Source of the DNA: Zopfochytrium polystomum
Taxonomy: Eukaryota; Chytridiomycota; Chytridiomycetes; Chytridiales; Chytridiaceae
Reading direction: 5' to 3'
NCBI GenBank assembly: GCA_025765615.1
Contig: JAIVFJ010000253.1
Location: 1 to 64,000 of the forward strand
DNA length: 64,000 bases
In this document: positions 1-64,000 of the stretch, one piece after another
How the letters are laid out: each line of letters starts with the position of its first letter
Position numbering within the stretch: the stretch's first letter is position 1
The notes under the pieces: model-generated
The model's input: only the letters and a program-made list of their open reading frames with translations
The model's database searches: none
What the model was told of the DNA's origin: nothing
Made by a program: the position numbers and the translations under genes

Positions 1-2
1 CT

Positions 3-1051
3 TCTTTCATCCTTGTCTCATTTTTGGCCTGCGGAGCTTACTATTTATGGCGCCGTCGACGCGTCCACCTCACATCAAAGCCATCTCGGGTAAGATGTCT
101 GGTTGCTTTCATCTTTTGATCGACTTTGGCTGGCTGACCGAATGAATTCACTTGTTCGTAAAGGAATCGTTACTGGGTGAACCAGGAGGAAAAGGTTTGG
201 GTATAACCCTTTGCAGAAATACCGACTGACACTCCTGTCCACGCCCAAATCCTCAGACGAAAACTTTCTTGTAACTGCACACCCACGATCTGCCAGAAGC
301 TCGATGCTGCCGGGGTCGGAACCAGCGTCAGCCCGTGGCGGCGTGCCCGAAACAGTGGGCAGCTCACGCTGCTCGATCGACATTGTTGCTCGTAAGAAGG
401 ATGCGCCTGTGCTGTCCGTCCACTTCTCTTCCTCGTAACCAAATACCTTTCGAAACCTTCCGCTAAAACTCCCAGTCCCCGTTGGCACACTACCCCGCGT
501 GCTCAAGGACCAACAGCAGCAGCAGCAGCAGCTTTCACAAGACTATTTGCGGACCGCAAGCCCGATCCCGCCGCCCCGCCGCGCCGTCCCCGTCCACCGC
601 AGACCCGACGCCCTCGACGACTACGCCGCGCTGTACCCGCCGATCCCCGCCGGCAGCTTCGCCTTCAGCAACCCGTCCGGACAGCCGGCGCCTGTTCCGC
701 CCCCGCGCCGCGTCATTCCCCCGCCACGCACCGTCATCCCCCCGCCCGACCGAAACCGCGAGGACGCTGCCCCGTCGTCCGTCGCGGCCGCCGCGAGGAG
801 CCATCGCCATCGCACCTCCCGCAGGAGCCGCGCTACCGCGAATAGGACGCCGACCCTGAACGCGTCGATCGCGCGGACTGGTGAGAGTCTTTCGTTTTTA
901 ATCCTTTTTTTCCCTTTGATATATTCACCCTTCTCACTCACCCTCAGTCGACGGCATTCCCGTGGACGACATCATCGTGACGACCCCGTCCATCGCGTCG
1001 ACGCCGTCGTCGCGGTCGTCCGACGGCGACGTTCGCATCGAATGGCGATGA
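3..1051 (+). CDS. 3' part of a single-pass membrane protein with a Pro-rich tail
   Basis: Not recognised as a named family. Four exons join in phase: 3-89, 217-391, 476-880 and 948-1051, giving 256 codons to a TGA stop. The donors are GTAAGA, GTAAGA and GTGAGA and the acceptors are GCAG, CCCAG and CTCAG. The first visible exon encodes a hydrophobic stretch (SFILVSFLACGAYYLW) followed at once by RRRR, the classic transmembrane plus stop-transfer pattern. The rest would then be a cytoplasmic tail. This tail has a polyQ run from CAG repeats near 508-530, several PPPRR/IPPP motifs that could bind SH3 or WW domains, and a short acidic end (VDGIPVDDIIV). The 5' exons with any ectodomain lie outside the window. 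A second donor at 434, also in phase, could lengthen exon 2 by 14 codons. The splice model is inferred; the exact protein is uncertain. Confidence 0.5.
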
Positions 1052-1270
1052 TGTGACCCTGGAACGATCGCGCGACCTCGACGAAAGCTCAAAACACCCC
1101 ACCCGGCCGTCGCTCGCTTACCTTTCTGGTTTTCCCGTCCCCGCTGTGTACTGGAACGCCGTCCTTCTGCGTTCCCCTTTTCGCTAATCACTCGCCTCTC
1201 CCAAAAACGAAAGAAGTGTCAACCCCCATCTCTTTCACAACTGACATGTTTTTGAAAGGGAATGGGTTGG

Positions 1271-1311
<41 letters not shown>

Positions 1312-2291
1312 TGCTTTGACTGGTCTTTTGGTCCCTTCTCTCCTTGTTTATTGTGCCGTTCCTTCTTTCTCTTTTTTCTTGTCCTGTTTCTACACTCCCT
1401 GTTTGCTCGATCTTTCCTTTTTTTTCTTCTTTTTTTTCTTCGTCGCATGTTATAGTCTCGTCCTCCCAATCTTTCCCCCCTCTCTATTTTATTTTCTCTT
1501 GTTTTTCCGTTCTACACTTGCGTCCGCTGTGACTTTACGCCATTACCTGGGTTCTGACCCATTCCTGTCAGCTTTTCCTCCCCCCGCTTCCCTTTCTTTT
1601 CTTCTGTTACTTCCTTCTTTCCTCCTCCATTTTTTCTGCTCTCTCATTTCTTTGCTCTGCTCAAATTAAAAACCAACTTGTGTGTTTCCTTGTTCCTTTT
1701 TTTTTTGTTTTTTGTATTTTGTATTTTTTCGCCATGGTGCGAAACATAGGGTGGTCCTCCCAGGCCGGAGAGTGGCCACGGGCGAATGCACCCGTTGTGG
1801 TTTGCAAAAAAAAAAGGGGTCGGGACGGGTTTTGGGGGAGTTGGGTTTGTCCATGAGGGATTTTCAGAAACGGCAAAACAATAGGTTTTGGTGGAGGAAC
1901 GGACGGTGGGGATTAGAGGTCATGTTCAAACGAAACCAGAAAAAAAAAAAAAAAAAAAAAAAAAAAGAAAGCGTCCAAGGGTGAGAAGACGGGGGAGCGG
2001 GGGCGAGGCGGGCTCCAGCCGACGAGGGGGAGGGGAAGAAAAAAAAAAGAGCCCTGGAAAGAATGTCGGGGCCATACTTTTTTTTTTGGTGCCCCCCTCA
2101 GCCCTTCCCGGAAAACGAAAAAGTTCAGATTAGTTCGGGGTAAGGCCAGGAGAGGAAAATTAGCGGCGGCCGTGAAAGGGGGGACGTCAACGGCCAGGCA
2201 AAAAAAAGGTAGAAAGAAAAAAAAGAAAAAATGAATTATGTGAAATGGGAGACGGAGGATTTGAGTCGCACAATCCGTCTTTTGTTTTCCC
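1052..2291. other. Intergenic stretch with homopolymer tracts
   Basis: No gene is supported. The stretch holds a T tract near 1276-1310, CT/T-rich DNA to about 1680, and A tracts near 1940-1965 and 2039-2048. Reading frames here are low-complexity products of these tracts. It separates the 3' ends of two convergent genes, so both 3' UTRs and terminators probably lie here. Confidence 0.6.
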
Positions 2292-4106
2292 TTAGCACGT
2301 CTGTCCGCAGACGGACTTGACTTCGCTGACGCAGGTCGAGTCCCAGGAGCTGGACCCGCAGAAGCTGTCGGCGGCGATGACCTTTGCCGCGCACGGGTCG
2401 CACGCCGACTTGAGCGCGACGCCGGTCGAGCAGATCGAGTGCGCGCACGCGGTGCCCGTCGGCGTGCTCGTGGTCGTCGTCTTGGTGCTCGTGGTGGTGG
2501 TGGTCGCCTTGCTGGTCGAGGTCGTCGTGGTCGACCCCGTGCTGCCGAGGATGTACGTCAGCAGCGCGTCCATCGCCGCCACGACCTCGTTGCCCGCCGG
2601 CACGATCTGGCTGGCCGGCAGCACGAACCCGTTCGGATCGCTCGATGTGCCGCGCAGCTCGACCGCGAACGACCACGTCACGCCGAGGTTGTTGTAGGTG
2701 TAGTCGACCGAGTCTCCCGACGCCTGGTAGATCGTGTTGCAAATGTCGCCCGCCGCGAACGACTGCCCGTTGACCGCCTTGAGCGCGGCAACGGCCTTTT
2801 GCGACGCCGCGAGCAGCTTGGTGTAGTCGGCCACCTTGGCGCTGCACGAGTAGCCGTTGGGGAACATCCAGAGCTCGCTGTACGAGTGGAAGTCGATGTA
2901 GCCGATCGCGCCCTGGTTCTTGACGTACGTCGCGATCGCCTTGGCCTCTGGGGTCGAGAACGCAGAGGGCCCGTAGTAGGCGTCGTCGCACGGGTCGTTG
3001 CTGGCGCCGGGCTGCGACCAGTGGTTGTCAAAGTTGCGGTTCGGGTCGGTGCCGACGCAGGACGAGCCCGAGTTGGGCTGGCGGTTCTTGCGGAAGAGTC
3101 GGTCGCCGTTCGAGGCGCGGGTGAAGGCGTAGCCGTCGGGGTTTGCGACGGGGATGATCGTGAAAGTGAACGCGTCTAGGTACTTTTGGGTTTGCGACGT
3201 GGTTGTGGCGAGCCAGTTTGCAATGTAGGTCACGGACGCCGGCGCAATCCACTCGCGCGCGTGGATTCCTCCGTCAATTACAAACTTTTTAGGGCCAGTG
3301 CCAAACTGGAACCCTGGAATGTCCGCACCGAGGTATGTTGTGCCGATGGAGACTTGCTTCGCGCCAGGAAGAGAGGCCAAGAAAGAGGACAAGGTGGCCA
3401 GGGACTGGTAGTCGGAGAAGACAGTGGACGCAGTGACGGCGGCGTTGACAAGGTCCGTCTGGCCGATCATGGCATCCAATTTGCGCGAGTGGTTCGTCGA
3501 GTGGGCGTACTCTGGGGGCCGCGTGAGAACAAGCGAGGCGGCACTTTTTGATGACGCAAATTACAAACCTTTCTCCACAAGGTCCTGAACGTTCGCAATG
3601 ATCATCTCGTTCGGGATCTTGTTCAGGAGAGGCTCCTTAACGAGAGGTAGGGCGGACGCGGGGACGCTGCATGGCAAGAGTACCGATATGAGGAGATGTG
3701 GGGAGCGGGTTGCGGGAAGAGCGGCTCACCGAACGTCCACCTTTCCAAGGTGCGCACCGTGACTCCAAAGGTCAAGCCTGTGGTCCTAGAAGCCCGCGAG
3801 GGAGACGTTAGGTAATTTGCTGGCGCCATCGCTCCTCTCTCTCTCTCTCCAATCCACCGCGGCGCACAGACTCAAGAGACACGATTGGCGCCAGCCGCGT
3901 CATCCCGTACGTACCTTGACCATCTTGTTCACGAGGGCGACCTGGTCGTCCGAAGTGATGTCGAATCGGTAGACCTTGTCGCCGCTGTATTTGCCGTTGT
4001 AGGCGCGCGCGGCGGAGGCGGAGTCCGCGAACGAGGCAACGGCGCAGAACGCGGCGAGCGCCGCGACAACAGCGGCGCTGATAGAAGACTTTCCGGGCAT
4101 CATCAC
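2292..4106 (-). CDS. Secreted M14A zinc carboxypeptidase with Cys-rich C-terminal module
   Basis: Removes C-terminal residues from peptides outside the cell; it is made as a zymogen. Exons on the minus strand are 4106-3915, 3785-3730, 3666-3569 and 3511-2292 (521 aa), all phases agreeing. Order: a signal peptide; a Propep_M14 domain with the usual GDKVYRFD and RLDLWS patterns; a catalytic domain with zinc ligands H199 and E202 in HAREW and H324 in DFHSY; and the general base E400 in FAVELRG. The residue matching bovine position 255 is Val (GDSVDY), which favours A-type hydrophobic C-terminal substrates over basic ones. A Thr-rich, probably O-glycosylated linker (about 442-471) leads to a small Cys-rich module (about 474-521). 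The catalytic domain is complete. Start chosen because it opens directly on the signal peptide. Family call is very secure; secretion and preference are inferred. Confidence 0.93.
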
Positions 4107-4289
4107 TCTCGTAATCGTGTTTCGCAGGGGGGTAGCTGGTTGGTGGTTGGGGGTTGGGTTGGGGTTGCTTGCTTGCTATGAGGGATCAGGAAGGAAGTAG
4201 AGGTCGTTTTTCTTGGCAACGGGACAAACACAGAGAGAGGTCGTTGATTGAGGGATGAAGAAAAGGCCATCCAGCGCGACTGGCTCGGT

Positions 4290-4300
4290 CCTTTTATAGG
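4290..4300 (-). promoter_or_regulatory. TATA box of the M14 carboxypeptidase gene
   Basis: The minus strand reads CCTATAAAAGG, a perfect TATA core, about 185 bases upstream of the carboxypeptidase ATG. A similar TATAAAAG lies about 200 bases before the start of the small secreted-protein gene at 24784, so the spacing may be typical here. Confidence 0.6.
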
Positions 4301-4385
4301 GTGTGGTCGGGTCGGGGGTCGGTCGGTCGGAAGGTCGGCTTGCTCGCGAGAATGCTCCGATCAAGTAAGCAGCGTAGAGTGCCTT

Positions 4386-4442
<57 letters not shown>

Positions 4443-4466
4443 GTGTCTGTCTGTCTGTCTGCCTGT
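4386..4466. repeat. (CTGT)n microsatellite
   Basis: About 80 bases of near-perfect 4-base CTGT repeat in the upstream region of the carboxypeptidase gene. Smaller CTGT runs recur at 11907-11935, 17585-17603, 17788-17803 and 39771-39798. Confidence 0.9.
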
Positions 4467-4971
4467 GTTTCTCTGTTTGTCTGTCCACCAGTACATTTTT
4501 TTGCTTGTCTACCGCTCTGTTTGAATGTCTGTCTATCTGTCTGCCCGTAGAGTTGCCGCTATCTCCGCCGCATGCATCCGAATCTGAAAGGAGGAGGGCC
4601 GCTGGACAAGCAAACAGCCACAATGACAACAACTACAACATATAACTAACTCACGCGCAACAAGCACCAAGCAACAAGCAGCAGGAAGCGGCAGTTGGAA
4701 CCGATGCGTGCGCGCACGTGGTGCGCGCCGCGTCCTCCTCGCCTTCCTTATCGGGAATAGACCCAAGCAATCAAGCACGCGGTGGGGCGATGGCCAATGC
4801 GCATATTCGTGTTAGTCGCAATTTATTATTTATCCACACGCCCATCAACGAACAAAAACCAAACAAAAAAAGCAAATAACAAACTTCGATAACAGAAAAC
4901 ACAAATTCTTTGCGCAATTGCGGCTGACAATAAACACGGTCAGACCGAGAGAGACAAAGAGGAAGAGCAAC

Positions 4972-5002
<31 letters not shown>

Positions 5003-5328
5003 GAGATAGACAGACAGAGAGAGAGAGATAGAGAGACAGAGAGAGCCGCGACGGTTCGTTCGTTCCACAATGCCGAAGAGAAAGAACAGGTAGAATCGGA
5101 AGGGAAGTGTAAATAAAAAATAAAAAAAATGGCGGCCCCCGAAAAAACAAGCAGCATCCAGCATTAATTTTATTAGGAGCCCCATGTTTTCTTGCATTAT
5201 GTTTCAGCTAGCGATCTCCCACGCACCTCTTACGCGCCAATGAGAAATGGCTCATTCTCCTGTTGCTCCACAAATTCGGTTGGTACGCACCTGTCAGCAC
5301 TGTAAGGATGGAGGTTGCGGGAAAGGGG
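4467..5328. other. Intergenic DNA with (GA)n repeat
   Basis: No gene supported. It contains a GA/GACA-rich microsatellite at about 4970-5045 and AT-rich sequence around 4850-4900 and 5110-5180. Confidence 0.55.
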
Positions 5329-5979
5329 TTAATTGACGAAGAACGCAGGAGACTCGGCGACGATGAAGAGCCTCTTGCATGCCTTGACTCCATTCTCAAA
5401 GCCACCTGCTTCGCCAAACACTCGGTCAGAAGAAGGGGCTATCCACCACGCTGAAAGGATGTGTTCCGTGATCCAGTTGTTCAATGCCACCTCTGCAGCT
5501 TCTTGATTAGAAGGAGCCCTCTGTTAATGAATGCCACTGTGTTAGCATCGTGGTAATTGAACGCACAGAGATATAGAGGGACTGACCTGTTTCACAAGGT
5601 CATTTGCCTTGCAAGGGGCAGGTTGGATTTCGTCGCACTGAAGGTCACACTCTTCCTGATGACCCACTTCTTATGCACAGGATCGTTACAAAGATGTGTC
5701 CACGCGTTTCCCGCACTACGATCTTTACCCCATTAGAAAACTTAGCCAAGCAGAGGGTAAACGTTAGAACTAGGGAATGAACGCCACACCTAGCACCGCC
5801 CACTCTACCTTTGGAGCATGAAGGGTACTGGCACAAAAGATTCTTCTCATCCAAGGCTGACACTTTGATGACTCCCAGTTGAGTAGCATCAAGCCTTTTG
5901 AACCAGACTGCTGGGGGACAAAGGAGCCAGAAGATTGTATAAATTATAAAAGATCTACAATTTCCACTCCTTTCTCACA
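5329..5979 (-). CDS. Unrecognised multi-exon protein, 5' end not found
   Basis: I do not recognise the family. On the minus strand, exons (about 6020)-5979, 5910-5809, 5669-5587 and 5520-5329 join with consistent phases (donors GTGAGA, GTAGAG, GTCAGT; acceptors CCCAG, ATAAG, AACAG) and end in TAA. The joined reading frame has ordinary protein composition, with a Cys cluster (CQYPSCSKE, then ECDLQCDE and APCK) that could bind metal, followed by a Trp-rich stretch (ALNNWITEHILSAWWIAP). Three consecutive introns of 62-139 bases that each preserve the frame are unlikely by chance. The upstream exon shows RVNELLRQS but runs into a stop within about 40 bases, so more 5' exons or decay are possible. 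It sits beside repeat-rich DNA, so it may be a gene fragment. Confidence 0.4.
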
Positions 5980-6239
5980 GGACTGGCGCAGCAACTCATT
6001 CACCCTGGAGAGCCAGACCCTTCAAAGGCAAAGCGGTTGGCAGTAAAAGCTCTGGGAAACTCTTTCTCTTCCATAGCATTCAGCAAGTGGCAAGACGTAC
6101 TAGTGTGTCAGGAACAGGGCAGGACAGGACAAGGCAGACAAGGAACTGAGAGGAGTGATGATTGTATTGGAAACAATAATTCACTTGAGGGATGGGACAG
6201 GTCCCCCATCCCCCTTTTATACCTTTTGAGAGTCTTCCT

Positions 6240-6392
6240 TGTCAAGACTCTAAGAAAGTTCCAGAAAGAGCAATTAGTAATACAATGATACCAATGATAC
6301 CAATGACAACAGCAAGACAAGTCAGCAAGGCAAAGAAGGTTCCAGAAAGTTCCACAAGTTCCAGCTAGAAGGTTCCAGAAGGTTCCAGAGGG
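6240..6392. repeat. Clustered GTTCCAGAA repeats
   Basis: At least six copies of GTTCCAGAA or close variants occur within 150 bases. Each contains TTCnnGAA, the core of the eukaryotic heat-shock element. The cluster abuts an LTR-family fragment. It may be a regulatory array or just a decayed minisatellite. Confidence 0.5.
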
Positions 6393-6403
6393 TGATTCAT
6401 AAC

Positions 6404-6659
6404 ACAAGGCGAGTGTAACCGGCACAGGGTAACAACCTTTCCTGTATTATCCGAGCAGAGGAGGAGGAAAATTGTTTACACTGGATTTCCATTCCACTTT
6501 ATACTCAGAGTATTTGTCAACAGCGCAAGCAAGCACCCAGATCTGCATTGGCGGTGGCTTGCTCTCCCCATGGGTATTGTGAGAATGATAACTGACAGTC
6601 ACAATAGGTTCGGGTCTGTCTTGTGCCTCTTGCTGCTAACCAGTTAGTTCCGCCTAACA
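6404..6659 (+). mobile_element. LTR-family fragment (3' part)
   Basis: Matches the right two thirds of the LTR seen complete at 31258-31644 and 46914-47323, from the GGCACAGGGTAA segment through to the terminal CCTAACA. The left third is missing. See the inverted partner at 6708-6845. Confidence 0.65.
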
Positions 6660-6707
6660 CACGGCACATACAGTACCTTCACCTGACTAGACGGAGTGGT
6701 GGCCCAG

Positions 6708-6845
6708 TAGCACATCATTATGTATCAATAATTCATAATAGAGTTTTTCTCTTTCTCTCCTAGTTGGGGAGAAGGACCACCTGCAAACACACATCTCCAC
6801 TTCATTCACTCCTTCCACTCACTCACTCAGAGTAGACTGTTTACA
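6708..6845 (-). mobile_element. LTR-family fragment (5' part), inverted
   Basis: Reverse complement of the left third of the same LTR, ending in AGACTGTTTACA (the complement of the LTR start TGTAAACAGTCT). It lies about 50 bases from the plus-strand fragment at 6404-6659, in opposite orientation. Confidence 0.65.
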
Positions 6846-7021
6846 CATCAGCGTGCCAGCTATCTGGCTGAATCAACAACAGATTCCAGCTTGGAACAAC
6901 AATCTCTACGACCTCCAACAAACAGAATCAGCCTAGCTCAACTTTAGAGACCATTTTGTTTGGGAGGCCCAAAATTTTCGATGCCCTCTCCCAGCCGACT
7001 CCAATCCGGGCTTGCGTGAAG

Positions 7022-7090
7022 AACCAGGAATAATAATAGGGGTCCCAATCCTTGCGATTTAATGACAGGTATGCTTGTTTTTGCAAATGA
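7022..7090 (+). repeat. Dispersed repeat, copy 1 (pair with 8186)
   Basis: The stretch starting GGAATAATAATAGGGGTCC and running through TTTATGACAGGTA-like sequence to AAATCCCT recurs at about 8188-8262 in the same orientation with scattered differences. No coding content seen; likely a transposon-derived repeat. Confidence 0.55.
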
Positions 7091-7284
7091 AATCCCTAGA
7101 CTTTATCACTGGGACCTCAGTGTAGTCTCACAGCCGATGGAAAAGGTCACCGAGACCGGCGAGAAGAAGAACAAACCGCGAGAGACCGTTGCAGCCGACT
7201 GCCCCACTGCAGCTGGTCAGCAGATGCAGGTTGCCATTGTTGGCGACAGTGGCTGGTGTGGGTGCAGGTGTGTGTGAGACAGTA

Positions 7285-7470
7285 AGGGCAGAAATATCAA
7301 TAATGGATTAAGACAATTCTTTTCTGACAATTCTGAGTGCTGGTGGGAAGCAGTGAGGAGTACTGGGGATACTGGCTCCGTTGTGGTCCCCACTGTAAAT
7401 CTGGCAGATTTAGCCATGATGTCAACATCACAGAAAAATGGGACCTGAGAGCCAATAATGTTGGCACCCT
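7285..7470 (+). repeat. Dispersed repeat, copy 1 (pair with 23612)
   Basis: Contains AAATATCAATAA and, further on, GTAAATCTGGCAGATTTAGCC followed by a near-identical CAACATCACAGAAAA segment. The same order of blocks is found at 23612-23800. Probably an old mobile-element remnant; I see no intact reading frame. Confidence 0.55.
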
Positions 7471-7687
7471 AGCTACCATTTTACATGAAAACGGGATCTC
7501 CTGGACCAGAATCAATCAAAATGGTATCTTGGGACCCCAAAATACGTGTCCCAGTACAAACGGATCAAAAAATGGTAGCTGGGGATTCAGAGCTGTGGCC
7601 GGCAGTGTACACCCAAAGTATATGATGTGTTATAATGTTGCATAGTAAAGTAAGAGCTTGTTGAGAACCTAAACTATGGCCAACACT

Positions 7688-8107
7688 TTATGTCAGATAC
7701 TTGAGAACCTCATAACTCTCACACTTAATCGGAACAAAGTCACATATCTTCCCAAGGCTCCATCCCTTCTTATGCCAGTTGACCACCGTCTCACATTCGG
7801 CAGCATCATGCTTCGTGTGATGCTGGTTCTCCATGCAAGTTTGGGGGCACTCTGAGCGCTGGTGATAACAGGTGATGCTGTCGATCTGGCAGCGGCAGTG
7901 GCGTGAGGAGACTGTTTTGTCCAGGTGTATGAAGACTTTTGTTCCCCCACTGTACAAGTGCCAATAATAATAATAAATTAGACAGGCATGGGGCACAGCG
8001 TGTACAGCCTGTGTGGCACCCATCCATAGGCATTTGAGGTCTCTGTTAGCCACCAAAAAAGCGAAAATGTGGGAAACCCTTTGTGTAATGGGAACTATAA
8101 AGACCAA
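7688..8107 (-). CDS. Hypothetical 139 aa reading frame, weak
   Basis: An uninterrupted frame with normal composition and a Cys/His-rich C-terminal half (SRHCRCQIDSITCYHQ, then ECPQTC and HDAAEC). I do not recognise it and no TATA box or clear splice context supports it. It lies between repeat copies, so it may be the remnant of a transposon protein or chance. Confidence 0.2.
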   Translation of the reverse strand: MVFIVPITQRVSHIFAFLVANRDLKCLWMGATQAVHAVPHACLIYYYYWHLYSGGTKVFIHLDKTVSSRHCRCQIDSITCYHQRSECPQTCMENQHHTKHDAAECETVVNWHKKGWSLGKICDFVPIKCESYEVLKYLT

Positions 8108-8187
8108 AGTAGTAAAAGCAGTCTCAACAATAAATACAGGTTAGCTGCATATATACTTTTGATAACACCTTGGAAAATAAAGAACTT

Positions 8188-8262
8188 GGAATAATAATAG
8201 GGGTCCCAATCCTTGCAATTTTATGACAGGTACAATTGATTTTCAAATAAATCCCTCGACTT
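8188..8262 (+). repeat. Dispersed repeat, copy 2 (pair with 7022)
   Basis: Second copy of the GGAATAATAATAGGGGTCC repeat, directly followed by an LTR-family fragment. Confidence 0.55.
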
Positions 8263-8279
8263 TACGCTGAGCGAGACAC

Positions 8280-8350
8280 AATAACTGACAGCCACAGTTG
8301 GTTCAGGTCTGTCTTGCCTCTTGCTGCTAACCAGTCAATTCTGCATAACA
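8280..8350 (+). mobile_element. LTR-family fragment (3' end)
   Basis: Diverged copy of the last ~70 bases of the LTR family (ATAACTGACAG to GCATAACA). It is followed after about 85 bases by an inverted left-end piece, the same arrangement as at 6404-6845. Confidence 0.6.
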
Positions 8351-8436
8351 ATTAGGCAGCAACTGGAGCTGCAAGGAGAACAGGGTGGAGACTACACCAA
8401 GTTCTCTGACTAGCCTCGCCTTGCGAATGCTTCAAC

Positions 8437-8556
8437 AATGCATAACAGAGTTTTTTTTCTCTTTCTGTCCAAGTTGGGGAGAAGGACCACCCACAAACAC
8501 ACATCTCCACTTCATTCACTCCTTCCACTCACTCACTCAGAGGAGGCTGTTTGCAC
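8437..8556 (-). mobile_element. LTR-family fragment (5' part), inverted
   Basis: Reverse complement of the left end of the LTR family, including the conserved CAAGTTGGGGAGAAGGACCA block and ending GGCTGTTTGCA, a mutated TGTAAACAG terminus. Confidence 0.6.
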
Positions 8557-9081
8557 TAATAAGAGGAACGAGCACCCTTCCCTACTGAAGGTGACAGCCA
8601 GTTGTACAATGGTCACTGCTCTCTGACACTGTACACAATCCGCTGCGTTCCCCCAAGTCACAACCCAGAGGTCACTGACAAGCCCACTGCTTCATCTCGA
8701 CCACGCTACGTGCAAGGATGGCTGAAGTGCCACTCCCATATAACGGCAGGATGACGCTGTCTCACACGACTTTTCAGGAAATCTGAACCAACAGTGTCTG
8801 TGATGGGGTAAGAAACGTAGCAGGGCTTTTATCTGTGAGGTTCGCGAGTCAGGGCGGCAGCTTGTCATCACTAGGAATGGTTTTTGCTGAGCGACATTGT
8901 GGCGGCGGCGGAAAGGCTTCAGGATTTTGGCAGAGGATTCATTGAGGTGTCTTCAATCCTTGCGTCTGCTTTTTGCACGGAAAATTTTCGTCTTTCCGGC
9001 ACCAAGACCTCAAAAGACAGAAAGCAGTTGAATCCAGGATGTATATGCAAAGTTAAAAATCTGTTGTTGTCCTTACTGAGT

Positions 9082-9165
9082 GGGTGCAGTGGCTCAGTTG
9101 GTTAAATCATATTGTCCTTTCCGTCGAAAATGAACAGACACAAGTTGTGTGAGGATTCAGCTGCC
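9082..9165 (+). repeat. Possible tRNA-derived SINE head
   Basis: GGGTGCAGTGGCTCAGTTGG contains a good RNA polymerase III A-box (TGGCTCAGTTGG). No matching acceptor 3' strand and only a weak B-box follow, so this is not a working tRNA gene. A tRNA-derived SINE fragment is the likeliest reading. Confidence 0.25.
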
Positions 9166-10669
9166 GCGCAAGCAACTGCCACAGCTAGGCGGTGAGCGGG
9201 ATGAGGCAAGGGCTTGGTAATGGCCGCATGGTGGTGGAGAGGCAACTATCCCTCACTTCCACAACTAGCTCAAAGGAGAACCGCAGTACTATCACTGTTG
9301 TGTGCGTCTGTTTGTTGCGGGCTCACTGCTACCTGGGCAGTGCTGCAATGCGCTGCTGTTGCTTAGAGCAAGTGGCTACTGGCTGAGCCGCAGATGGGGA
9401 CTGATGGTTGAAGCTTACCAACAAGAATGTTGGAATGGGTCACACTGCGTGAGTTAATGCGGAACGACCATGACGTGCTATTGCAGCGGTGGTAACAATA
9501 GTGTGAAAGGAGGAGGATGGAATGAAGCGCAAGCATAGCCATGCGGGTTAACCTTTGTTGTAGGTGACTGCGCACCAAAAGTTACAGGAGGAGAGATGGC
9601 TGAGCCTGGAGCACTGGAGCCTTGCAGGCACGTGCAGTCTGTCACCACTAGCATACTCAATATTGGGGGTATTGTTGGCTGCGAGGGGCTGGACACAGAC
9701 GGGCAATGGCGCTGTCTGCAAGAAGCTGCTGAAACCAGGCGCCAAGTGGTGGGTGCTGGCGATGGGAGTGCGACCGCCTCACCGGGAGGGCACATGCCAC
9801 TGCTTCTTGACCAGGTTGTGCCTGGACAGCAGCACCGGCGGAAGAGAATAAGGTGACAAGGCAGCCCTGGGAATATGACAGATCACGTGTTTATTAAGAG
9901 AAAGTACTGTGCAGATTCAACTGTGCAGATTTTTGTGTGCAAATCCAAAAAAGGCCCTCTGTTCTGTTTTGAACAGTAACCACAATATAACCCAAAATAA
10001 CTAAATTCTGGGTTCAAATCTATTCAAATGGAACTGTTTAATGGTTTGGATGCAAGTGTGCTTGACAAGGCTTTATTATGTCATGCGGGATGATAACGCC
10101 TTCTCAGGAATCAAGTTTGCCAGTACAAAGATACTGCAAAATTTATATCTTTGGGCGGATTGTTTTTTTTAAAATGCGACTGAATGAATATTCCTTTCAA
10201 TATTACCATTCTTTCATCTTTGCGAAAAAAGCAGATAGAGGGGTTGAAGAAGCCTAAATGGTTCTCTGCCAGATGAGAAGAAAATCTTATCTAATCCCGG
10301 AGAAGGTTGGAAGATTCCGAGATCTCTGCACTTCCTCAGAGCGCGAGGTCCACAGGACGGGAGGAGAAGGATTAAAGGGGATGGTTAAGGAGATGTGGCT
10401 CGGGCTGAGAGCAAGTTGTAAACTTCAACTGTCATTTCTTTGCAGCAGTTGTGCTTTCACACCCAAATCGTATTAACTGGGTAGACTGTCAATTTGTAAA
10501 TATAATTGGCTCAATCCATTTCCGACAATTTTGCAGACAAGATCTCAGATCGCTTTTTTTAACTAGAATGGTGGCGCACCGTAGCATTTTTTCTGCTCCG
10601 TAGTCCAAAGGCGTTCTCTCTCGGACCCCTTTCTACTGTCGTTCTTTCACCTTTTCTCTTTTCTATTTT

Positions 10670-10702
<33 letters not shown>

Positions 10703-12049
10703 GGCTTCATTCAACACCGCCGCCTGAGCGTCTCGGGATCTCGGGGGGAGGGGTCGGACCCCTCCGTGGAATCTGTTCAGCTTTTTGCGATCACCACGTC
10801 CCTCCCTCCATCCCTCGCGGTTGAACAGATTTCGGGCGAAAGGGAGATTGCACACGCATATTTTTTATTTTCGGAGGATGGATTTTCCAAGGCCACGCGT
10901 ACGCCCGGGGCGAGGACAGCCAGAGACGATTGTTGGTCTCAGTGGATTTTGCGGGTGGATTGCGACAGCGTGAAGGCGCGGGCTGAGCAGCGTTCGGAAA
11001 GAACAGGGAGGCTTGCTGCGCATGTCAAAGGGGTGAGTTGGAAGGCGCTTGATTGCATTGCCGTCTGGCGATCAGAAGGAAAACGATTCGATGGACTGGG
11101 CGAGGAAGTGTGTTTCGGGTGTGGCGCGGAAAGTGCGGGATGCGCTTTGTCTGTCTTACCCCAATATCGATGTCGTGCGGCCTGTCCCTGTCCTTGTTGT
11201 GCCCTTGGCACCTGCACTCGCCGTCCCCAATCACGTTTGTTCACGTTCACCTGTGGTGTGCCGTCGTGATATGACACCATCGCTTGTTGTTGCTGCTGCT
11301 GGCAGGCGATAATATGCAATTGCTGGCTCGACTAGACGCCACACACACACCCTTGAGCAGTGTGGACGGAGTCAGCACTGGGCTCGCGCCTCGGTTGAGT
11401 GGCTTGGTGCACCGTTCAAGCAGGCACGCACGCGCCCACACGCACCCACACGCCCACACACGCCCAACACGCCCACACGCCCACACGCCCACACACACAC
11501 ACACACACACACACCTGATAAATAAACAAAACATGTACTCTTGCGGTCTCCTCAAGCCTTCCTTCCTTCCGTCCCCGATCAATCAACTCGCTCCTGCTCC
11601 TTCCACTGCGACCAGGCCGTTTGTGAAATGATCATCGACCCACCGACCGACCGACTGACCGACCGACCACGGCCGCCGCCAGTTCTCTTCCCCACACAAC
11701 ATTTGAACTATTTACACAACAAACTAACTTGCAGAGGCCGCGCTTTGTAATGTTTACATTGATTGGGGGGTTCTCTCCTCCTCCTCCTCCTCCTCCTCCT
11801 TCTCCTTCTCCTGCATATTTGAATTGTAAATACGCAGGAGGAAGAGGAGGAGGAGGAGAGAAACCCCAATTCTTTCGTAAATCCAAACTGCATCGCTTTG
11901 TCCGTGGTCTGTCTGTCTGTCTGTCTGTCTGTCTCTGTCCTGCTCGTTCTCGCATGTGCAGGTTTGTCTGCCGCCGCCTGCTTGCCTTCCGACATGCTCC
12001 ATTACCGGTCAGCGTTCGTTGACTCACCGTCGGGAACATCGCCCAAAAC

Positions 12050-12057
<8 letters not shown>

Positions 12058-12106
<49 letters not shown>
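12058..12106. repeat. (GA)n microsatellite
   Basis: Perfect GA repeat of about 48 bases, roughly 210 bases before the proposed start of the Zn2Cys6 gene. Confidence 0.9.
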
Positions 12107-12107
<1 letters not shown>

Positions 12108-12319
12108 GCGAGAGTGGCCGACGGATCGAGCCCGAGACGGCCAGACAGACAGACCCACCACGCGAAGATGTTGAGTTATCCATCAATCAACCGTCAATTG
12201 GTCAATCTCGCAAACAACCAACCAACCAACCAACCAACCGCACGCCCCCTTCTACCCCACAAGCTCCCCCACCCACCCCACCCACCCACCCACCGTCCTG
12301 AGCATTGTAGACCGTGCGG

Positions 12320-15300
12320 ATGGTGCGCACAGCGTTTCAGTCTGCCCACTACGGCGTGAACGTTGCTCCTGCTGCAACAACAGCAGCCCAACCAGCACAG
12401 CAGCAGCAACACGCCACCCAGAACCACCACCAGGAGCTGGAGCGGCCAGAGCGTGGCCGGGGCCGCATCCCGGCGGCACAAACAGCTGCCCAGGGCTCAG
12501 GCGGCCGCCAAGCGCGCGAACGAGCGACCTCCTCGTCCGCGGGCACCCGGATGCGCTCCCTGTCGGCCGCAACGCCCAACGCTCCGTGGCGATGGTCTGA
12601 GATTAGCCGCGCACCCTTCCCTTCGTTTGGCATCTTTTCCCCCTCGCAAACCGATCTTTTACCGTTGCGCGTGCGTGCCTTCTTTTCTCCGCAGGTCTTG
12701 CGAACCGTGCCGCACGAGGAAAATCAAGTGCGACGGCGTCCGCCCCGTCTGCGGCAACTGCATCCGCCGCTCGATCAAACGCTGCGTCTTTCTGGGCACA
12801 AAGTCCAAGGTGGACACCGCGCTCGCGGAGAAAAACATTGCAGAGATTGAAGAAGTGTACAGGCTGAGATTTGCTCGGTTCTGTGCCGCCACCGGTGTGG
12901 GCGGTGTGGGTGGTGGTGGGGATGACGCCGCCGCCGCCGTCTCCCACACGTGGACCGATCGAGATGGAGTTGGTGGTGATGCTTCCACTCCCTCCTGCTC
13001 TGCCTCCGAGCATCCGCCGGCCGGCCCCTTCCAGCCCATGTCCATGGACGCGGTGCTAACGGAGATGATGCTCGAGGCGGATCAGGCGGATCAGGCGGAT
13101 CAGGCGGACTCGACCGCCCCGGCTGCTTTGCCTGACATCTCCAACGGTTCCCATCATCATCTTTTGCACGGACGCAGCCACTCTGCCCAGGTCGCCCCCC
13201 TCCAGCCCAGCCTCCAACAGGACCGCAGAACCAAAACTGGCCACCCCCTTATCCCTCGACCCCTTCCGTTAAACCTGCAGAAGCCAGCCGACTCGCTTTA
13301 CTCGCAGTACGTAGAGCCTTTCCCCAGCCCCCCGCTCTGGATCGCGTCGCCCGCCGCCCCAGCGACGCCTCAGCGCATGGACTTTTGCCTGGCCGACGCG
13401 CTCGAGTCGCCTCCGCTGAACCTTCAGTGGATCACCCCGCCCCCCCTGCGAAACCGGTTACTCAGGCCCGCAATCTTCGCACGTAACTGTCGACAACGTG
13501 CCCGACCCCCTGTTCCTCGCGGCGTGGCCCAGCATCTCGAGTGCGTTGCACATGGTTTCGCCCCAAAAGGTCGCCACGCCTCTGTCTTCGGAGATTGTCC
13601 CGTTTTTGGATTGTCGCGGCTGGGACTATGGAATGGACAATGATCTACCTTTGCCCCCAACGCCGCAGGAGCGAGAGGTGAAGCGCCCCGGCGCACCGGA
13701 GGACGAGGAGAGGATGCTCGTCGACAACTTTTTCGACCACTACTACTGCGTCGTGCCGCACATGCACAGACGAACCTACCTGGAAAACTTGGAGAACACC
13801 AGCCCGTTCTTGCGGTAAAAGAAAAAAAAAAAAGTTGCTCCCCCTCCCTCCCCTCCCCCCGTTTTCTTGTCCACGTCTAAGCCTGTGCAGTATGGCTGTT
13901 TGCGCAACAGGGGCGACGATCCCGTCCTCACAATCTTACCGAAAAATTGCTCCGTGGTACTACCAGCAGGCTAGGAAATTTTCTGTAGAGACGCTCGACT
14001 CTCCGACGCTCGAGGCGGTCAAAGGGTTTTTGGTGTTGGGGTGGGCGTCTCTTTGCATGAAAATGGAAGCGTCGCTGTGGCTGTTTGTCGGGATGGCAAG
14101 TCGAATGGTGAGTCTCCTTGTTGGGGGGCCAAGCCTCTCTCTGTCCCTCTTGTTTTCCCATGCCCTTGCCAGGCAGCGCGAATGATCTCTCCCTTCTCTT
14201 CCAACCTATTGTTCGCCGTGCCTAAACCAAACGCTCATATCCTGGCTCGGCCCTACCCCGTCGTCCGCCCCTTTGACCTGCACGTTCGCAAACCAAAACC
14301 TCTAGGCAGTATATTTGCGCCTAAATGAAGACGAGTTTGATTTGGCGCCCGGAGAGTCCTGGGTGGAGAAAGAAACGCGAATCCGGACGTGGTGGGCATG
14401 CTACATGCTCGATCGCTGTGGGTTTGGCAGTTTCTTTTTGGTTTTTTTTCTTTTTTTCTTTTTTTTGTTGTTGTTTTTGTTGTTGTTTCTTCCTTCCTGT
14501 CCTACTTACTCCTCCTATCCTGCCCTCCACCCTTTCTCCCTCCACCCGTTATATCGATTTCCCCTGCCCCCCTACCTTTCTCCGCCATCCTCAACTTGAC
14601 ATCTGTGAGGCGGCCTCCCTTGACCGGTGTATCTCTCCCCCTCCCCATTGTGCTCCGCCGACCCTGACATATTTTCACCGCTCCCTTCACAGTCGCAGCA
14701 ATATTCTCCCACATGCCGCCCTTACTTCAGCGAGACTATCCAGAAAAGAGCCCTCTGTGTCGCGAGGACATTTGGACAAGCTGGCAGGAACCGAGTGCTC
14801 TTGTCAACTCGTACGTCCACAGCCGCAAGCCGGAAGACAATTACCGAACGTACTCGATCCAGCTTTGGGAGTTGTTCACCATCGTCCGCATCGAGATCCG
14901 CAAGTTTGAACGGCTGAAGGAACAAAAGAGTACGCCCACCGAACGAGAAGCCGTCAGGTCGATCTTGGAAAGCCTCGACGTGACGGCCGAGTTGGAGGAG
15001 TGGCTGCGTCAGGTGCCGTCAAAGTACTGGGTCCGACTGGATGAAGATTACATTCACAGGCTCGTCAACTCTCAGTCCGGCAGCAGCGCAATCTGGCGCG
15101 AGCTGTCGACCATGTACTTGGTGTACCACGGGCTCATTTGCTGCAGCACGCGCCGCGCGACGTTGTGGCTGTTGCAGCAGGCGTGCGGCAACAACGCCTC
15201 GGGCGGCGATCCGTCCGGCGAAAGTAACAGCGGTGGCGGCAGCAGCGGCGGCGGCGGCGACGCAGCGGAACTAGGCCAGCGAAAGAGCAAGGGCAGCCTT

Positions 15301-16086
15301 ATCATCCTTCCGGGACTCTCCCACATACTCTCGCGCGCCGAGAGCACGCAGCTGCTACAGACGGCGGCGCTCAAAGCACTGCGGTCGGCCGAGTCGATCT
15401 GCACTCTGATATCGCTGCTGCTCCGTGCGTCGGCCAGCCTCGACGAGTTCCCCCCGGCGTCGCTGTTTGTCGTATTTGAAGGCGCCATCACCATTTTCCT
15501 CATGGAGATGGCCATCCCGTTCCTGCCGGTCGACTTTCAGCGAGGCTCCTTCTCCACGGACGCCGCGCTGCGGCACATGGCCGCGGCAGCGTCCTTCTTT
15601 AGGGGCGTCGCCACACGCTGGGGACCGGCCATCTCGCTTGCGGTGCTCGTCGACCGGCTCAGGACCCTGGTGCTGGTTAGGAAGACGCAGCGGGAGCGCG
15701 GTCGCTGGACGAGGACGGCGACGGAGAGAGCGGCCAAGGTGATTGTCGAAGAGGGCTCCGGAGGCGGCGACGGCCGTGGCGGCGGTGGCGGTGACAGGAA
15801 GGACGCGGCCTCGCCGTCGTCAAAGAGGAGCCAGTCGCCTCCTTCTCACACTCGTGCTGCTGCGGTTGCAGCTGTCGGTGCCACTCCGCCAAACAACGCG
15901 ACGGTCGGTGGCGGCGGCGGCCTGTCCGACTTTGAAATCCCGCCGCACCTCTTGCAGCGCGACGCGACGTCGCGCAAGATCCTGCACAAGGTGTGCGCGT
16001 CGCCGTTTGCGACGGTCGAAGAGACGCTGCAGGCCATGACGGAGCTGGCGCGCCGCGGCGGCATTGTGGACCTGCTCGTATTTTGA
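12320..16086 (+). CDS. Zn2Cys6 fungal-specific transcription factor
   Basis: A nuclear DNA-binding regulator; target genes cannot be read from the sequence. Exons: 12320-12594, 12695-13814, 13891-14107, 14306-14417 and 14693-16086, about 1038 aa. Residues ~92-120 form the zinc cluster (SCEPCRTRKIKCD then CGNCIRRSIKRC), spacing C2C6C6C2C7C. A Ser/Pro/His-rich linker carries three tandem QAD repeats. The Fungal_trans domain follows: NFFDHYYCVVPHMHRR, LGWASLCMKMEASLW, then TRIRTWWACYMLDR, with the rest in exon 5, which also has Gly/Ser inserts near 15200-15270 and 15750-15800. Phases agree at all four introns; the first donor (GTCTGA) is weak. The frame shifts +1 inside exon 2 at a C-rich run near 13437-13446; clean coding on both sides suggests an indel error. 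Start is the first ATG in frame. Confidence 0.85.
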
Positions 16087-17285
16087 AAAGGAGGAAAGAG
16101 AAAGGGGGGTGGTGGGCTGTGTATGTATGCAAAGAGTGGGTTGTTTTCTTTTTTTCTTGTTCTCTTTTCCTTTTGCATTGTGGAAGAGGGGCGGGGGAAA
16201 CGGTCGTGAGGCTGTGGCCTTGTGTGTGGTGTGTGATGTGACGATGGCGGGGGAGGAGACCGGGTATTGGAGTCTCTCTCTACCCATACGCACGGTTACA
16301 CCTTCCTTGCCCCTCGCCAGTGCTTGCTTGCTTGCTGCAAGAATTGAATTTGGTTGTTTATTGTTATTTTTATTCCCCCGCCCCCCACCTTTCTCCTCTC
16401 CTTTCTACATCCCCCTTCCATTTCTTTTTTCTTTGCTTTATGGCCGTTTCTGCTTCTGTTTCCTTTCCATCTGTTTTTTTTTGTTTTGTTTTTTGTTCCC
16501 CGGCCTTTCGTTTCTTTTTTGTCTTGCGATCTTCTTGCTCTACTCTCGGCCACAGTGTATAATCCGGTTCCCCCTCTGGTCCTCTCCCTCTCTCCCTCTC
16601 TGTCGCTCTCCGTCCCTGCAGGGACTGTCTCTTTCTCTCCCTGCGGGGATTCCCGGCCCGCATCCCTTCCTTCCTTCCTTTTCCGCCTATTACTGTGTTC
16701 CTGTTATCGTTCGTTAGTATTTTTTTTTGGGGGGGGTCGAGGTCGTGTCGGATATGAGCGATGGGCGTGGGTTTGATTGGTTGGTGGGCCCTTTTTAGGG
16801 GTGGGTTGGGTGTGTTTGGCGCCGTGTTGAGTGAGGCGCAGGTGGCGCAGCGATTGAAGTAGGAGGAGGAGGAGGAGGAGGAGGAGGAGGGTGGAGACTC
16901 GCCCGCCGGCCCTCTTCCGTGGCTAAGTATTAACATAATGTATTCAAACCCGGTCCTTTCAAAAAAAAATTAATTTTTTTGAAAGGGGCGCAGTCTTGCA
17001 AGAGGGGCGGGACTGGGAAGCACACATAAATGATGAAGACGACGACGACGTGGGCGGCACACAACAACAACACCGTTTTGGTTGGTTGGTTTTGGTTGGT
17101 TTTTGGTTTGGTTGTTGGTTTTTGTTGATTGCGTTTTGCAGGAAAACGCACCTGCCCGGATTTTTTGTCGACCATTTGCGGCCATGGGCTGTTGCTAAAT
17201 CCGCAAAACGAAAATTCTGCTATTTGTGAACATGGAAACAAAAAAGCGATTGCACAGTTTTCCTTGTGTGCTCTCTCTGTCTCTG

Positions 17286-17317
<32 letters not shown>

Positions 17318-17821
17318 GCAATGGCAACAATTAAGAAGCAGTCGAGGGGAATCGCGAGTTGGTGGGGCATCATCAATGATAGCCGTTGAATAGTAGTCCC
17401 CTCCGCAGAAACTTGCAAATTCTCTCCCCCCACGGTATCTTTCTTTCATCTTGCCACTCTCTTTAAATAAGGGGTTGATTAAGAAAAGGAGGGGGCTTCT
17501 CTTCACATGGGGGGAGAAACGTTGAGGATGGTTGTTGTCGTTGTTATCGGCGGCTCCGCGGTGTGTGGGGGGGGCGGGGGCCGCTGTCTGTCTGTCTGTC
17601 TGCACACGCGTGTGGCTGAGGATTTTTTTTTTTTTTTCCTTTTCTTATTTTTTGCCAATCATTGTTTTTCTTTTCCATTTTTTTTTTTTTTTCGTGCTGT
17701 GTGTTTGGGGGTGAGGGGAATTAATTTTCTCTTTTTTTTTTTTTTAAATTTTTGCGCTTCCTGGCGCGGGCGGCACTTCTTGTTTTTCTGTCTGTCTGTC
17801 TGTGTACGTTCGTGTGTGTGT

Positions 17822-17858
<37 letters not shown>

Positions 17859-18184
17859 CTTCATGGAAGCGTTGGCTTTTTTGGGAAGGAGGAGAGAGAG
17901 ACAGACAGACAGATAGACCGACAAGGCAGCAGGCCAAACACACGCACACACACACACACACACAGGGTCTTGGTAGAAAACAAAAAGAAGACGAAGAAGA
18001 ACGGCCGACGCTCGACGGACGACGACAACGACGCTACGACGCAGCAAACGTAACAATCTCGCCCTGAACTTAGTTATTCAGTGCTCGTAGTAGTAGCGGT
18101 AGTAGCAGTTGTAGTCGTGGTAGAACTTTCAAGAACAACCTCGCGCTTCGCGTTCTGCGTGCTGCGTGCCGCGCGGATGCCTTT
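16087..18184. other. Intergenic, T- and CT-rich
   Basis: No gene supported. The T/CT-rich strand after the transcription-factor stop (16145-16720) fits a 3' flank. Further on are a GGA repeat at 16862-16890, CT repeats at about 17265-17320, and T tracts at 17625-17638, 17680-17694, 17728-17746 and 17826-17852. A (CA)n run at about 17938-17965 lies upstream of the next gene. Confidence 0.55.
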
Positions 18185-21100
18185 ATGATGCTTCTCGCCT
18201 CCTCGTCCTCTTCATCCTCCTCCTCCCCCCCCTCATCCGCTTCCGCTTCCGCACCCGCCTCCCCTTCCTCCTCCTCCTCCCCCTCCTCCTCCTCCTCCTC
18301 CTCCTCCTCCTCCTCACCCTCCTCGCCAACGGCTGCTCCTCTATCGTTGCTGTCCTCCAAACTACCCCTCGCCTTTGCCGACAGCGGCAGCCGCTCACCG
18401 GCCGCAGCGAGCATCAACGGCCTCCTTTACGACCACCACCACCACCTCCACCTCCACCACGACCATTTGACGGCGACGGCGACGGCGAACGGCGGCTCCG
18501 GCTGCCAAGACGACGTCGTGCCCGACCAGCTCGGCGACTCCCCATCCCGCCTCATCAGCGCGCCCAGTCCCCCCTGGATGGGTGCTTTCGTTCAACATGC
18601 CTCAACAACGACTGCGACGACCACCACGACAGCGACGGCAGCGACGGCAACCGGAGCCGTAGTCGTCCGCGTTCCGGCTTCGCCCACCGCCAGCCCGTCT
18701 TCCGCCTCATCGCATCCTCACGTTCAATTGAAGCACCTCCATCACCACCACCACAAGCAGCCGCACCAGCAGATCGGGCACGAGCAGCACCCGCAGGTCT
18801 CGCCTCCCGCGACCCGTCCGTCCTGGTGGCAGCAGCTGCACGCTACTATCGTGGGAAGGCGAACGCGCCGCAAGAATCACGCCGCAAAGGACAGCAGCAG
18901 CCCCCCGCGCTCGCCAACACCAGAGTCGTCAGTGTCCCAGCCGTTCTCGTCCTCCTCCCCCTCCTCTACCACCTCCTCCCCCTACTCCTCCTCCATCCTC
19001 ACCGCCTCGTCCTCTGCGGCTACCTTGATGGCTCCGACCGCGACGCCCCCTCCATCACACTCCCCAACCGTCGCGGCTCTGGCCGCCGTCGCGACCCCAC
19101 ACGCGCCCCTGGCATTGTCAACACCCCCGACGCCGCCGCCGCCGTTCCCCGCACGGTGGGGGTCCGACACAAGCAAGAACCGCCCCAGGTCTGTCTCTCC
19201 GTTCTCTGCCTTCTCGCGGGACACGGCTGCGCCCTCGTACTCGTCGTCGTCTTCACGTGGCAGCAAGCTGTTTTCGAGAACTACGGGGCCAGCCTCCGCC
19301 CCGGATCGCCCGTTCACCCTCGCCCCTCGCCCCGCCTCGTCGCCGCCGCCGCCGCTCGCGCTTTCGAGACAGGCAAAGCGGCAGGACGCCGCCGCGTGTT
19401 CCCCGCCTTCGCCGTCCCCGCAACCGTTTCTGCCCGCGCCCTTCTCCTCATTGCCCTCGTCCTCCTCCTCCTCCTCCTCGCCGTCAAAGACGCGGAAGGA
19501 ATCGCGACCGCGCGGCATCGGCAGCGCGCCACCGACCCCGGCAGTCTCCAGCGCCACCTTTGCAAGCCCGTTGATAAGCGTTTCGCCTTCGTCGACGAGT
19601 CCGCCGCCCCCGTTCAAGACCGCCGCCGTCGGCAGATCCAACTCGTCCCCGATGCTTCCCTTGCTCCCGGCCCTGGCCCAAAGAAACTCCGCCGCCGCCG
19701 CCGCCGCCGCCTCAGACCCAGCCTCGGCAACAACGGCCGCGGCGACGGGGGCGCTCTCGCTTGGCAAGTCGCGCAACTACTCTGCCCGATCCGCGCAGCC
19801 CCCGCCGCCCGCGGTCGCTGGCGTCCCAGCCGGCCTCGTCGACGCCGTCCCCCGCCGCCGCGGGCCGCTCGTCGTCGCCGCCACCGCCGCCGGTGCCAGC
19901 GCTGTCCTCGCTGCACCTCCTCCAACGGGCAAAGCTGCTCGCGGCCAACGGGCGCTCGGCTGCCGCCGCCGCCGCCGCCGACAACGACGAGGACGGGCGA
20001 AAGGCCGCGGCGGCCGAACTGCACCGCGCGGCGGCGTGCGAGCGGCGCAAGATCCTCGCGGCGTTGCGCCTGCACGCGCCGCCCGTCGCGAAAAAGTTTA
20101 ACAAGAGCGTGTCGCTGGCCGCCCACGAGCGCCCGATGCGCGCGCCAAGGGACCCCGTGACGTTTAGAGGCCCCACCGGAGACCGGTGGGATCCGGCCGT
20201 CGGGATGTGGCGGCTGCGTGGAGGTGAGCGTTGCGCGCGGGCGTGCTGCGGAGCGTGGAGCGAGGGTGGGGTGAAAACCCTTTTATCGTTGCTCACTGAT
20301 TGATGCGTTTGTCTTCCTTCCTTCCCCCCCACAATGATTGCGTCACCCCAAACAATGCCACCGACAACACGACGGCACACTTCAACCACCGACAACAACC
20401 ACCACCACCAAATAACCACCAAATAACCTGCAGAGGTCGAGCGGGCACTCATTAACCTCGCACGCAAAAAGCTGTATCTTTCGCCTTTGTCGGCGTCTAC
20501 GGATTCGGCGGCAGCAGCAGCAGCCACTGCATCCTCCCCCGGCGGCGTCGCGAGCGGCGGCAACGCGGACCCAGCCGCACCATCGGACGCACCTCATCAT
20601 CAGCAGGTCAAACAGCCCCGCCGGCCCATCGTCCCGCCCGCGAGCGCAGCGCTGCACAGAAGGCTGCTGCTCGCATGCTTTCTCGCTCGGTTAGTGGCCG
20701 TCAACCCTGCGGCCGCCGCCGCGCTGCCGCCGCTCGCCCTCCCAGACCCCGGTTCAAACGGTGGAGGCGGTGCGCGGCGCAGCTCAAAATCATTGCCCGC
20801 CGCCGCCGCCTCTGGCTCAGCGACCTCCGCCGCCTCATCATCATCTTCGACTCCTTCGACCTCGATCCCCACCCCGCCCCCGCCCGCAGTCGACGAGGAC
20901 GCCCCTTGGGTCGACGCCTCCGGTAGTCTCGCACCATCCGCCGGCGCCCCCGCCCCGCCGCCGCCGCCAGCCCACAAACGCCGCAGCGCGCACCCGTCGT
21001 CGCGCAGACACACCTCTGGGCCATTTACCTCCCTCCCGCGGTGCAAACCCGCCCCGTCCTCGTCCCTGCGCTTTTGCGTCGCCTCCGCCCCGTACGTCCC

Positions 21101-21833
21101 CAGCGGCGCCGGCCCATCAGCAGCAGCAGCAGCGCGCGCCGCGGCAGGCGACACCGCGTCGACCACCACCAGCGGCAGCGACCAGTCGACGCAGTCGGCC
21201 CACTCTACGGCGCCTGCCGCACTGTTCCCGCTCACGCTGCTGCCGTCTCCGCCGGCGGCGTCCGACATATCCGTCGCCGCCGCGCTCAACACCACCGTGC
21301 AGGGCGGCGGTAGCGGCTCCGCAGACAGCCTCGTCTCCATGGCCGAAACGCTGCTGGGCGAGTCCTTCCCCGTGCCTGTCCACGTCGTCGCCCGCCGCCA
21401 CCACCACAACCCGTTCGACCTGATGTCCGGCGTCGGCCCGTCCGCCGTCGTTGCCGAGGCCGCAGACGCGTCCGACGACGGCAGCGGCACCAGCAGCCGT
21501 CTCGCGCACACGTGGATGCTGTCTCACAACCACCTCCCGCCCGCGGGTTCTGCCGCAAACCGGCTCGCGTTGGCGGCGGCGGCGGCGGAGGTCGCGAGGT
21601 GCTTGGACGGCCGCCGCGGTGTCAACAATGAGGATGAGAACGACGACGACGACGACGAAGACGACGACGGCGCGATCGAGTTTGTTGCAGCCGGGGCCGC
21701 CGGCGGCGGCCCTGCCCGGCAGAATCAGTTGATGCAAGTCAAGGCAAAGGCCGTCTGGCGCGGGCCACCGCCCATCGGGCCCGCCCCCGCCGCCGCTGCT
21801 GGAGGCAAAGCACTTTACGGGAGCGGGACGTGA
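18185..21833 (+). CDS. Very long low-complexity protein, unknown function
   Basis: Not recognised. Two exons, 18185-20223 and 20434-21833 (donor GTGAGC, acceptor TGCAG, in phase), about 1145 aa. The N-terminus is almost pure Ser with Pro; then follow His-rich, Thr/Ala-rich, Pro-rich and polyAla segments and an acidic run (EDENDDDDDEDDDG) near the end. More ordered-looking parts are WWQQLHATIVGRRTRRKN, LHLLQRAKLLAANGR, RKILAALRLHAPPVAKKFN and, over the splice, VGMWRLRG joined to EVERALINLARKKLY. These amphipathic stretches are candidates for binding segments in an otherwise disordered protein. The frame must shift +1 in GC-rich sequence near 19800, since only one frame looks protein-like on each side; I suspect an assembly indel. 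The large overlapping frame from 18166 is a shadow. Location and role are unknown. Confidence 0.55.
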
Positions 21834-22909
21834 CGGAACAAGAAAAATAAGGAAGGAAACAAAAAAAAAAAAAAATAGTCGTGGACCTCGTCCTGAAACA
21901 CCAAAAACCCGCCCCGAACTACACCCACCCACCAAGCCGAACCCCCACCCCTTTCAACCCCAATCCGATTCCGAGCGCGTTACCCCCTTTTTGTTTTTCA
22001 TTGCATCAATCTCTGTCGGGCCATGCACCCCTCTCCGCGCTCCCATTTTTGTTTCTTTCTCTCGCTTTTTTTTCCTTTCTTTTTTTCTTTTTTTTTTTTA
22101 AATGCCACTCTTAACTTTCCCCTTCTCTTCCTCTTCGTGTTCGCTTTTTTTGGTGCGGGACTGGGGGGGCCCGGGTTGTCGCCCGCCCCCCGCTCATTCT
22201 TTTCGTTTGTACTTGCCCTCCACACCGCAACCGTCTGTTTTTTTCTTTCTGGTTCTCCACCCGCGCGAGCAACGTTTTATTTCGCCGCGCAAAAACCGCA
22301 GCAGGCAGCAGCAAAAGAAACAAGGCGTTATTATTATCAGAAACACACGCACATCCCTCTCCGGAAAAAAAAAAGGAGCTTAACCACAGAAACCCTTCCC
22401 CCCCCTAACGTTTCGTTTTTTTTTCCTCCTTGGCGCTGAGGGCAAAAGCGGGGGGGTTTATACAGTATTTTTGTGTGTTTTTTGTTTCTTTTTTTTCCCT
22501 TTTTTTTTGGGGTGTGTGTGGGTGTTCAGACGCGGAGCAACAACGTTGTTACCCCACACATCTCGCGTGTGTGTTGCTGGGTTGTGTGCGCGCGAGGCTT
22601 TGTTTCGGTGTGCTCTGCGTTCTTTCTTCCCCTTGTGGGGTTGCCGGGTTTTACGTGGCGTAATGGTTGGGATAGTTCTTTCCCTCGTTCCCCACTGGTC
22701 ACCCTCCCTAGCTGTACTTTCCCCCAGTGAAGGTGTCGATGACGAAAGCGCAGCAACACCCACCTGGAATCTGGCTCTTCCACCGGAACCATAAAGACGA
22801 GGCAATAAGAAGAACAGTCCCGCATCGGGATAAATCAAGGGTAATATCCCACATGGGGTTTATCCAAATGGACGGTGAATGCCCATGCTTCACTGAGGTT
22901 TGTACTTGT
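21834..22909. other. Intergenic
   Basis: No gene supported. A short A tract follows the stop at 21860-21875; T tracts are at 22068-22100, 22480-22510. Ends at an LTR-family fragment. Confidence 0.55.
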
Positions 22910-23017
22910 TGTTAGGCGGAACTGACTGGTTAGCAGCAAGAGGTACAAGACAGACCCGAACCTATTGTGGCTGTCAGTTTATCGTTCTCTCACAATGATG
23001 GGGAGAGCAAGTCACTC
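22910..23017 (-). mobile_element. LTR-family fragment (right end)
   Basis: Minus-strand copy of the last ~108 bases of the LTR family, beginning TGTTAGGCGGAACTGACTGG on the plus strand. Similarity stops near GGGAGAGCAAG. Confidence 0.65.
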
Positions 23018-24282
23018 CTCTCCAACGGTCCAATCCCAGGGTTCCAGTTCCACTTCACAAACTACTGCACACTGGTGGGGTCGAGCTGTGGCGCACTGTG
23101 AAGGAAGGATGATTGACGACGCCTAACCGAATCCTACTGGTCCTCAGAGCCGTTTGTGGAATGACTGTCCTGGAAGGCGGCTCAAGCCGGAATTCGAGAA
23201 GATTCGCGGCGGTCGGCAACGAGGGGGCGGACGGGGTCCTGTTTGAAAGCAATGGCGGAGCAGTAGCCCGTGGGACACGCCGCTGTCTGCAAGCGAGAAG
23301 AAGAGCGCATTGCGTGTTTGGGCAGGGTGGCGGCTGGCAGTAGAGGCCTTGTGAACAACCCTGCGACAGCAGTGGCAACGGGCTGCAGCTGTGACGGTGA
23401 ACGCACTGGTGGTCGCAAGCGCAGAGCCAGGGCTGAGTTGCGGCGACTGGGACCTTGGCTGGGTCGCCAATGCTGATCTTGCCGCAGCTTGCAGCCGGGG
23501 GGCACTGCACGGCGTGAGCCCTGTTGTGGTCGGCAGCTCCATTACGGCGGCGTCAGCGGCAGCGCGGTACAGTGGCTGAAGAAGGTACGGGTGCTGGCTT
23601 TGGGTGTGGGTTTTGAGTGAAAAGAAATATCAATAAATGTATTTAGACAGTTCGTTCAGACAAGTATGAGCCCTGGTGTAACTCAGGGGGAAGAACTGGA
23701 TACTGCCTATTTGATGGACCCTGCTGTAAATCTGGCAGATTTAGCCATAATGCCAACATCACAGAAAATGGGAGCTCAGAGCCCGTTATGCTGGCACCTC
23801 CAGATACCATACTTGAAGACATGTCTGCGCTTTCGAAACACTAGATCCATTGGAAAGTGGACAAATCCCGCACTGCGCCGTGGACATTCTTCACTCTTAA
23901 CCGTCCAAGGCAGCGGTCAAGCGTGCATAAACTGTCGTCGTGCAGTCTCCACCGCACTTTTCCCATGATTGCCGAACTGAAAATTTGGACGAAGACGACG
24001 AAATAACCTCGCCTTTGAAGCAACGCAGTGGCGTCGGTTACCCGGAAAATTTTTCGGGCCAGTCCGTCATCTGAATCCATCGTGGTGTGGTGGTTGGAAT
24101 GAACTCCACTTTGAGACAAGAGTGCGATCAAAACTCCCAATTAAGATGCTTTCCGCCAAAGAGAGGATTAAGACAGGGAACAGTAAATAGAGTTTGATCA
24201 TCAGGACAGTCTGCATGGATTTGAGAGCACCGCACGAGTTAGTCTCCAAGTTTTGGAAAGGACTGACACCCCCTAACACGTT
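23018..24282. other. Gene-poor stretch with repeat copy
   Basis: I see no supported gene. The block at 23612-23800 is the second copy of the repeat at 7285-7470, so this region is probably also transposon debris. Confidence 0.45.
23612..23800 (+). repeat. Dispersed repeat, copy 2 (pair with 7285)
   Basis: Shares AAATATCAATAA, GTAAATCTGGCAGATTTAGCC and CAACATCACAGAAAATGGGA-type blocks with 7285-7470 in the same order and orientation. Confidence 0.55.
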
Positions 24283-24484
24283 CTACAAAGAAAAAGAGAT
24301 GGATAGGAGAAAAAGCAGTGGCCACAACAGACTGAAAGACTGAAGCGACGGATTTCTTTCCAGGTCTCCTTTTCCCTGCAAAATTCACCCCATGTCCCCC
24401 AACAAATATCCCCCTAATTCTCATCAAACTTCTTTTTGCCCAAATTGCCCTTGGGGTTGTTGCGAAGACGCGATCGGTCAGCGC

Positions 24485-24560
<76 letters not shown>

Positions 24561-24784
24561 CTCGCAATACACTCAAAACTCACCGTAAGCGATTTCTTCG
24601 ACTTGCCCACAATGGCTGCCACTCTGTTGCGCGGTTGGGGTGCGCGGCCTGCGCTGGCCGGTTCTGCGACTGCCGTCAGTTGAACGATGCAGCTGACGAG
24701 AAGCAGAAGAAGAGAAAGACGCAGGTGCCGGTTGGGTTGGACGGCCTTGAGACCTGCCGTTGTCTCGCTTGCACGACGAGTCAT
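24283..24784 (-). CDS. Candidate small secreted or membrane protein
   Basis: Not recognised. Exon 24784-24584 begins with ATG and encodes a signal-peptide-like segment (LRLSLLLLLVSCIVQL, then VAEPASAGRA). A GTGAGT donor at 24583 and a TTTTGCAG acceptor at 24377-24376 join it in phase to 24375-24283, giving about 98 aa ending in TAG. The second exon ends in a hydrophobic run (LLWPLLFLLSISFSL), which could be a tail anchor or GPI signal. The intron contains a (CA)n microsatellite. A TATAAAAG box lies about 200 bases upstream of the ATG, which supports transcription from this strand. The second exon is less sure than the first; other acceptors are possible. Confidence 0.4.
24489..24556. repeat. 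(CA)n microsatellite inside an intron
   Basis: About 66 bases of perfect CA repeat within the proposed intron of the gene at 24283-24784. Confidence 0.9.
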
Positions 24785-24855
24785 CGTTCTTGTGAGCCGA
24801 GTGTATGTGAACGTGTGTGGGTGCGATGGGTTGTGACAGCGAGTGAGACAGAGAC

Positions 24856-24859
<4 letters not shown>

Positions 24860-24911
<52 letters not shown>
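24860..24911. repeat. (GA)n microsatellite
   Basis: Perfect GA repeat just upstream of the start of the minus-strand secreted-protein candidate, where it would read as CT repeats in the 5' UTR. Confidence 0.9.
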
Positions 24912-24915
<4 letters not shown>

Positions 24916-24981
24916 TCCGACCGCGCGTGACTGTTTTTTATCTTTCGCGGGTTGAGCTGAAGCCCAGTGCCCCATAGCTGG

Positions 24982-24989
24982 CTTTTATA
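24982..24989 (-). promoter_or_regulatory. TATA box upstream of the 24784 gene
   Basis: The minus strand reads TATAAAAG, about 200 bases before the ATG at 24784. The placement matches the TATA box of the M14 gene. Confidence 0.5.
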
Positions 24990-25444
24990 CGCCATTCGGC
25001 AGTGCCTGCGGCCTGTCTTGCCTCTGGAAAGACCGTCACGGTGTCTCTCAAAACCACTGTCTCTCGTGGGCAGAATTACTAAGTATATGGGCGGACGCCG
25101 AATGGCTCTGCCTCTTCCCCCCACTGACTGCAACCAATTATGTTCGCCAAGACGTAGACTGTGCTCTTGCTGCGTCAGCTGCAATTCCTCCAGCGATCAC
25201 GCATTACAAGCGAATTGCTAATCAACAAGACAACTGTATCATCTCGTCAGTATGGAAAAGGAAGACCCCTCTCAATCGAACGGTCCGAGTACTCAAATAA
25301 TAGATGAAGGAGTCTAAATACACAACGATTACCATCAACAATTGTCTGGCTGCTGTTTGAACAAACGACCAGCAATTAATGATATTGAGGTGTTGCTTTT
25401 GCGACGTCTGTTTTATATTCCCACCAAGGCGGACTTCTCATTCA
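24990..25444. other. Intergenic
   Basis: No gene or notable repeat seen. Confidence 0.4.
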
Positions 25445-25950
25445 CTAACCCGGCGCTTGCAACAGCCCGCTCGCATCCCACCACTTGAGAAACTCCTCGT
25501 GCCCATTAGCGCGTGCACCATCAATTGCAGCCTTTGTGTACTTGAGGCACAGCCGCAGGCTTCCGCTGCTCGGTTCGCTCTGCTCCTTCCACCATCGAAG
25601 CACTTGAACATGCCCTCTCGCGCTAGCCCGATCCATCGCCCTGCAGCTCCACTTCAGCTCGAGCCCACTGCGTACGCACCAGCTCAACACCGTGACGTGT
25701 CCCGGAAAGGCGGCCGCCGACGAGACGGCCCCGCCGCCGACGCTAGCGTCGCCATTCTCCAGCAGCCAGAACGCGAGCATCGCGGCGTGCCCGCGCATAG
25801 TCGCCGTCATTACCGCATCCCTCCGCACTGTCATCTTGGTCCCCTAGCCCAGCACCTCGCGCCACCACTGCACCACATCAACGTGTCCGCTCCTCGTCCC
25901 CAGGTCCCACGCGCGCGGCGTGAACCACAACGGCCCTCCGCGCGGCCCGA
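25445..25950 (-). pseudogene. Broken ankyrin-type repeat protein gene
   Basis: Minus-strand frame with degenerate ankyrin-type units: TRSGHVDVVQWWRE, then ATMRGHAAMLAFWLLENG, PGHVTVLSWCVRSGLELKW, ASARGHVQVLRWWKEQSE and ARANGHEEFLKWWDASGL. The GHvevLkWW signature is that of long ankyrin-like arrays that are very abundant in chytrid genomes. An in-frame TAG (near 25846) separates the first unit from the rest, and no start or upstream array is found, so only a short tail of a longer gene remains. The in-frame ATG after the stop could still give a 129 aa protein. Function would be protein binding. Confidence 0.6.
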
Positions 25951-26571
25951 AAGCACTTTAGATGGACTCATTCGCCACAACCCCACCACCGTCAGCGGAT
26001 GGCCAAGCTGTCCACCAGAAGGTGCTCGCCGACTCTTTTAAGCATCGAGGCCATTAGTCGAAAACGCCAGAGAGTTTGTCTCCACACCGCTTTTTCTTTT
26101 GCTTTTTCTTTCTTTTTTTTTTTCCCCAGTTTTTCCTTTGATGGATGTTCTTCTTTTCTTGGAAATGAGAATGCAAAAAAAAGGGGTTTGTTTCTTTTGA
26201 TCAATTTCAGCGCAAAGTTCAAAAGAAAAAAAAGAAAAAAAAACGAAGCAAAGAGCGCAATAAATAAAGCAGTAAAATGATGCGACACCCACACCCCCCA
26301 CCCGGAGGAGGCACTGGCAGACAGACGGGGTAGGTTAGAGACGCGTGCCGCACTATACACTATACTATACGAAGTAGAGAAGGCCAGAAGACAGGCAAGC
26401 GACCTTTTTTTTTTGGCAGACAGACAGGCAGACAGCAGGAGAAAGCAAGAAGAGACATCTCCTCAGCATTTTCGCTCGAGGCTGGGCGAGCGAGAGGTGG
26501 ATCTCGCTCGGGATGTTCGAGCCGCGTGTCTGTCTGTCTCTGCCTCTCCCTCTCAGTCGTCTCCCTCTGTC

Positions 26572-26637
<66 letters not shown>

Positions 26638-27014
26638 TCCTCTGTCTGTCTCTCTTCCTGTCTCACTTCCAATAAGACTATTTCTCCTGCACCGCGCGAC
26701 GGCGACCCGACGGCGACGACCGATCGAGAGCGGACTCTGCACGAACGCCACGACGACCACCACCCCCTTCCACCCTTCCCACATCCTCCTACCATCCAGC
26801 AACTCCTCTTCTCTTCGTCTTCTTCTTTTTCGCTGGCCAGCTGCTGTGCTTCAGCCTCGTCTGGTTGATTCCGTCAGCTTCATCATCCGCCATCACACAT
26901 CCGCATCCGCATCCGCATCCACATCCACATCCACATCCAATCCGGGGATCCGCCCAGCCAACCCACCATCACCACACTCTGCACAGTTGACCAAACCCTC
27001 CCCCACCCCACCGC
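25951..27014. other. Intergenic with (CT)n and repeated hexamers
   Basis: No gene supported. Contains a T/A-rich part (26095-26260), a (CT)n run at about 26573-26634, and CATCCG/CACATC repeats at 26898-26938 just before the next gene, whose promoter must be here. Confidence 0.5.
26573..26634. repeat. (CT)n microsatellite
   Basis: About 60 bases of CT repeat upstream of the BRI3-like gene, on the coding strand. Confidence 0.9.
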
Positions 27015-27596
27015 ATGCCTGAATCGTCGTCGTCGTCGTTGTCGTCGACATCGATTCCAGCCATGGCCGAGCCCGCTCGGCCGCCTCCCGCCGCCGCCAT
27101 TGTCCCGCCATCGCCGCCGCCAACCCCGACCCCGCCATCGTCCACCACTTTGTCTCCGTCGTTATCCCCACACCTGCCACCAACAACAACAACAGCAACC
27201 ACAACAACAGCAGAAGCAGCATCGGCGGCGGCGGCGGCGTACCCAGCGCAGCCGCCACCGTCGCCGCACCTGCTGGCCGCCCCGTCGCCCTTAGACGACC
27301 ACCGCCACATCCAAGACCTCGGCCGTCCGCGCTCCGTCGCCACCACTCACTCGCACAAGTCGGCCGCGTCCTCCTCCGCCACGTCCACCTTCAAGGCACA
27401 CCACGCGGGCGCGACCGCCCTCGACGACCCGCTCATCGGCCGCCACGACCGCTGCCCCGCCGGCGGCATCCACCTCTCCCAGTCCGAGTTCACCTGCTGC
27501 GGCATCTGCTTCGCCGTCGCCTGCTTCCCGATCGGCATCCTCTGCTGCTTTGTCATGCAGAAGAAGCGCTGCGCGAAGTGCGGCGGCAAGGTGTGA
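27015..27596 (+). CDS. BRI3-like (brain protein I3 family) membrane protein
   Basis: Single exon, 193 aa. The first ~145 residues are Pro/Thr/Ser/Ala-rich and probably disordered, with a His/Ser-rich part. The last ~48 residues match the BRI3 pattern: a CPAGGIHLSQ segment, then a Cys-rich hydrophobic segment (FTCCGICFAVACFPIGILCC), then QKKRCAKCGGK. In this family the hydrophobic part inserts into endosomal or lysosomal membranes and the flanking CxxC pairs may bind zinc; here the first pair is reduced to one Cys. BRI3 proteins resemble LITAF proteins in plan, and a LITAF-like gene is present at 44912. ATG 27015 is the first in frame; ATG 27063 is an alternative. Family assignment is from the C-terminal pattern only. 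Confidence 0.65.
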   Translation: MPESSSSSLSSTSIPAMAEPARPPPAAAIVPPSPPPTPTPPSSTTLSPSLSPHLPPTTTTATTTTAEAASAAAAAYPAQPPPSPHLLAAPSPLDDHRHIQDLGRPRSVATTHSHKSAASSSATSTFKAHHAGATALDDPLIGRHDRCPAGGIHLSQSEFTCCGICFAVACFPIGILCCFVMQKKRCAKCGGKV

Positions 27597-28974
27597 TTTG
27601 AAGGATGGTTTGATCTCGTTCCACACACACACAACGTCCCCCCACCACAACACAAGTCACTGCCACTGCCACAACAACCCCGTTGCTTTCAGGACTTCTT
27701 TGGTCTACTGTGTCGGCCCCCCATTCTCACACACACACACACTCTCTCTCTCCTCGTCTTTGGTCGGCCCGATCTGCGGCGCATGATGGTGAATTTCGTC
27801 GGTTGGTTACCATTTGTTCTACCAGTCTCTCCCTCTGTCTCTCTCTCCTTCCCTCCCTTGCTTTTCTCCTTTGTCCAGCAACTTTCGCAAGTTGACTGAA
27901 TACCGCGTTGATTCTTTTTCGTCTTTGCCCCGACCCCACCTAGTTACTCTCCTTATCCATGGAACTCTGTTTCTCTCTTTTACTTCTTCCGAGCTTTCCC
28001 TTCCCTCTCTCTCTCTTCCATAGTGTTGGATAGAGTTGCTTGGTTCTACTCTTTTACATCCTCCTCCCCCTCCTCCTCTAAACCTTGTCCTCTCGACTTA
28101 GTCGTCATACCTTACGAGGGACGACCGGCCTTCAGCGTCCTCGCAACGGGCGATATCTGGTTTCTTCTGTTGTTCTGTTTTTTTCTACATTTCATAGTGC
28201 CAATGGAGAAGAAGAACCACAAAAAAAAAAAAAAAAAAAAAGAAAAAAGAAACAAATATATAAACAAACTGAACGGGAACCCGACTTCGCTCTCTTTGTC
28301 ACCTTCCCCTCGCCCGACGCTTTTCCCAGAAAACTCTTCCAGGGTCCCAGCGACACGTCTCTTCTCCCACCAACCACCAAGCTCAAACAAACACAAAAAA
28401 AAAAAAGAAAGAAAAAAAAGGACAGAATATTATGTCCCGTCGATCCATACTGGAAGCGAAAAAAATGAATTGACCTTCTCCCTCGCTGGTTCGATCTAGA
28501 CAGAGAGTGTTCCTGGCCCGCAGTCGTGCGCGTCAACGTTCTTTGAACTTGCGCGACTTTTTCTTTTTTTTTTTTTTTTTTTTTTTTTTTTGTTCTTGTG
28601 TTTCTCCAAGTCCCGCTCACATGGTCAAACAAAAAGAACGCGCTGAGCGACGCCTTCTGAATTAAGGGGCCGCTCCAAGAACCTTTGAGTGAAAGGAGAA
28701 TCGAACGGGAGAAGACATTCTGTATTGCACGCACACACACTCTCCTTTTAAAATTTTTTTTTTCTTGTTTGGTGACTCCGAGCGCGTTTTTTCCTTTTTT
28801 TTTCTTTCTTCGCGGTTGGGCGACGCGAAAAAAACTGCCAGAGAGAGAGAGCGAGAGAGAGAGACAGAAAAAAGAAGAGGGGCGAGCAAACACGCCCTTA
28901 ACACTTACACACGAAGCCCCGTTCTACCCCACCGACGCGCGACGCCCCGTCCCCCGCCTCCTCCCGCCCCACCA
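27597..28974. other. Intergenic, CT- and homopolymer-rich
   Basis: No gene supported. CA/CT repeats lie at about 27728-27755; A tracts at 28219-28240 and 28394-28420; a T tract at about 28566-28591. This is the 3' flank of one gene and the promoter region of the G-alpha gene. Confidence 0.5.
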
Positions 28975-30570
28975 ATGTTCATCTGCGGTGGCGGCGGCGG
29001 CGAGACGACCGCCGCCGCAGCCGAGGCCGCCCAGATCAGTAAAAAGATCGACAAGGAGCTCGTCGATGACCTCAAGAAGCGCGAGCGGTCCCTCCGGATC
29101 CTGATCCTCGGTGAGGCGCGCGGACGGGGGGTTCTCGACAATCGTCTTATCAAACTGAACGTAACACACAACAACCCAACAACCGACAACCAACAACCAA
29201 CACAACAAGGCACCGGCGACGCCGGCAAATCCACCGTCCTCAAACAGCTCAAGCTCCTCTACGGCGCCGACTTCTCGCCGCTCGAGCGCCGCGACTTTGC
29301 AACCACCCTCGTCGCCAACGTCGTCGCCACCGCCAAGCTGCTCGTCGCCCAGATGGCCGCGCTCGGCATCGCGTACGGAGACGACGGTGACGACGCTGGC
29401 GGCGGCGGCGGCGGCGGCGGTGGGGGTGGTCCGGGGGCCAGGGAAGGGGTGGAGGCCGCCGCGGCGCGCGTCGCCGAGTTTGAGCACGCGCCGGGCGCCG
29501 CGGCGCCCGAAGCCCTCGGCGAGGCCGTGGAGGTGTTGTGGAGGGACCCCGGCGTGCAAAAGTGCGCAAAGAGGGGGAACGAGTTTCAGCTGCTCGACTC
29601 TTGTGAGTTGTAAGTTTTTCGTGTGTTGTTGCGTGCGCGGGGAGGAGTGTGTCGCGCGTTTCGCTCAATTCCCCTCGCCCCCACCTACCCCTTTTTGATG
29701 CGTCGTCACCCTCCGAACGGCCTCTCCCCCCGCTCCCAATCAAAAGCTTGATGACCCACGCGCGTGAAATCCTCGCGCCCGGATACACGCCCACCAACGA
29801 CCACATCCTGCGCGCGCGCTCGGTGACGACCGCTGTGTCCGAGACCAAGCTCCGCATCAAGGGCTCCGCCGTCTCGTTCTTCGACGTCGGCGGCCAGAAG
29901 CGCTTCCGCGCAAAGTGGGCGCCGTTCTTTGACGACGTCAGCGCCATCATCTTTGTTAGCTCGCTCGCGTGCTACGATCAGGCGCTGGAGGAGGACGCGA
30001 ACGTGAATCGGAGTTGAGTTTTTTTTTCCCCCTTGGATAAGACACACACACCACCCACACGCTTAAAAAAAAAAAAAAAAAAAACAAAATAAAACACAGT
30101 GGTCGACTCGGTCAAAGCCTTCAGCTGCATCTGCAACCACACGGTCCTCACAAAGATCCCCATCATCCTCTTCCTCAACAAGTCCGACATCTTCTCGCGC
30201 AAAGTCAAGGAATCCCCCATACAAAACTACTTTCCCGAGTACAACGGTGCGATTTGTGCGGCGGGGGCAGGCGTGTGTGCTGGGTGTGCGCCGCTGCAGT
30301 GTGTAGTGCGTCGCCCCATAGGCTTAACTCCCCCTTTTCAACCCGTGGGAAACAAAAAAAAAAAAACAAAAAAAAACAGATGGCCCCTCCACCGCCGCCG
30401 GCTCCAGCTTCTTCCTCAAGCAGTTCCTCAAAGCCAACCGCAACGCCGAGAAGCAGATCACAAGCCACTTCACGTGGGCCACCGACTCGGCCCAGGTCCA
30501 AAAGATCCTCGCCGAGGTCGCGGATCTGATTTTGGCGGGAAACTTGGAGAACGCCGGGTTGACGTTTTGA
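28975..30570 (+). CDS. Divergent heterotrimeric G-protein alpha subunit
   Basis: GTP-binding switch coupling receptors to effectors at the plasma membrane. Five exons: 28975-29110, 29210-29609, 29747-30012, 30100-30246 and 30380-30570, all in phase, 379 aa. Motifs in order: P-loop GTGDAGKST (usual form GxGESGKS), helical domain with a long Gly-rich insert (DDAGG then about ten Gly), switch I RARSVTTAVSET, switch II FFDVGGQKRF, the conserved YDQALEED, the guanine motif FLNKSD, and TWATDSAQVQ in place of TCATDT, ending NLENAGLTF. The catalytic Gln in DVGGQ is present. The protein starts MFICGG, so it lacks the Gly-2 used for myristoylation; Cys-4 could be palmitoylated. The P-loop Glu is replaced by Asp and the switch I GI by AV, so nucleotide kinetics may differ. 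Length is close to the family norm of about 350-360 plus the Gly insert. Confidence 0.9.
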
Positions 30571-31111
30571 ACTTTTTGGGGGGTGCTTTTTTTTTTGGGG
30601 GGGAGGGAGATGGAGGAGAAGAAAGGAGCGGGTCGGGCTTTGGCGCGGGAAGACGGGGAGGCGTCGAGAAAAAAAAATGTATTCATGAGTGCGCGAATTT
30701 CGTTTCTCCTTTTTTTTTTTTTTTTTAAAAAAAAATAATGCCAAACGAATATACAACCTTTTTTTTAATTTAATTTAATTTAATTTTTTTTTTCTTTTTT
30801 TTTTTTTTTTCTTTTTGGGATAAGGGGACGGTTTTTGTTGAGATCTGGACTCTGGAGTGTCGAGAGTGATTGCAAAACAGCAAAACAAAAGAAGGGAAAA
30901 TCTAGCTGGTGCCCCAACCTGGGGCCAAACCCAATACTTTACCCTTTCGCTCTATTTGCGCCCTCCATGCCGCACTGTGCACTGCATTCTTCTCCTTGTC
31001 CTTGGTCTTTCTGAAGAAAGTGATCTTCACGGTGTTTCCTCCTAATTGCTCATACTTGCTCAATCAACTTGTTATGTTCGGCTAGTCCCTTGCTTGAGTC
31101 AACAATTCTAA
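30571..31111. other. 3' flank of G-alpha and end of copia remnant
   Basis: A T tract (30704-30727) and (TTTAA)n-like sequence (30763-30812) follow the G-alpha stop. Around 30905-30960 lies an imperfect palindrome, GGTGCCCCAACCTGGGGCC. The copia RNase H remnant begins at 31112; its own LTR is not recognisable. Confidence 0.4.
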
Positions 31112-31257
31112 TTAGCATTTGGCCTTCGAAAACACATCATGTCCATGTGGCTTGGTGCGGAAGTTGGCGAGCTGATCAAAGGAGAGGATGCGATCAACCT
31201 GCACAAGTCCTTCCTCAACGAGCGACTGGATGTGGTAGCAAAGTTGAATGTGCTTGG
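31112..31257 (-). pseudogene. Copia RNase H C-terminal fragment
   Basis: Minus-strand frame TKHIQLCYHIQSLVEEGLVQ, then FDQLANFRTKPHG, ending in TAA. This is the standard C-terminal end of Ty1/copia RNase H (pattern TKHIDxxYHfir then QLADIlTKpL). The fragment starts exactly at the edge of the LTR at 31258-31644; the rest of RNase H and the YVDD part of the reverse transcriptase are missing. Confidence 0.8.
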
Positions 31258-31644
31258 TGTAAACAGTCTACTCTGAAGTGAGATGTGTGTTTGTGGGTGG
31301 TCCTTCTCCCCAACTTGGAGAGAAAGAGAAAAAACTCTGTTATGAAGAATTGATACATAATGATGATATGCATGCTGTAATAGTTGCTGGGCAAGTGTGA
31401 CTGGCACAGGGTAAAAACCTCTCCTATATTATCTGCTTGAGCAGAGGAGGAGGAAAACTGTTAACACCAGGTTTCTGTTCCACTTAATACTCAGAGTATT
31501 TGTCATCAGCGCAAGCCAGCACCCAGGTCTGCATTGGTGGTGGCTTGCTCTCCCATGGGCATTGTGAGAACGATAACTGACAGTCACAATAGGTTCGGGT
31601 CTGTCTTGTGCCTCTTGCTGCTAACCATTGAGTTCTGCCTAACA
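31258..31644. mobile_element. LTR (387 bp) lying inside copia pol
   Basis: Complete LTR of the dispersed family, TGTAAACAG to CTAACA (TG..CA ends on both strands). It splits the copia pol gene: the reverse transcriptase frame ends on its right side and RNase H resumes on its left. The flanks (GCTTGG on the left, AGGTGC on the right) do not form a direct repeat, unlike the solo LTR at 46914. See findings for the recombination reading. Confidence 0.75.
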
Positions 31645-32488
31645 AGGTGCAGGTACCAAGTCTGACCTGATTGCTTTAGCCTGTGCAATCCCTTCCATAG
31701 CAACCAAACCATTCCAGGGGCGATTGGTAAAACCAGATTGCGGCGCCATGAAGATGGTGACGTCAAGGATTCTGTACAGGTAGGCTTAGGAGATGTCAAT
31801 CATCTCCATGTCCCAGCCATACAGGGTGCTGAGAGCAATCATCCATTGGAGAGTGTTACCTCAAATTACTGGCGAGTATGTCAGAGTGAAGTCAATGCCA
31901 GGCTCCTGTGTGAAACCACGCGCAACAAGTCTCACACGAAATCGTTTGATGGTGCCGTTGGGTTTGAACTTCAGCTTGTATACCTCCTTAAAACTCCCAA
32001 TGTTTGTGTTGGGTGGAGCTATGGCTTTGATGAATACACCCATGCTGCGGAGCATGCTCAGCTCATGCTCTTCAGCCTCTCCACTCTTTGCGAAGGGTGG
32101 AGCCATGGCCTCCTCATGCGTCAGTGGATCCTTGTATGTGTCAGGCGATACTCGAACTGTGTTGGAGTTGACATTGAAAGCAAAGAGCGACCTGTCTTCG
32201 TCGACTGAGTCTGACATGTAGACAGATTGAACATTGATGTTGTCAGAATCCTCATATGGTCCGCACGCAAATAACGCATCTGGCATGCCAGGAGCACTCT
32301 CAGCAGCAGGTGGGTCACTTGGCATGGCTGGTTCTGCCGCATCACTAGGCCTTCTGACCCTAGTGATGTGAGTGTCCCAGGATTGTGTGGACGCAGAGTC
32401 CCACTCCACAGGGCTCTCACCATCCACAGCCACCAGAACCTCTGCGCTGGACTGAGATGCCATGCCTACAAAGCCGCAGGCCTACGGC
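31645..32488 (-). pseudogene. Copia reverse transcriptase N-terminal part
   Basis: Minus-strand frame from ATG 32463 covers the acidic/Ser linker that precedes RT in Ty1/copia, then KLKFKPNGTIKRFRVRLVAR and GFTQEPGIDFTLTYSPVI, the conserved RT opening. After a break at about 31861 the frame continues with ALSTLYGWDMEMIDISQAYL (RT motif A region; ISQAYL for VKTAFL) and HRLKQSGQTWYLHL (usual LYGLKQSgRxWy). It stops at the LTR edge, so the catalytic YVDD box is absent. Non-functional. Confidence 0.8.
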
Positions 32489-32501
32489 CCCTAGTGCCGA
32501 T
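32489..32501. repeat. Target-site duplication, left copy
   Basis: CCCTAGTGCCGAT, repeated exactly at 34150-34162; the two copies bracket a 1.65 kb insertion in the copia remnant. Confidence 0.75.
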
Positions 32502-34149
32502 TGGAAAAAAACTTGTCAACTGACACTCGAGACCTTTTGCTGCCACCCTCCACCGCCGCCCTTCACCACCTTGCCACCGCTCCCCACCGCCTTGCCGCCA
32601 CCAGATTGACACTAGATTGACGCCAGATCACCAGATCGTCGCCAGATCGCCGTCAGATCGTCAGATTGCCGCCAGATTGACTTCAGATTGCCGCCAGATC
32701 GTCAAAGCGCCTCCTCAATATCGCACTGCACCCCAACACACACGAACCCCTCAGCGATCCTCAGCAGAAAGTCTCTCTCCATGCACCGCACCTTTGCCAC
32801 TGCCGCCGCCGCCCCCCTGGCCATCCACGCCACCACTCGAGGCATCGCTCGACACAGCCTTGCTCCACCACCTTCACCCTGCGACCTCCCTTGACTTGCC
32901 GCTCAGCGCTGCAGCTCCCTCACATTTGACACCAGATCGTCGCCAGATCGCCGCCAGCGTGAGGTGGAAGGTCGCCCTCCACCACCACCTTCCACCAATC
33001 TTCGTGCTGAATTGGGATTGTACCCAAAATCTCTTGCCTCAAACAAAGCCCCTGGTCCCACAGTTGAGGGGAGACACCGTTAAGGCTGGCTCCACCAGCC
33101 CCAACAGCGTCCTCCTCATCTTTGTCTCGCCGCATTACTCCCCAACTGACACTCAAGACCTTTTGCCACTGCCCTCCGTCGACTAGCCACCACCAGGGTC
33201 AGGTTCACCACTGCCGACAGATTCCATCAGTCGCTTTCCCGCTGTGGTCTCGATCCAGATCTGCCACAACTCCACACCCACGCGCGATTGCTACACACTC
33301 GTGTCCCTCCTACGCATCCCCAGAATCCAAACCACCTGATGAAGATCAGTGGCCTCTGCTATTTCCTCTATCGTTTGGCCTATCGCGTTCCCCACCTTCG
33401 TCCTCGCCTGCCATATTGTTCCTGTCTCACCCATCTGGCTTCCATCTGAATTCTCATCGTTGAGCTCTTGTGTCTCATGGACACCTCCACTGCCACTTCT
33501 CGCTTCAATTAAACTTCTTCCAATCGATCTCCTTGCTGTCTGCATCTAGGACATGATCTACTGTCAGCTCTTGCCCTTCTAACTGTCATCCTCAGATCTC
33601 CTCCACCTCATTGCCTCCATGCCATCCCTCCCAGCAGCCTCGCGGCTCCCATCACCATCCATCTTTCCACTTCAGAAGACCTGTCGCCATTTGTGTTGCC
33701 ACTTTCCTCCATTGCAACCTCCCTTCATCATCGTTCCTCATCAACAGAATGGTTGCTTGTCCTGTTATCCTTCACTTTTGGTTCCAACCCTACCGCCCTC
33801 TTTTTTTTACCTGGCTTTTGCCCCTCTGACCATAAACCTTGATGCTGCCTTCTCTAACCTTCCCTTTTGGGAACTCTGACTCAGGCTTTGCCTACTTTGA
33901 CTACTATCGCAACGAAAATTACTCATTCTTTATCTCTTCAACTCTCCCTTTGAGAACATTGCCCCTTCACCTCTCCAGTTACATACAACTTCTACTTCTC
34001 TTCAACCACCAAATCTCCCAGTCATCTTCCCATTTCCCTCTTCCGTGGGTTTGCTGAGGTGATACCTTGACTAAGTCAACTATGGTTCACTGCTGATGGC
34101 ACTTTCTCTTTCCACCTGGCCCTCTGGGGCTGGAACAATAATAAATATA
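32502..34149 (+). mobile_element. 1.65 kb insertion, probable non-LTR type element
   Basis: Lies between two 13 bp direct repeats and interrupts an otherwise collinear copia gene order. The right end is AT-rich (GGAACAATAATAAATATA), as expected for the 3' tail of a LINE or SINE on the plus strand, and there are no terminal inverted repeats. The interior is CA/CT-rich and has CAGATCGYCGC-type tandem repeats (32627-32705, again at 32932-32955) and a repeated segment ACTGACACTCRAGACCTTTTG (32519 and 33148). No reverse transcriptase or other domain is seen, so it is non-autonomous. Confidence 0.6.
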
Positions 34150-34162
34150 CCCTAGTGCCGAT
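34150..34162. repeat. Target-site duplication, right copy
   Basis: Second copy of CCCTAGTGCCGAT; see 32489-32501. Confidence 0.75.
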
Positions 34163-36032
34163 CGAAGGAAGTCCCCAACCACACCAGTGGTGCCCTGTGT
34201 GTGTGATGGTTTTGGTGGAATGGGGTTGTGTTAATTGTTTTGATGTGTTTTGAAGAGGTAAAGGATATAGAGAACTGTTTGTTAGTGTGGTGAATCTCAG
34301 AGTTACTCACCAGTTGGTTGTTGGTTGGGTTCTTTCTCAGTCGTCCACGTTTCTTCTTTGGTGGTGGTAGGTCAGGTTCAATGCTGGGGACCACTGCTGT
34401 TTCTGGTGACGTGGTATGTGGTGGTTGGTCAGGCAGCTTGGAACCAAAAATACGAAAGTGGCTAACTTGTGGAAGTATGTGGTGCTGGTCCTCATGCAGT
34501 GAGAAGATGCCTTGCTGTACATTTGGGAGGCAGTTCTTGATCTGTGAGGCTTGCCGATACGCATAGCTCCAAAAGGTGAGGGGACCATTGGGAGCTGATG
34601 GGCTGTCAGGTGAAGGAAAGGTCTCCTGATGAACCATTGCAATGGTAGCTGCAGCTGAGTGACTGAGTTGATGAAGCTTTGAATTCTTGGTGACGGGAAG
34701 TAAAGTCCTGAGTGTTTGAACAGCAGCCAATGGGGGGCTTGTCACTAGTTTTCAAGATAACACCAGGGCGGCCTTTAAACTTAGAAAAGAAAGACTTCCC
34801 AACTTCTTGAAAGTCGTTGGTGGCAAGGAGACTGTAAAGTGTGCTTGGGGCGAAGCAGGCATCCTTGATAACAATCTCCATGCTGTTTGGAAGAGGGATT
34901 CTTGCTGGTCCAACACCTTTGACTTTGAGCGGGGTGGAGTCTTTGTCAATGATTCCGACAGACGAGGTGCATTTGGTGTAGGATGCGAAAAGGTGAGCGT
35001 CTTTGAGAATGGTCTTGACACAGCCAGAGTTGACAATGATGGGTGATTCCTTGAACATGGTGGATGACGATGATGAGAGGGCAAGGTGTTTGGGGACATG
35101 AGGAAGTAAGAGGTCTGCTTTTGACATGCCTGAGGTGGGTGCCTCAGGCCAACTAAAAATCTGACAAATACTCCCCAGGTCACTACTGCCAGTCTTGCTA
35201 TCGTCAACAGACGGCACATCGCCTGTGGCGATAAGTGCGACTGGCTCGTCCTGTTTCCTCATGATGCAGTGTTTTGCAAAGTGGTTCTCCTTCCCACAAG
35301 GGTGACACAGCACTGACTTCCCCAGTGGCACAACTCCTTGTCGCTGGTCCTGAGCTGTAGCGCCTGGGGTGTTGTCCTTGGGTGCTGCACCATGTGCAGC
35401 CTGATTTTCTACTCGTCTCTGAGTTTGGGAGGTGTGGTGTCCACATTGCTCAGATCACCATTCTCCATGCTGTTCCCTACCCTATTGCCCAGTGCGACTG
35501 CCCCAACCATGGCAGCGCCCACCACAGATTTCTCTGTCATGGTGGTGTCGCTCAGCCTGGTGGGAACGCCTTTGCTCTTGGCGGTCGTGGAAGTTGCTAA
35601 GTAGTGCAGCCTCATTGACTAGCTCTGCTGGTGGTGCGACAGTTGGCTTATGTGATTGTAGATGTGCAGGATCGTGGCCCAATTCTGGTTGTACGTTCCT
35701 GGGAAGATGTTTACGTCATCACCAAACGTCCAGTAGCCAACGTATTCTGGGTGGACGTACTCTTGGGTAATATGCATGACTTCCCATTCCTCATATCCTG
35801 GCGGGGGATTTGCTGACCAGAACTTGAAATGCTCAGGGATGGCAGGAACCGCGGCAGTTGTGTCCGTAGTGGGGACTGCTGGGATGGCAGCAACTTTGTG
35901 TGCGAGCTGGACATGGACAGCAGCACCTGCTTGCTTACTGGCAAAATGCCCCTCCATGTAGTCCATCCATCTTGTGAAGTCAACAGGGTTGACTAGCTGG
36001 CGGTGCAAGAGCTTCACGCTTGACTCGCTCAT
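34163..36032 (-). pseudogene. Copia gag, protease and integrase C-terminal remnants
   Basis: Reading along the minus strand from ATG 36032: a gag-like segment (NPVDFTRWMDYMEGHFASKQ, later TYNQNWATILHIYNHI), several frameshifts between 35620 and 35330, then a CCHC zinc knuckle (CHPCGKENHFAKHC), an aspartic protease region (ESPIIVNSGCVKTIL to FAPSTLYSLLATNDF), a jump over the integrase core, and an integrase C-terminal part (GPLTFWSYAYRQASQ, VSHFRIFGSKL, KKKRGRLRK). The protease active-site motif reads NSG instead of DSG. Order and orientation match Ty1/copia. Together with 31112-32488 this is one dead element of about 3.2 kb after removing the insertions. The region 36033-36760 upstream probably includes its 5' leader, but I could not identify an LTR there. 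Confidence 0.8.
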
Positions 36033-36759
36033 TGCATTGAGAGAGAATGAAGGTTACAGCCGGGAATGAGAGAAGTTAGCGTTCCACAGTGCTCTCAACT
36101 GAAGCTGGTGGGTTGGTCACTCAGGGTTCGACGGGATATGATCACTAGGTGGGTAAAAGTTGGTGGTGATTGTGAATGCTGACAGTAGCTGTATAGCTGA
36201 CCGGTGAAGACAATTGCTTTCTTGACACAGTGGATGGTGTCGGTTCAACTTGCTCTTGTAGCAGCGGGATGGATCGCACCACAATTGTGTGGGCACTGCC
36301 TTCTTTTCTTGATCGCTTCAGGGTGGAGAACTCTCCCTGGTAAGGGGTTGAGATCTGGACTTGGGAGGGGAGACAAGTGAAGGTTTTTCGTCGAATTGAT
36401 TTTTGTATTTTCTTGCGAGGGCATATTCCAACACGGTTCAAGTGCGTCGCCCCTTTCTTCGAATTTTTGAATTTTTAGTTTCTCCGCACCAATCAAAGAA
36501 TGTATTTGTCGCCCCTCCTCATTTTTTTGATGTTGCATCCTCGCCAAACCAAAAAATGAAAAAAAATATTTTATTTTGACGTCCTCTAATACCTTGGTAA
36601 CGGGATTCGCCTTTGGCTCATCGTTGGCCGAGTAATTGCCGCCTGTTACTGGGGCCAAACCTAAAAAGGGAACTCTCCTAAAACCGTTTTGCACATTTTG
36701 TGCAAATGTGGGGTCCGAATTGAACGCATCGAAGCCCTGTTATTTTTTTTTTTATTTTT
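36033..36759. other. Upstream flank of copia remnant
   Basis: No gene supported. AT-rich in the second half, with a short A/T-rich block around 36555-36580. Confidence 0.4.
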
Positions 36760-36945
36760 TTTTTCTCTTACTCGACAGAGTCGTGAAAGACGTTTGGTGT
36801 GGCGTCCTTGGAATGGAACCTTCACTTCGCCATACTGGCCTAGAGCAAACGGTACGGCTGAAAGGTTCATTAAAACACTTAAAACTGTAAACTGCGCCTA
36901 TGTCAATGAGTACACTCACGAGGGCTGGCCTAAGATCTTACCCTA

Positions 36946-36950
<5 letters not shown>
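36760..36950 (+). pseudogene. Ty3/gypsy-type integrase fragment
   Basis: Plus-strand frame with FTSPYWPRANGTAERFIKTL and AYVNEYTHEGWPKILPY, matching the integrase core around the DDE glutamate in Ty3/gypsy elements (tsPYwPqaNGxvERfnktL). It ends at a T tract (36949-36978) and no other part of such an element is found nearby. Confidence 0.65.
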
Positions 36951-36979
<29 letters not shown>

Positions 36980-37724
36980 TTTTTTCGGCGTTGGTCAAGT
37001 CATTGCCAAGAAACGAACCGGAACCACTTCCCACACAGATTGGATGGCGCGCGCACCAACCCGCTGAAGCCTTGAAGGGTTTATATCTGTCTTCTCACAC
37101 ATTGTATTTCAAAGAACTCTTGCGATATTACGAAACAGGGGGTAGGGAAAGGGTGGGAAGGGAGGACGGGGGGAACGATGGAAAGCGCGTGACCCGCAGG
37201 GCATTCCCCGATCTTCCCTGCACGGTTTTCGTCCCCCCTTTGCACTCTACCGTTGTGAAGAGCCAAAAAAAAAAAAAAAAAAAAAAAAAAAGGAAATAAT
37301 CAAAAGAGAGAAGAGCACCAAAACGAAGGGGAAGAAATGAAGCAGGCAGCTAAAAAAAGAAGAACGCATCGACGGGAAGAAACGCTTCAAAAATAACACT
37401 TGTAGAGGGAGTCCACGGCGGACAAAAGGGGGTTTTTTGGTGATGAGAAACTGTGGCGGGTGTGTGTCTCGCAAGAGGAGGTCATTCTATCTCCCAGCGG
37501 GGACTCTTGGCAAAAGAAAGGGTAAACGAAACGGAAAAAAAAATGGAAAAAAAAACGCGGACGCAAGCGGTTGCGGGATAACCCAACGATAGTATAACAA
37601 CATAGACATCTTCTAGAGCAACCGCAGGACCAAGAAGATAGACGAATCAATAGGAGTGGAGGGAGTAAAAACGGAAATCAGAAATCGAGAAGCAGCCGAG
37701 AGTTCGCAGCAATCCTCATCAATC
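36951..37724. other. Intergenic with T and A tracts
   Basis: T tract at about 36949-36978 and A tract at 37266-37291. No gene supported. The left part may still be Ty3-element debris; the right part is the 3' flank of the GH26 gene. Confidence 0.5.
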
Positions 37725-39380
37725 TCAAGCGAGGACAATCGCCGCAGCGGCCGCAAGCCATACGAACCCGAAGGCGGCCGCTGAAGCGCGCGTCGCTGCG
37801 CTCTTGCTGCTGGTGGCAGACGGCATGACTGTCGCCGATGTGGATGACGCCGTCGAGCCTCCGTTGCCGCCGCCGCTGACCGCGCCAGACTTTGCAAACA
37901 CCAGGTTCACGTCGTATCCGCCGCTCAGGTCCGCCTTGAACGCATTCAGCACCGGAACCGTGGGGTCGTCCGCAAAGGGCGCCTTGCCGAGGTTCGTAAA
38001 GTCCCGTTGTGTCTCCTCTTCCGGCTTCACAAACTCAAAGAGGCCTATCGCTTTGAGCCGCGGATGCCGCTTCAGAAAGTCGGCGTCGAGGAACTGCCGC
38101 CACCACCCCTGCTTGACGCCGACCCTGTCGACCGTCGTGTCGATTTGCCGCGCGCAGTCGGCCAAGATCGCTGGAGTGTCGTCCGCCGGCGGTTCTGGGC
38201 TCAAGCCTAGGTGGTAAGCCGCTCCAGTCTCTGAAACGAAAAAGGGCTTGTCGGCCTTTGTCAGGGAGGTGGCTTTCGAGCCCGAAAACATATCGTAGAA
38301 GGAGTAGTTTCCCGGTTGCTTCCCCGAGGTGCCGTTGAGGATAGCTTCGAATTTGCCTGGTGCAGGGACCACGTTCTGGCACCACCGCCACTCCTCTCCG
38401 TAGTGGTACACGCTGAAGCCGACCCAGTCAACAAAGTCATCTCCGGGGTAGTAAGGAGAGTACGGGTTATCATTCATAGTGAGATTTCCGTCGTTGTCCG
38501 TGTCCAGCAGCTTGACCCGGCTCGCATCTGTCGAATTCAGGGGATACTGAGGAGACGAGACGCCTCCCGGCCAGGGGTAGCCGTCCGCAGAGTTTGGCGA
38601 CCAGAGGAAAGCAATCTTGTCAATGTCTGATCCCAGGCGGGAGGTGACGTAGCTGTACACGCGCTTCCACGATGTGACGAATCCCTCTGGGTTCTGCCCG
38701 TAATAGAACCAACTTCCGTTCATTTCGGGGGCGTAGCGGAGGAAAAGGGATCGGCCGGAAGCGATGATTTTCTTGATCCGGGTGACCAAGTCATCGAGCT
38801 GTGCATCTGTTCAATCCACACAACGCCAAGAAAGCTTCAGCGAGAGAGAGGCGGAAGCAAAAACGGAAGCACCCACCGGTAACAGCGTCGAATCCGTAGA
38901 AAGGGTACACTGTCAAGTACGCGATGGCATCAGTGTTCGTCTGGTCGAGGTGCTGAATGAACTGATCCGTAATGTTTGGGGCGGTCTCGGGCTTCGAAGT
39001 TCCCGTGAGATCGATATCGGTCTGGAAGAAGGACAGGTTGCGGCCAAGGCGGTTGTTGATGTCCAGAGGGGTGTCCCCATGAGGGCGATCGTACCAAGCG
39101 CCGCTAGAGCCGAGCGAAGCAGAGATTAGTAAAGTTGGGTCAGGGTAGGCAGCATACTGTCGCAAGGGTTTCTAGCTCACAAGAGGACGCCATCGTTCGG
39201 GGCGACGGGCAAAGGAGATCGCGAGGCAGCAGCGGGTGCGATGGCTGATTGCGCTAGGAGGCACGCGATAGAGGTCGCAGCAGCGGCGGCGGCAGCAGCA
39301 GCGAGGACATTGTTTGATCGCCTCGCGCGAGTCTGGGATATCTCGACCGACATCAACGACAGGCCAGCAGGAAGAGACAT
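37725..39380 (-). CDS. GPI-anchored glycoside hydrolase family 26 enzyme
   Basis: Likely an endo-beta-1,4-mannanase or related retaining glucanase acting at the cell surface. Minus-strand exons 39380-39181, 39103-38877 and 38806-37725 join in phase (donors GTGAGC, GTGGGT; acceptors CTCTAG, AACAG), 502 aa. A hydrophobic Ala-rich segment near residues 25-45 serves as signal peptide or anchor. VLFGAWYDRPHGDT opens the barrel; E170 in RYAPEMNGSW is the acid/base and E335 in FFVSETGA the nucleophile, both in the positions expected for GH26. DTDNDGNLT (about 244-252) resembles a calcium-binding loop. The C-terminus is Ser/Thr-rich and ends in a hydrophobic tail (AAAFGFVWLAAAAAIVLA), a typical GPI signal. 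Substrate is not certain: GH26 also holds beta-1,3-xylanases and lichenases. Start taken as first ATG before the hydrophobic segment. Confidence 0.85.
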
Positions 39381-39884
39381 TGAAGGAACCGAGGAGGGGG
39401 AAAGGAGGGGATGAACAGCAAGGGGTAAAGGGGGACGGGAGAAGGGGAGGGGACTGCCGCGCCCAAGAACGATGAGCGAGTGATGATGAGTGAGGGCTCT
39501 ATCCTCTATCCCTCTCTCTCTCTCCGTGTTTTGGTTTTTTGTTTTTTTTTTTTTTTTTCTCCTTCCTTTTTGCAAAAAAACCTTTAATTTTTTTTTCTTT
39601 TTTGTCTTCTTTCTTGTCCGACACACACACACACACACACACATCGTCGCACAGCCATCAGTCAAACAACCAATGATGGATGAGCCATTCAATCCTTCTT
39701 TGGCATACATGACGGGGATTGATCGAAAACAACATCAAAGACAGCTGGAAGGTCGGGCGGGCGTGCACATGTCTGTCTGTCTGCTTGTCTGTCTGTAAAT
39801 GGCAGTCTGTCTGGCAGTCTGTCTCTCGGTTAACGAATATCCGAGACAGACATTCATCGTTTTTCTCTCTTTTCTCTCTCTCTC

Positions 39885-39915
<31 letters not shown>

Positions 39916-40162
39916 CCTCTCTCTCGCTATCTATCTCTATTATTTTTTTTCCTCATTTTTTTTGTTTTTGTTTCTGTTTCGGGTGCATGCGTGGAAAGCA
40001 AAAAGTCAGGTGGTGGCTGTGCGCGCCATTCGAGCACAGAACAGAAAGCTGGACAGACAAGTGTGCCCCAAAAAAAGAAATATACGAAGTCATCCAAATG
40101 CGGAAAAGCCCTGTTCGGCCAGGGCCATCACAGCTTGGCCCTTAATTGCACACACATTGATT
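39381..40162. other. Intergenic with (CT)n and CTGT runs
   Basis: Promoter region of the GH26 gene (minus strand) and 3' flank of the SLOG-like gene. Holds a T-rich run near 39532-39560, (CA)n at 39623-39642, CTGT at 39771-39798 and (CT)n at about 39865-39926. Confidence 0.55.
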
Positions 40163-41023
40163 CTATTGCAGTCCCCTTGTTAACCTCGTTTCTTCCTCTT
40201 GTTGTTGCATCCGCACCCGCATCCGCCGCAGCTCGTTCTTCTCCGTGCCCGACACCCGCCCCGCCCGGTACTTTGCGCCGTACAGCGCCTTGCACTCGGC
40301 CGCCGTCCGGTACCGCAGAATGTCGTAGTCCGACGACGCCGTGCAGTGCGCGTCCCGCTCCTCCAGCTGCGCCGTGGTCGTCGTCGTCATTGTTGTTCCA
40401 CCGGCCGCCGCGCCGCTGCCGCCGCCGCTGTTCTTGGCGTTGTTGTTGTTGCGGTTGCTGTTGCTGGGGTTGCTGTTGTTGTTGCTGTTGTTGTTGTTGT
40501 TATTGCCGCGGTTCTTCTTTTGCGACTGCGACTGCGGTCGCTGCTGCATGTCGTTTGGTAGTGGCGGCCCCCTCGCAGACACAGACACCGGCGTCGGCGT
40601 CGGCGCCGCCGCCGCAAACACGCGCACCGCAATCTCGGGATCGTCCCGCACCAGCCCGCGGATCGCCGCCACCGCGTCCGCCCGCACCGTCACCACCGTG
40701 ACCGTCGGCGCCGGCGTCTCGTCCTCGTGGTCTGCCTTCCGTTGCTCCTGCTGCTGCTGCTGCTGCTGCGACGCTCGCTGATGATGCCTCTGCCGCCTCC
40801 GCGCCTGCACCAGCTGGCACAGCAGGAGCAGAGCCTGTCGGTCCACGCCGCGCGAGTCGCCCACCACGAACCGGTGGCCCTCCGCGAACGCCGCCGCGAT
40901 CCGCCCCGCGTAGTGTGTCTGGAAGTACGCCGCGTCAGAGTCCAGCGGGCCCGACACGAACGCCGTAAGCGGGCGTTCCTGCTGTTGCTGCTGCTCGAGC
41001 GTCTGGGCAGCCTGATCGTTCAT
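40163..41023 (-). CDS. SLOG/LOG-like nucleotide-binding domain protein
   Basis: Single exon from ATG 41023, 286 aa. The N-terminal part (TAFVSGPLDSDAAYFQTHYA, then EGHRFVVGDSRGVDRQALLLL) fits the SLOG superfamily Rossmann-like domain, in which a Gly-rich GDsRGvD-type loop binds nucleotide-derived ligands; eukaryotic and bacterial relatives read FISGHLDLt then FvvGDArGaD. The C-terminal part (LEERDAHCTASSDYDILRYR) matches the end of the same small domain (RDaamTxxSDydIawvR). Between them lie long insertions of low complexity: polyQ, Pro/Ser-rich, and Asn-rich (about 170-205), which make the protein roughly twice the family's normal length. The chemical function of these proteins is not established. 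The superfamily call is from pattern memory and should be checked by profile search. Confidence 0.55.
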   Translation of the reverse strand: MNDQAAQTLEQQQQQERPLTAFVSGPLDSDAAYFQTHYAGRIAAAFAEGHRFVVGDSRGVDRQALLLLCQLVQARRRQRHHQRASQQQQQQQEQRKADHEDETPAPTVTVVTVRADAVAAIRGLVRDDPEIAVRVFAAAAPTPTPVSVSARGPPLPNDMQQRPQSQSQKKNRGNNNNNNSNNNSNPSNSNRNNNNAKNSGGGSGAAAGGTTMTTTTTAQLEERDAHCTASSDYDILRYRTAAECKALYGAKYRAGRVSGTEKNELRRMRVRMQQQEEETRLTRGLQ

Positions 41024-41502
41024 TTCCCTCGGTCTGTTTAGCTGTCTTTTTTTTTTTTTTAAATTTTTTTTTAACACTTTGTTGAGGCGCAGTCAAGGGA
41101 GATTAGTTTAATTAGTGCCTGAACCATACAGGAAAAAGAAAGGAAGAAAGAGAGGGGCAGTCCATCGGGCGTTGCTTTGACAGCAAATCATCCCCCGCAG
41201 AGATGATTCGACCAACTTTTCTGACTTTGGTTGGTTGGTTGGTTGGTGGTTGGTGGTTGGTTGGGCTTATCGACTTGGCGAGACCGACAAACCGACCAGC
41301 AGCAGTGGTAGGGTGTGCTTTGTTTTGGTTTTCGCGGGTTTGCAGGTTTCTCCTGCAACGCAGTCGGTACGACCGCACACCCCTAAAAAGGAAAAAAAAT
41401 TCTCCCGCAAGCCAGCTCGAGTCACGTCGCATTGCAAGTGTCTCGCTCCAAACAGCAAAATATAAATAATCAAACCTGTCCAGCACAACACACACACACA
41501 CA

Positions 41503-41582
<80 letters not shown>

Positions 41583-41603
41583 TACCCAATCCACCCACCC
41601 ACC
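41024..41603. other. Intergenic with long (CT)n
   Basis: No gene. A T tract at 41048-41070 and a (CT)n run at about 41503-41579, which ends 24 bases before the dead LITAF start. Confidence 0.6.
41503..41579. repeat. (CT)n microsatellite
   Basis: About 76 bases of perfect CT repeat, one of the longest simple repeats in the window, directly upstream of the LITAF pseudogene. Confidence 0.92.
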
Positions 41604-42010
41604 ATGACCTGAAGCAGCACCAGCACCAGCGCCAGCACCAGCCCGTCGCCCTCGTCGCCCCTGCCCCAGCCTACTACCCGCACCCGCACCCGCACGCGCC
41701 GGGGATGGCCGCGGCTGGCTCGCTCGCCGGGCAACCGTACCCGGCAGTACCCGCCGCCGGGGCGTCCAGCCGCAGATGGTCGTGATTGCCGCGCCCGCTG
41801 TGGCCTTTGGCGAGCAACCCGCGCTCTGACGGTGCGGGTGCCCGACGTGCGGTGCGCAGGGGCCGACGAATCTCGTCTTGGGTAAGGCCAACGCGTTTTG
41901 CCTGCGTGTGCGAGAACGGCATCGTTCTGAGAAACAACAGAAAAACAAAAAAAAAAACAAAAAAACACAAAAATAACAACATCACAGTCGCCGGCCGGAA
42001 AACGGGGCTC
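41604..42010 (+). pseudogene. Decayed copy of the LITAF-like gene
   Basis: Parallels exon 1 of the gene at 44912: ATG, a run of Gln-coding CAG triplets, PVALVAPAPAYYP-like coding sequence, a GMAA segment, and a CPTCGAQGPTNLVL-like zinc-site segment ending at a GTAAGG donor near 41881. The copy has a stop two codons after the ATG (ATG ACC TGA), an internal stop before the Cys segment and frame changes. A possible exon 2 after an A-rich intron (41995 on) is not similar enough to be sure. Both copies share the CT-rich 5' flank, so the duplication included upstream DNA. Confidence 0.65.
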
Positions 42011-42611
42011 AAAATTCACTCTTGGGAAGACCTGCGTAGCGCGCCACCTTTTGCGCGGCACTTGGCGTACCTGTACTTCCCCTCGTCGCAAAGGCTCGCA
42101 GCGGGCCCTAAGTGGGCCGATTGTCTACGGCTTCTGCACCAACCCGCGGCTCCGCTCGGCGGCGGCCGGGTGGGTATCGTCGGGGTCGGTAGTTCGTCAT
42201 TGTCGTTGTTCGCTGCCGCCGTCGTTCAGTCCCATCTTCCTCATGGCCTCGTCGTCGCCAGATGCGGGCGAGCAGGTGGGGATGCAGTAGGATTTCGAGC
42301 GGTGGGAGCCTGTTTTTTTTTTTTTGTAGCCGGCGATGCCGCCATGACTATGCGAGCGTGTGTTTGTCGTCAAATATCTTGTTGTTATAGTTATCGATCG
42401 GACTTGTCAAAGAAACGACAGCAAGTCCACCCTTCCTCCGGTGCATGCTCACCGCGCGCTTGGAGACCTCCTGCCTTTTTTGGAAAATTAAAAATAAACT
42501 TTAAAACAGAATTTTTCAAAAGAATTTTTCGACGTCTGCATTTTTTTTCTTTGTCATTTCCCAAACACGCGCGCAATAAACGTCGGCCCTTGCCAGACTG
42601 CGCAACAGACG
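42011..42611. other. Intergenic
   Basis: No gene supported; contains a T tract at 42312-42325 and an AT-rich segment at 42478-42550 before the next start. Confidence 0.45.
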
Positions 42612-44295
42612 ATGCAAACAAAGCCGGCTCAAGACGGCCGCCTCCGCGACCGTCGCGACCGCGACGACAACGACGACGAGGCCTCAGGGACGGCAGCAGC
42701 AACGCACCAACAGCCACCGCCGGCGACGACAACAACAACCACGACGGCGGGCGGCAGCCAAACCATCCAATCGTGGCTCCACGGCCGCTTCGACCGGCTT
42801 GACGACAAGAAGCCTCGCGCCGCTGCCGCCGCAAGCGAGCTGATGTTCCCTCCGCCGTCGGCCGGCGGCGCCACCGGTCACCCCACAGGTCAATACGAGG
42901 AGGACGAACTGACGTTCCCGCCCGCCGGAGACGGCGGAGTCGCCTCGGCGACGACGGCGGCGACGTCGGCGGCAGCAGGAGCAAAGTACCAACAGCCACC
43001 GCCGACGACGACAACAACCACAACGACAGGCGGTAGCCAATACATAGAGTCGTGGCTCCACAGCCGCTTCGACCGGCTCGACGACAAGAAGCTTCGCGGC
43101 GGAGCCGGCGGCGAGTTTAGCTTCCCTCCGCCGTCAGCCGTCGGCGCCCCCGGTCACCGCCCAGAAGGATACGAGGATGTCGAACTGACGTTCCCACCAG
43201 CCGGAGACGGAGACGAGACCGACGGCCTTCGGCCGCAGCCAGCTGGTAAGTCTTGTTAGGCCAGATCAAACTAGGGACGTCACGTCTGTCATTGACTTTG
43301 CCTTACTGCCAACCACTCCAGCCACTCCAGCCACCCGACCCAGCCGCCGCGTCGCGGCGTGCCTCCTCGTCGCCCTCATAGCCGCTGCTGCCGTCGCCCT
43401 GCCCGTCGCCCTGCTGCAAAAGTCCCGCACCGGCACCTCCGATATGATGACGAACCCAACCCAAAACGCATCCGCCGGCGTCCCACTGACGTCCTCGCCG
43501 TCTCCGTCGTCGTCGCCGCAGGCCGCCGCAGCCTCCTCCGCCGCAACAGCATCCTCCGCCGCAGCCGCCGCAACCACCGCACCCACCGCAACCAGCGTCT
43601 CGCCCCAGGCTTCGTCACCGTCGTCGTCGCCCGCAGCGACCGACACTGCCACGCCATCTCCGTCTACCGACGCGGGCTCGACGGCGACCTCTGAGACGAC
43701 CTCGGCGCCTTCGACGCCGACGACGGCGTCCTCGTCTTCGTCGACCACCACGGCCACGGCAGGCAACCGGCAAATGGGAGGCGACGGCGTGCTCCCCTCG
43801 TTCTTTGCGGTCAAGAGCGTGGACGCATCCACCTGCATGGACAGCTTTGATAACAGGACCATCACCATCGTGATGTGTGCCGACGACGCGGCCCTGTCCC
43901 TCACGACGGCCAGCAGCAAGGTCTTTCGCCCGCAGGACGGCGCGTGGGTGCACAACCTGTCGGATCTGTGCTTGAGGTTGAACGAACGCGTTGAGTGCCA
44001 ACATAGTCGTGGTGTTTTTTTATTTATTTTTATTTCTATTTTTTATTTCTAACACACCCCACAAAAAAAAAAAAAAAAAAAAAAAACCAAATTGAATAAG
44101 CTGACCCCCATCTTGTTCAACTGCTCGGACGATCCCGCGCTTCAGCTCACGTTGTTTAGCGCAAACATTGTCGACGGCACGGGCAACTGCTTTCGCCCCA
44201 TCATGATAGGCCCGCCGACGCTCGTGGCCAAATGCGGGAACTTTACGCTTCTGCCAGTTCCCGCCACAGGCACAGGCAGCTCAACGGTTTCGTAG
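42612..44295 (+). CDS. Single-pass membrane protein with internal duplication
   Basis: Unrecognised as a family. Exons 42612-43245, 43322-43989 and 44101-44295 (498 aa; phases agree; the last donor is GTTGAG, also used in the G-alpha gene). The N-terminal ~210 residues contain two tandem copies of an ~85-residue unit: Thr-rich stretch, GGSQTIQSWLHGRFDRLDDK / GGSQYIESWLHSRFDRLDDK, FPPPSA, GH, Tyr-Glu, ELTFPPAGDG. A transmembrane segment follows (ACLLVALIAAAAVALPVALL, about 223-243), with no signal peptide, so type II is likely: duplicated part in the cytosol, C-terminus outside. Outside are a Ser/Thr/Ala stalk and a Cys-containing domain with two similar halves (DNRTITIVMCADDAALSLT and TPILFNCSDDPALQLTLF), which looks like a beta-trefoil lectin fold; this is an inference. 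The acceptor of intron 1 is duplicated (CCACTCCAG twice), so two isoforms differing by three residues are possible. Confidence 0.65.
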
Positions 44296-44911
44296 GGGGG
44301 GGCAGCCACAGGCTCGCTACCGCCTCTTTCAGATAAAATTTCGTTTGGCACTGTAACTTTGAAACGAGACCCTCAGCGCTCTCACTCTGGGCGGGAAGAC
44401 TTGCACAAAAATAAATTGGAGGCCATGATATCAAAAAAATTGTGCTCTGCATTTGCACCTTTGGGCGATGAATTGATCAATCCAGCGCGTCAGGACAGGC
44501 GACCGTGACAGAGGCTCGGGATAGTGAATAATGACAGCGGAATTTGCATGGAACTCTGCCATCCTTCCCTTCTCACGAGATACGAGATGCCAGAGGCCAA
44601 CGCTTATGTTTTTTTTTTTTTTTTTTTTTTTTTTTGTTTTGGACGCACCACCCGCTTTGATCCACTGGCTTGCTCGCAGCTTTTCACGTCATCGGGCTTG
44701 GCGCAATCCGTAAGAAGAAAAACATTTCCGAATGCGTGCGCCTGGAGGGTGTCTCTCTCTGTCTGTCGGTCTGTCTCCGTTGGTTGCAACTGTTTCTCAC
44801 CTTGTCACAGGGTGTCTCGCTTCACAGCAAATAAATTACCTTTGTTCTCGGCAGGCCCGCCGAACACCCCCTCACAGTTCGCACACACACGTACACACAT
44901 CGCATCCAGCC
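44296..44911. other. Intergenic
   Basis: Contains a T tract at 44609-44635 and CT/CTGT-rich sequence at 44751-44777 ahead of the LITAF-like gene. No gene supported. Confidence 0.55.
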
Positions 44912-45828
<917 letters not shown>

Positions 45829-45840
45829 TTTCTTTTCTTT

Positions 45841-45841
<1 letters not shown>

Positions 45842-45878
<37 letters not shown>
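45842..45878 (+). terminator. Long T tract just after the LITAF-like stop
   Basis: A 37-base T run begins 14 bases after the TAA. Similar T runs on the coding strand follow other genes here within about 30-250 bases. A role in 3'-end formation is an inference from position only. Confidence 0.3.
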
Positions 45879-45879
<1 letters not shown>

Positions 45880-46908
45880 GCGGGGTTTCATCCAAGAGGG
45901 CTTTCCGACACGCAACCATTCCCAAACGTGCCCACTTCTTTCTTCCCCACCAAAACAAAAAGGGCCTCATTTTCTTTTTCTGTCGCACCTTTTTGTTTTT
46001 ACACTCTTCTCGGGGGTTAACAGCAGGGTGCGCTTCTTCATCGCTGTTTGAACTCTTAAGACTTTTCCCTCGTTCCCCCTTTCTACGTAGTATTAGTAAC
46101 TAAGAATATCAGAACACAAGGGAGAGGGTAGTTGTTTTTCGTTTCGTTCTGCTTTGTGCATTTTAGCACCTGTTTCTTTGATGGATTCATCAGGAAGAAA
46201 GGTAAAAAACGATGAGAGAAAGAAGGAAGTGAAACCCGCTGGCGAGTGCGTCATCTTGGACGTCCTTCCCAGCCTCGTGGTACGGTGAAGGTGAGAACAA
46301 CTACGTCCCGGGGGGATCTCCGGCGTCACGGCTGGTCCTGGGGGGATGGGGGGAAGGGTCCGAGGTTGGGTTGCGCGAACAGCCTTCAACCCGACCCCAT
46401 AGGACGCCCCATTCAATAGACTCAACAAGTTTCCATAAATGACTCTCCCCGCAATCGGGATGACATACCCAAGGAGATCGCCACAAGACTGGGCCAATCA
46501 GCACAATGACGCTCCGATGCGCAACACCCACTACCACACTGGCCCTCCTCCATCTTGCAAACGCACTTAGACGTGTGCACACAGGCGGCGAGGCTGACTC
46601 TTCATTCTTTGTGTAAGCCTGCTATTTGCCCTCCTTCACTCTTCGCCCAGATATGCGCAATACAACTGCAGAATAAGAGAGAGAAGTGGGATATGAGTGT
46701 TATCTCAGGAGTCTAATATCAAATGCAATGGAAGCGGTTCAACGCCATTGGACAGACAGATTGTGACCCTATGTCGCTCGGCATGCTGCAGAAGCCCTTG
46801 TTGCCAGCCAGCAGGTTTCACAAAGGTGTAATTTGCCCCAACCAATGGGACGCATTAGCATGTAAACGTAACAGTTTGCATCGCAAAGGATGTCCCTGCA
46901 GCAGGATC
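45879..46908. other. Intergenic
   Basis: No gene supported. A minus-strand frame at 46093-46497 (134 aa) has no recognisable domain. Confidence 0.4.
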
Positions 46909-46913
46909 AAAAG

Positions 46914-47323
46914 TGTAAACAGTCTACTCTCAGTGAGTGAGTGGAAGGAGTGAATGAAGTGGAGATGTGTTTGTGGGTGGTCCTTCTCCCCAAGTTGGAG
47001 AGAAAGAGAAAAAACTCTGTTACAAATTTTGATACATAATGATGATATGCACACTGTGATAGTTGCTAGGCAAGCGTGACTGGCACAGCGTAAAAACCTC
47101 TCCTATATTATCTGCTTGAGCAGAGGAGGAGGAAAACTGTTGACACCAGGTTTCTGTTCCACTTAATACTCAGAGTATTTGTCATCAGCGCAAGCCAGCA
47201 CCCAGATCTGCATTGGCAGTGGCTTGCTCTCCCATGGGCATCGTGAGAATGATAACTGACAGTCACAATAGGTTCAGGTCCGTCTTGTGCCTCTTGTTGC
47301 TAACCAGTCAGTTCCGCCAAACC
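46914..47323. mobile_element. Solo LTR (410 bp) with 5 bp target duplication
   Basis: Full-length member of the LTR family: TGTAAACAGTCTACTC at the left end, GTTCCGCCAAACC at the right (the terminal CA mutated to CC). It is flanked by AAAAG at 46909-46913 and again at 47324-47328. The 5 bp duplication is the size made by LTR-retrotransposon integrases. No internal element sequence is attached, so this is a solo LTR left by recombination. Confidence 0.8.
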
Positions 47324-47389
47324 AAAAGCATGTTTTGGAGTGGAAAGCTGCGTTCACAAACTATAGGGTAATCATGGCTGAGTAACATC

Positions 47390-47835
47390 AACTTTATTTT
47401 CTAACCCAACCGTTCCTTCTGGAACCTTTGGAACGAATAAACAGCAAAACAATAATTACCGTTCTGATGGGAGCGGTTAACTTGGATACAAAAAGAATCA
47501 AGCAACAAACTAACCTTTCCCACGGGAACGGTTAAACATAAAAAACACCCGAGGGGCGCGAAATGCCGCGGGAACGGTTGAGAAGCAAACAAAAAACCAA
47601 CCTTTCCAGACAGAACGGTTAAAGATAAAAAAACTATGAGGGGCGCGAATTGCGATGGGAACTAATTTGGATGCAAAAAAGAATCAACAGCAACAAATTG
47701 ACCGTTCCCAGGGGAACGGTTAAACAAGAAAAATTAAGTGCGCGGAATGCCGTGCAACGGTTGAGAAGTAAACACGAAAAAAACTGCTCCCACGGGAACA
47801 GTTGAAATTAAAAAATGATGAGGGGCGCGAAGTGC
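47390..47835. repeat. Tandem array of palindromic units
   Basis: About four degenerate units of roughly 85-120 bases. Each has an inverted repeat around AACCGTTCC/GGAACGGTT (for example CCGTTCCCAGGGGAACGGTT near 47701), then an A-rich spacer and a GAGGGGCGCGAA-TGCG block. Each palindrome can form a stem of 7-9 pairs with a short loop. Confidence 0.7.
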
Positions 47836-47976
47836 GCCAAGGGCAAAACAACACCAGAAACACAAACCTTTCAAACTGCCAAGTGCAGCCGTCCTGACCA
47901 AAATTTCACGCAAAGTTAGAAACGTCCAGTTCCTTTATTCAAGTGACTTTTCCAATTGTCCGAAAGGTGAAATAAA

Positions 47977-48219
47977 CTAAAACTGGAGAGCTTCAGCTGG
48001 GAAAAAATCAAGTAGAAGCAGGAGCGTACCGCTGCTCTGGATACACTGCAAAAGCTTGACTGGCGCTGGAATAGCAACGCACTGTTTCTGACTCCTGCAC
48101 CACCCCTCTGCACAGTTGATCTTGCTTCTCTTGCGCCCAGCCACCCCGGCCTTCACTGCCGCCCCCCTGCCATCCACATCTCTTCTTCCCAGCTCCCGCA
48201 ACAGGTTGTCCCAGCACTT
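47977..48219 (-). CDS. Possible last exon of an unrecognised gene
   Basis: Minus-strand frame that opens directly at a strong acceptor (CCTTTTTTCAG) and encodes about 80 residues starting KCWDNLLRELGRRDVDGRG, a basic segment (AGRKRSKIN) and a hydrophobic end (SGTLLLLLDFFPAEALQF). I cannot place it in a family. Upstream exons might lie at 48220-48343, but the phase is not settled. Confidence 0.25.
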   Translation of the reverse strand, partial: KCWDNLLRELGRRDVDGRGAAVKAGVAGRKRSKINCAEGWCRSQKQCVAIPAPVKLLQCIQSSGTLLLLLDFFPAEALQF

Positions 48220-48875
48220 CTGAAAAAAGGCAGCTAGGAGCTTTCTGCCGCCGCGGGGGTACGGTGCACGCTGGTGCTCGGAAAGTGAACGGCGTGGCTG
48301 CAGGCGTGAGGGCTGTGATGACAGGCGCGGAGGGCGTCGGCAACGGTGTTGCTGGCGCAGGGGAAGGTGGGACGAAGTCTTTGAGGAGAGGGGATCTATT
48401 TGGGAGGTGCGTTACACGGGTATTTGGAAGAGATTTGAGAAGCGCCCGGTAAGTGGACTTTTGAGGTTGCTGTCGCTTCTCCTTGCAGGAACAGCGAGAG
48501 CGCCTCGCTCGCCGCGCCGTTGCAATTGCATCTTCCCCATTCTCCTGCCCTCACCGACAATCTTCCTGCTTCAGCCTCCCTCACGACTGCCACAACCATC
48601 ACACACTCAGTCCGCTCCCCCTACTCTCTCTTCCCCAACCTCTACCCGCCCCAGCACTTACTAAGCAACCCAACACGCCTAACAAGGTGGTCAGCGGCGT
48701 GGTCAGCGGCGTGGCCGATGGGGCCATGCTGCTACTGGTTGTGAATAAAGTTTCTAATCGACATGCGATAACCGATAAATGTCGCAACTGAGCCCAATAC
48801 GACAACGTTGGACTCTCCAGCATCTTTTTCCGCAATATTGCCGTACGTTATCGCGATAATTACGATTAATTTGTG

Positions 48876-48943
48876 TGTCGCTGGAATTCGAACCCAGACC
48901 GCGATTCCGGTGCGCGGAAATTGTACAGCGCAGCTAAGCGACA
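48876..48943 (-). ncRNA. tRNA-like element
   Basis: On the minus strand the ends TGTCGCT and AGCGACA pair over 7 bases. A T-arm with loop TTCGAAT and a B-box-like GGTTCGAATTCC are present. The D arm and anticodon arm do not fold canonically: two alternative stems compete and no loop has T at position 33 before an anticodon. It is therefore more likely a tRNA pseudogene or tRNA-derived repeat than a working tRNA. Confidence 0.3.
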
Positions 48944-50028
48944 CAATACCGTAAAACGTGTCGATTTGAAACTTTAGTTGTGGACCGCTGCTTGAGCGAG
49001 GAGAGATAGTGAGCCGCGGCGTCTGTTGCGACAGCTTGTGCACGCTTCTTGGCAGCGGCTTGTGTGAGGCAGGCAGTGGCACATCAGCTGTCAGTGCGTC
49101 CAGGTCAGCAGCGGTGTCAGGGAGAGTTGCTTGGTTGCTGCACCTCTCAATCTTTGTCTCACGCTCTCTCACTCACTCACACACACTCTCTCTGTCTTCC
49201 TCTTTTGAGCCACTAAGCAGGAACAGCCCGTTGGGGCATCATACGCTCGTGGCCCACAGTGGGCTGCATCCTCCATCACTTTACCAAACGGCTCTTCGCG
49301 ATTACAATTTGAAAAGCGACCTCTTCCGACTCCGTGCGATCGTAATCCAGTCTTTAAACGAAGGAAGCGAACCGAGGAGAAGACCAAGCTGAAACTGAGG
49401 ACAATTAGGAGAAAACTGAGCCCGACGCTTCCTCCCCCCAAATTACCGGTATTGTCAAAAACAGTAGTACGAGCGCCAAGCTCCGTGGCGTTTGGGACCG
49501 AGACTGCGTTGGGATTTTGTTTCGCGCAGCAATTGAGTTGGTCCCCAAAAAAACGGATAAATACAGTGAAAGTAAAAATTTGCATCGTTTGTGCGGCTTC
49601 TCGGCGGAAGCGGGGCAAACAAGCCGGACGGCGGCGAACAGCCGTTGCTCATCCATTTTTGTCTGCGGCCGCTGTGACATCATCGAGGGATCAGTGGTGT
49701 CTGAGAGGCTGTGTCCGTTTTTGGCGTGGCGCATTGAAGGTCGGGAGAGATTGAGAGGCAGACAGGTATTTACAAGCAAGACAACATTGGTGCGCTTCCG
49801 GCAATAACAGTCAATTGGCCATCACGTCCAATAGGATTTATAATGCATTTTCCGTCTTTCTGCTTCCGGATCAAGCGGGCCGATTTTTATGTGTGTCCGC
49901 TGGCCGCATCTCCGACTTCCTCCCGCAGCAGAGGGAAGAGACCGAACGAGACCGAGCGAGACCGAGCGGCTGGCGGAAAAAGAAAGACAAACTTGGAACC
50001 TAGCATAACAAGACCTTCCCGCAGCATT
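48944..50028. other. Intergenic, upstream of the ADAM-like gene
   Basis: No gene supported. Short CT and CA runs around 49165-49200. Confidence 0.4.
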
Positions 50029-50036
50029 TATAAATA
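50029..50036 (+). promoter_or_regulatory. TATA box of the ADAM-like protease gene
   Basis: TATAAATA-type core, 53-60 bases upstream of ATG 50089. It argues that transcription starts near 50060, so in-frame codons upstream of that point are not translated. Confidence 0.55.
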
Positions 50037-50088
50037 CCATGCCATCATGCCATGCAAGGAAGCAAACAAAGCTTACCAGAGTCCACCG

Positions 50089-52395
50089 ATGCGCATCAAC
50101 GCCTCACCCTCCTCTCCCTCCGCCTCCGTCAGCACCCGCGCACCAATGGCGACGTTCCCCCTTCCTCGTTTCGTCGTCGGTGCCTTCATGTTCCTCGCCG
50201 CCCTTTACCCGCTCCGGTCGCACGCAGGCCACACCGACCTAGCGCCCGTTTCTGACCTGTTTATCAACACCACCCCCTTTTCCATCTACGCCGCAAACGC
50301 GACCCTCTCCTCTGCCATCATGCAAGGCAACTACCTCAATGTGTCCTTCACCGTCGATGGCACCGCCTTCTCCGCATCCTCGCTCACCTCGATCCCCGTC
50401 ACCGCGGTATGGGACCACTCTGCGACATCGACCGTCACCGTCGAACAGGCGGACGGAACAAAGGCCGAGGCTTCCCTGCCGGACGTGCACTACTCCGGGC
50501 TTCTCGACGATGGGTCCGCCTCGGTGCGCGCGACGCTGTACGACGACGGCATCCACCTGGTCGTGTTCAATACGTCGACGGGAAGCCTCTTCCAAGTCGA
50601 CCCCGTCGCGCACATTGCCACTTCTTTTACCGCGGAAGAGCTGGCCGCGATCGGCGGAGCGACCCACGTCTCCCTGGTGCCGTCGACCCGCGGCGCCGGC
50701 GGACCGCTCGTGTTCCACCAGGACCCGGTGACGGGGGAGTACACTTCGACGGTGATCAACACTACCGCCACAGCCGGAGCCGTGCAGCGGCGGGCGACCG
50801 TCGATGTGGCAATCCCGTCGGTGGGCTACGCCCCGCTGTGGACCGATTGCTATCCGAATATCTCGAAGAACCACACGGCGAGGTTGGCGTTCTATGTCAC
50901 GTACGGGACGTTTTTGCAGCTGGACGGGACGGGCGCGACGTCGCCGATAAAGACTCTGGCGAAACTGGGACAGTTGGTGACCGATATGAACATCATTTAC
51001 GAGCACCAGCTCGGCATCACCATTCAGGTGAGACTTTGTTTTGTACCCTCCGTGATGGTGGTAGGAACGATTTGTAATTTCCGTCACATCCAAACCTTCC
51101 AGGTCCACACAAACAACACCCGCGTGATGACGGCGCCGCACACGGCAGCGACTGCCAACTACACGTGGAACTACGGGCCTGGTTACTGCTCAACGTGGAA
51201 CAACGAGGGCGGGACGGCACTGCGCAACTACCTTGCCACGCAACCGCACGACTCCACCGTCACGACCAACTTTCTACTGACGGTCTGCAGCAGCGCTGGC
51301 GGGGAAGTCGGAAACGCAGCGCAGCCGGGCGCCTGCACGGCGGACAACATTGGCGCAGTGGTACTGTCGAGCGGGCTGTGGCTAACGGTAGCGCACGAGC
51401 TCGGCCATAACCTGAATGCGTCACACGCCTTTGAGGAAGGACAGGGCAAGACTGGCGGCGTGATGGACTACTCTGACGGTCGGTACCCAATCGGCACCGG
51501 CTACTACGGCTTCCACCCGGTGTACAACAAGCCAGAGGTGTGCCCGTACCTGACCAAGTACCAAGGCACGGCCTGTCTGCCGCTGTCGTCGACGGTCGTG
51601 GCGTCCACGTGCGGGAACGGAATTATCGAGGGCGCGGAGGACTGCGACCCCGGCCCAGGGCGCACGTCGCCGTGCTGCACATCGGCCTGCAAGTTTGTGA
51701 AGCAGTGCGACTACATGGCGGCCGACTCGGGCGCCGCGGCGTGCTGCTCGACGGACTGCACATTTAAGTCGCCGAGCACGGCGTGCGGGAAACAGAGCAT
51801 GTGCCGCGACGGCGCTTGCGTCGGCGTCATCTGCAACAGCTACTCGAACCTGAACGCGTGCGGGACGGGCGAGTGCACCTTCGGATGCTCGTACGACGGC
51901 GCCACGCAGACCTGCTACCCGGGCTCGCAGTTTGGCTGGAGCGCGCTCACCGCGCCGACCGGGGTGCATTGCGGGTCCGGCGGCACGGGCCAGTGCACCT
52001 CGGCCGGGGTGTGCGCGCCGGCAGCGGGGTCGACGGCCAAGGCCGTCTGCGGCAACGGGATCGTGGAGCCCGGCGAGGCGTGCGACCCGCCGTCGGCGTG
52101 CTGCAGCGCCACGTGCACGTTTGCGACGCCGGCGACACCCTGCGGTGGCGTGCAGTCGTACTGCAGCAACGGCAAGTGCGTGTCGTCTTCGTGCGCCCAG
52201 TACAACAACCTGCGCATTTGCCAGAACGGTAAGACGGAGAACGCGGGGTGCACGTACGGTTGCGATTTTGGCAGTGGGGCTTGCTACAACACTGCGTCGA
52301 TCAGCGGGTTTACTGCGGCCAGCGGGTACGCAGCGGACGGGTCGTTTTGCGCGAGTGGCAAGGTTTGCAAATCGGGCTCCTGTGTCGCTGCTTGA
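50089..52395 (+). CDS. Secreted ADAM-like (M12B) metalloprotease with disintegrin-type Cys-rich region
   Basis: Secreted zinc endopeptidase of the metzincin clan. Exons 50089-51027 and 51103-52395, 743 aa. The signal peptide follows Met-20 (MATFPLPRFVVGAFMFLAAL). A prodomain of about 230 residues precedes the catalytic domain, which carries HELGHNLNASH (from about residue 411; three His ligands and the catalytic Glu) and the Met-turn VMDY (~433). The C-terminal half is Cys-rich: CGNGIIEGAEDCDPG starts a disintegrin-like domain, and CGNGIVEPGEACDPP repeats that opening about 160 residues on. There is no transmembrane segment after the Cys-rich part, so it is secreted rather than membrane-anchored. 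The 75-base intron is a multiple of three without stops. Start: first ATG after the TATA box; ATG 50146 is an alternative giving a cleaner signal peptide. Confidence 0.9.
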   Translation: MRINASPSSPSASVSTRAPMATFPLPRFVVGAFMFLAALYPLRSHAGHTDLAPVSDLFINTTPFSIYAANATLSSAIMQGNYLNVSFTVDGTAFSASSLTSIPVTAVWDHSATSTVTVEQADGTKAEASLPDVHYSGLLDDGSASVRATLYDDGIHLVVFNTSTGSLFQVDPVAHIATSFTAEELAAIGGATHVSLVPSTRGAGGPLVFHQDPVTGEYTSTVINTTATAGAVQRRATVDVAIPSVGYAPLWTDCYPNISKNHTARLAFYVTYGTFLQLDGTGATSPIKTLAKLGQLVTDMNIIYEHQLGITIQVRLCFVPSVMVVGTICNFRHIQTFQVHTNNTRVMTAPHTAATANYTWNYGPGYCSTWNNEGGTALRNYLATQPHDSTVTTNFLLTVCSSAGGEVGNAAQPGACTADNIGAVVLSSGLWLTVAHELGHNLNASHAFEEGQGKTGGVMDYSDGRYPIGTGYYGFHPVYNKPEVCPYLTKYQGTACLPLSSTVVASTCGNGIIEGAEDCDPGPGRTSPCCTSACKFVKQCDYMAADSGAAACCSTDCTFKSPSTACGKQSMCRDGACVGVICNSYSNLNACGTGECTFGCSYDGATQTCYPGSQFGWSALTAPTGVHCGSGGTGQCTSAGVCAPAAGSTAKAVCGNGIVEPGEACDPPSACCSATCTFATPATPCGGVQSYCSNGKCVSSSCAQYNNLRICQNGKTENAGCTYGCDFGSGACYNTASISGFTAASGYAADGSFCASGKVCKSGSCVAA

Positions 52396-52797
52396 CCGAC
52401 ACCGGATCTTCCTCTCCGTTTCTATCTCCTTTGTGCTGTTATCCTTTCTTTCTCGTTTTCAAACTTTAAACTTCGCGCGATTAGATTGCTTACTCTTGTG
52501 CGTCCAAGACGTTTCCTTTCTTCTTCCTTCATCCTTAATCATCGAGTGGGAATTAGCCAACGCTAAAGTGGAGTGGTCTCGACAAGCCGCTGGCTACAAC
52601 AAAGTCGATGGTTGGGAGGGATGAAGGGGTTTCGAATTATAGAGAGTCGAGCTGCTAGTATGGCATCGGAGAATGTACAGAAACGCCGTGATCGCTCGTC
52701 GCAGCAGCAGCTCCACACGACTCCAGCTCCACACAGCTCGCTTTCGAAAAGTAGCAGGTTCTCGTGAGTCAGCCAGAGCTTAGGCGAAAACCACAGT
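52396..52797. other. 3' flank of the ADAM-like gene
   Basis: No gene or strong repeat seen. Confidence 0.4.
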
Positions 52798-53400
52798 TTA
52801 TTTTTTTGCATTCTCACCTCCTTGAAAGTAGAAACTGACCTCACGCACCATCATATTGCAATAGAAAGGAGACATATCAGTGAAACAAGAAGCTTCAACA
52901 TTTGGGTAACAAGTTTGTGGCGTCGTCTTAAGACAAATGCCGTGCTTGGAGACCCTGGCGATCTCTCCGCTGTTCGTTGCTGTAGCGGTAAAATCGTCCT
53001 GCTGCAGCTCCGGCGGGGCGGGGGAAACGGAAGCGAACTGGGCGACGACGGCGGGACCCATGGTGAGGGCGAGCTAGGCGGCGACGGCGTCGAAGGGTTT
53101 CTTGTAGTCGACCTTGACTTTGGCAAAGTCAAAGGATTCGGCCTCGTTGCGCGGCAGGATGCCGAGGATGCCGTACAGGAGGTCTACGGGGAAGCGGCAG
53201 TCGCGCATGCTCGCGAGGAGGAGCGCCATGCGCACGGACGGCTTGGGCACGGACAGAGCGAGGAGTTGGAGGCCGGTTTTGAGGGATTCGCCCGCGGTGA
53301 TGGAGGTGCACGTGTTTATCTCCAGCATCGAGGCCATCCAGACGTGCGCGATGTCGTGCTTGCGCGTCGAAACAACCACCGCTATTTTGGGATGCTTCAT
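52798..53400 (-). pseudogene. HET-domain-like protein remnant
   Basis: Minus-strand frame with HVWMASMLEINTCTSI, then PVDLLYGILGILPRNE and VKVDYKKPFDAVAA. This resembles the region of fungal HET (heterokaryon incompatibility) proteins that reads DkiYgLLGl...i.vDYskpv.evy. A TAG at 53076-53074 interrupts the frame and ALTMGPAVVAQFASV continues after it. The N-terminal HET core is absent; the fragment ends where the oppositely oriented secreted-protein relic starts, which suggests a rearrangement. HET proteins act in self/non-self recognition and cell death, but this copy cannot. Confidence 0.45.
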
Positions 53401-54350
53401 AATCGCGCCTTGGCCCTCACGGCCGTTGTCGCCTTCTCAGCCATGTTTCAAGCGGTCGCGGCCATCAAGCGCGGTGAATTGCTGGGACGGCGCAGCTACC
53501 CAAAACTACATCATGTCCTGGGACTCGTCGTCGACCGGGTGCATGTCCACGTACTGCGGCCCAAAATATGTCACCCAAGTTGGAACGAATTGGTTTTGGG
53601 AGCAGCAGTCCCAAATCAGCTACTACGACGATACCGGCAACCACTTAATAATCAAGATCAATTCCAACTCGAACACCGGGCAGATCAGCCCGGCCGGGTA
53701 TGTCATCGGAGGAAGCCGGCCGGACCTGCATGGGTCCGCGTGGTGGGGCGGCGACAACGAGCGGCTCTACAGCTACAAAGGTTACACGTGCAGGCTAGTG
53801 TACTGGCGGGCTGTTGTTCGTGGGGAACCGATGCAACCATCACTGCACAGTACAACATCTTAGGAGGCGCTATCAAGGACAGGGAAAAGCATTGATACAG
53901 CAGCTTGGCGCAATTGGGAACTCCAGAGCAAAGTACGGCACGCTGTCATCCACTTGCAAGGACACAGGCGACAACGGAGGACCCACAAACTGTGCGAGCA
54001 CGGGCATGCTCGTGGACAAGGTCATGACAGTCTACGGAGTCCCCGGTCCATTCAGGGCGACAGACAGCATTCTCACTCTTCAGCAAGGCTTCGATTTGGG
54101 CTATCCATACGCCAGCCTGGGCCTTGCCGCCACATACGTCGGTTCGCAGTGTGGCGCGGGGGCTGCCACAGCCGGTGTGACGGCGGACACATTTAGCTGG
54201 CTCTTGTCGGCCATGGACTGGAAGGGCCTGCGCTCTTGGTCAGTGGTGCATCTGTCATCGCTTCCGCGATTGGACAGCTGTGCGTTTGACAGAAAGGTGT
54301 TGGCAGCCTTTCGCGGTCGTGAGATTGTGGTGCAGAGGTTGGACTGCTGA
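53393..54350 (+). pseudogene. Frameshifted secreted-protein gene
   Basis: The frame opens with a signal peptide (MLHNRALALTAVVAFSAMFQ, AVAAIKRG), moves to a second frame for NCWDGAATQNYIMSWDSS to GDNERLYSYKGYTC, back to the first for SVLAGCCSWGTDATITAQYN, and to the third for TLSSTCKDTGDNGGPTNCAS through LGYPYASLGLAATYVGSQCG. None of the changes coincides with plausible introns, and there are three, so decay is the simplest explanation. The Cys/Trp/Gly-rich, Asn-rich composition is that of a secreted enzyme or lectin, but I do not recognise the family. Confidence 0.5.
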
Positions 54351-55461
54351 AAAAAAAACCTCACTCCACTGCCTCAGTTTCCCTCTTGATTCTTTCTTTT
54401 AATCCCTGGCCTCGTACTTTTGTGCGGCCCTTACCAATGTTTTGAAATGTTTCCACGAATAATACAGAACCCACGAAAGGAATGATCTCCTCAACGACCC
54501 AAACCGATCTCCCTTCCTTGCCTCCACCACAAATAATGGAGCAATGACTCTATCGGAATTAGCGAAAAGTATCCAAGACAAATGCGTGATGTCCGGTTGA
54601 AGTCCAAACCACCACCTTCTACCGGTCACGGCGAGCAGTGGGGCATCTGCGCAGATTATACTCAGTCTCCGCCAGTTTACCCGGAGGCGAATTCGGTGGT
54701 GTGGTGAGTCGCTGAACCTCCTTCGAGTGAGCGGTCATTTTGACTGAATTGAGTTTCTTCAAGCTGCTCGGCTCCTGCTTCGGCACCAAGAAATTTCGGA
54801 AAGGGTTCAAGTTCGAGGGCAACTTGACTGCAAGTCTCGCCTGTGGTGATAGTCTTGTCTCTGTTGATTTTCCCGGCATCGCTTGGTGAAGGTCGTGATT
54901 GAGCTGGTGTTGGAGCAGATCCGCCGTCCAAACTTTGCCACGACGACTTCGGGCACACGTCGCAGGCAGACGGGCAGTGTCACTGTTGGGACCGGCGAGG
55001 AAGATGTCAGGTAAGGAGAACACGATTGTGCGGGAAGTTGGATTGATTTTCCCAGAGTTTAGGTCAATGGCGGCAGCCGTGGTGGGTTCAGTCGAGCAAG
55101 GAAATAGTTAGACTTACTGGCAGTTTTCCCTGCTGTTCCGGCAAAGGCGACGAAAGTGTGTCCGTGACCTTCTCTCTCATTGTCAGTCTGGTGGAGATCC
55201 CGTGTTGTCGGAAACTTCGCACTGTGTATCCGAGAGTTGGGCTTTTTGGTGATATCGTTTCAGGCGAACTGAAGGAAAGCTCAGTTTGGAAATCTCACTG
55301 TCAGTCCCTCTCTCTCTCTCTCTCTCTCTCTCCCTTCTGTCTTGCAGGTACAAAAGGGGGGCATGAAATAATCATCTGTTAATTATTGTTTCCAACTGCA
55401 ACTGCAAAAACCACAGAACCGCTTAACAATCAATCCTCCAACTACACTCATCAAGCCACCT
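54351..55461. other. Intergenic
   Basis: No gene supported; a minus-strand frame at 54619-55023 (134 aa) is without recognisable domain. A short (CT)n lies at 55308-55332. Confidence 0.4.
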
Positions 55462-57661
55462 ATGTCAAAACGCTGTTGCCCTTCATGTGGAGGTTTGGAT
55501 CACCAACAAAGGACCAGCAAAAAGTGCCGAGCAAACACAGGCTGCTCATCCTGCGGAAGTAATTCACATTACCGAAATCAATCTGTCGACTGCCCTTTTT
55601 TTGCGAGCTGCTCTGCATGTGGACAGTTGAACCATGCAAACCAGGCCTCAATTTATTGTCCCTATTTTCCTGGCTGCTCTGCGTGTGGGCAGTTGAACCA
55701 TGCAAACCAAGACTCACTTCTTTGTCCCCGCTCTGCTGGCTGTTCGGCGTGTGGGCAGTTGAATCACCCAAATCAGGGTTCACTGCTCTGCCCCGATTTC
55801 CTGGCCGCCCTGCATGCAGACTCACCAATCACATTGACAAAACTTCCTGCCTCTGCCTTAACTTTGCTGGCTGCATGCCCTGTGGAAACTGCAGTCACTG
55901 TGGCCCAAACTCCCTTCAATGCCCAAACTGTCAGCCATGCCCACAATGCGGCCTTTGGGATCACCTGCATGAGCGCTCGAAGCTTTGCCCTTGACCTTGC
56001 CTCACTTGCCTCAACAATGGCAAGCCTGCCGACATTGCAGATTTCCATGAGTTCCTCAATTCTCTCGACTGTCCCCACCACCTTCCGTGTGACGCCTGTG
56101 GCAGCATGGATCACCTTGACTACCAGAGCAATGACTGTTCTGGCCACATCCCCTGCCCTGCCTGTGGCCAAAAAACCAGGTGGGATCGTTCATGCCCAAA
56201 GACTATCGTTCAGCTTGGGATAGCAGTGGCTCAGGAGCTTTGTGCTGATCAGGTGAGGTCCATTTTTCTTTTAGCCTTACAGTGTTGGTATGCCCTCCTG
56301 ACCACGCACCCCCAATTTTTTTGCATTTTGCCCTTCAGATTTGGGGCAAAGATGGTGAAAAGGACCGTTGCTGCCACTTCCTCGGCCCGATGCAGACAGC
56401 CTGTCCACTCTGCAACCCGATCATGTTCATTCAAGAGCGGACCAGCAGATCATCGAAAAAAAGCCCAAAGTTTTCACTCTGCTGCAGTTGTGGTCAAGTC
56501 TCCCTGCTGCCGTTGGCTGGCCCAACTCCCTTCATCAGTGAGCTTCTCCTGGGCAATCACTGCCTGTCCAACGAGTTCCTGTCCAACGCACGCAACTACA
56601 ACAGTCTCATGGCGTTTGCATCTGTTGGTGCAAACATCAAGAGCCACGGCCAAGGTGTTCCAGTCTTCACCATCAGCAGACAGCTCCAAGGTGGCTTTGA
56701 AGTGGAAAACTGGTGGGTGGTTGCATTCAACCGGTATCTGTCCAGAAAGTACCAGTCGCACTTCAATGTGGAGATTGCGCCACCATGAGGGCCATCAAAT
56801 ACCTCATGAAATACTTGCACAAGGGCCATGACAGAGCAAGGGTGGCAGTTGGCTCTGGAGAAGCCACTGTCTGCGTGGATGAGATTGACGACTTCCTCGA
56901 TGCCTGCTAAGTGTCTGCTCAGGAGGCCTGCTGGAGGGTCTTCCAGTTCCACATGCAAGGCTGGATACCGTCAGTCACAAGGTCAGCTGTGCATCTCCCT
57001 GACCAGCAGTCAGTTTACTTTGATGAGGATGCTGATCTTGGGGAAGTTGCCGCCCTTCAAAAAGACTCCAAGCTTCTTGCTTTCTTCAGCCTGAACGACC
57101 CGCAGCTGGAAGAGTTCCAACCTGAGCCTGTGCTGGCTCTGGAGGGCCGACTCCAGCTGATTTTTCAAAGGCTAAACTCAGAATACAATCAGCAGCAACT
57201 GGAGTCCGTTGTGGCAAACGCTGAAAGGAGCTTCAACCAAGAGCAGGCCTTTGTGTACAGGGCTGTGGTGTGATGCAGTTGAGCAATGTGGACAGCCTGG
57301 AGTGGTGCCTCCTCCACAAGGCCGAGTCTTCTTCCTACAGGGAGTGAGTCTATGATGACTTTGGTGCAGTAACTCAGCAGTCAGGAGAGGAATTTGCATC
57401 CTACTCAGCAGACAGGTGTATTTTGGCTGCAAAGAATGACGTGGTTCATCTGTTCAATGAGTATACAGTTCATCAGCTTCCAGGGGATGCCCAAGAGCTG
57501 CTTTCAGCAGACACCCCAGTTGGAAATGATGGAGGCGACAGACTTATCCTCAGCCCTGAGTTCCTAAACACCCTCAGCCCTCCCAGCCTGCCTCCCCACA
57601 GGCTAACTGTCAAAGTGGGAATGCCTCTGATCCTGCTTTGCTTTGCAACCTCGTTCCAGGG
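55462..57661 (+). pseudogene. Gutted Helitron Rep/helicase gene
   Basis: Rolling-circle DNA transposon protein, broken in several frames. Order: repeated zinc knuckles (CSACGQLNHANQ repeated with spacing, each followed by a CP motif) from 55462 to ~56170; a Helitron_like_N domain (FLSNARNYNSLMAFASVGAN, then KSHGQGVPVFTISRQLQ); AIKYLMKYLHKGHDRARVAV and the conserved EACWRVFQFHMQGW with HLPDQQSVYF; then a jump past the Rep catalytic His/Tyr motifs and helicase motifs I-IV to the PIF1-type C-terminal part (CILAAKNDVVHLFNEY, LPGDAQELLSADTP, SPEFLNTLSPPSLPPHRLTV). The gene ends abruptly at the retroelement array, in the LLCNLVPG motif that normally precedes NGTR. Frameshifts at about 56180, 56780, 56910 and 57270 and a missing middle show it is dead. 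Confidence 0.85.
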
Positions 57662-57673
57662 TTAGGGTTAGGG
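57662..57673 (+). repeat. (TTAGGG)2 at left edge of retroelement array
   Basis: Two exact telomere-type units at the junction between the Helitron gene and the first retroelement unit. Confidence 0.85.
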
Positions 57674-57698
57674 AGGGGGGTTTTTTTGACTTTCGAAC

Positions 57699-59489
57699 AT
57701 GAGTGGCAAGGGGAAGGCGCCGTCGAGGCCGTCCTCAGCGGCGTCGACCTCGTCACCGTCTGCGTCCTCACGACCGATCACCGCTTTTTTCGCACCTTCG
57801 CCTTTCGCCGTTCTCGCCGACGCCGAATCCTCACCGCTACCCCCATCCACTCCGAATAGCCGTTCTTCAGCAAAACGGAAAACGGTTGACCACCCCTCGC
57901 CCGATCAGCTCAATTGGAACCCGGCCTCTGCCACGGACTTCGAGGCCCTTGAGCTAGCTCTCTTCTACGCCACGCGATCCACCCTCCGATCAACCTGTTG
58001 CAAAGCTGAAGTTACCAGTCCTGAGAAGGCTGGCCGTCGCACTAAGTCAACAGGTGTCCGTAGTCTCAGTGTGACCTGCTCCGCTTGCAAGGCTAAGACG
58101 AGATTCCATCTCGTCTTGGGCACAAGCAATCGTGTTCTCCTCGACCGCTTACGGGCCTCACTGGAGGCCCTTTTTCGCCGATCACGGGAGGCTATTTCTG
58201 GCGAAACAGCCTTTCCCGTGGAACGCAAACGACATGCAGCAGATCGCCCATCCCCGCCGCCTGCACCCCCAGCGCCTGCAACGCCGGGGGTGGAGGGGTC
58301 GCGAGACGCGACCCCTCTCCCCCCGGATCCTGCGATGCCAACACCAGCCGCTCCGCTGCGGCTGGACCCTCCGAATCCGGCCCAGCCACCGCCAGTGGCG
58401 GTGGCTGAGCCCTCCCCAAACGCAGATCCGCAGCGGGCCCCCCGGTCTGGCATGGCTAGACTGGATGCCCTGCTGCGCACGGCCCCACGAAATCTCGTGC
58501 AAAGCGATCGACCCCCGCCACGCAGTTTCCTCGATCAGATCGTTCGACTCAACCTCGACTCAAACGAAGACGGCTACACCCGCAGCTTGCTCGACAGCGT
58601 CGCTACAGCAGCACGCACAACCCTCGCCCCGATCTTCCTGACCATGGAGCGCATTATCACCGACCAGGATCAGCTGGTTGCCTCCCTCCGCCGCCAATTG
58701 GTCGAGGCGGAGGCGGCGGCTTCTGCTGCCGCCGCCGCTCCACTGCCTGTTCTCCGCCCACCCGTATCCGATGCCGCTGTTAACACCGATCCTCCGACTC
58801 CAATGACCAACCTCGCCAGCCCCGGGGGCGGACCACCTGCTGATGGTGCGAAGGAACACAGGAAGGGCCCCGTGGGCTCCCGCAAGGGGGACCGGATGGC
58901 TCAACCCAAGTTTCTATCGCGCCGCGCGAAGCAGACAGCCGTGCTCAAGGCGGCGCTGCCTGACTCCATCCCCGCACTTGTCCTCCGACCCGTCCGCCGC
59001 CCCTCGCCCACCCCACGGGATCCCGTTCGCTACGCTCCTGTATACTTCCGAGTCTCGATAGCACACCCAGACGCGCGGAAGCACCCCCTCCATTGGCTGC
59101 GGGCTTCGCTCGCCGCCATGAAAGCCCCCTACGCTCCTGAGCTCTCCCCGATTGGTCGCGGCCTACGCACGTGGGAAGCGTGGGTCGCCGAGGAGCGGGT
59201 GGCGGCTTTCACCCAATTCCTCTCTGACCATAGCGATCTCTTCGAACACCTCCCTGACTTCGATGTGCTATCTTTGCCGATCTCAGCAGATGCAGACGAG
59301 GACGCACGCCGCAAAGCCCACAATCGTGCCGCTGACGCCTTTCTCCGAAGACGGTCTCGACTTGCCCGGAATGCATTCCCAATGGATCTCCGTCGCTGCA
59401 TTGTTGAGGCCTTCCCCGCCTGTTTCCACGATCGGTTGGAGCCTGGCCTGGCCAGGCTCTTGCCAAATCCCGCTGATAATCCAAAGTGA
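57699..59489 (+). CDS. ORF1-type protein of the retroelement
   Basis: Intact 596 aa frame starting ATG 57699, 26 bases after the telomere-type repeats. I do not recognise a catalytic domain. Visible features: a Ser/Pro-rich N-terminus; a possible zinc site of four Cys (RSTCCKAE then VTCSACKAK, about 90-135); Pro-rich stretches around 175-240; a likely coiled coil (RRQLVEAEAAASAAAAA, about 325-345); and a conserved-looking, Arg-rich C-terminal domain (YAPVYFRVSIAHPDARKHP, LHWLRASLAAMKAPY, later RLARNAFPMDLRRCIVEAFP). Small zinc sites plus coiled coil plus basic C-terminus suit an RNA-binding ORF1 protein of a LINE. The GC content is clearly higher than that of the reverse transcriptase units beside it, so it may have a separate origin. 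Assignment as ORF1 is inferred from context. Confidence 0.5.
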   Translation: MSGKGKAPSRPSSAASTSSPSASSRPITAFFAPSPFAVLADAESSPLPPSTPNSRSSAKRKTVDHPSPDQLNWNPASATDFEALELALFYATRSTLRSTCCKAEVTSPEKAGRRTKSTGVRSLSVTCSACKAKTRFHLVLGTSNRVLLDRLRASLEALFRRSREAISGETAFPVERKRHAADRPSPPPAPPAPATPGVEGSRDATPLPPDPAMPTPAAPLRLDPPNPAQPPPVAVAEPSPNADPQRAPRSGMARLDALLRTAPRNLVQSDRPPPRSFLDQIVRLNLDSNEDGYTRSLLDSVATAARTTLAPIFLTMERIITDQDQLVASLRRQLVEAEAAASAAAAAPLPVLRPPVSDAAVNTDPPTPMTNLASPGGGPPADGAKEHRKGPVGSRKGDRMAQPKFLSRRAKQTAVLKAALPDSIPALVLRPVRRPSPTPRDPVRYAPVYFRVSIAHPDARKHPLHWLRASLAAMKAPYAPELSPIGRGLRTWEAWVAEERVAAFTQFLSDHSDLFEHLPDFDVLSLPISADADEDARRKAHNRAADAFLRRRSRLARNAFPMDLRRCIVEAFPACFHDRLEPGLARLLPNPADNPK

Positions 59490-59810
59490 TGGAGACTTGA
59501 TTTTGTTTCCTTGTTCCCCGTTGCGTTATTTGTTCCCATATCTCAGTTATGCTTCTTTCTCCGTACCATTCTCCTATCTCTCCGCTCAATGTGGCCTACC
59601 TCCGTCTTGCCTCCATTGGCTTGCAATTACTAGGCATTGCTTTTGCATCTCATATTTAGTCCTTTCAATCTGTCCCTTGTTGTCATATCCTTAGTTGCTT
59701 GGGTCTCTACTCTTCTGTCCACCTGTATGAGTCCTTTAACTTTCAAAGTTGCAGATTCCTCACCCTCTCCCTCACCTTCGGGTTGGAGCGAATAATACAC
59801 TTTTGAAAAG

Positions 59811-59822
59811 TTAGGGTTAGGG
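59811..59822 (+). repeat. (TTAGGG)2 at junction of units 1 and 2
   Basis: Two exact units closing the tail of unit 1; unit 2 begins at the next base. Confidence 0.85.
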
Positions 59823-61414
59823 GTGGATTGAAGATCAACTCTCTGCTGTTTGCTGATGACTCTGCAGTGTTTGGAAGGAACAAGGCTGTCCTTCAGAAGA
59901 TGCTTGATGAAGTCCACAACTGGTCCCAGAGGCGGGGCATGACTTTTGCAGCACAGAAATGTGTTGTTGTTTCCAAGACAAGGAACCTGAGATTGCAGAT
60001 GAATGGGGTGGTGCTCCCCCAGGAGAGGTCTACACTGCAGTTGGGACTTGTGCGTGACTGCAACGGAATTGACTTTGAGACGTCTCTGCAGATGAGGGTG
60101 AAGAAGACTGAGAAGATGCTTCAGTTTCTGAAATCTCGCGGGTTCAATGGCTGGGGATTCCGGCCTGTGAATGCGTACAGGGTGTACATGTGTTTCCTGC
60201 GACCCATGCTGGAGTATGGGTTTGCGTTGAGGCCAAATTCAGAGGCCTTCTTGGCGCCTGCCCAGAAGGTCCAGGACATGTGTTTGCGCCAAGCTCTGTC
60301 TTTTGGGAAAACATCCAGCACTGTGGCAATGCATCTGATTTTTGGAGTGGTGCCGATGGTTGCCCGCAACAAGATGTTGAACGCGAGATATTTCTACAGA
60401 CTGCACCACATTCAGGACCAGAGAAACACCACTGCACACATGTACAGGCACATGGCTGAGCGGGGGAGGCGGGCTCCTGCAGGATCCCTCACCAGGCTCA
60501 CTCTGTTCACACCAGATGTAGATCTATATTTTGGGTCAGTGCCACGGAAGGCCTTGGCACAGATTCCGTTCGTCAGACACAGGACTTATCCATACGACCT
60601 TGAAGTTACCAGATCTGAGCCCAAGAACATTGATGCTGTCGCTATGCAGAAGATGCACACTGTGTCACTTGAGAAGTATAAGGAAAAGGCCAACTTGACT
60701 GGAGTGGTGGCACCCCTGGTGGTCCCCCCTCACCGGGGGCCCTGCCAGGTGGTTCGTTCTGGTGCAATGTTTAATAGGAGGTGGTTGAGATGCCTTGTGG
60801 CTTGGATGGGTGGCCGTGTTGCCTATCACCAGAAGTGCACGAAGTGTGATGCTGAGCTGGACAGGAACCATGCCTTGGAGTGTTCAGGTGTGCGCCGCCT
60901 CCTGGAGGCGGACCACCCTGAGTGCGTCCCAAGCGTGGAGCAGGCGAGGAGGAACATCACAGTGCTGGATCTGCTGCTGCAGACTCTGACTTTCTGGGCG
61001 CCCTACACAGCCAATGATGCAGATAAGATCCCTCAGGAGACGAGGGTTGCTTCAAAGAAACTGGGGATGAAGCTTGCTCGGCTGATTGCAAAGATTCGAG
61101 TGGAATGCGCTGGAATGAGGGACTTTGTGGATGCTTCAGAGACCACAGCAGAACAGGAGGCAGATTATTTGATGGAAGCAGGGACAGTGGATGATAGGAG
61201 GGCGGATCTGAGGACTCGCATGCAGATGGCGCAGGTGCGGAGGCAAGCTAGGGAAGCCCTGCGTGCGCACTGGGATCCAGTGCGCAACAAGGGGTTTAGG
61301 GAATCGAGGAACAGGTGGCTGAATAAGGAGACTCAGGGAGTGACGGGGAAGCCGGACGGATCCGGATGGGTTGACTCTGACACAGAGAGTGGTGCTTCAT
61401 TGGGAGGTGGATGA
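59823..61414 (+). pseudogene. Truncated LINE ORF2: RT motif C to C-terminal zinc knuckle
   Basis: Open frame from the junction to TGA 61412-61414, about 530 codons, without internal stops. It opens with GLKINSLLFADDSAVFGRNK, which contains the catalytic FADD box of the reverse transcriptase (motif C; YADD in most LINEs), followed by the thumb and the long LINE C-terminal domain, a CCHC-type knuckle (CTKCDAELDRNHALEC) and a charged C-terminus. Motifs A and B and the endonuclease are missing because the copy is 5'-truncated. The frame is undamaged, so this insertion is young. It would not be translated from its own promoter. Confidence 0.85.
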
Positions 61415-61715
61415 GTGTCTGTTTCTCTTGCCTCATCATTTGTTTTCCATTTGTTTTTTGTTGTGTTGTCTTTCTATTTTCAAGCTGTTGTCTGGTTTAA
61501 GTTTGTTTCTACTGTTCTTTCTGCTGTCTTCTCTTCACCTTGGCCTCTTTGTTTTTCTTCATCGTTGGCTTTTTCTCTCTCTCACATGTGCCCCCTCTGA
61601 CCTCTTGGACTTTCTGTCTTCTCCTTCACACGCATGTACTTTTTTAACTTTCAAGTTGCAGATTCCTCACCCCTTCCCTCGGGGGGGGTTGGAGCGAATA
61701 AATCCCGTTGAAAAG

Positions 61716-61727
61716 TTAGGGTTAGGG
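61716..61727 (+). repeat. (TTAGGG)2 at junction of units 2 and 3
   Basis: Two exact telomere-type units closing the tail of unit 2; unit 3 begins at 61728. Confidence 0.85.
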
Positions 61728-64000
61728 CAGACTCTGGAGAAGGACACAAAGGGGGAGTGGGTCATTGCCAGGATGTCAGAGATTATCATGGCAGTGGTGT
61801 ACTTTGCACCCTCGACGGATTTGGAGGTGCTTCAGTCATTCTCAGCAACAGCAGACAGGATTGCTGGGGCTAACCCCCAGGCACCCTTTCTGATCATTGG
61901 AGATTTCAACACTTCACTGCAGGAGTACGGCTGTGCTCACTCGCAGCCCAGGCTGAGGGTGGACTGGTGGCGCGCTTGGATTGATGGTTCAGGATGGAGC
62001 AGGGTTGAGCCAGTTCAGGGACAGTGGACCACTTTCTCACCTAGAATCGCTGGCCCAGTAGGCAGGGGAGTCACTGACTTGCTCCTTGTGAATCGTGCTG
62101 GACTTGGAGCTGTGCATAACTTGGTTGTCCATGACGCACCTGAGGAACACTTGGCCTTCACAGATCACAGGATGCTCACCTTTGAGCTTCGAACACACTT
62201 GACCATGAAGCCACCCTTTGAGAGACTGAATGTGCGCAGGCTGATGCTGAGACAAGTCCAGTATGAGAAGAAACTTGCAGAGACCAGGAAGCCCTTGAGA
62301 CAAGAGATTCACTCAGCATGGAAGTCTTTGAATGCCGCTGCTGTAGCTCAGGAGGAGTGGCCTTTTGAGCGCAGACGTGCCTGTGCAGACTCTGTATCTC
62401 AGTTGGTGGTGAAGTGGCTTGTGGACACTGGAGTCCAAGTGGCTGGGAAGACCAAGTTTAGGGGTGGTGCAGGCGGCCCTGATGTCGAGGAGAAGCATTT
62501 GGAGGAGCTGAAGCGCCGGCGGGACCTGTCCCGCATGGAGGCTGAAGCCCACCCTGATGATGATCCTGTCGGGCAGAAGGACGCCTGGGCAAAGTTCAGG
62601 CAGTGGAACAGGCTGACAAAGGTGGCCATCAAACGCTACAGGAAGAGGGTGTACTCTGCTGTGCAGGACTTAGCTGTCAAGGACTTTGCTGCTGAAGCCA
62701 AGAGAATTAAGTGTCAGAAATCCAGAGTGGAGCGCACTCACTGTGCCCTTGACCCTCAGAAACTTCCAGACTATGCTGATCACTTTAGGGGAACCATTGG
62801 CCATGAGCCAACTGGTACTGATGCCGTCAACCAGAATGTCTTAGCTGCCTGCAGTGCTGAACGGCCCATGGTGCCTCTGAAGCAATCTGAAGTTGCCTGG
62901 ATCAAGAAGAATGCCGTGGAAGAGGCTTGCAAGATTGCACCCCGGGGCAAGGCCCCAGGGGAGGATGCCCTGTTTGGCGAACTGGTGTGCATTGCCCCAC
63001 ATGTGGTGGCTCCTGTGTTGCAGAGATTCTTCCAGTTGCTTGCAGCCCTCCAGGTGGTTCCCACACTCTGGGGGATCGCGAATGTTGCCCTTGTGTACAA
63101 GAACAAGGGGGTGAACACTGATGTGGCAAACTACAGGCCAATTTCTCTGTGCTCAAGGTTGAGGCTGGTGTATGAGCGGGTGTTGGCCCCGCAGGTGGAA
63201 AGAGTGGTTGAAGGAATGATCCACCCCTCACAGGGTGGTTTCAGGCGCCACAGGTCCACCATGGACCAGGCATTCACTCTTCATGAGCTTCAGCAACAGT
63301 ACCCTGATCTGACTGTGGTGTACTTGGACATCAAGGCTGCCTATGATTGCACAAGCAGGAACTACGTGTGGGAATCCATCTGGAATGCCAAGAATGACAA
63401 GAGTCCTGAGTTCACCAGGAACCAGTTGCTGCCGATTCTCAGATCCTTGTTTGACTTTAATGCGTGCCAGCTTCTGGTCATGGGACAGAAGTCTGATCAG
63501 ATTCCAGTGACGCGGGGATTTCTACAGGGAACTGTGCTGTCCCCAATGCTGTTCAATGTTGCCATCAACTCGCTGCCTGAGGCGCTCTCTAGGGTGCCCC
63601 ACAGCCAGTTGGAATGTGGTGGATTGAAGATCAACTCTCTGCTGTTTGCTGATGACTCTGCAGTGTTTGCAAGGAACAAGGCTGTCCTTCAGAATCTGCT
63701 TGATGAAGTCCACAACTGGTCCCAGAGGCGGGGCATGACCTTTGCAGCACAAAAATGTGTTGTTGTTTCCAAGACACGAAACTTGAGATTGCAGATGAAT
63801 GGGGTGGTGCTCCCCCAGGAGAAGACCACACTGCAGCTGGGACTTGTGCGTGATTGCAACGGCATCGACTTTGAGACGTCTCTGCAGATGAGGGTGAAGA
63901 AGACTGAGAAGATGCTTCAGTTTCTGAAATCTCGAGGGTTCAATGGCTGGGGATTCCGGCCTGTGAATGCGTACAGGGTGTACATGTGCTTTCTGCGGCC
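61728..64000 (+). mobile_element. Retroelement unit 3: LINE with endonuclease and RT, runs off the window
   Basis: Begins inside the endonuclease region and is open in one frame (codon starts at multiples of 3) to the window end, as far as I checked. AP-type endonuclease motifs: IIGDFNT (61895-61915), VTDLLLVNRAG and FTDHRML. Reverse transcriptase: RPISLCSRLRLVYERVL, VYLDIKAAYD (motif A Asp), GFLQGTVLSPMLFN (motif B) and FADD (motif C, 63645-63660). The last ~380 bases align to the start of unit 2 with fewer than 20 differences by eye. This is an APE-type LINE; the clade cannot be fixed without a tree. Its 3' end and tail are beyond the window. Confidence 0.9.
61728..64000 (+). CDS. LINE ORF2: AP endonuclease plus reverse transcriptase, partial at both ends
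   Basis: Retrotransposition enzyme that nicks target DNA and copies element RNA onto it. The N-terminal part of the endonuclease is missing, because the unit starts at the (TTAGGG)2 junction with QTLEKDTKGEWVIARMSEII. The remainder of the endonuclease keeps GDFNT and TDH, and the reverse transcriptase has its catalytic Asp residues in LDIKAAYD and FADD. Between them lies a ~230-residue linker with a Lys/Arg-rich segment. No start codon belongs to this copy. Because the frame is clean, the source element was recently active. Confidence 0.85.

What the first reader, a model, noticed from the sequence alone, without database searches (positions are those of the whole stretch)
57662..64000. Head-to-tail LINE array with (TTAGGG)2 at every junction
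Three retroelement units sit in the same orientation with no other DNA between them. Each boundary is exactly two TTAGGG units: 57662-57673, 59811-59822 and 61716-61727. Two units start abruptly inside ORF2 (endonuclease, RT motif C), as 5'-truncated LINE copies do. Known telomere-linked LINEs (SART/TRAS of insects, Zepp of Chlorella, MoTeR of Magnaporthe) make comparable arrays, by inserting in telomeric repeats or by priming on the tail of an earlier copy. Here only two repeats per junction remain, so a mechanism in which the element's own TTAGGG tail becomes the next target seems attractive. I infer a telomere- or self-targeting element; this window does not show whether it lies at a chromosome end.
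Basis: partly seen in the sequence, partly recalled or inferred. Interest (0 to 1): 0.88.

Follow-up and report, generated by a model that had tools for sequence, protein, structure and literature searches.

The report
Chytrid telomere-targeting retrotransposon arrays
At its chromosome ends a water fungus carries stacks of parasitic genes that appear to insert into the telomere repeat and duplicate it, so that each insertion rebuilds the landing site for the next; one member makes only an ORF1-type protein, as in fruit-fly telomeres.

Summary
In detail: three exact (TTAGGG)2 sites bound three same-strand units. The window belongs to contig C253 of an 80-Mb assembly, by named hits the chytrid Zopfochytrium polystomum. 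The array continues past the window to telomeric repeats at about C253:88498-88667, where the last LINE is cut in its ORF1 region. Of 159 exact LINE 3' ends counted, 137 are followed by TTAGGGTTA. On contigs of 85 kb or more, 33 of 36 tails point to the nearer contig end. The telomeric 12-mer is not encoded by the element: near-identical ORF1-only copies in two arrays are flanked on both sides by TTAGGGTTAGT in one and TTAGGGATAGGG in the other, and an unrelated 3' end (family X) shares local variants. Unit 1 is an intact ORF1-only element under purifying selection (dN/dS about 0.2), a HeT-A-like partner of a two-ORF LINE. Blocks are also amplified by recombination. A new variant of a known kind. 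Why first insertions also leave about 12 nt is unexplained.

The parts
55462..57661 (+). Degraded Helitron/Pif1-type helicase DNA, the apparently truncated chromosomal sequence on which the array sits; it ends ...CCAGGG at the first junction
   Evidence: Pif1_2B_dom E=3.3e-5, profile positions 1-27 of 47, match ending about 20 bp before the junction; sequence. 'Helitron' rests on motif recall.
57662..57673 (+). (TTAGGG)2 between chromosomal DNA and the first unit
57674..59810 (+). ORF1-only retroelement unit (GAG unit), 5' start AGGGGGGTTTTTTTGACTTTCG, 3' end shared with the LINE
57699..59489 (+). Intact 596-aa ORF1-like protein gene; 30% identical to the LINE ORF1 over residues 65-219; dN/dS about 0.2 between diverged copies
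59811..59822 (+). (TTAGGG)2 junction (regenerated target)
59823..61715 (+). 5'-truncated LINE, starts at RT motif C; ORF2 3' part 59828-61414 plus 3' UTR; first 395 bases 95% identical to the C515 full-length unit
61646..61715 (+). Conserved LINE 3' end, foldable (outer stem CUUUCAA/UUGAAAAG, inner hairpin), ending ...GTTGAAAAG
   Evidence: z = -1.6, modest
61716..61727 (+). (TTAGGG)2 junction (regenerated target)
61728..64000 (+). 5'-truncated LINE, starts inside the endonuclease; endonuclease + RT; continues to C253:65512

Best explanation
A telomere-repeat-targeting, endonuclease-bearing (APE-type, L1-like) LINE lives in Z. polystomum with an ORF1-only partner. Its sense strand is the G-rich strand and its 3' end points to the chromosome end, the orientation of silkworm SART. 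Its RNA is inferred to end ...GAAAAG. I infer that it nicks the CCCTAA strand in a stretch of about two repeats, copies itself by target-primed reverse transcription, and duplicates about 12 bp of telomeric target. Each insertion therefore leaves (TTAGGG)2 on both sides and recreates its own landing site, giving head-to-tail arrays at chromosome ends and, less often, at telomere-like sites inside contigs. Arrays are also truncated, capped again with TTAGGG, and enlarged by recombination of whole blocks. Shown: chromosome-end position, orientation, junction composition, target origin of the 12-mer, ORF1-only partner under selection. Inferred: the nick, the priming and the division of labour.
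For: Telomeric repeats end this contig. Of 36 exact tails on 16 contigs of 85 kb or more, 33 point to the nearer end, 31 lie within 35 kb of the end they point to, 0 within 35 kb of the other end. 137 of 159 LINE 3' ends carry TTAGGGTTA. Telomere-phase run at 74 held LINE junctions: 38 are exactly 12 nt, 69 are 9-17, none reaches 18. The 12-mer is target-derived: ORF1-only copies in C102 and C151 (identical at all 644 aligned residues) have TTAGT versus ATAGGG on both sides; C52 X and LINE tails both show TTAGA; non-G X tails (5 of 38 exact ones) occur only in contigs whose LINE tails are non-G (compared by hand); C21 X and LINE tails share ATAGGGTTAG; within-contig concordance 25 of 26 pairs, 0 of 20000 shuffles. 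ORF2 has RT and a weak APE match; best PDB hits are 8c8j and LINE-1 ORF2p.
Against: Insertion at random in a long telomere should leave widely varying repeat numbers, yet junctions on DNA outside these families also carry about two (6 ending GG or GGG: window, L026, L049, L055, L068, L075); this is not explained. Block amplification (11.18-kb period in C253; 648 of 648 identical bases) can also spread junctions. C55 has two different variants and one C321 tail differs from its neighbours. The catalytic Glu of the endonuclease is Asp here. 22 of 159 3' ends lack exact TTAGGGTTA. No activity was tested.
Confidence: 0.75

Rival explanations
1. The arrays are built mainly by recombination (break-induced replication, unequal exchange, circles) between TTAGGG junctions of a few old copies; retrotransposition contributes little today.
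For: C253 repeats a two-unit block: 3' ends at 65489, 71539, 76679, 82719, 87854 give spacings 11190, 11180, 11175, and the last 648 bp before the telomere match an internal copy exactly. C44 repeats blocks at 16251 and 21039 bp. MoTeR arrays do this (PMC7367193, passages read).
Against: Neighbouring C515 units differ: 95% identical over 4.8 kb of 3' part but 66% at the 5' end, and the held 3' part of the third is 69% identical over about 2.1 kb. Units start at many different points of the LINE. The same ORF1-only copy sits in two arrays with different 12-mers.
Confidence: 0.3
2. Elements are added to bare chromosome ends that retain only two repeats (terminal addition, for example by template jumping onto the G overhang), not inserted internally.
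For: Explains junctions of about 12 nt at first contacts with other DNA ending GG or GGG and the terminal position of arrays.
Against: The C102 array, over 100 kb from the contig end it points to, has 12-mers with a local variant on both sides of units, which needs internal insertion with duplication. HeT-A, which is added at ends, has the opposite orientation (PMC10088271, passages).
Confidence: 0.12
3. TTAGGGTTAGGG is an encoded 3' tail of the element RNA, and arrays form by priming on it.
For: Most copies have it (137 of 159).
Against: Variants follow the locus and not the element; the unrelated family X carries the same 12-mer and shares local variants.
Confidence: 0.05

Closest known systems
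SART1 (silkworm telomere LINE, R1 clade)
   Same: Inserts in telomeric repeats; sense strand is the G-rich strand, 3' end distal; needs about 12 bp of upstream repeat (PMC7265360, abstract and passages read); two ORFs with APE endonuclease (recalled)
   Different: SART1 has poly(A) and inserts at several positions of a long repeat tract (PMC7265360, passages); R1 family (PMC10088271, passages). Here the 3' end is GAAAAG without poly(A), junctions stay near 12 nt, and the best solved RT relatives are LINE-1 type
MoTeR1/MoTeR2 (Magnaporthe) and FoTeR (Fusarium)
   Same: Fungal telomere LINEs; MoTeRs lie head to tail with a non-autonomous partner sharing both ends, and show truncation with recapping and block amplification (PMC7367193 passages and section 27; PMC12857005 abstract and section 19)
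   Different: MoTeR 5' ends face the chromosome end, and FoTeR 3' ends run into TAACCC (so the same by inference), both opposite to this element; MoTeR junctions vary from half to more than 20 repeats; restriction-like endonuclease of these clades is recalled
HeT-A/TART (Drosophila)
   Same: An ORF1-only telomeric element plus one with ORF1 and ORF2 in tandem arrays (PMC4700185, passages read)
   Different: Drosophila lacks telomerase; here telomerase exons are present. HeT-A 3' ends face the centromere (PMC10088271, passages), and these face the tip
Tx1-1_ACar (anole)
   Same: Listed as a telomere-specific Tx1 element (PMC10088271, passages read); APE/L1-like group (recalled)
   Different: Sequence not available here; no comparison made
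Zepp (Chlorella)
   Same: LINE arrays at a chromosome end built on earlier copies (recalled)
   Different: Targets the poly(A) end of earlier copies (recalled); not compared

Membership tests
Telomere-repeat-specific non-LTR retrotransposon (functional class) | Insertions lie in telomeric repeats | tested here: met
   137 of 159 exact 3' ends followed by TTAGGGTTA; reversed-pattern control 0
Telomere-repeat-specific non-LTR retrotransposon (functional class) | Copies at chromosome ends | tested here: met
   33 of 36 tails (16 contigs of 85 kb or more) point to the nearer end; telomeric repeats read at the ends of C253 and C190
L1-like APE LINE | ORF2 with APE endonuclease and RT | tested here: met
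   PF00078 E=4.2e-26; PF03372 E=2.2e-4, below its curated cut-off; GDFN and TDH present, Glu replaced by Asp
L1-like APE LINE | RT clade placement by tree | not tested
   Only PDB similarity: 8c8j and LINE-1 ORF2p E=5.8e-20, R2 E=3.6e-10
SART (R1 clade) | Sense strand on G-rich strand, 3' end distal | tested here: met
SART (R1 clade) | R1-clade RT | not tested
   No R1 reference available here
MoTeR/FoTeR | 5' end towards chromosome tip | tested here: not met
   3' ends point outward
HeT-A/TART | Telomerase absent, arrays replace it | tested here: not met
   Telomerase_RBD exons at C88:97724-98088 and telomeric repeats at ends
HeT-A/TART | ORF1-only member under selection beside a full element | tested here: met
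   Six open copies examined of 56 match rows; dN/dS 0.19-0.36 in the 13 of 15 pairs with a value

The most novel reading that the evidence does not exclude
A self-renewing landing site shared by unrelated retroelements: a LINE, an ORF1-only element and family X (with a possible reverse-transcriptase-bearing relative) all use one 12-bp telomeric target that each insertion rebuilds. Mutations in that 12-mer are copied with every insertion and so barcode the array. A HeT-A/TART-like division of labour has arisen in a fungus that has a telomerase gene, with the ORF1-only element kept for telomere delivery.
Probability: 0.35. Interest if true: 0.8.

Novelty: new variant of a known kind. Interest (0 to 1): 0.62.

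Why it matters
It would add telomere-targeting LINEs in a chytrid, an early fungal branch; the listings of my paper searches (titles and abstracts only) showed no such case. It has the SART-like and not the MoTeR-like orientation, in a genome with a telomerase gene. The target 12-mer carries heritable variants, which gives a direct way to read the order of insertions in an array. The ORF1-only partner under purifying selection looks like a second, independent case of the puzzling HeT-A design, so what ORF1 does for telomere delivery could be tested outside flies.

Tried and rejected
Encoded TTAGGG tail: rejected on locus-specific variants. Chance: rejected. Single-family array: rejected; at least a LINE (two subfamilies about 69% identical), an ORF1-only unit and X are present. 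Random insertion in long telomeres: not favoured, because no junction of 74 reaches 18 nt; fragility of longer internal tracts, reported for MoTeR (tracts above 3 repeats break, two do not; PMC7367193, passages and section 27), could set the upper limit and a 12-bp recognition need the lower one, but this is only a proposal. Rfam at gathering threshold found nothing in the window or in eight loci; a 541-base segment gave only a sub-threshold tRNA-Sec match. No Pfam or NCBIfam hit above a curated cut-off supports an ORF1 function (weak hits only, E 0.008-0.05). Fold z-scores of the 3' ends are modest (-1.75, -1.60, -0.84, 0.03 for LINE/GAG ends, 0.75 for X).

Limits of the counts: many loci were fetched by patterns containing TTAGGGTTAGGG, and required [TA]TAGG after the tail; the figure free of that bias is 137 of 159. 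In one search, 6 of 69 tails had no contig length and 27 lay on contigs under 85 kb; both groups were left out. Contigs may not be chromosomes. Assembly error cannot be excluded for C16 (convergent arrays) or for the duplicated end of C253. The permutation treats tails as independent; by contig, 5 of 6 are uniform (2 of 20000 shuffles reach this).
Full report
Setting. The window is bases 1-64000 of contig C253 (88,667 bp) in an 80.16-Mb, 761-contig assembly. Two protein hits carry the name Zopfochytrium polystomum, a chytrid of Chytridiales. One of them lies on a contig of 58,723 bp, the length of C359, and a further hit, which the window itself encodes, on one of 88,667 bp. Telomerase_RBD exons, above the family cut-off and with no hit in 14 control genomes, lie at C88:97724-98088.

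Observation. TTAGGGTTAGGG occurs three times in the window at the stated places; no shuffle of 100 has three. Unit 1 (57674-59822) carries one intact 596-aa ORF and no ORF2. Unit 2 (59823-61727) begins at the RT FADD motif. Unit 3 begins in the endonuclease at 61728 and ends at C253:65524. The first junction has no element upstream: it is helicase-like DNA whose Pif1 2B match stops half-way, ending CCAGGG.

The array reaches a telomere. LINE 3' ends on C253 begin at 59786, 61692, 65489, 71539, 76679, 82719 and 87854 (matched motif). After the last tail a LINE begins with the same 5' start as the copy at 65525, runs about 600 bp into its ORF1 region (by position in the C515 unit) and passes straight into about 170 bp of imperfect TTAGGG repeats up to the contig end. 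C190 ends in a degenerate TTAGGG/TTAAGG telomere behind another repeat.

Genome-wide. 159 exact copies of the LINE 3' end motif were counted, 137 of them followed by TTAGGGTTA; the reversed control pattern had none. For the 69 copies with exact (TTAGGG)2 I had contig lengths for 63; 36 of these are on 16 contigs of 85 kb or more. There 33 point to the nearer end, 31 lie within 35 kb of the end they point to and none within 35 kb of the opposite end. The three exceptions are on C16, where a plus-strand array meets a minus-strand array. The G-rich strand runs outward, so the element's 3' end is distal. Copies with a non-G after TTAG lie differently: where length is known, the distance to the end they point to is 103-113 kb (C102), about 248 kb (C55), 96 kb (C216), 40 kb (C192), 17 kb (C173) and 6 kb (C201).

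What follows a tail. Of 73 distinct downstream stretches held, 41 match the C515 LINE or the window's ORF1-only unit. By reading, most of the other 32 are starts of X, of the tRNA-like RNA or of the subterminal repeat; three were too short to judge, and about seven (in L006, L016, L029, L034, L036, L053, L083) I did not identify.

Anatomy. A 6,078-bp unit on C515 has an ORF1 frame of 657 codons and an ORF2 frame of 1,297 codons with a weak APE match, RT and a C-terminal C..C..H..C motif. Best solved relatives are 8c8j and LINE-1 ORF2p (E = 5.8e-20), then R2 (3.6e-10). The conserved Glu of the endonuclease (VETW in three relatives) is Asp here (LADTG), while GDFN and TDH are kept. Three neighbouring C515 units belong to different subfamilies or are mosaics (95% over 4.8 kb but 66% at the 5' end; 69% for the held part of the third).

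The ORF1-only partner. Searching with the window's ORF gave 56 match rows, many of them partial or with stops. I examined six open copies. Among four distinct ones (C102 and C151 being nearly one sequence) dS is about 0.9-1.3 and dN/dS 0.19-0.23; against a more distant sixth, dN/dS is 0.24-0.36 where dS could be computed. In each, a LINE-type 3' end is reached within 289-395 nt of the ORF end, and the copies on C253 and C102, at dS about 1.2, share an alignable 3' UTR directly after ORF1. The ORF1-only form is therefore old and kept. This is the design of HeT-A, which has ORF1 only and relies on TART (PMC4700185, passages).

The 12-mer comes from the target. (a) ORF1-only copies on C102 and C151 are identical at all 644 aligned residues (C151 has four more), but C102 has TTAGGGTTAGT on both sides and C151 TTAGGGATAGGG on both sides. 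(b) Among 28 tails with a non-G after TTAG, 25 of 26 within-contig pairs agree; 0 of 20,000 shuffles reach this; C55 is the discordant contig. (c) Family X has an unrelated 3' end (...AATTTCTTGAGGAG) followed by the same 12-mer: 50 sites with up to 2 mismatches, 38 exact. Its 5 exact tails with non-G lie on C52, C102 (two) and C201 (two), all contigs whose LINE tails are non-G. On C52 both show A; the letters on C102 and C201 were withheld. The 33 others are on contigs absent from the non-G LINE list (compared by hand). X and LINE tails share a second-repeat ATAG on C151 and C321 (one C321 LINE tail reads ATGG instead) and a first-repeat ATAGGG on C21. The simplest reading is a target duplication of about 12 bp at each insertion.

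Junction length. In 74 distinct LINE junctions held, the uninterrupted telomere-phase run is 12 nt in 38, 9-17 nt in 69, 6 nt in five (next bases ATAGG or ATGG) and never 18 or more; nine X junctions run 6-12 nt. Insertion into an existing two-repeat site with 12-bp duplication keeps this value. What it does not explain is the first insertion on other DNA. Six such junctions end GG or GGG before two repeats (window, L026, L049, L055, L068, L075; the L049 and L068 flanks are under 75 bp), and L001, L004/L005, L024 and L036 have two to just under three repeats. None of these eleven flanks matched a library of seven units. SART1 needs about 12 bp of upstream repeat (PMC7265360, abstract and passages), and MoTeR tracts above three repeats break while two do not (PMC7367193, passages and section 27); together they could bound the number from below and above. 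That is a proposal.

Recombination too. On C253 a two-unit block repeats at 11,190, 11,180 and 11,175 bp, and the 648 bases before the terminal repeats equal an internal stretch exactly. C44 repeats blocks at 16,251 and 21,039 bp. Arrays thus grow by insertion and by copying of blocks, and shrink by terminal loss with recapping, as described for MoTeR.

Chimeras. A tRNA-like RNA of about 403 nt with sharp ends (44 match rows; 40 of 83 candidates scored) is, by reading, fused to LINE or X at a different point in each of four held loci (L059, L064, L069, and a diverged form in L073). Template jumping during reverse transcription would explain this (inference).

Novelty. Telomeric LINEs are known in insects, Giardia, Chlorella, Anolis and Pyricularia (PMC10088271, passages) and Fusarium (PMC12857005, abstract and one section). 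My searches for chytrid or Zopfochytrium cases showed none in their listings; I did not open the seven Zopfochytrium papers, and most subscription papers are not held. Different here are the orientation among fungal cases, the near-fixed junction, two unrelated families sharing one target, and the ORF1-only partner in a genome with telomerase.

Noticed in passing
G000:C16:470478-493235: Plus-strand array, a subterminal repeat and TTAGGG remnants at 479302-479326 meet a minus-strand array from 481935: looks like two chromosome ends joined, or an assembly error.
   Followed up: partly
L020 (C16:480435-481934, minus): An X-type 5' end leads into a 498-aa open frame related to proteins with PF28514/PF26215 (best hit by E-value 31% identical); motifs recall a Penelope-like reverse transcriptase, not confirmed (no Pfam or PDB hit).
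   Followed up: partly
L069:7576-7979; 44 match rows genome-wide: A tRNA-like RNA of about 403 nt with sharp ends is fused 5' of LINE or X pieces at different points.
   Followed up: partly
L003:111-1500 (C4:697656-699045): Family X: about 1.4 kb, GC-rich, no convincing ORF, 5' start GGAGGAAAAACTTTGC and 3' end AATTTCTTGAGGAG before the 12-mer.
   Followed up: partly
L067:1520-2863 (C190 end); also seen in L044 (C16) and L056, L057, L061 (C44): A subterminal repeat of about 1.3 kb with GTGATTCCAAAG-type internal repeats lies between the last LINE tail and the telomere of C190.
   Followed up: no
L004, L005 (C6:679898 and 686830): Integrase-type ORF of an LTR element (by recall) cut at GAGGAATTTGAGG and followed by (TTAGGG)2 in two places of one contig.
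   Followed up: no
window 49843-52395: 850-aa reprolysin-like metalloprotease gene, about 5 kb proximal to the array.
   Followed up: no
window 55591-55788: Three 66-bp repeats coding for zinc-knuckle-like CxxCGxLNHxNQ motifs in the Helitron-type ORF.
   Followed up: no
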